Shown here one piece after another: positions 1 to 64,000 of a stretch of DNA of 64,000 nucleotides. The notes beneath the pieces were generated by a model, which had not been told where the DNA came from, searched no databases, and saw nothing but the letters and a program-made list of their open reading frames with translations. The DNA is taken from contig VUYT01000006.1 of NCBI GenBank assembly GCA_008802785.1, positions 124,001 through 188,000 of the forward strand, in the 5' to 3' direction. Within the stretch, counting starts at the first letter, position 1. Each line of letters opens with the position of its first letter. This DNA comes from Symmetrospora coprosmae. Taxonomy: Eukaryota; Basidiomycota; Cystobasidiomycetes; Symmetrosporaceae. Both the position numbers and the translations under genes were made by a program.

Positions 1-2888
1 TGAAGCTCTCCTGTGCGTTCTTTCCGGCATCGTCACGCGCAGTATTGAGAATGTTTGAGATCTTATTCTCGAAACTCTCGCGGATCGTCATTCCCGGCTC
101 CGACTCGAGTCCGTCCATGTGAGCGAGCTCGGTGACTTCGCGAGTCTGGCGTCTCGCCTCGCTGACGATGTCGACAATGTACTGCTGCGTGCTCGGATCC
201 GGCACGGTGTCTCCGATACCGATAGAGAAGCCGTTGTGCAGCAGCCAGTAATTGACGACCTTCTGGATGCCTCCGATAAAGTCTCGGCAGATTTCGGGCC
301 CTCGCTCGCGGAAGATGATATGGATCACACCGCCAGAGGATGCTCCGACGACCTTCTTCTCGATCATGCCGTACAAGATCTGACCGTCCTCGATGAGAAC
401 GCCGGAATCTTCAGCATGCAGAGGATCAGGCTTGGACTCTGCCCTGAAGTAGTTGACCCCCTTCGGAATGACCCTTCATTCGGTGACAGGCGGCCAGCTA
501 CTGTCAGGACCGCTTCTTGTATGCGCTAGAGAATGCTGTAACTCACATCGAGAGCATCTGCTTGCCCGTCCACATCGGCTTGGGCTTGATGATGGCTGGT
601 GGCGGCAGCACACCGTCCCATCCCGGCACCCAAAGCAGAAGGTTCTGGACAAAGTCGCGGTCCATGAAGGTGTCGCGCAGGGTGATCTTGCGTGTTCCGC
701 AGAGCGTGTCCTGCACAATACCCATAACAGGCTAGCGGAAGTGGGGAAGAGCTCGTCAGCCTCGTAACAGCAGAAATGGTGCGCAGCGGTACTGACCTTG
801 TTGGACTGCGGCGAGACAATCTGCCTGGGCACCCAAGCGATCTGAGAGAGCTCGGCTCTCGTCTCTTCGCTTTGTGGTACGTGCAAGTTCATCTCGTCGC
901 CGTCGAAGCTGATGTTCGAGGCAAGCAGTAGGGCGGATGATGTTCAACATATGGTCACCCAAATCGGACAGGCAACATCATACTCACTCGGCGTTGTAGG
1001 GTGAGGTGACGGAAAGATTAAGTCGGAAGGTGGAGTAGGGCATGAGTTTGATTCGATGTGACACTGCAGAATTAGGGAAACATCAGCTCGTCTATTTGGC
1101 TGACGATGCTTGTTTCGATTGATACGCACTCATGGACATCTTGTGAAGAGAGGGCTGTCGGTTGAACAGCACGTAATCGCCGTCTTTGAGATGGCGCTCG
1201 ACGATCCAGCCGTATTGCAAGAAAGTGCTAGCCTGCTTGTTGTACCGCAGGTCGATGCGCTCTCCGTTGTCTCGGACGACGTAGCGTGCTCCCGGATACT
1301 CGTTCGGACCATTCCTGACGAGCTCCTGCAGGTACGTTATATTGTACGGCGTGACTCGCTCCGGGTACGTGAGGTTGCGCGCAATGCTGTACGGCACGCC
1401 GACCTGGTCAAGATCCAGATTCGGGTCTCCCGTGATGACGGTACGCGCCGAGAAGTCGACTCGCTTGCCCATCAGGTTCCCGCGCAGTCGGCCCTCCTTG
1501 CCCTTCAGACGTGCTCGGATAGACTTGACCGGGCGGCCGGATTTTTGCATCGATTGAGGCTGGCCGGGCAGGTCATTGTCCATGTATGTCGCAATGTGGT
1601 ACTGAAGGAGCGTCTCGAACTCGTCGACGACGTGCGCAGGCGCTCCTTCTTGCTCGAGTCTTCGAACATTTTGGTTGGCCTTGATAATGTCGGCAAGCTC
1701 TGCAGGAGGGTGGCGAGGTCAGCGGGTCCGCAGCCGGTACACGGCATGAACGCAGAAAGGGCCGCACTGTATGTCAAGTCGTCTTCGGAGCGCATTGCGC
1801 CTCCATCGACCGTGACGGATGGCCGGACAGCAGGTGGCGGAACGGGCAGGACGGTGAGAATCATCCATTCCGGACGAGCTTCTGCCATCGAGAGACCCAT
1901 TATCCGCAAGTCTTCGTCCGGAATCTTCTTCATGATCATGAGCGCAGCCGAAGCGGGTAGGTTCTTGCGGTCTTCGACCTTTGTGGCCTTCCCTCCCTGC
2001 TCTTCGCCGTCTTCGTCTGTCTTGCGCGATGTGACGAGCATGAGCTTGAGACCTTCCTTTCGGATGTTTGGCTGCTCATGACCGCAGCCCCCGTGCTGTG
2101 GCTTGGGAATCGGTTGTCCGTCCTCGTCAAGCTGCGTATTCGGGTCTGCCGGGTCTTCCGGAGCATCGGCATGGCACACTTTGATGCTCTGCAGAGGATA
2201 GAATACTGCGATTGAGCACAAGCCAAGGCACAACACTCTAGAGTGCTTTATGCCCACCTTGCAGATGTTGTGAATGAAGGCTAGGCGCTTCTTTGGATCC
2301 CGAATGTAGCGCATTGCGTCTGCTATGCGTGGCTCGGTGCGACTAGTCGCAGAGAGACGGCACAGCACAAGGTCAGAACCACATTCATTGTCTAGAATTG
2401 TGTTTCCGGGTAGTGTGGCTTACGGGTCCGCTTTGAGCTTCCCGCAGTTTGTGCATACGCTTTCGAGGATCTTTTTGACCTTGTTGAGGAAGCCAACATG
2501 GTACACGCCCTTGGCGAGCTGGAAGAAGAGAGCATAGAGGGACGCATGTCGTTGCGCGCGACACTTTCAGTCATCTCTGCTTTTGCGGTGTGGACGAGCA
2601 GGCACGGGATGCCCGGCCGAGATTCACCTCGATATGGCCAAAGTGACCTGGACACTCGGTGATGTCCTCATCGCACGTCTCGCACTTGAAGTTCCTGTCG
2701 ACCGTGCCGAGTCGCGAATCGCTGAGGCCTCCGACCTTGGGCCTTTGGTTGCCCTCCTCGAACGTCTCTGGGAACTCGATGCGGGCGACGCTGAGTCCCT
2801 TGATCTCGTCCGGCGAGAGGATTCCGAACTGGATCGTCTTTACGCGGCGAAGAGGCGCGCTCGAGTGCGCGAACGAATGGAACGCCAT
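1..2888 (-). CDS. RPB1: RNA polymerase II largest subunit, N-terminal part (truncated by window edge)
   Basis: Catalytic clamp/core subunit of nuclear RNA polymerase II. Nine exons give one closed frame of 759 codons: 2888-2628, 2518-2424, 2342-2258, 2188-1768, 1699-1130, 1063-988, 908-797, 731-547, 473-1. Introns are 65-109 bp. Visible family signatures in order: the start MAFHSF with the ILSPDEI stretch, the clamp zinc site [48 protein letters not shown], and [11 protein letters not shown] leading to the metal-A loop [15 protein letters not shown]. The three metal-A aspartates are all present, the first restored only after splicing (intron 909-987). The window ends after TIRESFE...NTARDDAG, around yeast residue 720, so the trigger loop, bridge helix and CTD lie beyond the left edge. 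The start is chosen because [22 protein letters not shown] matches the usual N-terminus. Identity is certain. Confidence 0.97.
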
Positions 2889-4113
2889 GGCGAGCTATGG
2901 CTTGTTGACCTGCGCTGGACTGTCGTGGTCCGGTCGTCCCTCTTGCGCGATGCTGACTGCCCTTGCCGCGAGGTGGTCCCAGGCCTGCCGTGCGAGCGGG
3001 CAGCTTCCAGCGAGCGAGAACGCCTGCAAGCACGCGCAATCTGTTCCGTGCAGTCTCCAACACCTCTACAACCTTGCTTCTTCCTCCCAGCCTGCTGTGT
3101 GCCCGTGCTTTGTCGCGCTTCTCTTTCCAGTTCCTGCGACAGAGGCGGCGGCCGCGCGGAAGCGGGCAAGTGAGCTCCCTTCTCCTGCCTTGCACCGATG
3201 CAGATAGACACTGGTCTGATATCCCTTTCGCACTTGCTCCCTTCTCCCGTACGCCGTTGCGAGTGAAGCTGACGATGTGCGTACTGACCCTCACTGAAGA
3301 GGTCGTTGGCGTCTGGCAGACCCTGGCGGGCCGCTCTCTCGTCTCAGGTCGACCTGGACCCCACTGGCAGCTCTCAAAACACGGCATGACTCGGAATGCG
3401 CAGACGATGCTGGGACGGACGCGGCATCATACACAGTTCGACGAACACTTGCCTGGTCCTCTCGCACATACCCTCTCGAGTGTGCACACGTCCCTCGAGA
3501 TATCCTGCCAACATGTCGCCACAGCCTAACAAGAGATGCGCGAGACACCCTCAAGACTGCAAGATTCGACTACTGGCACGGCTATCCGGTCTGCGCTCTC
3601 TGTTTCTCACGTTCCAGCCTACCAGGCATCTGGCTCCCTCCCGTCAGACTCGCATGGCTTGCGCAACCTCGGCGCAGACGGACAGCCAACCAAAGGGCTT
3701 AGATGTCCTCCAGCACCAGGCGAAGGCATAGCGCGCTAAACGCCCCAGCGTAATACACGCTCGGTACCGAGAAGATCACTGCATCGGAGGGTGGACTATG
3801 TCCGCTTCCATGGTTGCGCTCCGAGTCTCGACTGACATGAGATTACTCGCATCTCCTCGCCTTGACCCAATACATCACCCGCTGGGAGGTTTCGTCACAG
3901 GTGTCTGACCTTGCCATTGAGGATGACGCCGCTCGTCAGCATAGTGTGGCCGCTACAGCCCTGGGCGAAGTAGATGAACTTGCGCAACTCAGCTGAGTCG
4001 AGATACTCTGCGGAACGGGAGATTGACGGCATGGATGGGCTATGCTACATTTTCTTGGCGCATGGCCTACATTCATGCCGATGTGAGAGGCTACGACGTT
4101 TCACTGGGTCCTT
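2889..4113. other. intergenic, no supported gene
   Basis: About 1.2 kb between the RPB1 start and the end of the next minus-strand gene. Several open frames of 100-240 codons occur on both strands, but none shows a recognisable motif, and most mirror the GC-rich composition. It must hold the RPB1 promoter (reading leftward). I see no clear TATA box or repeat. Confidence 0.5.
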
Positions 4114-4784
4114 TCAGGCCTTGATGGCCTGCGCGATCGCGCCGAGCCAGCCGCCTTCGCGTGTTCGCGCAGGTACGAGCTTTCGCGCAGCGGGCTTGAG
4201 CACCTTCGCAGTACCCGTACGGGGCAGCGAGGCCTTTTTCTGACGCTGTTGATACTGCTGCGGCGCTGGGCGGCGCTGCTGCTGATATTGACCCGCTGGT
4301 GGCTGTTGAGGGGTCTGCACTGAGGCAGGCTGTTCAATCAGGCGCTGAGGTCCAGGAGCTTGCCCAGTAGGCACGGGCTGCGGGCCTTGCTGGCTTATCA
4401 CAGGTGGCGGATCGAGCACCCATCGATCAGGTCGACGTCCGTCCGCAGGTCTGAAAGTTGCCATGCGCCCGTGAAGTCCAGGTGCGACATATTCGACACT
4501 GCCTTTCACCTGCATATCGTCTCTGGGCCTGAAGAGGCAGTCTGCCCGCCTGGCCAGCACAGGCGGCTGCCCAGGAGTGTGGCCTAGAACAGGTCTGGCA
4601 TAGACGAAGAAATCGCGGTTCACCTGATATTGGTGGAGAGGCCCGTTGGAGACCCGGCCCAGGGCTGGCAGTAGATTCTGCCACGAGTACCCTACGTTTC
4701 AAGGTAGACAATCCGGGCACCGTTTAGCCAAAGTGCGCCAACAGTCACCGGCAAGAGCTTCTTACGGACGTCAGCGATGGACAT
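4114..4784 (-). CDS. unrecognised small protein, tandem family member C
   Basis: Two exons, 4784-4696 and 4594-4114, close one frame of 189 residues (intron 4595-4695). A TATAAAA-like box sits about 100 bp upstream of the start. The N-terminal half (MSIADVRKKLLPVTVG) aligns loosely with the neighbouring genes upstream at the pattern I-x-x-x-R-K-L. The middle ends in WVLDPPP, as the neighbours end in YIVCRPPP and YTVAEPEP. The C-terminal 80 residues are a Gln/Pro-rich linker followed by a basic tail (RTGTAKVLKPAARKLV). No known domain is recognised. A short protein of this kind could be nuclear or nucleic-acid binding, but that is only a guess from charge. The second-exon boundary is the least sure point: an acceptor 28 bases further upstream is also possible but breaks the frame. 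Confidence 0.45.
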
Positions 4785-5381
4785 TCTAGACGGGCAAGGA
4801 GTGTTGGCTTGTAGGAGATTTGAGACGGGTCGCTGAAGAGGCTTTGTGATGCGCACGAGGAAGAGAAAGAAGAGAGGAGCGCTACTGAGGACCGTTTTAT
4901 ACGCTAGCCGCACGCATGGAGCAACAGGAGTCAGGGCTGTGCGATTCTGCAGTGCCTCTTTGCCACTCTAGTCCGACTTGGCTTGCGCAATCTTGCGTAA
5001 CAGCCAGACGCGCATCAGCTGGTCAGTCAGTAGCAGCTGATTTGTTCAGGCGCAATGCAGATGAATTTCGGTGCATCAGCTGCTTTCGGATGGCGCAACC
5101 ACCGTTGCAAACGGGCGTCTTCGACCCTGACGAAGGCCCTGCCTGTTGAGCTCCACAGCTCATGTGTTCTGCGGCAGCCGCTGGCCTGGTCATGTCGTCA
5201 CATTCAAAGGGAGTGCATAGTTCACCACGCGCACGTTAGCGTGCGAACTTCCGGCGGATTGGGGAGCATTGACGCGGCAAGGGAGATGAGTGAAGTCTGA
5301 GCGCGTCTAAAGATGCTCAAGTCAGGACAGGTACAGTAGGGTCTATGGGGTGCTTAGGTCCGAGGTGGCGTCGGGTCTGCG
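4785..5381. promoter_or_regulatory. upstream region of family gene C
   Basis: About 600 bp between two minus-strand family genes. A cgtataaaacgg TATA-like element (about 4888-4899) lies roughly 105 bp upstream of the gene C start codon and would be its core promoter. Otherwise no coding or repeat signal is visible. Confidence 0.35.
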
Positions 5382-5979
5382 CTAAGATGACCGCCGAGAC
5401 GGCGAAATAGATGAACTTCGACGCTGCCGGTGAGGCTGTGTCCCGCTTGACCAATTGTAAGTGCCGAAAGTGTGCCTAGATATGCGTCCTCCGTCGAATG
5501 GTTGGACTGAGGGCTCGCCGACAGGCTGTGGCTCCGGTTCGGCTACAGTGTAGTGGGTCGGTAGGCCGCTGGAAGCGGGTCTTGCCTCGAGTCCAATCAG
5601 AGCAAGTTGAGCGCCCTGTAGTTGGGACGGCTTGTTTGCGTTGACCTGGCACAGCTTTCCATCACGATAAAGAGCAAAGGATCGCAAAAGCATTTGATTG
5701 AGGGGGTCCGCAATCCTGACCGTAAAGTAGTGAGACGCTCGATTGGGACCAGACTGCTCGTAGGCGACCGCAGCCAACTTCCGAGCGTCGATGGTAACCT
5801 TCGCCCAAACGATTGCTTTCTGCGGGACGCCAAAAAAAAAAAAAAAAAAAAAAATGTCAGCTTGTCGCCTACGGAAACGCGACAGAGCGCGACGGATTCC
5901 TTGCGCTCACATTAGTCAAAGGGCGAGGAAGGTCTGACGATAGAAGCGGAGGGTATATAGCAGTTGGGCGAGGCGCCAT
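5382..5979 (-). CDS. unrecognised small protein, tandem family member B
   Basis: Two exons, 5979-5911 (23 codons) and 5819-5382, close a frame of 168 residues around a phase-0 intron 5820-5910. The intron's acceptor is preceded by an uninterrupted run of about 23 T on the coding strand. Exon 2 starts KAIVWAKVTIDARKLAAVAY. The same design (short first exon, phase-0 intron, then a W-x-x-V-x-I-x-x-x-x-L motif) is seen in gene A just upstream. The core carries YFTVRIADPLNQ, FALYRDGKL and LEARPASSGLPTHYTVAEP, which line up with gene A. The tail is Arg/Ser-rich. No known domain is recognised. Its first exon overlaps the last codons of gene A in another frame (see findings), so A and B might instead be parts of one transcript. 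Confidence 0.45.
5832..5854. repeat. poly(A)/poly(T) homopolymer
   Basis: An unbroken run of about 23 A on the plus strand. On the coding (minus) strand of gene B it is poly-T ending 10 nt before the acceptor gcgtcccgcag, so it serves as the polypyrimidine tract of that intron. Confidence 0.9.
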
Positions 5980-6542
5980 AATGGCCAACGTAGCGGTTCG
6001 CTGAAGCGAAGTACCAAGTAAGCCCATGATTTGGAGCAGGGCAGATGCTCCAATCCCGTCTCACATTCGCGGTTGCTGTAGGCTGCACGACCGGTGGACT
6101 GGCGTTGCTGGGGCCAGCAGATTCGTTGGATGCCCGTCTCTCTTGTGATGGCGGCGGACGACACACGATATAGCGGGTTGGAGGGTTGCTGTTTTCAGGC
6201 CTTGCTGCCATGGGTGTGCCCCAGAGACCAGCGTAAGGCGGTGGTTGACCCTGAGGCGAGGAGACTCGCACGGCGCTTCCATCTTGCTGGAACAGGGGGA
6301 ATATAACCCGGCGACCCGATACGGTAGGGTCGGGCACGGTGAGCCAGTAAGCATAAGTGCCTGACGCTGGATCGCTGGGTCGGACGCTGAGGTTGGCTTG
6401 CGTGATGGGCACGGTCTGCCAAGCTCTAGACTGCTGCAAAACCAGTCACTCGACTAGTCAGACGGTCAAATCACAGTACATGGGAGGTTGGACGTACCTG
6501 AGCAGGAGGAGACTGCTGGACAGACGCATGGCCAGATGACAT
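5912..6542 (-). CDS. unrecognised small protein, tandem family member A
   Basis: Two exons, 6542-6498 (15 codons, MSSGHASVQQSPPAQ) and 6433-5912, give 188 residues around a phase-0 intron 6434-6497. The body reads W-Q-T-V-P-I-T-Q-A-N-L, then YAYWLTVPDPTVSG, FPLFQQDGSAV, and RPENSNPPTRYIVCRPPP. These blocks align by eye with gene B (VTIDARKL; YFTVRIADP; FALYRDGK; RPASSGLPTHYTV). No known domain is recognised. Upstream on the same strand further Q/P-rich sequence stays open, so the true start could lie up to about 100 bp earlier. Confidence 0.45.
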
Positions 6543-7233
6543 CGTGGACGATGGATACGGAGGTTGCTGCGGTCTCTGAGCCGAGGACTGCGGTGATTGG
6601 CCCCGTCCGAATAGTCGCTGCTGAGCGCGACTTCTCAGCAGTTTTCGTCTGTGGTGTGCTCCTAACAGGATGTTTGGGTACTCACCAGCAGGCTGCTACG
6701 TTTCCCAGACCCCTCTGGCATACCTTTTGCGATAGCTGTCGTGCGGTTTTGGCAGGTCGGAAGCTAGTGGAAAGGGGGATGAGTGCAGCTATCGAGTGAA
6801 GCGATGTGAGTGAAGATGGAGGAGAGAGAGAGCGCAAGAAGCTGCTTGCTCTGGGAGGAGTCGAAAGAGCAGCCTCCGGCCAAGCCACATTGCTGTGGCT
6901 GGCACAGCGCGGAGGCGAGCCCACCAGAGCAGTCACGGCTGTGAGACCGGGGTGGTCGCACCGGCGGATGTTCAGCTGACCTGTGATGTGGGGTAGCCTT
7001 TGTACTGCCTCGATGACAACCTCAACCCCGGCTGCAAACGTATCGTAGGACCTAGGTCGCTACGGAAACGCATCAGTGGAGGCTCTGAACAGTCAGCTAG
7101 TGACGAGGACGGCTCCAGCATCAGAAACCGCAGTCGCAGATTGCATATGTTGCAGTTCCCAGGCAGAGACAATGCCCAAGGGTCGTGGACCGTGCTCCGC
7201 AACAGTGGACAAAGGGAATCTCCTGTCATACAA
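6543..7233. other. intergenic, no supported gene
   Basis: About 690 bp separating gene A (minus) from the end of the SAM-domain gene (minus). A GT...AG pair around 6633-6672 on the minus strand could be a 5'-UTR intron of gene A. I see no conserved coding motif here. Confidence 0.35.
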
Positions 7234-10018
7234 TCATCTCCGTATCTTACCGAGGACGTTTTCGCCAATGACCAGTCCTATTCCTAGCCCGGCAGCCAGA
7301 GCCTACGGGGCGGTGTAGATGGGATGCTCAGCAGGGCGTGGTGGCAAAATGCCAAACAAAGGAAGAACTCACCCATCCACCCAACCCAATCCAGCTCTTG
7401 TCCCGCGCGTTCACGACAAAGCCGTTCGCCTCTCCGAGAGCGGACCTCGCCCACTCGGACATTGCACGCGATCGCACGCTGTCCGTTAGAGCCGGATAGG
7501 GTGAGTCTGAGACTGTAGACGTCGATTGCGAGTGGCTGAGGGATACCGAGGTAGATGCCGAGCGGGATGCGGCGAGCTGAAGCTCTAGGTCCTTCATCTT
7601 CGATTGCATCTGTAGGAGCTCGCAACATCAGCACAGGATGAGCACACTGGACCAGCCTGCGAGACATCACCCACCTGCTCCAGCTCCTTTCTGGACATCA
7701 CGACCATACTTTGTGTATCAATACGACTGTCTTCGATGCCAATGTAGCCGTCCACAGCGGTCCCCTCTGCATCCGCCAATCCTGCACTCTGATGATCGAA
7801 CAGACCGGCGAGACTTGGAGCATTGGCCGTACCTCGCGAGCTGCGAGAAGCGACACTGCGGAGGCGCAGGCTACCCAAGTTGCCGTTCGAGTGTGATCGT
7901 GGCCTGCCTAGGCTCATGGCACTTCGAGAGACGGACCCGGTCGTCGCCTGTTTCACAGTAGCAATATTGCCATCATTCTCCGCGAATGCCGATAAGGAGG
8001 CTCGCTCCATCTCGTCGTCATTCTCCTCGTTCCTGACAGTCTCGATTGAAGGAGCGCTGAAGTACGATTCTTCAAGGATGGATGGGACGGATGACGATTT
8101 GGGTATCCCCATCGGTGACGTGAGCGGAGATCGCTTCGCGCGCATGGGAGCTTCCACGACAGGCGAGCGGCGCTGGTGCTGCTGTTCGTTCAGCCAGTAT
8201 GCTAAATGCTCGGCGGATAGCTCGTCCGTCATCTCTGACATTTGCGAGCTGTGCTTCTTGACGGGGGTGCCCGCCGGTGAAGCCAGCTCTGCGGCGGAGA
8301 TGGAGGGTCGCCTGACTGCTGAGTATGCGTCTTTGCCGTGCAGGAGAATGCGCGACTGGTAAGCCGCATCGCCAGAGGCAGGAAGGACTCCAGTAGTCCC
8401 TTCTTCGGCCTCGGAGGGCTCTTCGGCTGGGAGGTCGAGCTTGTTCGGCGCAGGGGAGACTGGTGGGGTGACCTCTGAGCTTTGAAGCTCCAAGATGGAG
8501 CCCGGCAGCGTCAGCGTCTCCTCCAGCGTAATCGGCTCGACAGATGACCAGTCCACTGCGATAGGTGGCGTAGGAAGGGGTGTGACGAGGTCGTCGTCTT
8601 CGGACGAGCTTCTCTCGCTCGTGACGATGACAACCGATGCAGCCTCACTCTCGGCGTCGCTGCTAGCTCGACCTTCGCTACCAATGCTGTAGTCGCCTCC
8701 ATGCTCTCGCACCGTGCTGACTGTCGCATTGGAGGCCTCGCTATCCGTGCTGCTCTGCCGAGAGCGGGCCTTACGCTCTCGGATCATCTCCTCAAGTTCT
8801 TGCTCGCGCAGTTCCCGCCCAGCCAGAGCGAGACCGTCCTTGCCGGTGTCCATCTCGAACGCATGTGCAATACCCTTGACCCGGCCCCGCGACTTCTTAC
8901 CCTCCTTCCGCCGCCATGAGTTCTGCTTCCACTCGCTCATGGAGCCCTCATCGTCACCTGGTTGCGGGCCTGGCGGGCGCAAGAAATAGGAGAGAAGGTC
9001 GCGTTCGCCTTCTGCTGGCGTCTCGCTCGGGGACGTCTCGCTGGTCTCCGAGGGCGTGGGCGAGGAGGTCCCGAAGATCTTGCCGCGCAGGCACTCCCTT
9101 CTCAGGCGATCGCGAGCTGTCGCAAAGATGCGACACCCTGGCGCACGAAAGCAGACTGTCAGTCTGGTGCGCTATGTATGATGCAAGACAACCGCACTCA
9201 CATGCAATGTTGATGCCGAGCCCGAGCAGGTCATCGTGCTGCATCCGCAGGAAGCGCTTGCCGGTAAGACCGGACTTGACGACGAGACGCTGCACATCTG
9301 CTCGGATGGCACTTGGTTGGAGCTTGAGTACGTGAGCGAGATACACGGCGAGCTGGCGGCTATTCCATGTCTTTGGGTCCGTCGGCAGGCTGGAGACATC
9401 CGCGTGCGAGCCGGGCTGGAAGATCATGGACTTTCGGGTTGCGGAGACGGACGCTGCAGCGCCAGCTGACTGGACATCGTTGGCACTCCCGGTACCGCTA
9501 GAAGACAGCGGCTGCACATCGTCGGTGACGCCTGGGATGGTGGGCAAGCTGTCTGAGCGCCGTTTGAGGGGACGCTGTCGGGGCAGCTCGGCTGTCTTCG
9601 CGGGTCCAGCGGCGCCGGCGGCTAGCTGGGGGAATCCGACGGAGACCCCCCTCTTCACGGGATTGGTCTTCTGAACACTCTCATCGCCGCCTTGCTGCTG
9701 CTGCGACGCCAATCCGTCCTCAACATCGACCGGTGTCCTCGGGGTTGGAGGCAAGACGATAGCCGGCTTCACGTGCGAGAGGGTCGCGGCAGTGTTTGAG
9801 CGCTGCAGCCCGAGCGTCTGGGTGCGGACATAGCGAGGAGGAGAGACAATGTACGACGTCTTTGATCGCTTGAGATGAGACTGCTGCACGTCTGACTGGT
9901 TATGCTGCTGCTGGTCCTCCGAGGTCGACAGGCGTGCGTCGTGACTGTCAGGGAGTGGCGCGTTCGGAGCTGTCCTCGACTCGACAGTGGGAAGGGGAAG
10001 CGAGGCAGGCTGATCCAT
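7234..10018 (-). CDS. SAM-domain protein with C-terminal membrane anchor
   Basis: Four exons (10018-9202, 9137-7675, 7609-7373, 7302-7234) close a frame of 861 residues; introns are 64-70 bp. Around residues 210-300 a sterile alpha motif domain is visible: the stretch DPKTWNSRQLAVYLAHVL...SGLTGKRFLRMQHDDLLGLGI, continuing after the intron with RDRLRRECLRGKIFG. The rest is Ser/Pro/Glu-rich and probably disordered, with repeated SP/TP sites. The last exon encodes a short hydrophobic Gly/Ala helix (ALAAGLGIGLVIGENVLG) followed by KIRR and stop, which looks like a tail anchor. SAM domains usually mediate protein-protein contacts. The membrane and partner are unknown. The start at MDQPASLPL is preferred, although the frame stays open upstream to about 10162. 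Sure of SAM and the exon structure, less so of the tail anchor. Confidence 0.8.
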
Positions 10019-10255
10019 GGCTACACTGAGTAGAGGAGGAGCAGAGCAAGAGTCGTTGCAGTCAGGATAAGCTACAGGAGAAGGCAGCTCCCGTCTGGAC
10101 TGTCTGACCCCCTGTCGCCACCGGCAGGTCTCGCAACCGTCCCGTGCGCCTTCCGATGGCAAGAATGCGCAGGGCGTCCGCCTAACCGCAACCGCAACCG
10201 CAGAGGCAGACCAGCCACCTCAATGCCCCTCTATCGCTGTATTCTCTCCTCCCTA

Positions 10256-12006
10256 TCACGCCTTTGTATCTTCGACAACCACGCTCCACTCGCTCTCGAT
10301 AGTCCCCAGCTGCCTGCCGTTGATCTCCCTGAGCATGGCCCTCGCAACATCTCCCAGCCCATCGCTGCCAACAGGCACTGGGATCTTTGCTCCATCGTAC
10401 CCAATCTCCTTGATGGGGCTGACGACGGCCGCCGTACCACTGCCAAACATCTCGACGAGCTTGCCCTCCTTCTGCAGTCGCGCAATCTCCGGCATGGTCA
10501 GTTTCCGCTCAGACACCTTGAACGTCTTGGGGAGGCCGTCGATCGAGAGCTTGCCCGCTGCGTGATCCCGAGCCAGGCAGAGGACAGAATCGCGCGTCAC
10601 TCCGGGGAGGATGGTGTCGCCCAGTGGAGGCGTGATGAGCTCCCAGCCGCCAGCTTCGTCAGAGACGACAATGAACAGGTTCATCTAGGGCAGGAGATCA
10701 TCAACGATTAGCTCTGAGCGCATGCATGATCACAACGTACATGCTTCACTCACCGTGCCGACCTCTGTCACCTGGTGGTCCTCGCCAAATAGCCAGAGGA
10801 TCTGCTGGTACCCCTCGCCTGCCGCCGACATTTGGGCTGCAAATATGGACCGAGTCAGTCCAGGCTCGAATGCATGTCATTGGCGCGTCGAATTCTGCGG
10901 GCACTCACGGACAACACCGCCAGCATAGTTGGATCCCAGCTTGTAGCCACCCGTTCCTCCCGGCCACGCTCGAACATCGCTTGTCGTCGCGAGCAAGCTG
11001 ACGGGCTTAAAGCCAGTCTTGTAGTATGGCCCCACAGGACTGCAGATGACAAAGAGGAGGACGTCTGTCGATGCGCCAACGCCCAGTGCAGCTTGTGTAC
11101 CGATCATGGTCGGGCGAATGTAGAGCGAGTGGCCTGGCTGCGAAGGGATCCAGGCCTTGTCAAGCGACACGAGCTTCTTGATGAGTGTGGTTAGGTGCTC
11201 GCCGGAGAACGTCTGTCGTGATACAGTACGCCTAGAGGTCAGTCTAGTGCGGAGGGGGTCGACAGCCAGAAGGCGGCTCACTGGGAAAGCCAGCCTGGCA
11301 GCGGACCGGTTCATGCGCTCCATGTTCTTGTCTGGCCGGAACAGCCGCACAACACCAGAGTCTGCGTCTCTGTACGCCTTCATGCCCTCAAAGAGCGTAG
11401 AAGCGTAGTGCAGCACTGTGGAAGACGGGTCGAGAGCAAGAGGTCCATAGGGTTGAATCGAGGGAGCGCCCCATCCCGTCTCGTGCGACCAGGGGACGAG
11501 CAGCATGTGGTCTGTGAACGTATGTCCGAACACAAGATCCTCTGCAGGCGTCATCTGCCGGAGGGTGGGTGCTGAGCTTATCTTGAGCAGCGACGGCTGC
11601 GGGTATGCATGCGCAGAGTCAGGGTTAGCGAGTGAGGCAAGCGGCTCTGTTAGCTTCCGTCACGCGGCCACGGAGGAGAGACGACGGCACACACGTCAAT
11701 GTCGTCGCTTCTGCGCGCCTGCTCCGTCATAGGGCTCGGGACAGCTTCCTGCCCCTGGTTCTCGAGGCCTCCTGCCTGAGGCTGAGGCGGAGCTTCCGTG
11801 GCTGCGGCATCATCGCGAGCCAGACGAGAGCTCGAGTGCAGCAGCGAGGCTCTCGTCGCTGATGATGGTTCTGCAGCAGCTAGTCGAGGAGTTCGTAGCA
11901 GTGTGCTGCTGTAGCTCCTGGCCGCCAGTGCGGGCGACCCGGTGACGGCTGCGAGGGAAGCCCTGGACGAGCGAGTCGCGGCAGAGCGGGCGAGCGAGCT
12001 CAGCAT
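10256..12006 (-). CDS. BAT1: branched-chain amino acid aminotransferase, mitochondrial form
   Basis: PLP enzyme interconverting Leu/Ile/Val and their 2-oxo acids using glutamate/2-oxoglutarate. Five exons (12006-11695, 11596-11282, 11212-10909, 10836-10754, 10684-10256) sum to exactly 481 codons. About 100 N-terminal residues rich in Arg/Ser/Ala ([20 protein letters not shown]) look like a mitochondrial presequence. The family core follows: [66 protein letters not shown], and the PLP-lysine motif [11 protein letters not shown]. Then [35 protein letters not shown] and [14 protein letters not shown]. Length is slightly above the usual 370-410 because of the presequence. Identity is secure; a cytosolic paralogue is not in the window. 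Confidence 0.96.
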
Positions 12007-12623
12007 TGTGCAGCTCGGTACGTGTAGCTGGGAGCCTGTGTGGAAGGATGGGTGCGCGGCGGGAGCAGGAGCGAGCTGGGAGATTCAGGCAGAGGCAGAG
12101 GCGCTCGTGACTCCGGCCCCGGCCGAGACACTGCTCCACGCGCTCGCATGGGACCAGTGCGACACCGAGGAAAGAGGCACTGTGCAAGAAACGCAATGAT
12201 ATTCACGAGATAACTATACCGCTACGATACATTGGTACTCCTCAGTAGAGGAAGAAGGCACAGAGTCTGCACAGAATGCCGTACAGATGGAAATGTCGGG
12301 CTCGGACGGCTGTACGCTTTCGCACGAAGGTGAGCAGTGGTGGACGGGCCCTCTCGCGGTGTCTGACCACTGATCCGCTCCAATACCAGTGCCAACTTGA
12401 GGCACTACGCGGCCTCGGCGGCTGCTGGCCTGATGCGACTTTTGCGATGAGCCGCAGGATGAGCGAACTTTGGATGATACACATGGACGTAGAGAACGTC
12501 CTCTCTCGCCTCGAAGAGCAAGTTCGCTGTACATTACTTGCTGTTGTAGAGCGCAGGATGGTGGTGCCGAGTAAGGGGCACGGTGTGGTGGTCGGAGAGC
12601 CGGAGACAGAGGAGTGCTTATCG
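12007..12623. promoter_or_regulatory. upstream region of the aminotransferase gene
   Basis: About 620 bp between the aminotransferase start and the 3' end of the histidine kinase gene, both on the minus strand. It should contain the aminotransferase promoter and the kinase 3' UTR. No gene or clear motif is seen. Confidence 0.4.
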
Positions 12624-15600
12624 TCACGGGAAACTCCTGGCATCGAAAGACGAATTAGACTGGATAGGCGGTGGGACGCGTTGAGGAGCTGTTCCTGCGG
12701 CTGGTCGGTCGCCCCTGTCCGCCTGCGGCCGTTTCGCAGCCTGGCCGCGCTTGAGGTACGAGACTAGCGTTTCTTCCAGCTGTGCCATTGCGCGACGACG
12801 TCAGCTCGGATTCTCCTCCATGAAGGAGGCTCCCTCTGTACTCACCACCTTCAGCCTGACAGGCTTTGCGAGATAATCTGTCATCCCCGCGGCAAGACAT
12901 TTCTCGCGGTCGCCGCTGATGGCGGAGGCAGTGAGCGCAATGACGGTGACTTGAGAGATCTTTGGGTCGGGATCCAGTCGGATCCGCCGGGCAGCCTCGT
13001 ATCCATCCATTACGGGCATCTGGCCGTCGAGCTAAAAAAGAGACGACGCGAGACCGAGGTCAGCTCATACCTAAATGCAGCCACGACAAGGAAACTCACA
13101 AGAACCAGGTCCCACTCCCGCTCATGCATGGCCCGCAAGGCTTCTTCGCCATTGACGACAGCACGAACGTTGAACCCCATCCTGGTGATGCCGCGCGTGA
13201 AGATTTCGCTGTTGAGGGCATTGTCCTCGGCCAGAAGGATCCAGATAGAGCTCCTATCGAGGTCGACACTAGCTCTGCTGGCGGCATCTGCGGTGTTTGC
13301 AGCGCTAGAAGCGGAGCGCGCTGTAAGACTGGACCGATCGGCCGGGGGTGGAGACGAAGGGGCGAACTGCACGCGAGCTTGGCTCTGCGTGCCCGCATGG
13401 GCCCGGTCGGCGGTTCCTTGATTCGTGTAGGGCTTGGGAGGTGAGATCTTCTGCTGGTTTCCTGCTGATGATGCTGATGAGCGTTCTGGAGTAGAGGCGA
13501 TCGCCAATTCGCTGGATGACGTAGATGATGACCTATCCCCTGCCTCCAGGCTTTGGCGTCCGGCAGTGGCAGACGAAGAGCCAGAAGAGCCGCTGTTCCG
13601 AGACCGTGTCGACGGTCGCCGCGATGGCGGATTGGTTGATTTCTGGAATGGTACGAGCACTGTGATCTTTGTCCCCTTGCCAAGATCAGACTCGAGCTTC
13701 ACGGTTCCATCCATCAGCTCAACCAGCTGCATTCGTTCGGCAGGGAGGAAGAGTCAGCTCCACAGCGCTTGGGATGTGGAAAGCTGACCACGCGCTCACC
13801 CTCTTCGAGATCGCCAGACCTAGACCTGTTCCACCGTGCTCTCTGCTCGTTGTCGAGTCAGCTTGCTGGAAGGCCTGGAAAAGAATGGGCATGACATTCT
13901 TTGCGATGCCGATGCCGGAGTCCTCCACCACGAAACGGACGATGATATCAGACTCCGTCTCTTGATCCTGTCTGACCTTGAGGGTGATGAAGCCCTGCTT
14001 TGTGAATTTGACCGAGTTGGCCAGGAAGTTGAGCAGAACCTGGCGCATCCTTGGCAAGTCGCCAAGCACCTCGCCTCGATACAGGTTTGATGTCTCTTCG
14101 TTGAAGCGCAGACCTTTCTTGGTCGCCGCCGTCCGGAACATGGTGGTCGCATCGGTGACCAGATCTTGCAGAGCAAAAGGCTGGATGTCGAGCTCGAGCT
14201 TGCCCGCTTCGACTTTGCCGATGTCGAGCACGTCTCCCACCATCTTCAGGAGAATTTCGCCTGACCGCAGGATCTTGCGGACGCTGTCGTGCTGACCCGG
14301 GCTCATCTCCTCCTCGAGCAGGAGCTCCGACATGCCGATCATTCCGGCTAGGGTGGTACCATGTCAGCTGTTGCGTATGGGTCGAGCCGGCTGTCAGCTG
14401 CATGGGTACTCACTGATGGGTGTACGAATCTCATGGCTCAGGTTGGCGGTGAATTCGCTCTTCAGCCGGGAAGCCTCCTTCGCCGCGGTCTCCGACGCTA
14501 GCAATCTCGCTTGCTCCTCCGAGGACTTTTTCAATGCCTTCTCGGCCTCCTTCAAGTCCGTAATTTCGGTGCAGACAACGACCACACCATGGGGAGGCTC
14601 TCCAGCTTTCTCGCGCAAAGGCGTGAGCTGGTCACGCGAAGGGTAGGTTTACGTCAACGGAACGCCCTTCAGAAGCAGCTATGCAATACTGCTCACGTGG
14701 CAGCCGATCCAGTTGTCTGGACGGATCTCGAACTCGACCCGCGCGGACTCTAGTCCATCGAGGACCTGTTGCGCTTTTCTGGTGAATGCCGGGTCCGGTA
14801 GAATGGAAGAGAGCTCTGCTCCAATCAAGGCTGAATACGAGAGGAGAAGATGTCAGCCGTGCAAGGACTGGCAGGTACGGACTGCAGCACGTAACAGCAG
14901 CTCACATCTCTCATCCGGGCCAGCGACGACGCTCAGTAAGTGACGCCCGCCATCCATAAAGAGCAGCTTCAGATCCCGGTCGACGCATAGGAGGGTGACG
15001 TTGGCAAGATCAATGACGCGACGAAGGTTGCGCGTCGTCTCCGCCAGCTGTGTGCGAAGCTGCATGCCTTCTTCGATGTCCGTGAGCGTGCCAAACCAGG
15101 CGATAATGGTCCCGTTCGCGTCAAACATTGCTTGTGCCCGGCCGAGCTGCCATCGCCATACTCCATCATGACGTCGACACCGGTACTCGACAGAGTACGG
15201 CTCGCCAGTCGCTAGAGAGCGCGACCAGGCACGCCGCGTACCAGGCATGTCGTCTGGGTGGAACGGGTTCTGCCAGTTGACCCCGAGGGATTGCTCGGGC
15301 TGCAAGCCAGTGTAGGAGTACCATTTGTTGCTGTGGGTAATTACGAAGGTCAGCTCGGCCCATGATCGCGCAGATCTGCGTAGTCTGCACTGAACCCACT
15401 TGAAGTATATGTGGGAACCGTCTGGCTTGGTGACCCAAACCATCTGAGGCATCGAATTGATGATTTGCTGCCAGAAAGCCGATGCGTCCAGGCCTGTGGG
15501 CCCTTGAAAACCAGGAATGGCTGCTACAGACGAGTCTCCGGCAACAGCATTGTTCCCGCCGGGACCGTCGAGTCCCGTCCCAGCCTCTTTCGGCACAGAG

Positions 15601-18491
15601 ACATGCGCATTGCTCTTTGGGTCGCCGCTCTCGCCCGTGATGTCGCGCAACCAGACGACGCCTCCAACATGATCGCCATTGACGTCCCTAAGCGGTGCTG
15701 CTCGCGCTTGCACGACTCGCCGACGCACGCGGATCTGGACGAGCCCGCTTCCCGGTGCGCCATCAACTGTCTCGCTCGAATAGGTGAAACACTCGCTATC
15801 GGGAAAGCCGCAAGTTTCGGCCGGGCCGACCTGCGTCTCGATTCCGACAATGATGGAGTTGTCTCCGCCGGGCGGCGAGACCCCCTTGCGAACGCACTGG
15901 TCGAATAGCGCCTCGAAGGGATCCTCGATGCGCTGGCTGAACGCAGGGTCAAACACCTTGTACGGCTTGTGCGCTATCCATGGGCGGGAAGCATCGTCGT
16001 CCTTCAGGCCTTGCAGGATAGTAGCAGCGTCGCCAGCGGTCATGGCCATGCTGCTGCGCGGCAAGCTAGAGAAAGCCAGACCGGAGACGCTGCCAGATGG
16101 CGAGAAGGCGGAACCGTACGGTCCTCCGCTTCCGCCGCCTCCGTGTCCACCCGAGCCAGAGCCTGAGATGCCTGATCTCGTCGACATGTTCGAGGCTGTC
16201 TCGTCCCGCAGGACGCGGTGATGCTGCCGGATCCTCCGGCGCCTCAGACTCCACCGCAAGATATCTGAAATGGACGTTTCAAGGTTCTGCCCGCGATCAG
16301 GGAGGTCGATGCGGACCTTGCCGTCCTGGAACACAATGTCGTCCTCCCACACTGGTGACTGCCCCGGCTGCTCTGTAGCACTTTCGATAGACTGCGCGTC
16401 GTCTTCGAAGAGAGATGCTTCAGGCGGCGGCCGGCGTTCCTTTGCCGCTGCGGCAGAGTACCACATATCGTCAAAGGGATCTGTCGAGTGCTCGTTCTCC
16501 GGACTTTTGATGCCCATGAGCAGCTCGCGCGTCCGAGAGTTGATGAAGCCCGAGCTCAGGTCTAGCTTGCTGATGATGACTCCTGTCCGCGGGTGCGCGG
16601 CCAGTGCAGACTGTGCGAGGGAGAAGTCGGACGTCTCGGCTGCAAATGTCCGCGCGAGGCGACTAGCTCGTGTCTGATGTGATGACGCGCCTGAAGAGCC
16701 ATCAGAGTTCGAGTGGCGTGTAGGTAGACCGGGCATCCGGCCGGCTGCCAGTGATGTCGACGAGGACAGGTTGTCGGAGAAGTGCATGGCACCTGCGACG
16801 CTGCTCGTGGGCAAAGGGTGCGGGCTGCCTTTGGGCGAGACTGGCGGGGATATGTTCGGGTCCATGCTCGTGATGGACGCTCGTTTCCGGTGCAGGGGGC
16901 CCCGGAAGGATGGATTCGAGGGTGTCTCTGAATAAGAGATGGACATTGTCGGCGCGGTCGCCGCAATGCCCGATGGTCCGGATGTCGAAGTCTTGGGGGA
17001 CAAACCGCGCCCTGCCACGCTGGTTTCGTCTGCTTCCCCTGGGGCGTGCTTGCCAGTGCCACTGCTGCCCGGACCAACGCTCCCAGCACTCGTGGCCATG
17101 GTCGAAGCTTCCGAACCGGGGATTGTCGATCTGGTGCTCGCGGTCGACTCCGAGTTTGTGGAGTTTGAGCGCCCGGCATCGTTGTGCGAGTTGGTGGGAA
17201 TCGGCGAAACACTTGGCCGCACAGGATGATTGCTTGCAGAGGCGTCATCTGTCGTCGTGCTTGATGTGCTCGCGCTGGGCCCAGCGTGGGTCTGAGCAAC
17301 AGGAGCAGCAGTCTGAGACTGCGACATCTGGTTCCACTTGCGCTCTATCGTATTTGCGAATATCTTGCGGATGTCGCCAGAGTGCCTTTTGATTGCATTT
17401 GGCAGCGACGGGCGGGATGGATGAGGGTGGTGAGGAGAGGTTGCCGAGTAGGGCGTCGAATCGACCGCGCTGACATGTTGACGCCCAAATGTCGAGGCAG
17501 GTGGGGCGGATGCTTGCCGCTGCCTGTGCCCTTTCCCCACTGTCGCAGATCGTGTTGGTGGTGAGCCGCTCCCTGTTAGCAGCGGGTCGGGCGAGGGACC
17601 GGATCCTGCAGATTGCTGGCGTTGCCGAGCCCGCTCGAGCGGAGACAGCGAGGATGACGGGGGCGAGCTGGCTGGGCTGACTTCTGGGCTGACGTCGACA
17701 ATGAGTATGCTCCTTATCCAGCTCTCGCGCTCCGAGTTCTCGTTGGTGTGCACTGCCGCTTTGCACTTGATGAGCTCGCCGGAGGACTGCACGCAGGCTC
17801 GGAGGGACTGCAGATGCCGGCGAGTGTCGAGCCTGTTGATGGCGATACTCGTGGAGGATCTGCGTGGTGCGGCAGGCATTTTTGTCCGTGATGGTGCTCC
17901 TTGCCCGCTGGTTACTCCGCTGCTGCTGCTGCTGCCGTAAGGGTCGCTGCTGGATGAGGGTGCAGCCGATGAAGCACCCGCCGCATGACCAGCAGCAGGA
18001 GTCCTGCGCTGCTCTCCATCTGTCCCTATCGCTGAGGATGCGCCCTCTTCTCCTGCTGCTGTGATAGGCGATAGTCCTAGTCCGATGCCTGCATTGCTCG
18101 CTGCTGCTCCGCCGCTGTCGACGACATCAATGGCCGGCGGAAAGAGGTCCTCGTAGGAGTACCGCCCTCCGCTGGGACCCGCATCCTCGCTCGCATCGAC
18201 GAGCATGACGACTGTCCCTTCATCAGACTCGCCGCTGCCTTCTCCATCTCCTCCACTTCCTGCGCTCCCGCTCCCACTGCCGCTGCCTCTGCGCTTGAGC
18301 AGGCCATCCTCGAGGCCGAGCAGCGTCCTCGCCCCTTCGTTGGCTGACCGCAGCAGCCCGCCGCTGAAGACGAGGAAAGGCAGCGGGACGAGCTCCGGGT
18401 CAATGTTGGGGCTGGGCAGCGGCGCACCGCCCTGCTTGCTGCCCTCTGCTGCTGCTCCTCCACTGCGCTGCTCATCCTGTCCCCGATGCAT
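12624..18491 (-). CDS. hybrid histidine kinase with PAS domain(s) and C-terminal receiver
   Basis: Two-component sensor kinase feeding a phosphorelay. The first about 850 residues are low-complexity (Ser/Gly/Pro). Then comes a PAS module: [69 protein letters not shown] second, shorter PAS-like block follows ([20 protein letters not shown]), with a PAS/PAC end at [18 protein letters not shown]. The HisKA H-box is [10 protein letters not shown], and the HATPase boxes are [17 protein letters not shown] and [12 protein letters not shown] Ser/Pro linker leads to the receiver: [13 protein letters not shown], phosphoacceptor [21 protein letters not shown] and the lysine in [10 protein letters not shown]. 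At least eight introns are needed; one falls just before the phosphoacceptor segment, one right after the H-box. A final exon ([12 protein letters not shown]) ends at 12624. Total roughly 1,700 residues. No membrane segment, so probably cytosolic. The stimulus is unknown. Confidence 0.9.
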
Positions 18492-19067
18492 CCTTCCTCC
18501 CTGCCCGCTTCTCTCCTTTCAGAGGGAGCGAGTGACGTTGGCCCTTCCCTCTTCTGGCGCCCTGGTCTGCTCGCTCTCTGCAGCAGCCGCGCTTTCAACG
18601 ACGGCGGCTACTGTTCAGCGTCGAGGTGGACACTGTATGTAACGTTGTGCTGTGCTCTGTATCCATCCACTTGTGTGTCTGTGTCGTTGTTGGTTGAAAG
18701 AGTCACTCGGTGGTCCGTCTGCCAGGCAAAGGCCACCCAGCTGCAGGATGAGGCGCGGACCTCGCCAGCCAGCCAGCGGGAGAGCGGGGACGACGGCCTT
18801 TCGGTCAAATTGGCGCATCCACCCCGGAGGAATCCCGCGAGCCTGTCACTTCTGTCACAAACAGTCACTGCGCAGCTGCTCGAGAATGGCATCTCATCTG
18901 TCGTAGCTATTTCCTGTAAACATTGGATGCTGCGCCCGCTATGCCTGTCTCTGTCCCGTCTCCTCGTGTTCCGCCCGGATGTCGGTCCCTTTTGTCTCCG
19001 CTCCGTACTGCTACACATGCATTGAGAATTGTCGCCTCTGCCAGATACAGCGTGTATAGAGCTTTCC
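18492..19067. promoter_or_regulatory. upstream region of the histidine kinase gene
   Basis: About 575 bp between the kinase start and the end of the next minus-strand gene. Open frames here are short and motif-free. It presumably contains the kinase promoter and 5' UTR. Confidence 0.4.
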
Positions 19068-20963
19068 CTAATCCTCATCCGTCTTCCTCCCACCGCACAT
19101 CCTCCCGAACCGATGCAGCCAGTACGACAGCCTGAACCACCGGCGAGGTGCTTGTCCGAACAGCACCTCCATCTCGCCCTTGCGGTGACGCCGTCCTTGC
19201 TCGGTCGAGTTGGAGACTGCGCGCACCTGTCCGCTCTCGAGGTCGTCTCCATTACCCGAGGTCTCGCTGAGGAGGCGGTCGAGTGTAGCGCTGTCGACGC
19301 TGTCGCACCCGCTGTCCGAGTCGCTGCCACCCGAGCTGCTCTCGCTGTCTCCGTCTGTTCCCGTCCCGCTGTCGGACCCGACGTTGCTCCTCCGCTTGCG
19401 TCGCCGCGACGTGGGAAAGCAGAGACCGGTGCAGAAATCCCATGTGCCCGCTTGCTCCTTCTTGTTGCGTCTCTTTGCGGACCTGCCGTTCATAGACTCG
19501 GCTCTTTCGTCTGGTCCAGCTCGGTAGCCGGCACTGCCCGCCTGTACCTCTCCTTCTCCACCTTGCGTCAGCGCCAGCCTCGCCTCCTGTGCCTTCCTCC
19601 GCCTCTCCTGCTTCTCGCGCTTCTCCTTCCTCTTTTTCCGCTTGGCCTCCTTCATCTGCTTGCGCACCATCTCCCGGTACGTCAGCGTGCCATCGTCTCT
19701 GAGCTTCCTCCGAGCGTCTGTGGGCGTTCCGTCGTCGTCAAAAGTGAGGTACCAGGCGCGACCTGGGCTCGGCGCCGTCGCGGAGGGTTGCAGCAGGGGC
19801 GCATAGAGCGAGTTCGGGGTAGACGCGCGTGACATCTCCGAAGAGAGGAAAGAGCCCGGCCGCGAGATGTTGGGGCGCATTGCTATGCTGCCGAGGTACG
19901 TCTGCTGGCCTGATACTGACGGCGTGGGCGAGTGCGAGTCGCCCGGCGTCTGCATGCCGCTGCCACGAGACGCAGACGCAGACGGTCCTGCCGTGGAAGA
20001 GGCGAAAGAGGCGGCGCGCGAGTGCGAAGGGTGCTGCGGGACACCTGAAGGAGTAGAAGAGCGGCGTCCTCGAGTCTGCCAGGATGTAGACGATGGGGAA
20101 CGGTGCGTGCGCATCCCGCCTGCAATCCTGACGACGTTGCTGAACTGGATGCGGGCCTCGCTGACGTTGGTGTCTCTGCGCATGCGACCAATGATGGGTG
20201 ACACGTCGCTCTCGTCGTCGCCGTCCTCGTCGTCCTCCTCCTCCTCGTCGTGCTCCACGTCGCCCTTGCTGGCTTCCACATTGGCATGTCCGCCAGCCTC
20301 CGGGATTACGGTGATAGCCGGCGCAGGCGAGCCCGACCTTGACCGGATTCTCGGACTGCCGACAGCTGCAGCGGAGGCCGCCGCTGCTTCTGCGTGGTGC
20401 AGCTCGGAGAGGTGTCGTGCCATCCGCCGTTGCTGTTGTGCCGCGTCGTACAGCAGACACGTCTGCTCGTCATCATCTGGCAAATCATCCTCGTGCACGT
20501 CTTCCGGCCCAGCGGTCTCGTCTTCCTCCTCGCTGCGGGTGCTCAGGCGGGCTCTGGCACTGCTGCCAGTCTGTGCAGATATACCCTTGCCGCCCTGCTT
20601 GGCTTTCGCGAGCTTACGCTCTGCCGTCGCGGGGAAAGGGGAGCACAGACGCGGGCAAGAGGCGACCTCGTCAGCATGAGCGATGCTCGCTGGATCAGCG
20701 CGCAGGCCAGGGGCGGACGCACCGAGCTGCTCGACATAGGTCTCGCTGTCCGTCTTGATTTCCCAGGCGGGTGGGGATGACGCAGCCGTCCGCGCTGTGC
20801 CTCCTGAGCGTGCAGACCCAAAGCCAGAGTCCTTGCCGTGCGAGGTGGACGCAGGGGGCGTCGGCCAGGGCGCGGAGAGCTGATGGTCAAGGTTGAAGCT
20901 TGTGTAGCCTGCTGGCTCTTCTGCCTGCTGTGCCTGTGCAGCGGGTGGTGTACCGCCTTCCAT
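19068..20963 (-). CDS. uncharacterised charged protein, 631 residues
   Basis: A single uninterrupted exon of 631 codons ending in TAG. No domain is recognised. Visible features in order: an acidic stretch (EEEDETAGPEDVHEDDLPDD), a His/Glu/Ala helix around DAAQQQRRMARHLSELHHAE, and a second very acidic run (DEEEEDDEDGDDESD) followed by SPIIGRMRRDTNVSEARIQF. A long Ser/Pro region comes next, then AWYLTFDDDGTPTDARRK. That leads into a strongly basic helix of Lys/Arg (MVRKQMKEAKRKKRKEKREK), a Cys pair in WDFCTGLCFPTSRRRKRR, an acidic Ser-rich run, and the C-terminus RRWFRLSYWLHRFGRMCGG. The ordered-looking islands and the aromatic tail suggest a real, perhaps membrane-peripheral or nucleolar protein, but this is inference. 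Overlapping frames on both strands are shadows. Confidence 0.65.
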   Translation of the reverse strand: MEGGTPPAAQAQQAEEPAGYTSFNLDHQLSAPWPTPPASTSHGKDSGFGSARSGGTARTAASSPPAWEIKTDSETYVEQLGASAPGLRADPASIAHADEVASCPRLCSPFPATAERKLAKAKQGGKGISAQTGSSARARLSTRSEEEDETAGPEDVHEDDLPDDDEQTCLLYDAAQQQRRMARHLSELHHAEAAAASAAAVGSPRIRSRSGSPAPAITVIPEAGGHANVEASKGDVEHDEEEEDDEDGDDESDVSPIIGRMRRDTNVSEARIQFSNVVRIAGGMRTHRSPSSTSWQTRGRRSSTPSGVPQHPSHSRAASFASSTAGPSASASRGSGMQTPGDSHSPTPSVSGQQTYLGSIAMRPNISRPGSFLSSEMSRASTPNSLYAPLLQPSATAPSPGRAWYLTFDDDGTPTDARRKLRDDGTLTYREMVRKQMKEAKRKKRKEKREKQERRRKAQEARLALTQGGEGEVQAGSAGYRAGPDERAESMNGRSAKRRNKKEQAGTWDFCTGLCFPTSRRRKRRSNVGSDSGTGTDGDSESSSGGSDSDSGCDSVDSATLDRLLSETSGNGDDLESGQVRAVSNSTEQGRRHRKGEMEVLFGQAPRRWFRLSYWLHRFGRMCGGRKTDED

Positions 20964-21344
20964 ACCGGTCGAGCGGCCTTCACGTGCAGCCTGGCGCGGT
21001 GCGGTTTCGACAGGAAGACGGGCCTAGGCAGGGTGGTAGCAGATGACGAGCTCACGCCATGGTGGTATGTGGTCTGTGCTCCAGGTCTTGATGGTGCAGT
21101 TCGCTCGCTATGGTAGTATCCCCGTGACAGTCGTGGTTGAAGGAAAACAGCACACAAGGTTGAGCGGAGACGACGGATGTCACTCTCCCCTGCGCGACGT
21201 TCCACGACATACCTCCTATAAGTTAGAGTATACGAGCTTCCATACGAGCTACACCCAGTCGTCTCTCTCGTACGCGTATGGCTTCCCTGCCGCTCACCAT
21301 GGCTCCCCTCGACAGCCTCTTCTAGCCGGACCAGCTCGGAAGTC
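20964..21344. promoter_or_regulatory. divergent promoter region
   Basis: About 380 bp shared by the 631-residue protein gene (minus) and the PARP-type gene (plus). No other feature seen. Confidence 0.4.
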
Positions 21345-23546
21345 ATGGCGGCGGCGGTGATGCCAGCGGAGGCGGAGGACGCGCTCAACCGGGTAGCAGG
21401 ACAGACCGCTGAGGGACCCGTCAGCGAGGACGACAGCGACGTCGAGATACTCTCGCAGCCAGTCAAGAAGCGGCAGCCCTCTAAGCTCGACGCAAAAGTC
21501 GGCTCGCGAGCGGCTGTGGCGGACGACGCTCCAGGCGCTCGCAAGAACGGCAAGGACAAGGGCAAGGGAAGAGCTGTATAGGCGCAGCACATCATCGAAC
21601 TCGATGATACAGACGACGAGGCTGCCTCCAGACCTGGCCCAAGCTCGGCTGCGCCCGTCATCCCCGCCAAAATCACCTCGCCGACGCCCTCGACGTCGAC
21701 GCGTACAGACCATGCGCTCACCGGACTTGACGATGGGCTCGAGATCGACGCAGACACAGATGCTGCCTATGCTCGGCAGCTCTTCGAAGCAATCAACGGA
21801 TACGCTTACGCCGACGGCCCTTTGCTGGATGGTGCCGTCTTCCACGGCGCTGTGCTGAACATCGCGGCTCTACCATCCGCATCAGCATCGACGTCCTCCT
21901 CTGCTCTTCGACCCTTGCCTACCTTTCCTGATGGTCACGCGGCCCCAGCGTTCGCTTTAGGGGACGTAGCTGGACCGTCTTCGGTTCCCCTGCCAGGCGC
22001 ATATCCGCAGCAGGTCAGCGAGCCCGTAGAAGACGATGCGACCATCGCTGCGCGCTTCGCAGCTGAAGAAGAAGCAGAGTGGGAGAATGAGAAAGTCCGC
22101 CGTGCAGCTCAGGAGAAGGCGGATGAGCTGTACGCACGCGTCACGCAGCAGAACGAGGAGCTGGCCGCGAAGCGGGTGAGGCAGAAGGATGCCAAGAAGG
22201 CGCAGCGGAAGAAGCAGAGATTGTCGGGAACTGGACCCTCGACCGGTTCGGGTGTGAGAGCCGACAGCAACGATTCGGAGGAGGAGTCGAAGATTGCATT
22301 CCAGGTGACGATGGATGCGGATGGCAAGACGATCGAAGGGGACGAGGATGCAGACAACATGGCACAGTGAGGGCTCATTGCGTGAAGCTCATCGCTCTCC
22401 ATTCGAGAAGACTGATTGTGGCTCATCGTTGCAGCCTCGAGCTCGTCAAGAACGACTTTCAGCGCGCCGGTGCTGGTGGCATGGGCATGGGCGCAGGCAA
22501 AGGGAAAGGCAAAGGCAAGGGACAGGGCAAGGGCATGGGCGGTCTCAGGATCAAGAAGGTCACGTACTTTGTCAATTTCGAGCTGAACCGGCGCTTCGAG
22601 GCAGCAAAGATCGCATTGGCTCAGCAAGGGCGGGACGACACGGAACAGACGTGTGTGATCGTCAAGCTGTCTCCTGTTACGTCATCGATGCTGATGGAGC
22701 CTCCTACCCACCTTCAGCCTCTTCCACGGGACTCCAGAGGTCAACGTCCAGCCTATACTGGAGGTACGCCTTCGATCGACCGCTTTCACGTCTGCCACTT
22801 GCTGACCGCTTGTCCGGATCAGGATGGCTTCCGAGTCGGAGGCGTCGACGGCGCGAGGATAGTCAACGGCAAGGCGTATGGACTCGGGGTGTACCTGGCG
22901 CGGGACCCATTTCTGTCCATGGGATGTGTGTCACTTCCCTACATTGCGGTCGGCAGAAGCCTCACCTGTCCATGCTGACCGGATTGTTACATCCGCAGAC
23001 TGCAAAGGCAGCCACAAGATGTTCGCATGCAGGGTTGTCACTGGGTTGACCACTCCGCACGGTTAGTTCAGACTTATTGCTCTGGTGACTAGGCTTACCC
23101 TTATGCGCACACACAGCTCAGCAGAGCGTTCCTCTGCTGCCTGGACAAAATGCCTTTGACGCATACGAGAACCAGCAGCTCGGTATCGTTGTAAGCCTGA
23201 CTGATCTCAACCCTTGTCTCGACCGGGTATCACTCATGCCTGGCCAACTCGTGCTGGCTATCAGGTCGCCCGACACGCTCACCAGGTCCTACCCAAGTAT
23301 CTCGTCGAATTCGAGAGCAACGTACCCCAGCTCGCTTTGCCAGCAAACATCCCCATCGGCACCGCTGGACTTCCCCCTGCGCTGGCAAACCACCTCAGCG
23401 CCATACCCGGCTTCATCGGAGCGACTTTGAGTGCGCAGGTCGTCGCTGGCGCGTCTGGAGGAGGCGGTGTCGGGGCCGTCTCCTTGCCGGGCGGATGGTC
23501 CCCTTATGCCAACCAAGCTCCCGCCAAGAAGAGGAAGCGCAGATAA
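21345..23546 (+). CDS. PARP-type ADP-ribosyltransferase with an in-frame TAG near its N-terminus
   Basis: Fungal PARP-like enzyme that would transfer ADP-ribose from NAD+ to proteins, probably in the nucleus. Exons 21345-22366, 22435-22668, 22718-22763, then from GAT at about 22824 through splices to stop at 23546. The catalytic fold is clear after splicing: KLLFHGTPEVNVQPILEDGF (His of the triad), VNGKAYGLGVYLARDPF (Tyr), GYCKGSHKMFACRVVTG, and VARHAHQVLPKYLVEF. The third triad position falls in NQQLGIVV, so the canonical Glu appears to be absent. A Gly/Lys repeat (MGAGKGKGKGKGQGKG) precedes it, and KKRKRR at the C-terminus looks like a nuclear signal. The N-terminal frame carries two SUMO-interaction-like segments (SDVEIL; HIIELDDTDDE) but is broken between them by TAG at 21579-21581. 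Translation could instead start at ATG 21822. The 22669-22717 intron has a weak donor. Confidence 0.8.
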
Positions 23547-24079
23547 AGCTGCCGACAACACTAACGACGATACGCGTGATCATGATCCTCTCTGGACCCA
23601 GGCGCCGCGCGCGGGCTCTCGTACAATCCAGACTACCATTCGCAGATCAAATTCGTTTGACTTTTTGTCCCTTCCACTCATTCCATACCTTAACCCTCTG
23701 TCGCAATACTTAGTATGAATCTCGTCCCCTCTGCTGCTTGATCACAGCGAAGCCGTCCGGCCATCGAAGTCAGAACGTTCCAGCGCGCTCTTGTGACAGC
23801 AGGCTGCGTGCACTGACCTGCACTAGGATCTCTGAACAGCAAGCTCGGCTACGGTCCGTTGGGTGCAACAACTCGCAGATCCTTTCATAAGGATCAGCCC
23901 TTTCAAGCGTACTAATACAAGGGGGCCCTCCACATGCAGGGCTGTTCGGTCCATCTCTCGTCTACCTGACCGTTGAAATCTGTCCTTTGCCTTTCAACAC
24001 ACGCACAATCTGACACAGTGTGCCTAATCTTCCGAGCATACATTCCGCGAACCTCCAAGTACAGTCCTTCCACATAGAG
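23547..24079. other. intergenic
   Basis: About 530 bp between two plus-strand genes. It contains the 3' end of the PARP-type gene and the promoter of the next. No feature recognised. Confidence 0.4.
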
Positions 24080-24996
24080 ATGAGCCTAAATGTGCCATCT
24101 GGTACTGGCCGCGGTGGTGGCGGCCGTGGCGGTGATGCTTCAACGCCATTCGGGCGAGGCGGCGGCTCTACTGGCAACGCAACGCCGTTCAGACAAGGGC
24201 CTGGCTCGTCAGTGTTCCGAGGGAGAGGAAGCCCGCTGCATCCGTCCACGCCTCCCCAAAACACCTCCAGGTCCTCCTCCGGGCCTCCCACACGGTCACA
24301 TGGCATAGAATTGACCGGGTATGGTTTCTTTCCTGGCGAACGCTCTCTACTCAGACGCGCTGACGGTCCTACATATATCTTATCTGCTTTGGGCGCTGAG
24401 GGGCGCAGGATCGAGGTTCCATCGTTCCCTTCGAGTGGCACGGCAAGTCCCAACGGGCTCGGACAGCAATCCACGGCACTTTCTATGCGCCACGCAACGC
24501 CTCGGAACGCCAGCCCGACATCTTCTCCGAAACAGGCGGGAACGCCTAGGTGCGTCGCTTGTCGTGGACCCATTCCGCTTCTAGCGCTGACTTGGGACTC
24601 ACGATCCTGGTCTCCCTAAGACGGCCGTCGAGCCTGACTGCTGGGCTGTATGTTGCCAAAACTCGGGATCAGCGGGCGCGAGAGCGAATTAAGAAAGAGG
24701 AAGGTGACATTCTCAACAGGCAGCAGGAGCTGGCGGAGCAAGACCAGGCGAAGATGATCTTTAACCGCGACAAGCACCCACGGGAGCTAGAGCGCGCCCT
24801 GCGAAACTCCAGCCTCGAACCGGCAGTAATGCAAACCCAGCATTGGAAAGATATATTCGGTTCCTCATCAACCTCGTCAAGTACAAAGTCATCGGGACGA
24901 GAAACGCCCGCGTCCGCATATCACACTCCGGGCAAGAAGACGCCATATTTCACGCCGGGCAAGAACTCCGGTGCCGTCACACCTCGCATGAAGTAG
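24080..24996 (+). CDS. uncharacterised Gly/Ser-rich basic protein
   Basis: Two exons (24080-24549 and 24621-24996; 71-bp intron) close a frame of 281 residues ending in TAG. The N-terminal part is Gly/Arg-rich (GTGRGGGGRGGDASTPFGRG). It has a conserved-looking short motif (GIELTGYGFFPGERSLLRRA) and then, across the splice, a charged helix TRDQRARERIKKEEGDILN continuing to RQQELAEQDQAKMIF. The C-terminus has repeated TPGK units (HTPGKKTPYFTPGKNSG). It looks like an RNA- or chromatin-associated protein by composition only. I do not recognise the family. Confidence 0.6.
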
Positions 24997-26143
24997 AGCT
25001 TCTTGTAAAAGGCCGTCCTCTAGACCTGCGAGCAAGGCCAGATATATCAACGTTGCTTTCGCGCTACGGCCTCTTGCCGGGCGCAGTGAGGGAATCGACT
25101 GTCTTGCATTACGCGACACATCCCCCGAGCTGTCACTACGCCGAGTCCACAGATTAGCCCACCGCTCGACTGTTGAATGGAGAGATGAAGGATGGTACAT
25201 CCGTCACAAGCAGCTGTCTGTCAGATCCAAGTGCGCGCTTACATTTCCTTGGTACCAGCAGAAGGAGGACTAGCCATCGCAGCCTGACTGTCCTGGGAGG
25301 TCAACACCCCTCCTCCAACCCAGCCTCCATCGCGGTAAGTGGATTCAAGCAGGACGTGCGCCATGCCCCCTTGCCTTACGATGCCTGTCAATGGACTGCA
25401 GAGCCTCAATGCTCTGAATCGTAATCGGCTAGCTTCCGTCTTCGCGAAGGGAGGGCAGATCGCCAATGATGCAGACATCCATATGGGCTCATGCAGCAGA
25501 TTTTGTGACTGACTCAGGCAACAGCGGGACCTGCCGGCACCCGGTTCGTGATGCTGACTGGCAGACGAAACATCCGTAGAGAGAAAAGAGAAGAAGAAGA
25601 GAGAAGGGCAAAGAAGCGGGACCTGTACGTTTATGTGGTGCCCGATCTACTGCGGTTGTGAACGGTTGGCTAACACTCGTAAGTAGTCTGCACAGGCGGC
25701 CTGCATCCATCGCGATCAATTGGCAGGTCATAGGTTTACGTCATGTCGGAGAGCGTGGAAGGCTAGAAGAGAGACGTCAAGATGGGACAAAGGCGCAGAG
25801 GCAAAGTGTGTAGAGAGAGCATTTGGGAAAGCTCGCATCAGCTTAGTCAACGGGGGTAAGCGAGGTCGCCTCAGCCGGGCGTTTGCATCGCCGACAGCGC
25901 CGTGCGGGTCGTGCTGAGGAATAGGGAGAATAGGCGAACAGGGCAGGGGAGGACGGAAGAATCCCCAGCATCACGGATATAGCCGCAATATGCAATAGCG
26001 GTATATTCGAGTGCCTTGCCCTGGTCTATGCGCATCAGAATCGCGGCTCGCAAAGGTCGCCGGGTCAGTCGGGACCCGCTTTTTAGCCGACAGATCGCCT
26101 ACATAGTCACGAAAATGAAGTGTGCAGGCGCACGATTTCATAT
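24997..26143. other. intergenic, no supported gene
   Basis: About 1.1 kb, somewhat lower in GC than the flanks. Open frames are under 105 codons, with no motif. I see nothing that can be named. Confidence 0.4.
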
Positions 26144-26711
26144 CTATATAGTAGTTCTTGCGATGCTGTGATGTGGTATCAAGCTGAACTCAAGGCCGCC
26201 CCCAAGCTGCGACCAGCTCGCTTGCAATTGACCTTCCGGCAGGCGGTTCTGCAGCACGGACCATTGGAGCATCGGAAGATTGGGGAAAGATACTGTAAAA
26301 CGGTGAAGAGATAGTTCTTGTAGGCTGCAATCTATCTGGACTCTGAAACCCGCAGAAAGACGTACAGCGCTCGAAGCTTCTCGGTGTCCATTACCGTCCA
26401 GAAAGTCGCGAGGCGCCGGCGGTATCAGATATGGAGGGCGCATCCAAGCCTTAAGGCTGCTGGAAGCTGGAATAGATGCTCATGCTGTGTGTAACGAGTA
26501 AAGTATTCGACAAAAAGCCGAAGAAGTCACGTATCGGCTGAAGCTTCTTCAGGGTCTTGCCCGGCAGCTGTTTCACAGAGATGGTGTCCCGGATGCCGCA
26601 ATTCGCGTCTAGACATCGGGGAGTGAGATTGAGGTGTTGAACTGAGAGTGTGCGCATCCACTGGAGAGGTTGGAGGCGAAGGAAGAGATGCGCCGGCCGG
26701 TTTGCTCCCAT
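26144..26711 (-). CDS. possible fourth member of the small tandem family (D)
   Basis: A spliced frame can be drawn from ATG 26711. Exon 1 carries W-M-R-T-L-S-V-Q-H-L-N-L-T-P-R and ISVKQLPGK. Two short GT-AG introns keep the frame, and the last exon (LSLHRFTVSFPNLPMLQWSV ... LEFSLIP) stops at 26144, about 143 residues in all. The W-x-R-T-x-x-V-x-x-x-N-L-x-x-R block and the D-A-N-C-G spacing match gene A at 5912-6542 (W-Q-T-V-P-I-T-Q-A-N-L-S-V-R; D-P-A-S-G). This supports a dispersed relative, but the evidence is a by-eye alignment and the splice sites are unproven. Confidence 0.3.
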
Positions 26712-26783
26712 GCCCTTCGGTGAGGGGCCTGGGGGAGAAGAGAAGCGGAGACGGCCATGAAGAGGCCTGTAACGATGAAGATT

Positions 26784-26790
26784 ATATTTG
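26784..26790 (+). promoter_or_regulatory. TATA-like element of tRNA-Asn
   Basis: TATATTT located about 30-36 bp upstream of the first tRNA base, the position where some fungal RNA polymerase III genes carry a TATA box. Confidence 0.5.
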
Positions 26791-26819
26791 TAAAACACGG
26801 GTAAATGCACCGAACTGTC

Positions 26820-26908
26820 GACTGATTAGCTCAGTTGGTTAGAGCGTCCGACTGTTACTGCGCTGGCATGACATCGGGAGGTCTACAGTTCAAACCTGTA
26901 ATTGGTCG
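26820..26908 (+). tRNA. tRNA-Asn(GTT) with a 15-nt intron
   Basis: All arms fold: acceptor GACTGAT/ATTGGTC with discriminator G, D stem GCTC/GAGC, anticodon stem TCCGA/TCGGG with anticodon GTT at 26854-26856, T stem TACAG/CTGTA with loop TTCAAAC. A 15-nt intron at 26858-26872 sits after position 37, the normal eukaryotic tRNA site. Without it the tRNA is 74 nt. A TTTT terminator follows within 10 nt. Confidence 0.93.
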
Positions 26909-27192
26909 CCTACCCTTTTGCTTCGTCCATGTAGACGTGTCTTTACTTTTGCTCCAGTCCGCGAGATGAATCTCTGCGTAAGGGGCGTCTCCGCACGGAC
27001 CTGTGCCTGACCTGGGCCTGATTGCTACAAGGCCCTGAACGCCTACTTCTCCTCAGAGTAACGAGATGACCATACCTTTTGCCCCGCACTGTGCGTCCAG
27101 CTGTCCGTCCATGCTACGCGAGCACACCTGATGAGATTAGGTCAGCCTCACGTGCCTGACCGGTCCCTGTGCCTTGACCACCCGCCGCAGCC

Positions 27193-28269
27193 ATGCTGGT
27201 GGTCGCCATCGATGCAGGAGGGACTCGCTGCCGCGTCAACCTAGCTACAAAGGAAGATGGAGTGATCGCCAGCGCCTCACTCGGTCCATGCAACTAGTCA
27301 GTGGTTCCGCATTCGGCCACACCCTCCGACACTGACTTCGTACGCGCAGCACCACTCTGGGCCTGAAGAGCGCGGTCGACCAGCTGCAAAGATGCCTCGA
27401 AGCAGCAAGGTCGCAACTCCCGGATCCAAGCTTGCCGGTCTCTGCGCTCGTCCTCGGGATGGCCGGCCTCGACCGAGATAGCGACATCCGCGCCATCACA
27501 CCTCACCTGGCCGACATGTTCTCGCTGGACCCATCAGAATAGAGCAGGCTCATCGTGGGCAATGACGCGACCCTCTTGTCCCTGCCAATGTTGGACGATC
27601 AGCATGCAGGCGGAATCGCAGTAGTGGCAGGTGCGCGCATCCCCTCTCAGACATCGTCTCGCCATCGCTACGCCGTAGACAGGCACCGGCTCCGTCGTCT
27701 TCGCTTTCACGAAAGACCCGAAGACCGGCATACCTGTCGCTGCTCGCCGCGCCGGAGGGTACGGCGCCCTCCTGGGCGACCCGGGATCCGGGTTCCACAT
27801 CGGCCAGCTTGCCATCGTCTCCACTCTCGCAGCCTTCGACGCCCAAGCTCCCGTCTCTCAGCTACACAGAAACGTCCTCGACCACTTCGCATGTCGAGCA
27901 GACCCGCAGCTTCTCCTAGCGCGCGTCTACGAGCAAGACTCGGCCGTCTTCCCAAACGTCACGCCGACTGGCAGGGTCGCCTCGACATGCAAGGTGGTCA
28001 TGCGCAGATGCGCGATGAAAGACAGCGAAGCGAAGGACATCGTCCGCACGGCCGTATCCAGCCTGACGGACCTGGTGGCAAAGCTGTCCGCTAGCAACCA
28101 CTCCCCGCAGACACTTGTTCTCGGAGGCGGACTGTTCAGCGAAGACAGTTACAAGGCTGCCTTTCTGTCGCAGCTTCAGCGGGAGGGTCTTCGATTTGCA
28201 CGGACAGTCGTAGTAGACGATACGGGTAGGACAGCGGCGGAAATTATGGCTCGGCGTCTCGAGCCTTAA
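27193..28269 (+). CDS. N-acetylglucosamine-kinase-like (BadF/BadG ATPase family), with an in-frame TAG
   Basis: Member of the ASKHA sugar-kinase fold. Its likely reaction is ATP-dependent phosphorylation of GlcNAc or a related sugar; the substrate is inferred. Three exons (27193-27296, 27350-27630, 27683-28269) sum to 324 codons. Motifs: phosphate-1 VVAIDAGGTRCRV, VLGMAGLDRDSD, VGNDATLL, VVAGTGSVVFAF (phosphate-2, rebuilt only after splicing), GGYGALLGDPGSGFHIG, and adenosine-type LVLGGGLFSE. The frame contains TAG at 27540-27542, between LDPSE and SRLIVGNDA, in the middle of a well-conserved part. No GT-AG intron long enough to remove it could be found. The gene is thus either a young pseudogene, read through, or carries a sequence error. 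TAA ends the frame at 28269. Confidence 0.8.
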
Positions 28270-28507
28270 GACGATATCCAAGCAAAGCCGTTCGCGAGAT
28301 GGTTGTAGCACTGTAGTTCAGACAGATACACGCTCTCCTCTGCACGTCCAATGATCTGGGATCGCCCAGCCCTTCTGGTACTGGAGCGGGGCAAGTGCAG
28401 CTTGAGCTTGTGCCTGAAAGTCGCCGAAGCTTGCCGAAGGTGGCATCTCCGCACGCGTGACGCCCTCGCCAGTCTCTTCGCTCCACTCCATCACATTGGA
28501 CACCTAC

Positions 28508-30915
28508 ATGGCACAGACAAGCACAATGCTCTATCCACCACACCACACCACGCTGTCCCACATTACCAAGGACAACTGGCGAGAGCACGCGGCCAAGAAG
28601 AAGCAGTCCGTTCTCGATGCCATCCCGAGCGAATGGAAGTTCGATGCGAGCAAGTACGACGATAGGAGCAATATCCTGTCTGTTCCAGAGGAGACCGGTC
28701 TCCTGAGCTCGCAGGAGCTTGAGATTACTAATATCGACGATGCGACCCAGGTGCGAAGCTTCGCTCAAGCTAGCGCACAGGGTGGCTGGAAGATCTCCGT
28801 CGAATGGCCACGACGTCACTGAACAGTCTATCTCTGCCCGCAGCTCCTTGCCAAACTCGCGGATGGAACATATTCGGCAGTCGATGTCACGACCGCTTTC
28901 CTGAAGCGAGCTGCCATCGCCCATCAGCTCGTCAACTGTGGGCGATCGTGGCCGTGCCCGCCCGTGTACATATGACTCTGAAGCGTGTCTCTTCTAGGCC
29001 TGACGGAGTACTTCCCGGAGAGGGCACTCGCACAGGCTCGCGAGCTGGATGAGTATCGCAAGGAGAACGGCAAGACTCGCGGACCGCTGCACGGTCTCCC
29101 TATCTCGCTCAAGGACCAATTCGACATCAAGGGAATGGAGCTCACGATGGGCTATGCTGCTTACCTTGGCAGAGTCTCGAGCGAGAATGCCTCGCTGGTG
29201 GACCTGCTCGAGGCTGCAGGCGCCGTTCTCTACGTCCGGACTAACATTCCCCAGACGCTGATGGTACGTCTCGAAAGCAAGCTATGTCACTGCAGCCGAC
29301 TCTAAACCGCCATCTTGCAGATTGGCGACACCTTCAACCACGTCTTCGGACGGACGGACAACCCCTGGAACAGGAAGCTCAGCCCTGGAGGTTCCAGTGG
29401 AGGCGAAGGAGCCCTGATCGCGATGAAGGGCAGCATTCTTGGCGTGGTGAGCGGCAAACTGGCTCTAGTAGCGCATACACCTCTCTGACATCGGCGGATC
29501 CGCAGGGCACGGACATTGGCGGAAGCGTACGCATCCCGAGTGCCATGTGTGGTCTATGCACGATTCGACCATGCCAGCGCCGTGTGCCGTACGGCAAAGC
29601 GACGAACTCGGGACTCGGTCAGGAGGGTGTTCTCTCGGTTGCCGGCCCCATGGCGCGCAGCATGGCCTCCGTCGAGCTCTTCATGCGGACTGTTCTTGAT
29701 GCTTGCGCCGGAGACTTCGATGCTTCAGCCATGCCCTTCCCGTTCAATGGGCAGCGGTATGATATCGCACTGCAGCACAAGAAGCTGGCCTTCGGAGTTG
29801 CCAGAACAGACGGGCACGTTCATGCTACACCGCCCGTCCTTCGAGCTATCGAGATCACTGTCGAGGCGCTAAAGAAGGCAGGTCACGAAGGTGAGCCTCC
29901 GGCCTGGGCACGGTTGAGGGGTTCATACTGACCCTTGCGGCCTAAAGTTATCGAATTTGACCTCGTCAAGCACAACCGAGCCTGGCCTGTCGCCTGCGAC
30001 ATCTTCGCCGCAGTATGTTAGACAGTCTTGCCTAGAAGCCTGCGAAAGCGAAGGTATGGCTGATCTGGCGCTACTCTCAGGACAACGGAGAAGATATCAA
30101 GCAGGTCCTCAGCAGCATCAACGAGCCGCTGATCGAAGGTCTCATTTCTGGTGACGACGATCCCACATCGGTCTATGAGCTGTACCAGCTCAACCGAGAG
30201 AGTGCGTAGCCAGTCGGTGTCCTATCCAGGCACAAGGGATTGTGCAGTTTGCTGACGGTGACCATCGCGCGCAGAGGAGGCGATTCAGCAGGCGTTCCTT
30301 GCAGATTGGCAGGCCACGGTCAGCCAGACAAGCACAGGCCGGCCAATCGATGGCCTCATCTTTGGTGCTGCGCCCATCACTGCATTCCTGCCCGGACAGT
30401 GGGTGATTCTAGGATATGTGAGCCAGCGCTGCGCTGACTCGCTTAACCTGTCCGGCCTACGCAGCAACGAGTGGCCAGGATACACAGGGTAAGCTATCCG
30501 TTTGGGCACTCTCGTCAATTAATCTTGCTGAGAGAGGGATACGCGCAGTTACTTCAATACGCTCGATCTGCCAGCGACGGTCTTCCCCGTTACAAGCGTG
30601 GACCCCAAGCTGGACGAGTGGAAGAGTAAGCCCAAGGCATACAGCGACATGGACCAGCGATACCAGGATCGATGTAAGTACCGAAGCTTGACCGTCAGTC
30701 GCGTTGTGTGCGAAGAAGAATTGACTCGAGGCTCCTGCCGCAGACGATCCGACCCTCACGGCTGGCTGCCCTGTCCCGGTCATGCTGTATGTCACCTCGC
30801 GTAACATGGCCCTGCTCGTGCTGACATCGATGATGGAAACAGCATCGGTCGACGATGGCAAGAGGAGCCTCTGCTGGCTCTCTCGAAGCGCGTCATCGAG
30901 ATCCTTGCCAAGTGA
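28508..30915 (+). CDS. amidase (amidase-signature family, acetamidase-like)
   Basis: Serine hydrolase of the amidase-signature family, cleaving small amides or related substrates; specificity cannot be read. About eleven short introns break it. After splicing the catalytic elements are present: catalytic Lys in PISLKDQFDIKG, the Ser-rich loop KLSPGGSSGGEGALIA, and the nucleophile loop GTDIGGSVRIPSAMCGL. The N-terminus (NWREHAAKKKQSVLDAIPSE) and the C-terminal segments (WRYSQDNGEDI, EAIQQAFLADW, YFNTLDLPATVFPVT, ALSKRVIEILAK) fit fungal acetamidase-type enzymes of about 550-600 residues. A 47-bp GT..AG stretch around 30418-30464 can be read through in frame, so whether it is an intron is unsettled. 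No signal peptide is visible. Confidence 0.88.
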
Positions 30916-30981
30916 TTGCGAAGAAGGGCGATCGCAAACAGATTGGTTGTACGATATGCCACTTCTCGTACCGTCTAGCCT

Positions 30982-33323
30982 TCACCCTGACGAAGCGGCC
31001 ATTCTCGCTTCTGCGGCCTTGGCCCTGCGCTCTCTCTCGATCCTCCTCTGCTGCTCCTCCGTCAAACCTTTGAGTTCCGTCATCTGCTGTACTTTCCGTG
31101 GCGCAGCTCCGCCAAGCCGCTGCGGCCCTGAAGTTGGCTGCTCTGCACGTTTGCGCTTCTCCTCGGCCTCCTGCGCGAGGCGCTTCTTCTCCTCTTCCGC
31201 TTCCTGCATGGCCCGCTCAACCTCTCGCTCAGACTGCCGCTCCCGCATCTTCTGCTTCAGAGCCGACTTGCGCACATTGGTCTTTGCGGACTGGGCGCTC
31301 TCCATCTCTTCGGTGAGCTGCGATGGCACTCGAGCACCGTTCTGCCAGTCCCACAAATCCGGAAAGTCGGCGTAGGCGCGGCGGAAGACGTTCCTGACCC
31401 CGCGCGATGAGGCGCACTCGTAGGCTGTGCGCTGCGAGAGCGGTGTCCCGGTGCTGGGAGCGATGGCGCCACCGTCTGAGCCGTCGCAGCCGTTGCCTGC
31501 CGCAGAGCTCATTGGTGTCTCGACGGAGAGGAAAGATAGCGTAGGATCAACATGCTGCTCCGCCAACAGCCACCGCACGACGTCCGGCTGATCGCTGCTA
31601 GCTGCAACGTGCAGCACAGTCGGTGACTGCCTTCTCTCGTCTGCCATCCAGCTTGGTAGAGCTCCAAGCCACTTCTTGCTCGCTTCTTCCGTACTGCCGC
31701 CCATCTCCTGCGCCTGCTTCTCTAGGAAGCCCTTGAGCGGCTCGAGACGACCACGCCGGACCATGTCGACAAGCCTTTCCCACCGATCGCGCTCGAGCAC
31801 CTCCTCCTTGCTCAGCTTTGGCACCTCTGGCGCAGCGGGCTTTGCGGGCTCCTTGGATGCCTGAAGCGTCGGCTTCTTGGGCATCATGGCAGCTCGATAC
31901 GCCTCATCTAGCTCTGCGAGCTCCACTGCTGTCAAGTGCGAGAGCTTGACCCGAGTAAGCTCGTCGAAGCATCGTACGAGCTCGGCTTGCGTGGGCCGCC
32001 GGGTCGGGAAAGGGAACCCGCGTATCCGTGGGTCCTCTTTAGAAGTTACGTGATTAGCGTGATGCTGCGGTCGCATCGAGGTGGCCCTGATGACTTACTC
32101 TTCTGCAGAACAGCCTCCTCGTAGTCGTAAAATACACGATGGTTCGTCTTGCTCGTCCGCAGCCAGACAATCTCGCTGTTTGCGATTTGGTCCTTCCAGC
32201 TGTCCAGCAAGCCCCGAATATCGTCCACGAGCGCGGCCTCGTTTGCTCGTCTGAGCTGTGCACCAACCGACTTTGCGTTGCCCTTGGCGTTATCGTTGGC
32301 TGCCTGGCTGCCTCCTTGCTTCCTTCGCGTTGTGTAACGGTGAAAGGTCTTGCTCTGCAGGCAGACCACTTCGCGGATTATCCGGTTGTGCCCTTGGTTG
32401 TTTAGGCGGGGCACGAGCGAGAAGATGGCTCCGGCGAAATGGCCGCCTCCCATGGCGAACATGGCCCATGTTCTCGACGCTATATCGGTAGGCGGTGCTG
32501 CAGACTTCGAGAGGCTCTTCTTGCCTAGCCGGGAAGTGTCTTCGTTCACTTGCAATTCCCGCAGCTCGTCGAGCCAGGGGGTCGTTGCCGTGCTGTGGGC
32601 CTTTTTGAGGGCAGAGGGAAAGATGGCCCGATAGATGCCGAGCTGCATGTCTTTGAGCACATGAGGCGTCTCAAACCACAACAGCGGGGAACGGGGCGAT
32701 GCAAAGTCTGGCTGCTCGTCGTCCATTGCGTTAGTTGAGATCTTCTGCTTGGCGAGTACCCGGTTGATGAGCGTCTCGTCGCGTTCTGACGCGCTTGATT
32801 CTTCATCGGACGAAGAGGATGCAGACCCGGTGAGAGAGTCGCTTAGGCCTGTCGACACGCAAAGCCAGGTTTTCGCCACTCTCCGTCAGTCGTCTCATAA
32901 CCGATGTACACGCGAGGAAACGCGAGACCCACCCTCGACCATGCCCTCCCATTCCTCCTCGTTGACGGCGGGCTTGCTGGCGAGCCTCCGTTTGACATTG
33001 TAGCGATGCCAGTCCGAGGAGAAATGATGACGTTGATCTTGGATACCCTCGAATCGATTCGAGCGACACAGGCTGCAGCCGAGGCCTGCGCTGTCTAAGG
33101 CATCCGACGACGCACTCTCTCCTGCAGGTTGTGCTCGCCCATCTTGCTCATCATGCGCCTCCTGCTGTTGCTCGGGTGAAGGGACTGCTGCCTGCCCGCC
33201 GAGGGGTGACCGCAGTGCGAGCAGGTGGAGGATCTCCTGCGGCAGCGAGAAGGCATACAGCGGTGGAGCACTGCCCTGCGGCAGGAGGGACGGTGTCGAG
33301 CTGCCTGATGCGCTCATGCTCAT
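30982..33323 (-). CDS. VMS1: VMS1/ANKZF1 peptidyl-tRNA release factor of ribosome quality control
   Basis: Acts on stalled 60S ribosomes to free nascent chains and works with Cdc48. Exons 33323-32933, 32848-32099 and 32036-30982 sum to 731 residues. In order: a C2H2 zinc finger (CSLCRSNRFEGIQDQRHHF...H), and the VLRF1 domain with GGGHFAGAIFSL, TFHRYTTRRKQGGSQAANDN (the Gln of GGSQ is the catalytic one) and GAQLRRANEAALVDDI. Ankyrin-type repeats follow (SPTVLHVAASSDQPDVVRWL), then a long Glu/Arg coiled coil, and at the end a VCP-interacting motif ERERRAKAAEARMAA. All key residues are present. It starts only 105 bp from the divergent GatB gene. Confidence 0.96.
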
Positions 33324-33428
33324 GATCTGGATGACTGCGACAATGGTGTGGTGCGGATGAAAGAAGCGTTGTTCTGTCGTTGAAGAGCTTCCCTCCTCTC
33401 TGACGCATACTGACTCGATGACCGCTCA

Positions 33429-35539
33429 ATGAGGACCAGACTGTCGCATCTGGCAGGAAGGACACTCGCACAAGCACAATGCCGCCCACCATCATCATCT
33501 AGTGTGATCCACCATCCAGCACGCTGCATCCTCACCCCAAAGAGCCGCTCGTCATCCTCGTCATCGTCGTCATGGACGGCTGCTGTACCTGAAGGCCCTC
33601 GACATTATCGACCGGACACGGCTATCCCCACGCCGTCCGATGTCAGGAAGCAACTTGCGCAATCCTCTCGCAGTGGATGGAAGACAACCATCGGGCTAGA
33701 GCTCCATGTCCAGCTCAAGTCGCCCGTCAAGCTCTTTTCGCGAGCCGTCACTTCTTTTGACGACACGCCCAACAAGAATGTAGCCGCTCTGGATGCGGCC
33801 TTGCCTGGGACTCTTCCTGTGCGTGCGATGATCCCCTACATGCACACCGGACCGAGCAGGATGCTAACGGACGTGCTTGCTGTGCAGGTCCTCAATGTGG
33901 AACCCGTCAAGCTGGCCATTCTCGCAGCTCTGGCAATGGGTTGCGAGGTGCATCAAAAGTCAAAGTATGCGACTCCAGCTCACTGCTTCATGCTCTCACT
34001 GTGCGTCGCTGAAGTGTCTGTCGAGCCAGATTCGACCGAAAGCACTACTTCTACCCTGATCTTCCGGCAGGCTACCAGATCACGCAGAAGTACTGTGCGT
34101 TCGCGGCAGCAAGCGCCCATACTTCGCACGCTCAGCGCAGCTTCTGACCTCATGTGTGCAGCTGCCCTGGCTACCAACGGTCGCGTGCAGCTATCGCCTC
34201 GCCACGATGGACTGGACGCCGCACATACTGTGCGGGTATCGCAGGTCCAGCTCGAACAGGTACGGCGCCGTAGCTGCAATATGCGCATCTAGAGGAATCT
34301 GCTCACCATCATCGGCATACACCATAGGATACCGCGAAATCAACATACGACGCCCACTCCTCGTCAGCGCTGATCGACCTGAATCGCACAGGCACTGCGC
34401 TCGTAGAGATCATCTCGGAGCCCGATCTCACTTCCTCGGTCCAGGCCGCAGCTTATGTCAGGAAGGTACAGAGCCTGCTCAAGGCCGTCGGGGCTAGCGA
34501 TGCCGACATGGAGAACGGCAGTATGCGGATCGATGTCAATGTATCTGTCGCGAGAGAGGACGCCGGCGAGCTTGGCAAGCGATGCGAGATCAAGAATCTC
34601 AACAGCGTAAGGTCCATGGTCGACGCGATCGGTGCGTCTCCTGACTGTCGCACTGCGCCCAATCCCCTTTGCTAAGAAGGCCGAACCACCTTTACAGAGC
34701 ACGAGACCGACAGGCACATCGCGCTACTCTCGGCGGGAGGAGCAGTGGAGCAGCAGACTTGCGGCTTTGACGCTCTCACTGCGACGACCTTTATGCTCCG
34801 ATCCAAGGCCGACACGCCGGACTACCGCTACATGCCCGACCCGGAGTTGGCCCCTCTCATCATCCCCGCCAATGTCCTGTCGTCTCTGCGTGCGGGCTTG
34901 CCGGAGCTGCCAGATGCCAAACGGGAGCGCTTGGAGCGGGCGTACGGGCTCGCCGAGCGTGAAGTTGACATTCTCGTCCGGTTGGGCGAGGACGCCGCAG
35001 CGGATGAAGCGAAGCTCAGTGGAGACCCCACGCTGTATTTTGAGGATGTCGCACGGGGCCGGAGCGCCCGGGCCGCAGCCAATTGGATCCTTCACGATCT
35101 TCTGGGGAACCTGACGAAACAGGGTCTCGCCTTCGCTGAAAACCCAGTCTCAGCTGGTGAGCTGGGTAGCCTGATTGATGCCGTCGAGGGCGGTCAGATC
35201 AATAGTGGGTCCTCACGTCTGAATTGACCGCGCTCTTCGAGCTGACGGAGACGCTCGTGCTCAGTGACGACTGGCAAGTCTCTCCTCGGCAAGGCCGTCT
35301 CGTCACAGGGAGCGCTGGGGCGCCTGGTCCAGTCGGCGATAGAGGCCGCGGCCGGCGTGAGCATCGATTACGCGTCATTGGCAGAAGAGGTCATCTCGGC
35401 ACTGCCGAAAGAGTCTGAAAAGGTGCGCAAGGGCAACAAGAACGTCCTAGCAAGGCTCATCGGCGAGGGCATGAAGAGGACAGGCGGGAAGGCGGATGCT
35501 ACGGAGTTGCGGGGGTTGCTAGAGAGTAGGCTGTCATAG
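33429..35539 (+). CDS. PET112: mitochondrial glutamyl-tRNA(Gln) amidotransferase subunit B
   Basis: GatB of the GatFAB/GatCAB enzyme that converts Glu-tRNA(Gln) to Gln-tRNA(Gln) in mitochondria. An N-terminal presequence ([17 protein letters not shown]) leads into the conserved core: [73 protein letters not shown] (read across a splice), [31 protein letters not shown], and [13 protein letters not shown]. Then comes the [12 protein letters not shown] signature, the GatB helical/YqeY tail ([40 protein letters not shown]), and the end at [10 protein letters not shown]. Several introns lie in the middle third. Identity is secure, exact internal splice sites less so. Confidence 0.94.
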
Positions 35540-35762
35540 GACAGACGCTCGGACCTCTCTCGTGCTTGACATCGAAGTCGTGAAAGCAGGGGATACGATC
35601 CAGTAAGTTTGAGACACAACGCTCAACGACGAAAGGGACTGCTCAGCGGTGTGAGGTGTAATGTACGACGAACGACGACGATGCGTGGCGGGACACTGAG
35701 GCTGATCGACGACGGTAACTGCTCCAGGTAGTAGAATCCATCCTTGATATTCCCTGCTGTGA

Positions 35763-36682
35763 TCACGCGTCACTCTTTGCCATTGCGATCAGGTTGAACT
35801 GGATGGAGTCCGAGATCTCCATGTATTTCCGGATGACCTGCACGGCGCTCTCGAGCAGGTCACCCTGTACCTCTCCGTGATCGATAGGACCAGGTCGTCG
35901 CCCATCGAGTTCAACGAGCCTCCCGTTTGCAGACTGGACAAAGCAGGAGAAGTGGAGGTCGGTCTCTTCCTCGTTGGTCGGGGCAGTGCTCTGGCCCGTC
36001 TGTGCAGCCGCCGAATGGGCAGACTCGATGGCTGAGCTCGTCTCGAGGTAGGACGCTCGCTCGCTTGGAGTCTTGCCCTTGCAGTCGGCAAAGATCTTTG
36101 CGAGAGGGGTGTCGTCATCGAGGTGGACCGGCGAGTTGGCAACGGCATGGAGGATGCCCATTGTCCCTGCGGATGAATCTCGTTCGGCTTTCGTCTTATG
36201 AACGTGTACAGCGAGCGAGCAAACCTACCGCACGCATTACCAATGGTCTGCTTGAAGAAGGTCAGGCCCTCCGAGCTCCCATCACCCTTGACGAGCTCGT
36301 CCTTCTCCTTGCGCGCCTCTTCGTATGCCTTGGTGATGGGAAAGAGCATGAGTACCGCATACACCGGTCGAGGGACGAATGCTCTGTTGCGTTCGAATGT
36401 GTGAGCGTGCTGCACATGCTGGCGCAGGGCACGTCACGCACAGCAGCTCCGGGTCCAGCCCGTATACATCGCAAAAGGTAGCTTCAGTTGGTTTGAGTCC
36501 CAGAGAACCGGTCCACTGTCATTGTCTCGAGTATCAGCGTAGATTCAGAATGCGATGTCTGCTGAGCCCCACCTCTTGGAAGATCTCCGGGTTGGCTTCG
36601 AGGGGGATCTGTGGCAACACCAGAAGTGTCAGCTCGCTGAGCGATGGCGCTGACGCTCTTCTGACTCACTGACCCAGCGCAT
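35763..36682 (-). CDS. YUH1: ubiquitin C-terminal hydrolase, UCHL3/YUH1 type
   Basis: Cysteine protease that removes small adducts from the C-terminus of ubiquitin or Nedd8. The spliced product begins with a 9-nt exon (MRW, start at 36682), then IPLEANPEIFQE, WTGSLGLKPTEATFCDVYGL and FVPRPVYAVLMLFP. The oxyanion/catalytic segment is KQTIGNACG (Gln and Cys), followed by GILHAVANSP. Last come the catalytic His in DLHFSCFVQSANG and Asp in LVELDGRRPGPIDHG, ending SIQFNLIAMAKSDA. About 226 residues, the normal size. Five exons with 50-90 bp introns. It shares a roughly 130-bp promoter with the divergent zinc-finger gene. Confidence 0.93.
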
Positions 36683-36816
36683 GGTTGCAGTTGTATCGGA
36701 ACTCGCTGAGTGTGCGATGTAGTTGAGGAGAGACGAGAGGCGTCGTCGGCTCCGGAGCGGACCCGGAGGGGCTTCCAGACTGCCTGCCCTTCTACCCATA
36801 CCAAACTCACATCGTT

Positions 36817-37483
36817 ATGGCTTCCACCAGCAGCTACGCCTCTCTTCCGTCAATGTGTGCGCTCACTGTAATCAGAGCTACAGGACCGCTTGCCGACCCA
36901 GCTGACGGAACCTGACGCTCGCCAGACGTCTCCCCGGAGTCATCCCATCATCGCGTCATCGCACCGACAGCGTAAACATGCGTTTGCTGACTTAAAGCTA
37001 CACAGACATTGTGCATGGGGCTTGTGCCGCCTCAGCTTCGGTACGAAGGACCAGCTGAAGGAGCACATTAGACGGCATGTACTCGAAGCCCGGCCAATAC
37101 CGCGACCGAGGCCTGAGGGAAGCGAGAGTGAGTTGGTACAATGCTATAGGATCGGCATGTACTGATACGCTTGCACAGTCTCGGAGTCATACCTACCTCC
37201 CAGAATCGTGCAAGCTGCTTCCTCGCCTCCTCCCATTGGAAACACCAGCGGCGCTGAGACGACCACGGAAGAATCGCAGTCGTCAGTGAATCGGGCTCCT
37301 GCGTACGGATTGGACGAACTCCCTGCACCCGTCATGTCAGCCCCTCCTGCCTCGATACACTCTCAGTACACGCAGTCCATGTCCATTCAAGAGTCGCAGG
37401 ACGCTCCCTCCCCGCCCCAAGCCGACGAGCCATTCGGGCTTCACTTCTCTCAGATGCAGGATGTGCAGTTTACTCAGGTGTAG
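36817..37483 (+). CDS. small C2H2-type zinc-finger protein
   Basis: One zinc-finger unit is visible: HCAWGLCRLSFGTKDQLKEHIRRHVLEARP (C-x4-C...H-x3-H) at about 37010-37100. A GT-AG intron (about 37130-37182) joins it to a Pro/Ser/Gln-rich tail (ISESYLPPRIVQAASS ... FSQMQDVQFTQV, stop 37483). The 5' part is unsure: MASTSSYASLPSM at 36817 could be the first exon, joined by one or two short introns. Probably a DNA- or RNA-binding nuclear protein of about 190-210 residues; the family is not recognised. Confidence 0.55.
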
Positions 37484-37867
37484 ATGTGTTCGTTGTGTGG
37501 AATTATCGAAGCGCCGCATGCATGCAGTCGTGGTGTGGTTGCGTGACATACGGGGTGCCGAGTCCGTAGCGGGAGCCGAGGCGAATGCACGTGCCAGGCA
37601 CAGGCACTCAGAAATAATGCAGGATGGGAAGGCTCTCATCGTAAGAAGATGGAGAAGGTCCATTACTGACACGCTGCAGCTCGGTCTTCACAGGAGCTTA
37701 TGCAGAGCAGAGCGAATATGACAATGGCTATGTTGGACCTCAGGAAAGTCGCCCTGGGCATGCGTGGTAGGCGGGACGCCCTCAGGTAAAGAGACGGAAG
37801 GAAGGGTGGAGAAAGAGGATGATGGACTGTTGTATGGTATGGTTCGTGTGTCTTCTACCTTGTTAAG
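37484..37867. other. intergenic
   Basis: About 380 bp between the zinc-finger gene and the tRNA-Lys promoter. No coding or repeat signal. Confidence 0.4.
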
Positions 37868-37874
37868 ATATATA
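37868..37874 (+). promoter_or_regulatory. TATA-like element of tRNA-Lys
   Basis: ATATATA starting 38 bp and ending 32 bp upstream of the first tRNA base, same spacing as at tRNA-Asn. It may compensate for the interrupted A box. Confidence 0.55.
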
Positions 37875-37920
37875 CGTTACTACATCACCTGTCCTTCATC
37901 CAAAAGCCTGGTTAACTCAG

Positions 37921-37988
37921 GTTAGTGACAACACCACCAGCTTCTGCATACGACACCCGATTCTAATGGGCTCTGTCTATCTCTACAG
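37921..37988 (+). other. GT-AG intron inside the tRNA-Lys D loop
   Basis: 68 nt, starting gttagtgac and ending tatctctacag, with ttctaat as a likely branch point about 22-27 nt from the acceptor. It separates AACTCAG from TCGGTAGAG of the D arm. Confidence 0.8.
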
Positions 37989-38045
37989 TCGGTAGAGTAT
38001 CTGACTCTTACTCGCTTTACAAAGCGGCGTGATCAGATTGTCGTG

Positions 38046-38117
38046 GTTAGTTCATTGATCGTGAGACTCCACCCGACAAGTCCACCGTCTGACCAAGCTC
38101 CTCTTTCAATCCATCAG
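38046..38117 (+). other. GT-AG intron inside the tRNA-Lys T stem
   Basis: 72 nt, starting gttagttca and ending caatccatcag, with tctgacc as a likely branch point and a ctcctcttt pyrimidine run. It splits the 5' strand of the T stem (GTG|GG). Confidence 0.8.
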
Positions 38118-38139
38118 GGTTCGAGCCCCACATCGGGCT

Positions 38140-39511
38140 TTCTCTTTTGCTCTGGACGTCCATGGACTTTTTTTTGCTTCGCTGGGCTCTCGTACACGCT
38201 CTCGGGGCGCTGGCGAGCTCCCCGCGTCGAGACCCCTCCCGGAGCCCAACGAGATGGCCTTTTGCCTTTACAAAGCTGCAGGTGCACTCTCCTGCACTGA
38301 ACGCACGTGAGGGCACCACCGTATTGGTGAGGCGACTACTCTGGCACGAGATCTTCCTCCATCCATGCAACCCTTCACTTTCGGCTACATCCAGACACAG
38401 GGCTCGGTAGGGCTGGCTTTTCGCATGTAGCAAGACACACTTGTGTTCTGCAGTGCCCTGCGAATACACCACAATGCTAATATTCGGTTTATGTCCCTCC
38501 GCGACCGAGATCTTTTTGTACCTAGCCGGGCTTCCTGCGGAGCCGTCTCCGCAATTCGCACTCAGGACGACAGGCTGACTAATATCGCTTTACTTGCAAT
38601 TCTGTTATACATGCCTGCAGTCTACGTCGCTCTCGATCCATACAGGACTCATTTACAAACTCTCGTACCTTTGTTCTTAATCACCGCGGCCATTCTCGGG
38701 AGGTTCGTCAACTTGGCCGAAGGTCTCAAGCGCATGGCGATTACAACTGATGATGTCTTCCAGCTCTGACAATCTTGTCACATACATCTACTCTACACTT
38801 ATCTTTCCATACACTCAACACCGCATGGCGACCCACTTTGACCGCGACCTTCCTCCTCCCTTGCGAAAAGGTGGAATACAGGGGCGGGCGTTCACAAGGG
38901 CATCGCAGGTAGCTTTTCGTTATTCAGAGCACATCGATCCGTCAAACTCGCGCCAAAGAGTGTATTCATGCGCTTTCCGTCGCATTCGAGCTCGTCCTCC
39001 CGGAGCTTCGTCCCACACAAAGCAGCCCCGCAATGTCAGAAAGACGGCCCTCTTGCCATCGACTCAACCTTCTCCATACCTCAACGCGTCATCCAGAAGG
39101 GTGCGCAGGTCAGTCTACTGACGCAAGCTTATTCCCTTTCCTGCAGGTCTGCTGGTGAACGGCATAGGGCATCTCCGCCACAGCAGCTAGAAGACCGGCA
39201 GCAACACGCGTCCCCTCTACCTTTTGGCGTGTTGTAAAGAGGGCTGCCATAGACATCTGACACAGAAGGGCTGGTAACATCGCACGAGATAGTCTTTGGG
39301 AGCCGCTCGTTATCGTGAAACGTGCACGACCTTGGCTTGTGCGCTAGAGCTATGCGCAAGAGATGGCCGCGTCACGGCAACCCCCATACCGCCTCGGTTA
39401 GTGAGAATGCTTGATTGCTCGGGCGCACGACTTCAGCCTCCCATTGACAACGACATGAAGCGCAAAAAGACGCGCTGGATACAACGACATGCTTTGCTCT
39501 TCACGGAATGC
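38140..39511. other. intergenic with one possible small membrane-protein frame
   Basis: A plus-strand frame at 38443-38769 reads a hydrophobic pair of segments (IALLAILLYMPAVYVAL and LVPLFLITAAILGRFVNLAE) ending at a TGA, which looks like two membrane helices. Downstream, 38825-39240 has several GT-AG pairs but no recognisable motif. The frame may be a real small gene or the exon of one. I cannot name it. The rest holds nothing visible apart from a T8 run near 38168. Confidence 0.3.
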
Positions 39512-40762
39512 TCACCCCACTGTCCTAAAGATCAACTGCACTCCCGCCTGCGCGTACTTCTCCACGAACGTCGGATGCTCCTCCAGGCTGGCCGAGTCTG
39601 TCGAGCTGAGGATGACCGTGAGGACCCGGAGGTGCTTGTTCTTGCCCTCCAGATACTGCCTGAGGAAGTCGTTGGCCTCTCTAGGCAGACTGAGATCGAG
39701 CGTATGTATCGGCGGGCTCTTGAAGAAGGCCAGGGCCTGCAGACAGTCTGCCGCTTCCAGTCCGGCGAGTGTGAGGTAGCGTAGATCGGGAAAGGGCGGA
39801 GGTGTGATGCGCGCCAATAGTGGTATTGCCTGCTCGTCGAAGGCCAGCGACAGGCACTGGCTTGAACGCGCAAAGATGGCTTGGAGCAGCTCCTGCGAAA
39901 CGGGCACGCGGCAGAGGTCGAGGCTGCGCAGGGTTGGGAGCCAGACGTCGGGCCGCCAGTTTACGTCCGGTGCATTCGAGAGATCTTTCGCAGGCATGCA
40001 CGTCATCCGGAGGTGGGTGAGCGCCTCGGACCGGCCGAGCAGGCGCCACAGATTCCGGCTCTGCACGGCTTCGCCATTGCCCGTGCGGATCACGACGATC
40101 ACTGCCCAATCCATCCGATACGACAGGTCCACCTTCTTGATATGCGGGTTCTGCCGCAGGACGTCAAGCACCAGACCGTGGTCCTCGAGCGAGCGGATCC
40201 CGTCAAAGGTGATGGAAGTGAGCGTCGGCAGGAAGGTTGCCACCGCGTCCATGGCGCTGAAGCAGTAGGGCAGCGCCCTCGAGAGCGCCAGACGCTCGTC
40301 GACCGTCGTCACACCTCCTTCCCATATGCCATCCCACGGTTGAAACACAATCTGGATGTCCTGTAAACGCCGAAAGAGCCGGACGGCGTTCGCGAGCGCA
40401 GTGTCGTAGGTGGCATTCGGCGCCAGGTGGAGCGAGGTGTCCTGCACCCACGGGACCTTGAGATCGCGGACAGCGTCGATGACACGAGGGTGGTTCTTGT
40501 GCTGATCCAGCCGCCGCACCGTCTCGCTTACGAGCTCCCATCCCTGCCGATGCGGTCATGAGCTTGTGTCGTGGCATGATGTCGAGGCAGGGCAGCCGAT
40601 GGAACTCACAGCCCACGGCTCGTGCCGAGTAGCATACTGGATCCGCTTGCATGTCCGCATGAAACACTGTGCAGTCGTCCAGTCGTCATAGTTGTTGCCG
40701 GCGCGGAAGCAGCGGACGATGCAGCAGAGCAGCTCATCGGGGAGGTCCAGCAGCTCCGTCAT
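39512..40762 (-). CDS. F-box / leucine-rich-repeat-like protein
   Basis: Two exons joined in phase 0 (first exon from 40762 to EPWA, then GWELVSETVRRLDQHKN...). The N-terminus is an F-box: MTELLDLPDELLCCIVRCF ... CFMRTCKRIQ. The rest has irregular LRR-like spacing (LTSITFDGIRSLEDHGLVLD; LRSLDLCRVPVSQELLQAIF; DLRYLTLAGLEAADCLQALA; LRVLTVILSSTDS). About 390 residues ending FRTVG. It is likely a substrate adaptor of an SCF ubiquitin ligase; the substrate is unknown. Such proteins are lineage-variable in basidiomycetes. Confidence 0.8.
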
Positions 40763-41022
40763 TGCTGTTGTTCAGCGCGGGCCACCGTGAGTGCGATGCG
40801 ATATGCGGATAGAGTAGATTAGACGTTGGGTAACCTTCTGGTATGAAGGAAAGGGCGGATCCTGTCCTGTCCTGTCCTGCGTGCGACCGCTCTGCCTCCC
40901 TCCCTCGCTCGCTCGCTCCTCCGACCGCCGCCATGGCCAGATCACGTTTTCGGCTGCGAGCCTCGAGCCTCCACGCACACGCTCTCCCTCTTTCCATTAC
41001 GGACTGGCAACACCACACAAAG

Positions 41023-43719
41023 ATGAGTTCCGATCCAAGGTTCGCACGTCTGGCGACAGATCCGCGCTTCATCCGACCCAGCAAAGCCTCGCAAAAGGTC
41101 GTGCTGGATGACCGGTTCAAAGACCTGCTCAGCACAAAGAAGCAGGCCGGCGGTGGCAATGCGGCCAAAGTCGACAAGTACGGCAAGAAGGTCTCCAAGA
41201 ACAAGGCTGCAGAGGACCTCAAGGCATTCTACCGTGTAGATGAGGACTCAGCCTCGAAGAAGGTCAAGGGAAAGGCCAAGCCAAGCATCGTCGACCGCGC
41301 TCGAGGCGAGGGTCTCGAGGAAAGCAGCGACGAGGAAGATGCAGCGGAGGACGACAGTGAGGGTGAGGAGGAAGAGGAAGCAGCCAGCGACGATGAGGAG
41401 GACGATAGCGAGAGCGGCGAAGACGACAATGTCATGCTCGGCTCGAAGAAAGCTCGCGCTGCTGCACAGAAGGAGCGGAAGCGGCGCGCGTCTTCGGAAA
41501 TTTCCGTCGACCTCGATGAAGACGACCTTGATGACGCTGCGGCAGGGGAGGCCGCGGCATCCACCTCGGCACAGGTGGAGGCTAGCATCCCCACCATGGA
41601 GGGAAGCACGCGCCGCGTCGCCATCGTCAACCTCGACTGGGACAATGTCCGCGCCGTGGACCTGTTCAAGGTCTTTGACTCTGTCCTCTCACCCTCGGCC
41701 TCTGCGCTCGGTGGTCTTGGAGGCAGCGCCGCTGGTGTTGCAGGCAGCAGGAAGAGCAAGACGCGCATCGGTCGCGGCCGCGTCGAAAGCGTCAAGATCT
41801 ACCCGAGCGAGTTTGGCAAGGAGCGCATGGCACGAGAAGAGATGGAGGGTCCGCCTGTCGAGATCTTTGCCAAGCACAGAAAGAACAAGGCTGCCTCTGC
41901 TGCTTCGCTGGATCCGAAGGCAGCGGCTGCTGCTGCGAAGAGGCGCAAGAAGAAGCGTGCTCAGCAAGGGAGCGACTACGAATCCGACGAGGACAGCGAT
42001 GACGACCTGCTGCAGGAAGACGAGGGAGACGAGTACGACGAGGTCGCTCTGCGGAGATACCAGCTCGAACGGCTTCGCTACTACTATGCTGTCGTCGAGT
42101 TTGACACGGCTGCAGCAGGACAGCACGCGTACGAGGAGATTGACGGGACGGAGTTCGAGGCGACTGCCAATGTTTTGGATTTGAGGTGGGTGTCTCTCGC
42201 CCGAGTTCGCAAGAGCAAGGGCCTCCGGACTGATTGCACTCTCTCGTTGCCAGATACATCCCAGACGAGACCACGTTTGACGATGAGCCGACCGAGACGG
42301 CAACGCCTGCCTCTGTCGAATCGCAAGCATACAAGCCAGTTGACTTTGTCACGGACGTGAGCGAATGGCCGTTCCGTCGCTGCGCATGCTACTTTGACAT
42401 AGCTGACATTGTCCACCTGCAGGCCCTCCGGAATTCGAAAGTCAAGCTTACATGGGACGCCGACGATCCTGCGCGTGCAAAGTTGGTGCGCGGGACGTAC
42501 GATACCGTCACCACGTCCGGGGCAAAGGGAAAAGGCGGGAAGAAAGACGAAGCGGCCATTGACTACTCTGCGCTGCTCGCTTCCGACTCGGAGGACGACG
42601 CCGAGGCGGCCCGGCTGCGCACGCGCTCTGCTTTCGGCTTTTCCGCAGAGATGGGCGCATCGGGCGACGAGGACGGCTTTGGGATGGGCAGCGACGATGG
42701 CGAGGGCGAGGTGGACAAGGAGATGGAGATTACGTTTGGCCCTGCGCTATCCGGGAACCGCCTCGCCGAAGATGACGATGATGGCGAAGACGCCGAGCTG
42801 GCAGGCGGCGAGCGGCAGGAGACCTCCTTGGAGAAGTACGAGCGCAAAGACCGCGAGCGCCGCTTGGCCAAGAAGGAGAAGCGCAAAGCGGAAAAGCGCA
42901 AGCTCGCGGCTGGCGAAGGGAAGAAAGGGCGCAGATTGCACGGCGACGACGAGGACTCGGACCCGGACGAGGCATTCGACGCGAACCGGTTCGAGGCGGG
43001 CGGCGCAGACGACAACGGCGCAGATGGCTTCTTTGATCTTGACGCGGGTGCCGCGGACCAGGAGGAGGCGGAGGAGAAGGAGGCGAGGCTCTCCAAGAAG
43101 GCGGCCAGGCAGCTCGAGCGCGAGACGGAGGCGAAAGAAGCCGCTGCGCTCTCGCTGCTCGTTGGGGACGACGACGATGCCGGCGGGTCGGGCGGCGAGG
43201 GCGGCGCCCGGGGCCACTTTGACATGCAGGCCATCCTTCGCGCAGAAAAGACGGCAGGCAAGCCAAAGAAGGTGCTCAAGAAGGGCAAGGACCGGCGCAA
43301 GCACCAGGAGGCAAAGGAGCTGCTCGAGAAGGAGAAGGACAGGTTCGCCGTCGACACCAAGGACGACAGGTTCAAGAGCCTGCACGAGGACCACGAGTTT
43401 GCCCTCGATCCTTCCAACCCGAGGTGCGTCCCTGTTTCGGCTATGTCCCCTCTGGCTAGCTGGCTGACTCGCGCTGCCCTTCCCTTGCAGGTACATGAAG
43501 ACCAAGAATATGGAGAAGCTGCTCGATGAATCACGCAAGCGTCGCTCAGACCAGCCTGTGGAAAGCAGCGGGCCTGCCTCGCAGAGTGGGGCCAGTGCCA
43601 GCGGTGCAGCCGACAAGAGCAACGGCCTATCGAGTCTTGTCGAGAGCATCAAGCGGAAGAGCAGTGCGGCCGCTGGCGAGAACAGCGGCAAGAAGCAGAA
43701 GAAGCAGAAGCGTGCATAA
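41023..43719 (+). CDS. ESF1: ESF1, nucleolar pre-rRNA processing factor
   Basis: Small-subunit processome protein needed for 18S rRNA maturation. Exons 41023-42185, 42254-42356, 42423-43423 and 43491-43719 sum to 831 residues. The start MSSDPRFARLATDPRFIRP is the family signature, followed by KVVLDDRFKDLL, a long acidic run, and the RNA-recognition-like core STRRVAIVNLDWDNVRAVDL, VESVKIYPSEFGKERMAREE, YQLERLRYYYAVVEFDTA, HAYEEIDGTEFEATAN. Then VLDLRYIPDETTFDD is rebuilt across the first splice. The C-terminal NUC153 motif KDDRFKSLHEDHEFALDPSNPRYMKTKNM spans the last splice (shown in two parts here: KDDRFKSLHEDHEF and ALDPSNPRYMKT). It ends in basic KKQKKQKRA. Long minus-strand frames here are shadows. 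Confidence 0.96.
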
Positions 43720-43848
43720 TGATACCGCGGTCCCCTTCTTGGTACCTGTCTAGACTAGGGCTACATACAAGCTGCGACTTTGTTGGAAATTGATACTCCG
43801 ATTCTGAGAGACTGGGAGACCGTGCACTGCGCTCCGGGTCTGCTCAAT

Positions 43849-45457
43849 TTATGCGGCAACTGGCGTCTTCGCCGAGCTGTTTTTGAACGAGAGGAAGATA
43901 GTCCTGCGAGGGTGGCATATCGATGTCAGCGCTGACGAGAGAGGTCGGCCTGCTTGTCTGGCGCAGACTCACCAGAGAACGCCGAGAGATGCCGAGAAAG
44001 GCACCCTGTACCTCAGGGGCAAGTAACGAAAGTTGATGAATTGCACGAATGGCCAGCTGCAGGCAAGAAGGGGAGTGGGGAGGTGTCAGTCAAACCTCCA
44101 GGCACAGCGGTCCTTCAGCCTGTTGGTGAGCAAACGCACATCTGCCAGTTGACGATGAGCAGAGGGATGTATAGCCGTCGATACCGCTCCTTGATTTCCT
44201 CCCACTCGAGGCCTTCGAGGATGGACATTGTGCTCAAGAAGATGATGAGGCCGAGCGGTGCCATGATGAGCTGATCTGCCGCCACACGCTTGAAGAGTGC
44301 CTTGACGCTGATCTGGCCCGGGTTGCCGACGTTGGGCATGGCGACGTGCTGGGGGTCGACGACGCCCGTCTTCTCGTTCAGGCCCTGGTACTGCTGTCCC
44401 TGCTGCGCGTCTCCGCGGTCAATGTTGACGCGGAACCCTTCCTTCTCCGCTGCGCGCTTCAGGCCGTCGACAAAGGCTGGCGAGTTGGGGTCCTCCATGA
44501 ACCCAGGCGTCTGCCCAAAGACGGCCGCGGTCGGGCGCAAGGGAAAGCGGTACTCGAGGAACCGGTTCCATTTCTCGATGAGCGGGCCGAGCGAGAAGCC
44601 AAACATGGCAAAGCGCAGCGTCCGGTCTAGATCCCATGCGGGGACTGGTGCGCCAGCTGCCGCGCCCTGGGGGAACATGGCGAGGCGCCGGTGTGAGCTG
44701 CCTGCACGTTCTTTCCTGGGCGGCTCGCGCGCATGAATGGATGTGGGCTGCTCACGAGAATGGGAATGAGCTGCGCGCATGCATCCCCGAATGTAGACAG
44801 GATGCAGTTTGTGATGCTGCAGGTATCAAGCGAGTGCGGCGTTAGACACCAAGGCTCTCTTCCTGAGCTTTCCTTTTCCCGCTCCTTCTCCTTGAAACTC
44901 CCGCCCGGGGCTCACCAGAGCGTAATGACGGGCCTCCGCTCGAAATTGCTCGTGTAGAATCGCGTCAACCGCCGTGCCATGTTGTCTGCTTTTGGCTCCT
45001 CCTCGCCCTGTATTTCCTCTATCTTGCCCTTTCCTTTGCCCTTTTGATCGGTCGAAGCTTGAGTCCAGGCCGATCTGGTGCTGCTGCCTGCTGCAGCAGC
45101 AGCGGTGGGTAGAGCAGCAGCAGCGGCGCCAGCAGGCAAGGGCGCCCGCCGAGGGAACGACGATGGCCCGGAGGACAGCGAATGGTTGTTGAAGCGGTTG
45201 CGCAGGTTGGCATTGAACTGTGCCTGGCTGCTGCTGCCAGCACCACTTCCCTTTGGCGCCATTGTGCTGCTGCTGCTGCTGCTGCTGATACGCGACTGCT
45301 GCAGTTGGGCAAAGGACGAGGTCGAGGTCGTCGACGCACTCGAGTGACGACGATAGCACTGCGCCCGCAGGAAGAGCAGCGAGGCCGAGGATGGCGAGGA
45401 GAGCGAGGAAGGGAAGCGCCTGCACGCTTGGCTGCTCCCTGCTACGACGAAGGACAT
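43849..45457 (-). CDS. SYM1: Mpv17/PMP22-family membrane protein (SYM1-like)
   Basis: Integral protein of the Mpv17/PMP22 family, probably in the inner mitochondrial membrane. Five exons reading leftward: a long Ser/Ala-rich N-terminal leader from 45457, then MARRLTRFYTSNFERRPVIT, LCITNCILSTFGDACAQL, RFAMFGFSLGPLIEKWNRFL, VAADQLIMAPLGLIIFLS, EIKERYRRLYIPLLIVNWQI, WPFVQFINFRYLPLRYRVPF, and ASLGVLWTIFLSFKNSS, with stop at 43849. The W-x-x-W-P-x-x-Q-x-x-N-F pattern and four hydrophobic segments are diagnostic. An insert of about 70 residues between helices (FPLRPTAAVFGQTPGFMED...) makes it longer than yeast SYM1. Orthology to SYM1 versus another family member is not proven. Confidence 0.9.
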
Positions 45458-45817
45458 GGTGAGATCTGACTATGAGTATCAGAGGTGGTCCTCTGTGCAA
45501 GAGGCAGAGAGAGCAGGAACCGACGGAGCATCGTCGTCGTCATCGGAAACGAGGACGGCGAGAGGGGGATGGGGCAATGAATGGCACAGGGACAAGGACA
45601 GGAACACGCACAGGCACAGGGCAGCATCTTGGAACCATGGCAGACAGGTACACAGGTATTCCATGCTCCTTCCTCGCTTCCACATTGCCTGCAAAGGTAC
45701 CCATGGGGCAGAAACGCCTGGTGGCGAGAACGCGTGACTGACTGACTGACTGACTAGGGCAGGACAGCTGCAGCTCCGGCTTGCTTGCTCTTCTATCCAT
45801 CAACAACTGCGAACAGG
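45458..45817. promoter_or_regulatory. divergent promoter region with (TGAC)n repeat
   Basis: 360 bp between SYM1-like (minus) and SWD3 (plus). It contains a tgac tandem repeat of about five units at roughly 45737-45757 and a short cacagg-rich stretch. Confidence 0.5.
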
Positions 45818-48052
45818 ATGGACTGGAACGACCAGCAGGCGGAAGCAGGACCTTCGAGGCTGCCATATACAGATGGCAACGAACAGGGCGACGCGTCCAT
45901 GTTAGATGCGGGCAACGGCCCAGTGCAGGAGCTTCTTGACAAGGAGCAAGAGAGCGGGCAGCAAGAAGCGCGAAAGAACGGAGTGGGAGGGGGAGACGGC
46001 GACCTAGACATTGAGATGACGCCAGACGATGCTGAGCTGCTGCTCTACGCTCCTGCTGCCGCAACCAGGGCAGCATTGGAGACAGCAGACGGAGAAGGGG
46101 AGCACGCCGCTCGAGATGTGGAGGAGGAACCACCAATACCGCATACAAAGTGCCATCAGAGCGGAGCCACAACGAATGGCAGTACAGAAGAGTCACTACA
46201 AGAAGAGCCAGACGCACCTTTACAAGCAGACGTGCGTAAAGGAGTCAACGGAGCCGGGCACGTGGAGGAGCAGCGCACCGCGTCGCGCTTCGCACGACCT
46301 TTCTATCCCAAAAAGTGGCACGCTCAGCGGATCCAGGAGCAGCAACAGCAGGAGCTACGGCCTTCCCTGACTGGTGCGCATGATGAAGGGCTGCCAGCGG
46401 AGAATGCACAGCCAAGCACGCCTGCCACAGCTCTGCCGGATTTGGTCCCGAGGTACCAGCTCCGAGGACACCGAAAGACCATCTCGTGCGTGCGCATATC
46501 GCCTGACGGAGAGCTCCTAGCTACGGCTGGTGGGTCTAGATCCACTGTATGAGAGGTCTCCCCGTCGCTGAGTGCTGGAGGCCATACGCCAGGCGCGGAC
46601 GGTCGCATCTTGCTCTTTGCGCTGCGTTCAGATTCGCCGCCTGATGAGACCGGCGGGACGGCCCGGACCCACTCTGCGCCCGCCTTCCTTCGAGCATTCG
46701 CGATACCTCCTCCGCCACCCAAGCTCGTCCGGCCAGGCCAGCAGGCGTACGCGAACGGCGGGCCCGTCGGGAGCGAAGGGGTCAACGACATCGTCTTCTC
46801 CCCTGATGGACGGGCCATCGCGAGCGCAGGCGACGACAAGCTTGTTCGGCTGTGGCGCGTCGACGAGGACTCGGTCGCGTCGCAGGATGCGGCTGCGGGT
46901 GCAGGTGCCGATGGGGACGTGGCGATCAACCCGCAGAACGGGCAGCTTGAATCGCGCTACAGTCGGGGCGATGCCGGAAACGGCAGCGGCAACGGCAATG
47001 GCGGGGGCGGCAGCGTTATCCTGAACGGGCACACGTCATTCGTCTTCACCCTCGCCTACTCGCCCATGGGCAACCTCCTCGCGTCTGGCTCGTACGACGA
47101 GACGATCCGGCTGTGGGACGTCAAGCGCCGCAAAGTGCTCCGCGTCCTGCCTGCGCACTCTGACCCCGTGTCGAGCGTGGCCTTCTCGAAGGACGGGACG
47201 CTGCTCATGAGCTGCGGACACGATGGCCTCCTGTGTGTCTTCCTTCTCGCCGGGCGCACGGTTAGCAGTGGATCCCAGAATGCCAATGTGGCTGACTGTT
47301 CATTTCTATGGACGCGCGCAGTCGGCTGTGGGACGTCTCGACGGGGCAGTGCCTCAAGACGCTCGTCGTCGAGAGCAGCAACCCAGCCTGCTCGTACGCC
47401 TCCTTCTCGCCCAACTCGCGCTACGTCCTCTGCAGCACCCTCGACTCGCACATCCGCCTCTGGGACTTCTTCGCGGGCAAGTGCGTCGCGACGTATGCGG
47501 GGCATGCGAACGCCAAGTACCACATCCCGAGCTTGGTGTACGTGCCGCCTAAGCGTGGCAGCTCCGAAGCTCAGGCACGGGCAGCGACGGAGGCGCGGGA
47601 GCCGCTCGTCTTGGCAGGGAGCGAGGACGGGCGCATCGTTTTCTGGAATCTGCAAAGCAGGGAGATTGTCCTGCAGTTGCAAGCTCATTCAGGTGAGGCT
47701 CTGCTACGCAATGCGACGCACCGACTGCCAGGATTGCTGTGATTTAGCTGATATTGTTCTCGCCCTGCTCTTTGACATGCGTACAGATCCGATACTGTGC
47801 CTGGCTGTGAGTGAGGACGCATAATCCTGACATGATGCCCTGCCGGTGTGCTTCAGCTTGCTGACGTTTACAGGCACTCTTGCCATGTAGCTTCACGCAG
47901 AGTCGGGCCTGCTTGTCTCTGCCTCCTTGCATAACGTGAGTTGCGCTCACTTCGCGTACCCTTCAAGATGATTGGCGGGCCACCTGACACCGGACATGTT
48001 TGCACAGGATCACACCGTCAAAATATGGTACGACAAGCGGATGTACGCGTAA
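45818..48052 (+). CDS. SWD3: SWD3/WDR5-like WD40 protein of the COMPASS complex
   Basis: WD40 propeller that in yeast and animals scaffolds histone H3K4 methyltransferase complexes. A 180-residue charged N-terminal extension precedes RYQLRGHRKTISCVRISPDG. Further blades after splicing: VNDIVFSPDGRAIASAGDDK, ILNGHTSFVFTLAYSPMGNL with ASGSYDETIRLWDVKRRKVL, and VSSVAFSKDGTLLMSCGHDG joined to RLWDVSTGQCLKTLV. Then YASFSPNSRYVLCSTLDSHI, RLWDFFAGKCVATYAGHANA, VLAGSEDGRIVFWNLQSREI, and the last blade ALHAESGLLVSASLHN joined to DHTVKIWYDKRMYA, stop 48052. Six introns. An unusual feature is the Gly/Asn-rich insert in the second blade (SGNGNGGGGS). Confidence 0.88.
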
Positions 48053-48519
48053 CATCGAGAAGGCAGGGCCGCCACGGCCGCGAGGACCGGGCGCTGCCCA
48101 GCCCAGGAGCCTCGGCTTTTCCCCTCAAGTAGGCGGATGGGCGCGACGACAGTACGTCGCAATCACGTCCGAAACGCAGGCTGCACCGCACATGTTGTTG
48201 TCACACGTACAGAGAGGCATTGCAGGAAGAGATGTCAACAGGGCCAAAACTCACCAGGCCTAGCGCAGGCCCGTTTTGATCAGTTTAGGAGCGCGATACT
48301 TGCTTAGAGTGGGTGCATCAGAACGCATCTTGCTGTCCTGCTGCCGCAGTGGGCGCAGTCGGCTGGGCCTGTCTCTTCGGCGCGCGCCTTTGCGAAAGTC
48401 CCGTGCGCGCCGGCGCCGCCGCGACGCCCTACTTTTCACCAGGACCTGCTTGCATAGGACGCGCGCACGACAGACGTTTGAGAGCAGCAGAGACATCAAG
48501 TACGACGTCAGTGATAGCG
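48053..48519. other. intergenic
   Basis: About 470 bp between SWD3 and IDI1, both plus strand. Holds the IDI1 promoter. No other feature. Confidence 0.4.
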
Positions 48520-49708
<1,189 letters not shown>

Positions 49709-49944
49709 CGGGAGAGAGGGAGTGTATGTGTGGGCGTGCGCCGGCGGACGGTTCCATCAGTACTCAGTCGAAGCCAGCTCCAGCAGCTCGAATGCGGGTC
49801 CTGAGCATCAACCAGGGCATCCTTGCAGGCCGAACGCGGTTGCTCCGATGGTATGCTTGACTGACAAATGGACGACACTGAGAGGGCATGCAAGCACGAA
49901 GTGGGACGAGGATATTGCTATGGGAGCGCTCGGTGCCTTTGAGC

Positions 49945-50815
49945 TCATGCGGCCATGATCTGCCATTTCAATGCGCACAGATGGCGCGTCAATCAGGTAC
50001 TCGAGCGCAGATCCCAGAGTAGACGCGAGGCGGCTGCTGCTCACCTCTCGCACGAACGCCCTATAGTCGATGGTCCCGTCCCCGCCAACCTTGACGCCGG
50101 CTAGCAGCTCGTCTACCTCCTGGTCCGACAGCTTCTCGCCCAGGTTTGTGAGGACGTAGCGGAGCTGCCCTACGCCAATGTGGCCTGTTCCGTCCGTGTC
50201 AAAGACGGCAAAGCCGCGAATGAACTCGTCTGCGCCCAAGGGTTGCACAGGTACATCAGCACAGATCGCTCCGCCGCGGGCGCGCTGGCTTAACCACGTC
50301 AGGCGCACCCTCGGTTCCGGCAGACTTGTACCCGTCCGGTCTGTGCAGGATCTGCGTAAAGGTGTTGTAGTCGACTGCGAGCATGTGCGCATGTGGTCAG
50401 TGTCCCGTGTGTGCATGTGTTTCCTGCCTGTCGCGGTGCAATGCGGTGGGCGGTGCCTGGACGCGGACGCGGACGCGCGTGACAACATGCAGGCCAGCGT
50501 CGCCACTTGCGCCCTTGAGGGGCCTGGCATCCGGCACCAGCTGGCCCCTGATCACATTGACCACGAAAGAGAGCAGCAGCGACACTCACTGTCCCGTGCA
50601 TGCTGCGAGGCCAGGTCAGCGACCTCCGCCTGCGTCGGGTTCTGGCCCAGGGCGCGCAAGAGGTCGCCCAGGGATTCACGGGGGATGGCCCCTGTCCCGC
50701 GTTTGTCGAACAGGGCAAAGGCCTCTCTGATCTCTGCGTCTTGGGAGGACTGCGGGGGCTCGAGCATCATCAGCTGCAGCTCTGCATGCTCGGCTTGTTG
50801 ATGGCGACCCACCAT
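49945..50815 (-). CDS. MLC1: essential myosin light chain (Cdc4/Mlc1-like EF-hand protein)
   Basis: Calmodulin-fold light chain of type II/V myosins acting in cytokinesis. Four coding exons. Start [15 protein letters not shown], then [55 protein letters not shown] across a long first intron, [40 protein letters not shown], and [16 protein letters not shown] with stop at 49945. Only the hand with [12 protein letters not shown] looks able to bind calcium; the first ([12 protein letters not shown]) lacks acidic ligands, as in S. pombe Cdc4. The 5' intron is about 190 bp, unusually long for this window, and holds a gcggac tandem stretch. It shares a 199-bp promoter with uS7m. Confidence 0.9.
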
Positions 50816-51013
50816 GGGAGCTGCTGCTGCTGCTATGGGTGAGCGAGTGATGAGGTCGCGCGTCGGTCTCCAGCTGAGGGACGGCAGGAGGGGGAGGGGC
50901 AGCAGGGCCCGCGAGCGAGAGGGAGGGAGGGAGGGGATGGCAGCGACGGAATGGCAGAGCTCTCTTCTCTCCCCATCACCATCATCCACCTCATTCTATC
51001 GCATCCAGCAAAC

Positions 51014-51985
51014 ATGGCCACCACGTCCTTCTCGCGGACATGCGCACGCTGCTTCTCAAGCTCCGTCCGAGCCGCCCTGCCCGCGTCCAGCAGCTCCTCC
51101 TCGAGCAGCACTTTTCCATCGTCCTCGACCTCCTCGCAGGACTGGAGTCGCAGGCCGCTCGTCTCGCCTGACTACAAGCATGTCGAGAACAGACGGAACA
51201 GGGACCTCCTCACAAAGAGTACGCAGATGCAGCTCCTCATGCGAGGCTACGAGCCGGGTGAGCACGCCCGCTCGCTCGCTCGCTCGCTGCCCGCGCTTCT
51301 TGGCCTCTGCAGCAGCTCGAAGCGACAATTCCGACGAGAACTGACAGTTCCCTCGTACTCTGATCAATCGCTTATAGACCAAGTCTTTGCCGCCGGCAGC
51401 GGACAGCGAGGGATAGCACCGCCTCCTGCCACATCCACCTCTGCTCCGTCGGGCCCGGCAGCGTCCACGTCGTCGCAGCTCCCAGAAAGCAGCAGCAGCA
51501 GCAGCAGTCCACCACGCCCAACCGTGACGTACGAAATACCCCCGCTCGAAGATCCTCTCCTGGCCTTCCTCACCAACATGATGATGACGGACGGCAAGAA
51601 AGCCGTGGCGCGCGGGCACGTCGCCCTCATGCTCTCGACGCTGCGGCACCGCTCCTCGGCGCAGCCCTTGCCGCAGCTGCGCGAAGCGATCCGCCTCGTC
51701 GCGCCCAACATCCGCATGGCAAAGCTCAAGAAGGGGAGCAAGCAGGTCGGCGTGCCGCGCCCGCTCGGGGAACGGCAGCGCGTCCGCCAGGCCATTGTGT
51801 GGATTCTCGACGCGAGCGACAAGCGAAAGAACCCAGTCGCGGGAGGGTCAAAGAAGTTCGGAGAGAGGGTCGCCCTTGAGGTCGAGGCCATTCTAAACGG
51901 CACGTCGACGATATTCAAGACGAGGAATGACCTGCATCAGACTGCAACCGTCAACAGGGCAAATGTGCCGGCACCGCCGAGGTGA
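51014..51985 (+). CDS. RSM7: mitochondrial small-subunit ribosomal protein uS7m
   Basis: Assembly/decoding-region protein of the mitochondrial 37S subunit. Two exons around an intron beginning just after GYEPG (about 51257-51378) that contains a (gctc)n run. N-terminal presequence MATTSFSRTCARCFSSSVRA. The uS7 core follows: DPLLAFLTNMMMTDGKKAVA, HVALMLSTLRHRSSAQPL, APNIRMAKLKKGSKQVGVPR, RQRVRQAIVWILDASDKRKN, and FGERVALEVEAILNGTSTIF, ending VNRANVPAPPR. ATG 51014 is preferred over an upstream in-frame ATG because the presequence begins there. Confidence 0.93.
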   Translation: MATTSFSRTCARCFSSSVRAALPASSSSSSSSTFPSSSTSSQDWSRRPLVSPDYKHVENRRNRDLLTKSTQMQLLMRGYEPGEHARSLARSLPALLGLCSSSKRQFRRELTVPSYSDQSLIDQVFAAGSGQRGIAPPPATSTSAPSGPAASTSSQLPESSSSSSSPPRPTVTYEIPPLEDPLLAFLTNMMMTDGKKAVARGHVALMLSTLRHRSSAQPLPQLREAIRLVAPNIRMAKLKKGSKQVGVPRPLGERQRVRQAIVWILDASDKRKNPVAGGSKKFGERVALEVEAILNGTSTIFKTRNDLHQTATVNRANVPAPPR

Positions 51986-52190
51986 TGGAAAGGGGCAAGC
52001 GAGGGAGGCTACCCTAAGCAGGGACGACGGGCGCTGCGCATCACCGCGAGCATACCTGTGTATTGTATCAAACGCCAATCTGAGTCGCGATAGTTCAAGC
52101 TACCTTCTAGAGTTCATTAGCTGGCCAGGTCGTGCCCGGCTCAGCAGATCACAACCTTCCTTCCGCTCTCTTTCCCGCCAGAACCGGCAG

Positions 52191-53394
52191 TCATTGGGAC
52201 GCGGCGCCAGGCCAGACCTTCTTTCCCTGGTCGACGGCCTCTTTGAGCGCCGTGATGACCTCCTGCGGGTTTTCCGCTCCAAAGATGGCCGTCCCCGCGA
52301 CAATGACGTTGGAGCCTGCGTCGGCGCAGGGCTTGATGGTGGACGGGGAGATGCCGCCGTCGACTTGAATGTCTATCGCTGGGAAACGCGCGCGGAGTTC
52401 AGAGACCTGCGGAGGCGGTAGAGGTATGTCTCGGTGTGTCAGCTTGTTCAGGCTTTTTGTTGCGTTCGGTGAGATGGCTGCGCGGCGCACCTTTGGGACA
52501 CACTCGGCCATGAACTTCTGCCCGCCTTTTCCGGGGACGACTGTCATCACAAGGAGCATGTCTGCCTTTTCGGCGATGGCGTCCGTGATGGCCGTGCTCG
52601 GAGTCGCTGGACTGATGGCGACGCCCGCCTTCATGCCGTTCTTGTGGATGAGGTCAATGACCGAGGGTGCGGATTCTGCCGGGCGCGACACAGCACGCCC
52701 AATCCACGTCAGCCGAGCCATGAGCGGAGGTGGTATGGCCGTAAAGTTGGGAATGGGGCGGCGCCTCACCTGGTCCGGTCGCCTCGATGTGGAAAGTGTA
52801 CGACTTGCCGCCGGCCTCGGCAACGTCCTTGACCCACTGCGGGCGACGGAGAGATGCGGATCGTCAGCGGACTTGGGTTGCAACCAGAAAGCTTGCGTCT
52901 GGTGAGTGCACGCACCCTGGCTGGGTCAGCGACCATCATGTGGCAGTCCATGTAGGCGCCCGTGACGGTGTTGGCGACCGACTTGAGCACGGGCGGGCCT
53001 GCGCGAGGAGACAAGCAGCCGTCAGTAGGCCATAGCTGGCATCTGTCCCGTGTGAGGCGCGCGCACCAATGGTGATGTTCGGGACAAAGTGCCTGGAGAA
53101 GCAGGTTGGTGCGCGCCGTCAGTTTCAGGCACGGCACTGGCGCTTCTCTCGACGGAAGAGCGCGCCAGCTCACCCGTCCATGATGTCTGCGGGAAGGAGT
53201 AGGGTAGAATGACCATCAGCCAACCGTCCTACCTCCCTCTCAAGCATGCGGCCTCTGCCAGCTGCCGGGGGCGCACCCATGTGTAGCCAGTCTGCCCCGT
53301 TCTTGATCATCCGCGTGCACTCGGCCGTCAGGTTGCCAAAGTCAGAGGCGAGCACGGAGGGTGCGACCTTTGCGACTGGCGAGGGGGATGACAT
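52191..53394 (-). CDS. RPE1: ribulose-5-phosphate 3-epimerase
   Basis: Pentose-phosphate enzyme interconverting ribulose-5-P and xylulose-5-P. Start MSSPSPVAKVAPSVLASDFG at 53394. The metal/catalytic segment MDIMDGHFVPNITIG is built from exon 53394-53277, a 13-nt exon 53186-53174, a 26-nt exon 53092-53067 and the next exon (PPVLKSVANTVTGAYMDCHM). Later: VKDVAEAGGKSYTFHIEATG, IHKNGMKAGVAISPATPS, MLLVMTVVPGKGGQKFM, ELRARFPAIDIQVDGGISPS (catalytic Asp), and VIVAGTAIFGAENPQEVI, stop at 52191. Eight or so exons, the most fragmented gene here for its size. Identity is secure; the splice sites in the middle (52680-52930) are approximate. Confidence 0.95.
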
Positions 53395-54647
53395 TGCGGC
53401 TGTGTGGAATGAGACGCGGTGATGCTGATATGATATGGGATGGTGTGCTGAGGTCGGGAAGGAAGAGCTCACTCTCGGTGCTCGCGACGGAGGCGTCACC
53501 GTCCAGCGGGATGCCGCCGAGCTCAGAGGCGCGCCGCTCCAGGCGTTCAAGACAGGTCGTCCTTCGCCCAACCTCCGATACTAGGATACGTGGCCTGCAA
53601 GCGTCCAACTATACCTTCTCTGAGTGCATCGCATGACGTCGCAATTCGCGTCGAGCATTGTTCCACTCCGATGCGCGCCTGGCAACCGCCTCGTCGCCGA
53701 AGAGGCGCAGGCACCTCTCGAGAGCTCCCGGCGGTTCCTTAACGATGCTCCGATACCTCCCTGACGACCAGGGTTACAGGAGAAGAAGGTCGAAGGAAGC
53801 TGCGAATGTCACCTAATTGGGCGCTGATCGAGGCATCGAATGGTCAGACCCCCCTCAGCCAAGGCTGGCCCACGGAACTTAACTGGTGCCTACGCGGTAC
53901 CGGCATATCGGAGACAAAGAGACTTTCGTGCAAGATGCCACTCCAATTGCCGCAGTGGTCGGTGCAGAGCGAGTCTGAGGGTGCGCGTGTGCCATCCCGC
54001 CTGTCAATGCGTCTAGACGTTTCGACAGCTCCTGCCATCCCGAGAGGCCGGCTTTCCCATCTTGACTGTGCTCGTCTGCTCAAGACCACTGCGCAGTCCA
54101 TCTGACAGACGCCCCTACAGGCCTCCGTCAAGTAGAAGCTTCTCTCCGGAACGCACCTTTCAGGCTCCTCCTCAGACCCAATCTCCCTTCACAGCCAGGC
54201 GAACGGACAGCCTTGACCAACACCACTCTTCGCTAGCCATCCGAGACACCTTGAAAGAATAGCTAGACCCGGTCGCGCTCGAAAGGGAGACCAGGCACCT
54301 CATCTGTTCGGAGGGGCCCTTTGACTTCTTCGAGCCGGAACGAGCCGAGGGCGGTGAGTGACTGACTGTTGCAACTGCTCGCTGCCACGCAAGGGGCGTC
54401 ACTCGCTCAAGCTTGATCCCGCTTCGTCTCCATCATCATTCTGTCGTTACTCTCGCTTCTCGTACCGGCTACGACCGACACTACGGACACGGCTCGCGGC
54501 GCCAGTCGCACTCGTGTCTCTGTCCACGCTCCTGCATCGGGGTCAGGAGCTCTCGCAACTGACTGGCGACTGGCTCGCATCCACCCTCTTTTGCTGCACA
54601 ATCGACTCTCCGCGAGCTGCCCACCAAGTCTCTGGTCGCCATCTAAG
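53395..54647. promoter_or_regulatory. long divergent intergenic region
   Basis: About 1.25 kb between RPE1 (minus) and the C2H2 regulator (plus). Long upstream regions are usual for fungal regulator genes. No coding motif; C/T-rich stretches at 54400-54640 suggest a 5' leader for the regulator. Confidence 0.4.
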
Positions 54648-56217
54648 ATGACCGTTACCTTTCATCTCCCTCCGCTCCGACCTCGCGGCGATCATCTCGG
54701 GCCATCTATCGACACAGACTGGCAAGGTGAGGCTTCACCCGCATGAAAGTGAAGCGCATCCCCACGCGATGCTGACACTGCAGTCCCTCCTGTAACCCTC
54801 GCAGATACGGCTCCCATTCGAAGACCAGGCCCACCGGCGAGAAGGGACTCCGCCTGCTCGACCAGCAGCAGCATCTCCATCTCGACTGCAACATCAGCTA
54901 CTTCCTCGCTCCGCCTCCCCAGCCTAAGATCCCTTGCGCTCCTGCCTGACGTGGCAGGCCCGCTCACCGTACCGACTCCTGCCAGTCGAGGCGTAAAGCT
55001 CCATCTCCAAACGCAGCTGGGCGCCGCGCATCCTCTTCAGCAGCGGACCGCACCTGCTCTACACAGCAATTCGCCATTCATTGCATGTGGCTCTTCTGCA
55101 TCGATCGGACATTCTACACTTCCCAACCCATTCCGCGGCGGGCAGAACAGCAGTCTGTTGGCCACTTCTCGAGAATACGACCAGCTCTTCACGAGCTCCA
55201 ATGGCATGCCATTGGGCGACGCGCCCCGGTCTCCGGGCAGGAACAACCCATTCCGCCCCGACCACGACTGGTCACGCCGAACTGCCCAGATCCCCTCAAG
55301 CCCAGAGACGATGCACTCCATGTCGCAGGGTGGTCGAGGCATTCCTGGGATGTCATTTTCGTACACACCAAGCCCGGCTAGTCCTTTCGACAGTCCTGAC
55401 TCGCACCCCAGGAACCGCCTGCCCCTTCTATCGAGCCTGACGGACCCCGCCTTTGCAAGACACGGCTTGTCTGGTGCCCTCACATCCAATCGACCGAACC
55501 ACGCATTCGATGACAGCACGCGCCAAAGTTCTCCTGCATGCGAGGAGGCAGCGCGTGATTTCTCCAGTCAGGCTGCCGATCGCCGACCAAGCTTTGGGCG
55601 CCCCCACTCGCATTCCGCGCCCATGCCATACCCAAAGGTGGAATCGCTCTTCTCGGTCGGTCGCCGCGCCAATACTGGGACAGACGACGCTCTCAGCCAG
55701 AGCACCACCTCGTCCAGGTCCCGCTCATTTAGCGCGAGTGACGTTGCAGGGAGCGCTTTGGAGGAGCGCACCCTCACTGCACCGAAAGTCAGAGAGAGTA
55801 CCCAAGCCAAGATACCGGACGTCCCGAATCCGAAAATGTACGCTTGCACGGGATGCGACAAGACCTTCGCGCGACGTTACGATCGCAACAGGCACGCGCG
55901 TAAGCACACTGGGGAGAAGGTGGGCAGGAGCGATCCGGTCAGCGGTCATCAGCCGCGGAAGCTGACGTCTTCGCCACTATGCAGCCCTACTCTTGCGCCA
56001 ACCCTCAGTGCGAAGCAGACTTTGTTCGTCCCGACGCCTTACAGTATGTCGCGTCAAGTCAGCCTCCACGAGTCAGGACACGGCTGACCTATTCCCTCCC
56101 GTATCTGCCTATGTTAGACGTCACTACAAGGCCTACCCGGCCTGCGAGAGCACACGGACTGGTGGTCGGAAGGCTTCGAGCGGTGACCAGCTTGAGGTAG
56201 CGCTCTTCGCAGCCTAG
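54648..56217 (+). CDS. C2H2 zinc-finger transcription factor
   Basis: Probable sequence-specific regulator. A 79-nt first exon from ATG 54648 (MTVTFHLPPLRPRGDHLG) is spliced (intron 54727-54783) to a long Ser/Pro/Asn-rich region (LPNPFRGGQNSSLL; SPGRNNPFRPDHDWSRR; FSYTPSPASPFDSPDS) with repeated N/PFRxD-like pieces. It ends in two zinc fingers: YACTGCDKTFARRYDRNRHA followed by RKHTGEK, and (after a splice) PYSCANPQCEADFVRPDALQ joined to RHYKAYPAC, where the last ligand is Cys rather than a second His. Stop 56217. About 450 residues. Finger 1 resembles Msn2/Crz1-type fingers in length, but the family is not assigned. Confidence 0.83.
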
Positions 56218-56651
56218 CTGGACTGAGCACGAGCCATGACAGTGTCTTGTCGATAGAGATGCCAATTTGGGCCTCGAAGCCCCACCAAGATCATTGAAGA
56301 GATCTTCAACGCAACGACGCTCATACGATCGGGCTGCTGTAGGGCGGCTCAATGACAGCTCAACAGGCCTTCACATGGGGTGGCCTCTCTGAATGCCTGC
56401 CATCGCGACTTTGCCGGCTTGAGCATTGACGGCCCCTTTCATGAAGTCATAGCTTTGCGCGGGGCTGAAGCGTTTGACATGCTCGTGTCGCCAAATACCC
56501 TTCCAGGGTGCTGATAATACGAGGCGCTTCTGCAGGCATATCTGTACTTGTCTCTGCACTGCTCGCCGCGCAACAGCTCTGACTCAACGCGCTTCATCGA
56601 CCGCTCCCGCACTTCAGTATCGTCGGGACACTACGCAACAGCAACTTCATC
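56218..56651. other. intergenic
   Basis: About 430 bp, carrying the promoter of the first secreted-protein gene. No other feature seen. Confidence 0.35.
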
Positions 56652-57081
56652 ATGCGTCCCTCGCCAGCCGCACTCAGCACGACGCTCGTCTCCTTGGCCA
56701 TCATGACATCTGCTTCCGCTGTTCTCAAGAGACAAGGAGCTGAAGCCGACCCGCTGTCGTACGAGCTAGGATGCGACGGTGCTGCGAACGCGCCAAAGTG
56801 CTAAGAGGAGATGTACACAAACTACGACAGCGGTATTTCGATGGTGTACGGCGTCGAGGAGATGTGAGTGGTCATGGAAACTCTGCGACAGTTTTCTGCT
56901 TCACATCTGCAGGGGCGCTGAGCTCTCAGGCGTATCTCATCCTCACAGACTATGCGCTCCGCTAGGCTCGGGATGCTCCAGCATGTGGGTCTACCATTGC
57001 GCGTATGATCCAGCGTCATCGGGCTGGGAGCTCTGGGACGGAAAGGTGAACCTCGTACGGAACCTCCGTGGCCTCAGCTGA
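56652..57081 (+). pseudogene. small secreted cysteine-rich protein, copy 1 (looks interrupted)
   Basis: Paralogue of the gene at 57695. A signal peptide (MRPSPAALSTTLVSLAIMTS) with a KR processing-like site is followed by LGCDGAANAPKC and YDSGISMVYGVEE. After a phase-2 intron comes LCAPLGSGCSSMWVYHCAYD. The cysteine pattern and intron phase match copy 2. Compared with copy 2 the frame appears broken about once, so it is either a decayed copy or makes only a short peptide. Function is unknown; by size, signal peptide and cysteines it is effector-like. Confidence 0.5.
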
Positions 57082-57694
57082 GAAAGGATTGCTGATGCAC
57101 GAGACGACTGGCTGTCACCTCGTAGGGTGGCTGTACAGCCAGATCGTGGAGCCTGCTACGTCCTCCCGGGGCCCCGAATTGCTTCCCTTCCAGATCGAGC
57201 ACTGCTGCGCTTCTCAGATGCCTAGAGCTTGGTGCTCGGATCCGATCGGATGACTACACAGATACTGGTTGAGGAGGCCTGTTAGTCGCCTTCTGGTGTC
57301 CAGCAGGCGATTGGAACATTTCGGTTTAGCTGCTTCAGCCCAGCTGGCCCTGAGCACTACTTTACGGGCCCTTCAAACGGGTCGGATCAACAGAATACAC
57401 CGCCTGCCAGGTCGTATTCCTTTACGACAGGTGCTTGGTTCCCCTTGTACATCTGCCACCACGGCGCTCGGCCGATCCCGGCCCCCGAGCGACATGAGCC
57501 CGCTCGAGCTGCCGCGAATCTCGCACGGACATAGGGTATCACTGACCTTTCAGTCTGTCAGTATACTCAGCGCTTCCTGACCCACAGCATCTACCGATGC
57601 ATCATGTCGAGCTCTCTAGTACTAGAGTTTCCTTCACGCCCATCCACTCGCCCGCAATTATACACCGCACACACACCCTCGTCATTCCACAAGC
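57082..57694. other. intergenic between the paralogous pair
   Basis: About 600 bp. A ccccggggccccgaattg stretch near 57165 resembles cacggggccccaaagat near 58145 downstream of copy 2. The duplication may therefore extend into 3' sequence or a further exon. Confidence 0.3.
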
Positions 57695-58093
57695 ATGCGC
57701 TCCTCGCACATCAATGTTGCTGTGGTCTGCCTCATGCTGCGCACGGTGACTTCTGCGGCCGTTGTCGATAGGCGGGACCTGCCCGAGCTAGGTTGCGACG
57801 CAGAAGCAAATGCGCCCAAGTGTCGAGAAGAGTCCATCACCGACTACGAGAGTGGGTACATGATGGTCCACGGCATCGTCGAAACGTGTGTCCCACACTC
57901 CCCGAGCCGCTTTACGGACAACCCATAGGCTGACGCCGCATCGCCATTGTCTGCACATCGCAGCTTGTGCAGCCCGCCTGGCTCCGGCTGTTCGGACAGA
58001 TGGGTCTACCGCTGCGAGTACGATCCCAAGGACTCTCACTGGGAGCGTCCTACAGCTGCGGTAAGGTTTCGAGAACGCGGTATGAGCGTATAG
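57695..58093 (+). CDS. small secreted cysteine-rich protein, copy 2
   Basis: Exon 57695-57885 and exon 2 from 57964 close a 106-residue frame ending TAG at 58093 (a further splice at gtaagg near 58063 is possible). Signal peptide MRSSHINVAVVCLMLRTVTS, a DRRD processing-like site, then ELGCDAEANAPKCREES, YESGYMMVHGIVET and CSPPGSGCSDRWVYRCEYDP. Five cysteines are shared with copy 1. No known domain. Probably exported; a role at the host or environment interface is a guess. Confidence 0.6.
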
Positions 58094-58387
58094 TCCGCCG
58101 GCTGATCGTCATATCCTTTGGCTCTGCTAATACCTGTCCATTCCCACGGGGCCCCAAAGATAACCACCTGCATTCAGCCAGTGTACGAGTAGCCAACATG
58201 TACATGAGCGATGATCACTCGTCTACCACGGCAGACGTAGCACGCTCCCTGTCGAATGCCTCCCGACCCGAAACCTTCATCTACTGCATGTATCAGTCGT
58301 ACGCTACATTCAGTGCCGTCTCGTTTGCCAATGCGAACTCAGGCACGACGCTTCCTCGTTCCTCGTAACGTGCCAGCCGCGGCTCCT

Positions 58388-60345
58388 TTACGTCCACCTC
58401 TGAACAACGACACTTCCGAGCGCTCCTGCATCCTTGATGGTCTGCGCCGGGTCAGCGAGGTCCTTGCTCGGGAAGGTCGTCATGAGGACATAGCTTCGTG
58501 CCGCCATGCCAGGGTTGGCAGCATTCAGCCAGTTCCTGATGTCGCCGATCGTGTGGTCGTGGTTGAAGCGAGCCGTCTGCCTCGTCCCGTCCCCAAGTCG
58601 GATCTGCAGCGTCGTGACGGGCTTTGTGCCGTCGACTTCGAACTTGGCGCCGCCTTCGCTTGTGCCCTGCTGTGCAGGTGCAGGTGCAGACGCAGGAGCT
58701 GAAGTCGACACAGAAGGCGTAGAAGCGGGGGTAGGCGCGCCGAGGCGGTTCCCTCCGCCAGAGAAAGGCTTCATGGGCTTGGGCGGCGGCGCGACGTAGG
58801 CCTCGCCCGTGCGCTTTGCGACGTGCAGCTCGACGCGCTGCCCAAATCGGACGTTCAGCACCGACGTGGGCGCCGTACCGTCCTGGATGGTGCGGAGTGT
58901 CTCCATGTTGCGCGGCTCGTCGTACCTCAGCAGCGGGCCGTCCTCGACGCTGAACCCGTCTCGCCAGAGCGTGATCTGGCGCGTAGCAACCTCGGCCTCA
59001 TAGTCCTCGGGCAGCTCGCGCCCTTCCTCGTTCGCCTCTGCGGCCGATGGTCCGCCCCGGCCGAACAAGTTGCGCAGCTGAGGTAGCATGGAAGACAGGC
59101 CACCGGAGCCCTGTGCTGCAGGGGTGGAAGTCGAAGGGGCCGAGGGCTCGGCTGCTGGTGCGCTCGGGGTGTCTTCTGATCCCAGTACGTTGCCTGCAGG
59201 AGTGACACACATGTCGCCTCGCCAGTCAGCCCCGTGCGGAGTTGCGCGATCTGGCATGACAGCTCTCACCTGACCCGCCAAAGAAGCTGCTCGATGCGGG
59301 CTTCTTGGCTTCCTCCTGCTCTCGTTCCTGGCGAGCTTCGCTTCCCCTGTACGGAATGTGCGATCATTCCATCAGCTCATGCTCTGCTGTGCTCCACCAG
59401 AGCGGAAGAAGCCCTTTGGCCACCCACTCTGCCGCTTTCTTCAAGAGCCGCTTGACCATGTCATTAGGCGCGTCCTCGTCCTGGTCGTGGTCCTTCTTCT
59501 TTTTCTTCTTGTTGGGGTCTTCCACGGACAGGCCGCTGTTTGGCGGAAGCGTGTCCTGAACATCAGCGACCAGGGCATATGGCGCCACGCAAGTGGGGCG
59601 GAGAGTTCACCTCTTCTCTCCACCAGTGTAGAAGTTCTGCGCCTTGTCAGCCTCGTCGTCGCTCTCTGCTTGCTGACGGATCGTGCTCCCAAGCGTTCCA
59701 AACTTCCTGCCTCCCGTTGTGCGGATCTCGCTCTTCTTCTTCGGAGCGGACGCGGGTGTGGCCGCCGCGGCACTGCTGCTGCTGCTCGTCGTCGCGGGAA
59801 CAGATCCTCCACCCAGTGTCTGGCCGCCTAGCGTCTGGCCGCTGCCGCTCGGCTCGCTGCTCAGTCCGCCCGGCGCGCCTGAAAGCAGGCCCTGCATCTC
59901 TTCGTCTCCGTCGTCGGCGTCCATATCGTCGTCGTCGTCGTTGTCATGCACGCTCGTCTGACCAGCTGCAGCCGCGCCCTGGGCACCGCCAGACTCGTAG
60001 AATGTCGACATTGCCGTCTGCAGAGCACGCGTGTCCGCAGCGAGACCAGCATGACGCAGGACATGGCAACCGGCGCGCATCAGCTCGAGCACCGGCGGAT
60101 AGCTGGCTGACTGGCAAGCCCGCACACACACACCTCGAGATCCCCATTGGCGGACTGCAGGAAGAACTGAGCCTGCTCGGGCGTCGCTCCCGTGATGTCT
60201 GTTGGCCACGCCATGGTCAGCCTCGAGGTCGCGCTGGATCACGATGCCGGTCTCCATATAGCAGGCAGCAGCAGGAGCAGGAGCAGGAGCAGGTGACACC
60301 ATAGTGACCCCACCCACCAGTGAACTGTGCAATCTGATCGTCCAT
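58388..60345 (-). CDS. SHP1: SHP1/p47-type Cdc48 cofactor (UBA-SEP-UBX)
   Basis: Adaptor of the Cdc48/p97 segregase. Start at 60345 (MDDQIAQFTDI). UBA domain across the first splice: TGATPEQAQFFLQSANGDLE, AMSTFYESGG. An acidic linker (DNDDDDDMDADDGDEEMQGL) and RKFGTLGSTIRQQAESDDEA follow. SEP region: RSGLSVEDPN-type segment with a Lys run, NDMVKRLLKKAAE, KKPASSSFFGG, then ITLWRDGFSVEDGPLLRYDE, EPRNMETLRTIQDGTAPTSV and VLNVRFGQRVELHVAKRTGE. UBX: TTLQIRLGDGTRQTARFNHD, TIGDIRNWLNAANPG, SYVLMTTFPSKDLADP, ending VVVQRWT. Five or so exons. Pairs functionally with VMS1, another Cdc48 partner encoded in this window. Confidence 0.93.
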
Positions 60346-60641
60346 CGCAGCTGCTGGGAGGATGCGTGCGAGTTCTGTGAGCAATGGTCAAAGCAGTGGA
60401 GGGTGTCCGATGACGCGGCGAGAGCGGGCACAGGGGCACAGGTGGTGGTGGCAACAAGGCGTTGAACAGACGGTGCAAGAAGGCGTGTGATAGGGAGGTC
60501 ACTAGCTAGAAGTCTACGTTTCCTCGATGACCGTCCCACAGCAACACCGACTGACCAGCCCACTGTAGTCGCCGTCGCTGTCGCTGGCGCGTCCGTCACT
60601 GCGGTCCTGAAGGTACGACCTGCGCCGCGCGGCAGGTAGGT

Positions 60642-62282
60642 CTACACGAAGAGCGCCTTGAGCTCGTCCAGACTTTCGACCCTGTGCGTTCCCGTTGGAA
60701 TCCTCTTGCCCTGCACGGCGACTCCCTCGAGGCCTTCCCCGCCATAGCTGACGAGCGGGCTAAGCTCGACCTCGGTCGTGTGCTCGTCTTCAAACTCGAC
60801 GCCGGCCTTGCTCAGCCACCCTTTCTGGAGATTGAGGAGGTCTCGCCTGGACGTCTGCGGGTCGTCCGAGCCCGTGCCCGGCGCGTTCTTGAGGGGCGAG
60901 AACTCTGCGCTGCGCCCGACCTCGAGGAGGGCGTGCTGCTCGAGCGGGTCGAGGAACGGCAGGACGTCAAAGATGAAGAGCTCGAGCTTCATCCCGTTGA
61001 CGCTGCTGGGCTTGACAGCTTGTCCCGTGGCGAGGTCCATGTGTGGGATCTTCTTCCTCGCAATGTGGAACGCCATGGTCGCCGAAAAGCTGTCGATGCG
61101 GTCGAGGAAGCGCACGTCGTAAAAATGGTTGGCAATGTTGGCCGCGCGTAAGCTCAGGTCGCCTGTCGACGCATCGCGCGCCTCGGAGAGCTCGGTGCTG
61201 ATCTCCGAGTACTCGATGACGTTCCACTTGCCGCTCTTGAGCGCCACGACGCCGACCGACTCCTTTGGCTCTGCTTTTTTCACAACCTTGGTCCCGCAGT
61301 GCGCCTTCTTGGAGATGCAGTAACCCAGGAAGACCGGGTCCGCCACGCGCGCGAGGCAGTTGTCGACGCAGTACGTGTACAGGTACTGAATCCCTCGGTG
61401 GTGCATGTCCTCGAGAACGGAGAAGGACGCGCCGGTGGCGGATCTCGACCGGAGCGCAGAGTAAATGCCCCCATTCCCGTCGGGTGCGACGGCGACGGAC
61501 GACTTTGTGTCGAGGAAGATCTTGCCCTCGTTCGTGAGGCAGGGCAGGACGCCTGCGTGTCAAGCGAAGAAGCAGGAGACGCGTTGTACGTCAGCGCGCA
61601 GAGCAGGCGGCAAAGTACATTACGAGCGAGTGGCGCGGGCTTGTCCGAAGATAGCAGACCCACCCTGGTTGAAGAAGATGACGTCTCTTTCGTCCAAGCC
61701 AAAGTAGTTGTGCTTCTTGAAGAAGGCTTCTGTTGCCTTGCGGGTCGGGCCCGACGTCATGATGTACCAGGGCATGGCCTTGCCGGCCCCGGAAGACGAC
61801 GACGACGTGAGTGTCTGCAGCCGCTTGATCCTCTCTGCCTGCAGCTGGAAGAGGCTCTTCCCGCTGGGCAGTCCAATGTCGTAGCATCCCTTTGGGTCGC
61901 TCGAGCCTAGGCGCGTGCCCTGCCCACCTGCGAGGAGGATGATGCCGACCTTGCCCTGCTGCATTGCTGCGAGCCCTTCCTGGCGCCACTCCTTCTCGGC
62001 AGCAGGGTTGTCGATCGTCGTGTCTACGAGGTGGGCCGGAGGGGGTGCAATGGTGCTGCCCGTGCTGCCCTGGGCGGACCCTCCACCGTCGACCGCGTCG
62101 TGGGCGACGGCCAGCTTGTAGACGTCGTTGACCCGGCGCGGGTCAATGGTCGACAGCTGGTCCAGGAGACGCGCCTGCTCATCTGCGGAGATCTGATCCC
62201 AGAAGGTGAAGACGTGCGACTGCCCTGCGGCGGCGTAGCTGTCGTAGAGGGCCTGGTAGGACGGCGTGGTGGTGTTTGCCAT
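60642..62282 (-). CDS. UAP1: UDP-N-acetylglucosamine pyrophosphorylase
   Basis: Makes UDP-GlcNAc from GlcNAc-1-P and UTP, the donor for chitin, GPI anchors and N-glycans. Two exons: 62282 to FFNQG (about 61665), then VLPCLTNEGKIFLDTKSS to stop 60642. Motifs: nucleotide-binding IILLAGGQGTRLGSSDPKGC, FQLQAERIKRLQ, WYIMTSGPTRKATEAFFKKH, FGLDERDVIFFNQG, VAPDGNGGIYSALR, YLYTYCVDNCLARVADPVFL, KVVKKAEPKESVGVV, IEYSEIS, ANIANHFYDVRFL and NGMKLELFIFDVLPFL. All expected blocks are present, at about 510 residues. The pathway relation to the GlcNAc-kinase-like gene at 27193 (salvage of GlcNAc) is noteworthy but not a cluster. Confidence 0.97.
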
Positions 62283-62920
62283 GGCGGGCGGGCGGGTGGG
62301 GGCAACGCGATCAAGGATGCAGCGACGGGGGAATACGAGGCGATTGAGCGCAGTGCGAGGAGAGAGAAATGCCAGAGCCGTGAAGATGGAGAAAAGGAGA
62401 GAAGAGGATGAGTGTCAGCAGGGGAGAAGGGGCGCGGATCCCGCTCAGGCACGGAGGAGTGCACGGCAGGCACGTGCAGGCAGGCGGCCGTGGCGAAGCG
62501 TACTGTAGTCGAGGACGCTACGAGTACTCTAGACTGCTACGGAGGTCAAAGGAAGGAAGGAAGCACGAATACTGTACCCACGGTGGAAGGACTGGTGTAC
62601 CACTGGCACTTGTGTCCGAGGTGCAGATCAGATCCCCTTGTGGAGCTGTCGTCCGGGCATAGCCGGACTGGAGAGCAGTAGACAGGCCTCGCTCGCCGGG
62701 TAGGCGTTGCTGCTAGTGTATATATATGCTGCAGCATGGATAGCGTCCCGCTGCTTCCATGTGTGGTACTGTGGTACTGTAGTGCGCCTGCTGCTGCCGC
62801 CTTGTCTGCTGGCACCGCTATGCCGAGCGCTCTGCCGGGCCAACTGCCTTCTTTCCTGCACCTGGCAGCACCGCTTTTCCTCGCTCAAACTGCATCGTCG
62901 ACACACCATCGCATCCCAGG
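62283..62920. promoter_or_regulatory. divergent promoter region
   Basis: About 640 bp between UAP1 (minus) and the right-edge gene (plus). Contains ggaaggaagg repeats near 62551-62559 and a tatatatatgc TATA-like run at about 62719-62729, some 195 bp upstream of the plus-strand start. Confidence 0.45.
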
Positions 62921-64000
62921 ATGGGCCTGATGAGCACATCGCAGCAGGAGCTGCCACCGAGTCTCCCTCCGACATACCACGAGAGCATCCGCGGCGCTCC
63001 ACCCCGTCAGCAGCAGCAGCAGCAGCAGCAGCAACCATACCACGGCAGTCCGACGGGATGGACAACCCCGACAGGTAGCTGGGAGCCCTCGCCCGGTCCC
63101 AGCTCGGGTGTAGGCTATCAGTATCCTCACCACCTCAATAACGGCCTGACTTCCAGTCATCCATACACCGGCCAGCAGCAGCAGCAGCAGCCCCCGCTTC
63201 CCCCTCGCGCCCCGACAGCAGCTTCAACGTCGTCGTATCAACCGACGTCTGCACCGCAAAGACAGAGCGACAGCAGGAGCAACAGCAGTGGCGACAATGA
63301 TAGCGCCAGCTTCGGTGGTGGTGCTGGAGGTGGAAAGGATGAGAAGAAGCGGTCTTCCTTCTTCTTTGGGAGCGGCGGCAGGAACAAGGACAAGGGAAAG
63401 GACCGGGAGAAGGAGCGCGAAAAGGAAAGAGAGCGCGAAAGACGTAAAGAGCAGGAGGACGATGCTCGCTCAGAGAAACACCAGGAGCGGCGGCAGCGCG
63501 AGCGAGTCCGAGAAGAGGAGCGCGAACGCGAGCGCGAGCGCGAGACGGCTCCATCGGCCAAGTACACGTACGCCTCGCCCGAAGAGAGCGAGATGCGCAG
63601 CTACCTGGCTCGGATACCGGCGCAGGCGCAGAAAGCACTCGCCCCGCTCAAGATGCAGTCCGACACAAAGGACATTACCGGCGTGTTCGCAGTCGAGATG
63701 CCGAGCGCGTCGAGCCCGAATGCAACGAGCTTGGCGCCCGCGTCCAACGGCGCGTCCACCGTCGTCCTCCCCACGGCCGTGTTTGAGAGCACGGGTCGCA
63801 ACGATATCGACATCACCCTGTACCTCCGCCCGAGCCTCGAGTCGCTTCAGCAGCAGCAGTCCCAGCTGCAGTCGCAGAGCCAGGCTAGCAGCTACAACCC
63901 TTATGCAGCCCCGCCGCCACTACCCTATCGGAACAACCAGAACACAAACGCAAATGTTCCGTTGGAGATTCTAGCCAAGAACAAGAAAGGGCGCATCCTC
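62921..64000 (+). CDS. uncharacterised Gln-rich and charged protein, N-terminal part (truncated by window edge)
   Basis: An open frame of exactly 360 codons from ATG 62921 to the right edge, without a stop and without need of an intron. In order: MGLMSTSQQELPPSLPPTYH, a poly-Gln run from CAG repeats, Pro/Ser/Gln-rich sequence with a second Q run, a Gly/Lys patch, KKRSSFFFGSGGRNKDKGKD, and a long Arg/Glu/Lys single-helix stretch. An ordered segment comes last: SAKYTYASPEESEMRSYLAR, VFAVEMPSASS, VFESTGRNDIDITLYLRPSL, VPLEILAKNKKGRIL. The last part alternates hydrophobic residues like a beta-sheet domain found in some basidiomycete proteins, but I cannot assign it. Confidence 0.75.
   Translation, partial: MGLMSTSQQELPPSLPPTYHESIRGAPPRQQQQQQQQQPYHGSPTGWTTPTGSWEPSPGPSSGVGYQYPHHLNNGLTSSHPYTGQQQQQQPPLPPRAPTAASTSSYQPTSAPQRQSDSRSNSSGDNDSASFGGGAGGGKDEKKRSSFFFGSGGRNKDKGKDREKEREKERERERRKEQEDDARSEKHQERRQRERVREEERERERERETAPSAKYTYASPEESEMRSYLARIPAQAQKALAPLKMQSDTKDITGVFAVEMPSASSPNATSLAPASNGASTVVLPTAVFESTGRNDIDITLYLRPSLESLQQQQSQLQSQSQASSYNPYAAPPPLPYRNNQNTNANVPLEILAKNKKGRIL
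63017..63043 (+). repeat. CAG trinucleotide repeat (poly-Gln)
   Basis: Eight or so consecutive CAG codons plus a CAA within the right-edge gene; a shorter CAG run occurs near 63174-63191. Such tracts vary in length between strains. Confidence 0.8.

Follow-up and report, generated by a model that had tools for sequence, protein, structure and literature searches.

Textbooks divide RNA splicing by enzyme, assigning mRNA introns to the spliceosome and tRNA introns to an endonuclease and a ligase. mRNA-type introns are known in fungal U6 snRNA, a transcript of RNA polymerase III, and many short GT-AG introns have been gained as introner elements. In fungal 18S rDNA, which is transcribed by RNA polymerase I, an mRNA-type intron is also on record, judging from a 1993 title cited in PMC11782384. 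Ectopic or multiple tRNA introns occur in Cyanidioschyzon merolae, the Guillardia theta nucleomorph and crenarchaea, as described in excerpts of PMC3978253 and PMC4090602. The latter, a review of tRNA introns from 2014, supposes non-canonical tRNA introns to be rare in eukaryotes, and its main text has no word in "spliceosom-" (PMC4090602). A full-text literature search, with thin coverage of subscription journals and bioRxiv, returned no report of spliceosomal introns in tRNA genes, and none is mentioned in excerpts of related papers (PMC11782384, PMC13149111, PMC4605306, PMC3978253, PMC4494063, PMC13148404, PMC4090602).

The genome of Symmetrospora coprosmae (20.05 Mb in 77 contigs) appears to present a different arrangement. 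Among the 42 nuclear tRNA genes that we located, 21 have GT-AG introns outside position 37/38, one to three each and 31 in total, and 21 have none. As in U6 and 18S rDNA, which are read by polymerase III and polymerase I, these would be mRNA-type introns in a non-coding transcript; unlike in those cases, the hosts are tRNA genes throughout the genome, which have as many as three such introns each and often a 37/38 intron in addition. Canonical introns of the latter kind, 11-32 nt long, are present in 16 of the 20 tabulated interrupted genes (Glu-TTC being counted by its second scanner reading), and the GT-AG introns differ from them in that none of the 29 mapped lies at 37/38. The likeness to C. 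merolae, G. theta and crenarchaea is that one tRNA can have more than one intron, in the D, anticodon and T arms; however, according to excerpts of the same two papers, the introns there are of the bulge-helix-bulge endonuclease type or, as in G. theta (3-24 nt), very short, whereas those described here measure 58-82 nt, have spliceosomal signals and show no general bulge-helix-bulge (PMC3978253, PMC4090602).

One such gene lies in the window, i.e., the 64-kb stretch at positions 124001-188000 of contig C65, and its anatomy is given in Table 1 together with the other interrupted genes. The initial annotation had proposed three cuts in this locus, and these are exact to the base: what remains is a 73-nt tRNA-Lys(CTT) in which all stems pair, as claimed, and the joined exons are called tRNA-Lys(ctt) by ARAGORN. 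The GTTAGT...CAG ends and the CTAAT or CTGAC branch-like sites that it described are present at both longer inserts. Its reading of the locus, in which two introns are of spliceosomal type and the third is an ordinary 37/38 intron, is supported as well. Both longer inserts are typical of the tRNA genes of this genome.

Table 1. Anatomy of the interrupted tRNA-Lys(CTT) gene (positions within the window) and GT-AG introns of the interrupted tRNA genes located genome-wide.
Feature	Position	Strand	Remarks
TATA-like element	37868..37874	+	38 nt 5' of tRNA start; by sequence
Exon 1, GCCTGGTTAACTCAG	37906..37920	+	acceptor 5' strand through position 15
GT-AG intron 1, 68 nt, GTTAGT...CAG	37921..37988	+	D loop, position 15/16
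Branch-point-like CTAAT	37963..37967	+	branch A 22 nt from 3' splice site of intron 1
Exon 2, 5' part	37989..38010	+	D arm and anticodon loop with CTT, through position 37
Ordinary tRNA intron, 21 nt, at 37/38	38011..38031	+	
Exon 2, 3' part	38032..38045	+	anticodon 3' strand, variable loop, positions 49-51
GT-AG intron 2, 72 nt, GTTAGT...CAG	38046..38117	+	T stem, position 51/52
Branch-point-like CTGAC	38089..38093	+	branch A 25 nt from 3' splice site of intron 2
Exon 3, positions 52-73	38118..38139	+	carries B box GGTTCGAGCCC, 38118-38128
TTTT, likely RNA polymerase III terminator	38145..38148	+	
Lys-CTT, window and L034			two GT-AG introns each
Lys-TTT L069			two GT-AG introns
Asp-GTC L033 and L046			two GT-AG introns each
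Trp-CCA L044b			two GT-AG introns
Ser-TGA L059b			two GT-AG introns
Pro-CGG L043	C11:796743	-	three GT-AG introns, 11-nt internal exon
Initiator Met L078			two GT-AG introns
Cys-GCA L032, Ala-TGC L040, Ala-AGC L072, Arg-CCT L042, Pro-AGG L058, Pro-TGG L071			one GT-AG intron each
Leu-TAG L061, Leu-AAG L075, Gly-TCC L063, Gly-CCC L065, Ile-AAT L070, Glu-TTC L073			one GT-AG intron each

Applied to the intact window DNA, ARAGORN finds no tRNA, at settings that also miss the tRNA-Asn gene at 26820, and an Rfam search reported only that tRNA-Asn and not the interrupted Lys gene. Other genomes could have the same trait unnoticed, given that the tRNA searches on intact DNA missed the window gene. 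The tRNA-Asn(GTT) gene itself (26820-26908) is an ordinary one with a 15-nt 37/38 intron, and C65:79286-79374 (-), on the same contig, holds another copy that is identical in mature sequence. Excision changes the picture at the Lys locus: among 4937 single or double GT..AG excisions from a 521-nt segment there, five yield an ARAGORN tRNA, all of them this Lys-CTT, and the top score belongs to the exact cut proposed initially, while 279,660 such excisions in 59 random segments of the window yield none. When one insert is left free and GT-AG ends are not demanded, the proposed tRNA is the best product for insert 2 and ties for best with two near-identical products for insert 1; four registers are equivalent for insert 1 and three for insert 2, GTTAGT..CAG being among them in each case.

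The genome-wide inventory was obtained with a scanner that searched sites with a B box or T loop for a cloverleaf, allowing it a 37/38 intron and as many as three GT-AG introns. The 20 scanned interrupted genes score 24.8-31.1 and the scanned uninterrupted genes 23.3-30.8; the maximum among 860 dinucleotide shuffles, in which the T loop and 3' part were kept, is 18.2, none reaching 20. For Glu-TTC the second-best reading was used (27.2 versus 27.7), as its intron ends in CAG and the resulting tRNA is of the glutamate type. Three genes were located by other routes, namely the initiator Met gene, Val-CAC (L079, so read here but called Ala-CGC by ARAGORN) and Ala-AGC (L067, a by-eye reading of an Rfam match). 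Every located Lys, Asp, Cys, Trp and Pro gene (three for Pro) and the single located initiator-Met gene are interrupted, in a scan limited to genes whose T loop is intact and whose 3' part is contiguous; uninterrupted Cys, Trp or Pro copies may have escaped it. Uninterrupted paralogues exist for Ile-AAT, Leu-AAG and Ala-AGC.

Five names (L045, L048, L053, L054, L056) are repeats of other loci, which were counted once, and three loci were not counted: L057, which is probably a tRNA-Gln whose D stem is weak, L074 (C44:23550-24035), which by eye looks like a decayed tRNA-Phe copy, and L062 (C44:786580-787140), which by eye looks like a decayed tRNA-Arg-TCT copy and lies about 0.3 kb from an intact tRNA-Arg-TCT gene on the opposite strand. 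No credible tRNA was recognized at L035, L039, L041, L044 (first site), L047, L049-L052, L059 (first site), L060, L064, L077, L080 and L081. Rfam alone gives 38 tRNA matches genome-wide at E 0.001 and 42 at E 10, and 19 of the 38 fall on contig C77, which bears mitochondrial genes. Nuclear tRNA genes are few, with at least 42 located in 20 Mb, and there is at least one locus each for U6 and 5S. The one U6 locus and the one 5S locus found both match their models at full length and have no long insert, which for U6 differs from the intron-bearing fungal genes; judging from U6 and 5S, introns do not seem to have invaded polymerase III genes in general.

The flanks of the interrupted genes bear on the polymerase that reads them. 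Of 38 tabulated tRNA genes, 23 have a TATA-like word at -50 to -20, versus 1.2% of background positions; the 23 comprise 14 of 20 interrupted and 9 of 18 uninterrupted genes, in a table that places L057 among the interrupted, drops L046 as a duplicate and does not contain L078. In nine of the 11 tabulated interrupted genes that were found without a T-run criterion, a TTTT begins no more than 5 nt from the tRNA end, and the TATA and TTTT flanks as a whole resemble those of uninterrupted tRNA genes. The upstream TATA and the nearby TTTT thus suggest transcription by RNA polymerase III with an upstream TATA, an arrangement that would tolerate the splitting of the A box by D-loop introns. The hexamer CGTTAC recurs upstream of the window Lys-CTT gene, L034 and L033, and ACATCAAA near the start of L070, L009, L072 and L040; both may be elements of the promoter or of the start site. 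Polymerase II, too, uses TATA boxes, an intron at 13-17 splits the A box region in ten of 20 genes, and the B box is split where the intron lies at 52/53 or 53/54, all of which could speak for non-coding pre-RNAs made by polymerase II and spliced in an mRNA-like manner, from which the tRNA would then be trimmed. This scheme is unlikely, given the TTTT so close to the tRNA end and the flanks shared with uninterrupted tRNA genes.

The borders of the introns can be fixed independently in one case: removal of a 66-nt GTTAGT..CAG insert from the interrupted Ile-AAT gene (L070) gives the uninterrupted Ile-AAT (L009), with 75 of 75 nt identical, and the only register that does so begins with GTTAGT and ends with CAG. 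When scoring relied on the cloverleaf and GT..AG alone, 28 of the 29 introns were recovered, 27 of them as the best solution and one (Cys) tied for best with a reading without any spliceosomal intron; in the case of Glu-TTC, which was missed, the intron set comes third, behind other readings. All 28 recovered introns have a CTNAY branch site 14-30 nt from the 3' end, against 10.4% of 833 control GT..AG stretches, and all 28 have G at +5, against 26.5% of controls; a YAG 3' end is found in 26 of the 28, against 43% of controls. Taken over the whole scanned set, CTNAY at this distance and G at +5 are present in 29 of 29 introns, and the 3' end is CAG in 86% and AAG in two. The introns of the initiator gene (59 and 63 nt) include one with CTGAC at 17 nt, whereas the other, the second intron, has only CTCAG, at 21 nt, in place of CTNAY. 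In length (58-82 nt), the introns of tRNA genes resemble 84 putative mRNA introns of the window (median 72, quartiles 65 and 82), which were chosen by consensus and frame so that their consensus is not independent.

With one insert left free at a time and no GT-AG ends demanded, the highest-scoring product, sole or tied, includes the GT..AG register in Cys, Ala-TGC, Arg-CCT, Gly-CCC and, for either insert, in each of the two Lys-CTT copies, the ties concerning the first Lys-CTT inserts, Cys and Gly-CCC. Another structure beats GT-AG for Pro-AGG, Leu-TAG, Gly-TCC and L057, and both Asp inserts are slightly outscored by another product.

By position, ten of the 29 introns lie at 13-17, ten at 23-32, two at 33-35, one in the variable loop and six at 51-54. 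The second Lys-CTT copy (L034) and Lys-TTT (L069) have an intron at the same place as intron 1 of the window gene, and L034 and Pro-CGG (L043) one at the same place as intron 2. The commonest site is 15/16, which follows the near-universal A14-G15 and reads AG/GT, a context consistent with insertion at proto-splice sites. The 29 introns resemble introners in being many, short and bounded by GT-AG, but unlike introners they form no sequence family: an all-against-all comparison at E 0.01 gave matches only between paralogous gene copies. An introner or transposon family was rejected for this lack of intron similarity across genes, and in sequence the introns do not resemble copies of a single mobile element. 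They may have arisen by insertion of intron RNA, as the initial annotation suggested.

A rival explanation takes the inserts for ectopic tRNA introns that the tRNA splicing endonuclease would cut at a bulge-helix-bulge, as in Cyanidioschyzon or crenarchaea, the GT-AG ends then being a coincidence. Endonuclease systems do exist in which a tRNA has several introns in its D, anticodon and T arms, 25/26 and 53/54 among the sites, according to excerpts of PMC4090602 and PMC3978253, and seven of the 29 inserts have some bulge-helix-bulge pairing within 3 nt of the register. However, such pairing is absent at the ends of the other 22 (76%, with 87.5% of controls lacking it), which led us to reject bulge-helix-bulge introns for want of a general signal, and GT..AG, G at +5 and CTNAY 14-30 nt from the end occur together in 29 of 29 inserts, a branch site being found in 10% of controls. 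The minimum-energy fold of the 234-nt precursor, in addition, is not a cloverleaf and lacks the tRNA body that the enzyme reads. Endonuclease cleavage of these inserts is therefore very improbable. The 94-nt intermediate, from which the GT-AG introns have been taken out, folds as a cloverleaf bearing the 37/38 intron (z of only -2.3 against shuffles); in the 73-nt form, the minimum-energy fold differs in the middle part.

Comparison of gene copies reveals that exons and introns have evolved differently. Between the window Lys-CTT gene and L034, 73 of 73 exon bases are identical and the 37/38 introns share 19 of 21 bases, whereas intron 1 is alike in 46 of 74 aligned columns and intron 2 in 53 of 72; the conserved part of intron 2 is its last 30 nt (93%), comprising the branch site and the 3' end. 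The initial annotation had raised the prospect of a decaying pseudogene, and the window gene does not appear to be one because its paralogue keeps all 73 exon bases. It had also called for a whole-genome check for other Lys-CTT genes: the exon-2 pattern, with up to three mismatches, occurs at three places, all of them interrupted Lys genes, and no intact Lys-CTT copy was found by this search. A search with the 73-nt contiguous Lys-CTT DNA gave no match either, a result that is weak alone as it misses the known exons too. The exons of the two Asp copies are identical (72/72), and the Asp 3' exon pattern, again with up to three mismatches, occurs genome-wide at two places, both in interrupted genes. 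Likewise, the initiator anticodon arm has a single exact occurrence in the genome, in the interrupted L078, and the two places with one mismatch, L080 and L081, have no tRNA. The exon joins of L078 read GCAGTG/GAAGCG and CCTTG/GATCGA, a second cut of the first intron being scored equal by ARAGORN, and its joined exons match what we take to be the initiator tRNA consensus. These pattern searches covered Lys, Asp and the initiator anticodon arm, and their match counts are possibly lower bounds. That the interrupted genes are dead copies or chance constructs, with the cell relying on uninterrupted genes, is the least probable of the explanations considered and hardly credible, even with uninterrupted Ile-AAT, Leu-AAG and Ala-AGC paralogues and decayed tRNA copies (L074, L062) in the genome, since the exons are conserved in Lys-CTT, where the introns diverge, as well as in Asp and Ile, the Lys and Asp exons and the sole exact initiator arm are found by these pattern searches only in interrupted genes, and the scanner scores exceed those of all 860 shuffles.

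Since the searches place the Lys and Asp exons and the initiator anticodon arm only in interrupted genes, splicing of this kind seems necessary for the supply of lysine and aspartate tRNAs and for the initiation of translation, as far as can be read from the genome. We consider it very likely that the interrupted loci are working tRNA genes whose transcripts, very probably made by polymerase III, undergo splicing by the major spliceosome before the tRNA endonuclease and ligase remove the 37/38 intron. The DNA itself shows the anatomy, the splice signals, the exon conservation and, in the pattern searches, the confinement of the Lys and Asp exons to interrupted genes; from these we infer expression, excision of the introns in vivo, the polymerase and the order of the two splicing steps, which would be as follows. 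RNA polymerase III would transcribe the interrupted gene, and the major spliceosome would remove one to three short U2-type introns, thereby rebuilding the tRNA body; the endonuclease and ligase would then take the 37/38 intron from the re-formed cloverleaf. This order is proposed because the 94-nt form folds as a cloverleaf while the 234-nt precursor does not, and because the eukaryotic tRNA endonuclease requires a tRNA body. Half of the located nuclear tRNA genes would need spliceosomal removal of introns. Points that count against the spliceosomal reading are the 11-nt internal exon of Pro-CGG, the shortest found, the lack on a polymerase III transcript of the cap, which aids splicing of the first intron, the uninterrupted U6 and 5S loci, the two AAG ends, the CTCAG of the second initiator intron, the inserts for which other structures score as well or better, and the modest z of the 94-nt fold. 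It is very probable that the spliceosome is essential to tRNA processing in this fungus, the initiator and all genes found for several amino acids needing it, and many of them the endonuclease after it, before protein synthesis can take place, which would thus require the spliceosome twice.

Half of the located tRNA genes thus seem to break the division of splicing by enzyme. They make testable the need of the spliceosome for a cap or for polymerase II, the minimum length of an exon (11 nt here) and the entry of introns into genes without a coding frame, and the Ile-AAT pair, with and without an intron, offers a clean case of gain or loss.

Other genes provide a setting for these observations. 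A 1212-aa ORF encodes a protein with three matches only. Part of a gene for ESF1, a pre-rRNA processing protein, lies at 40843-42360 of the window; below a 98% match, its relatives are 49-63% identical and come from metagenome-type sources, followed by Mixia, which suggests a poorly sampled basidiomycete lineage. Trees indicate a basidiomycete setting, the wider position being weakly supported. Cytochrome b is 91-92% identical to those of the smut-fungus relatives Macalpinomyces, Jaminaea and Parajaminaea and 89% to that of Tilletia, with the closest proteins reaching up to 97%.
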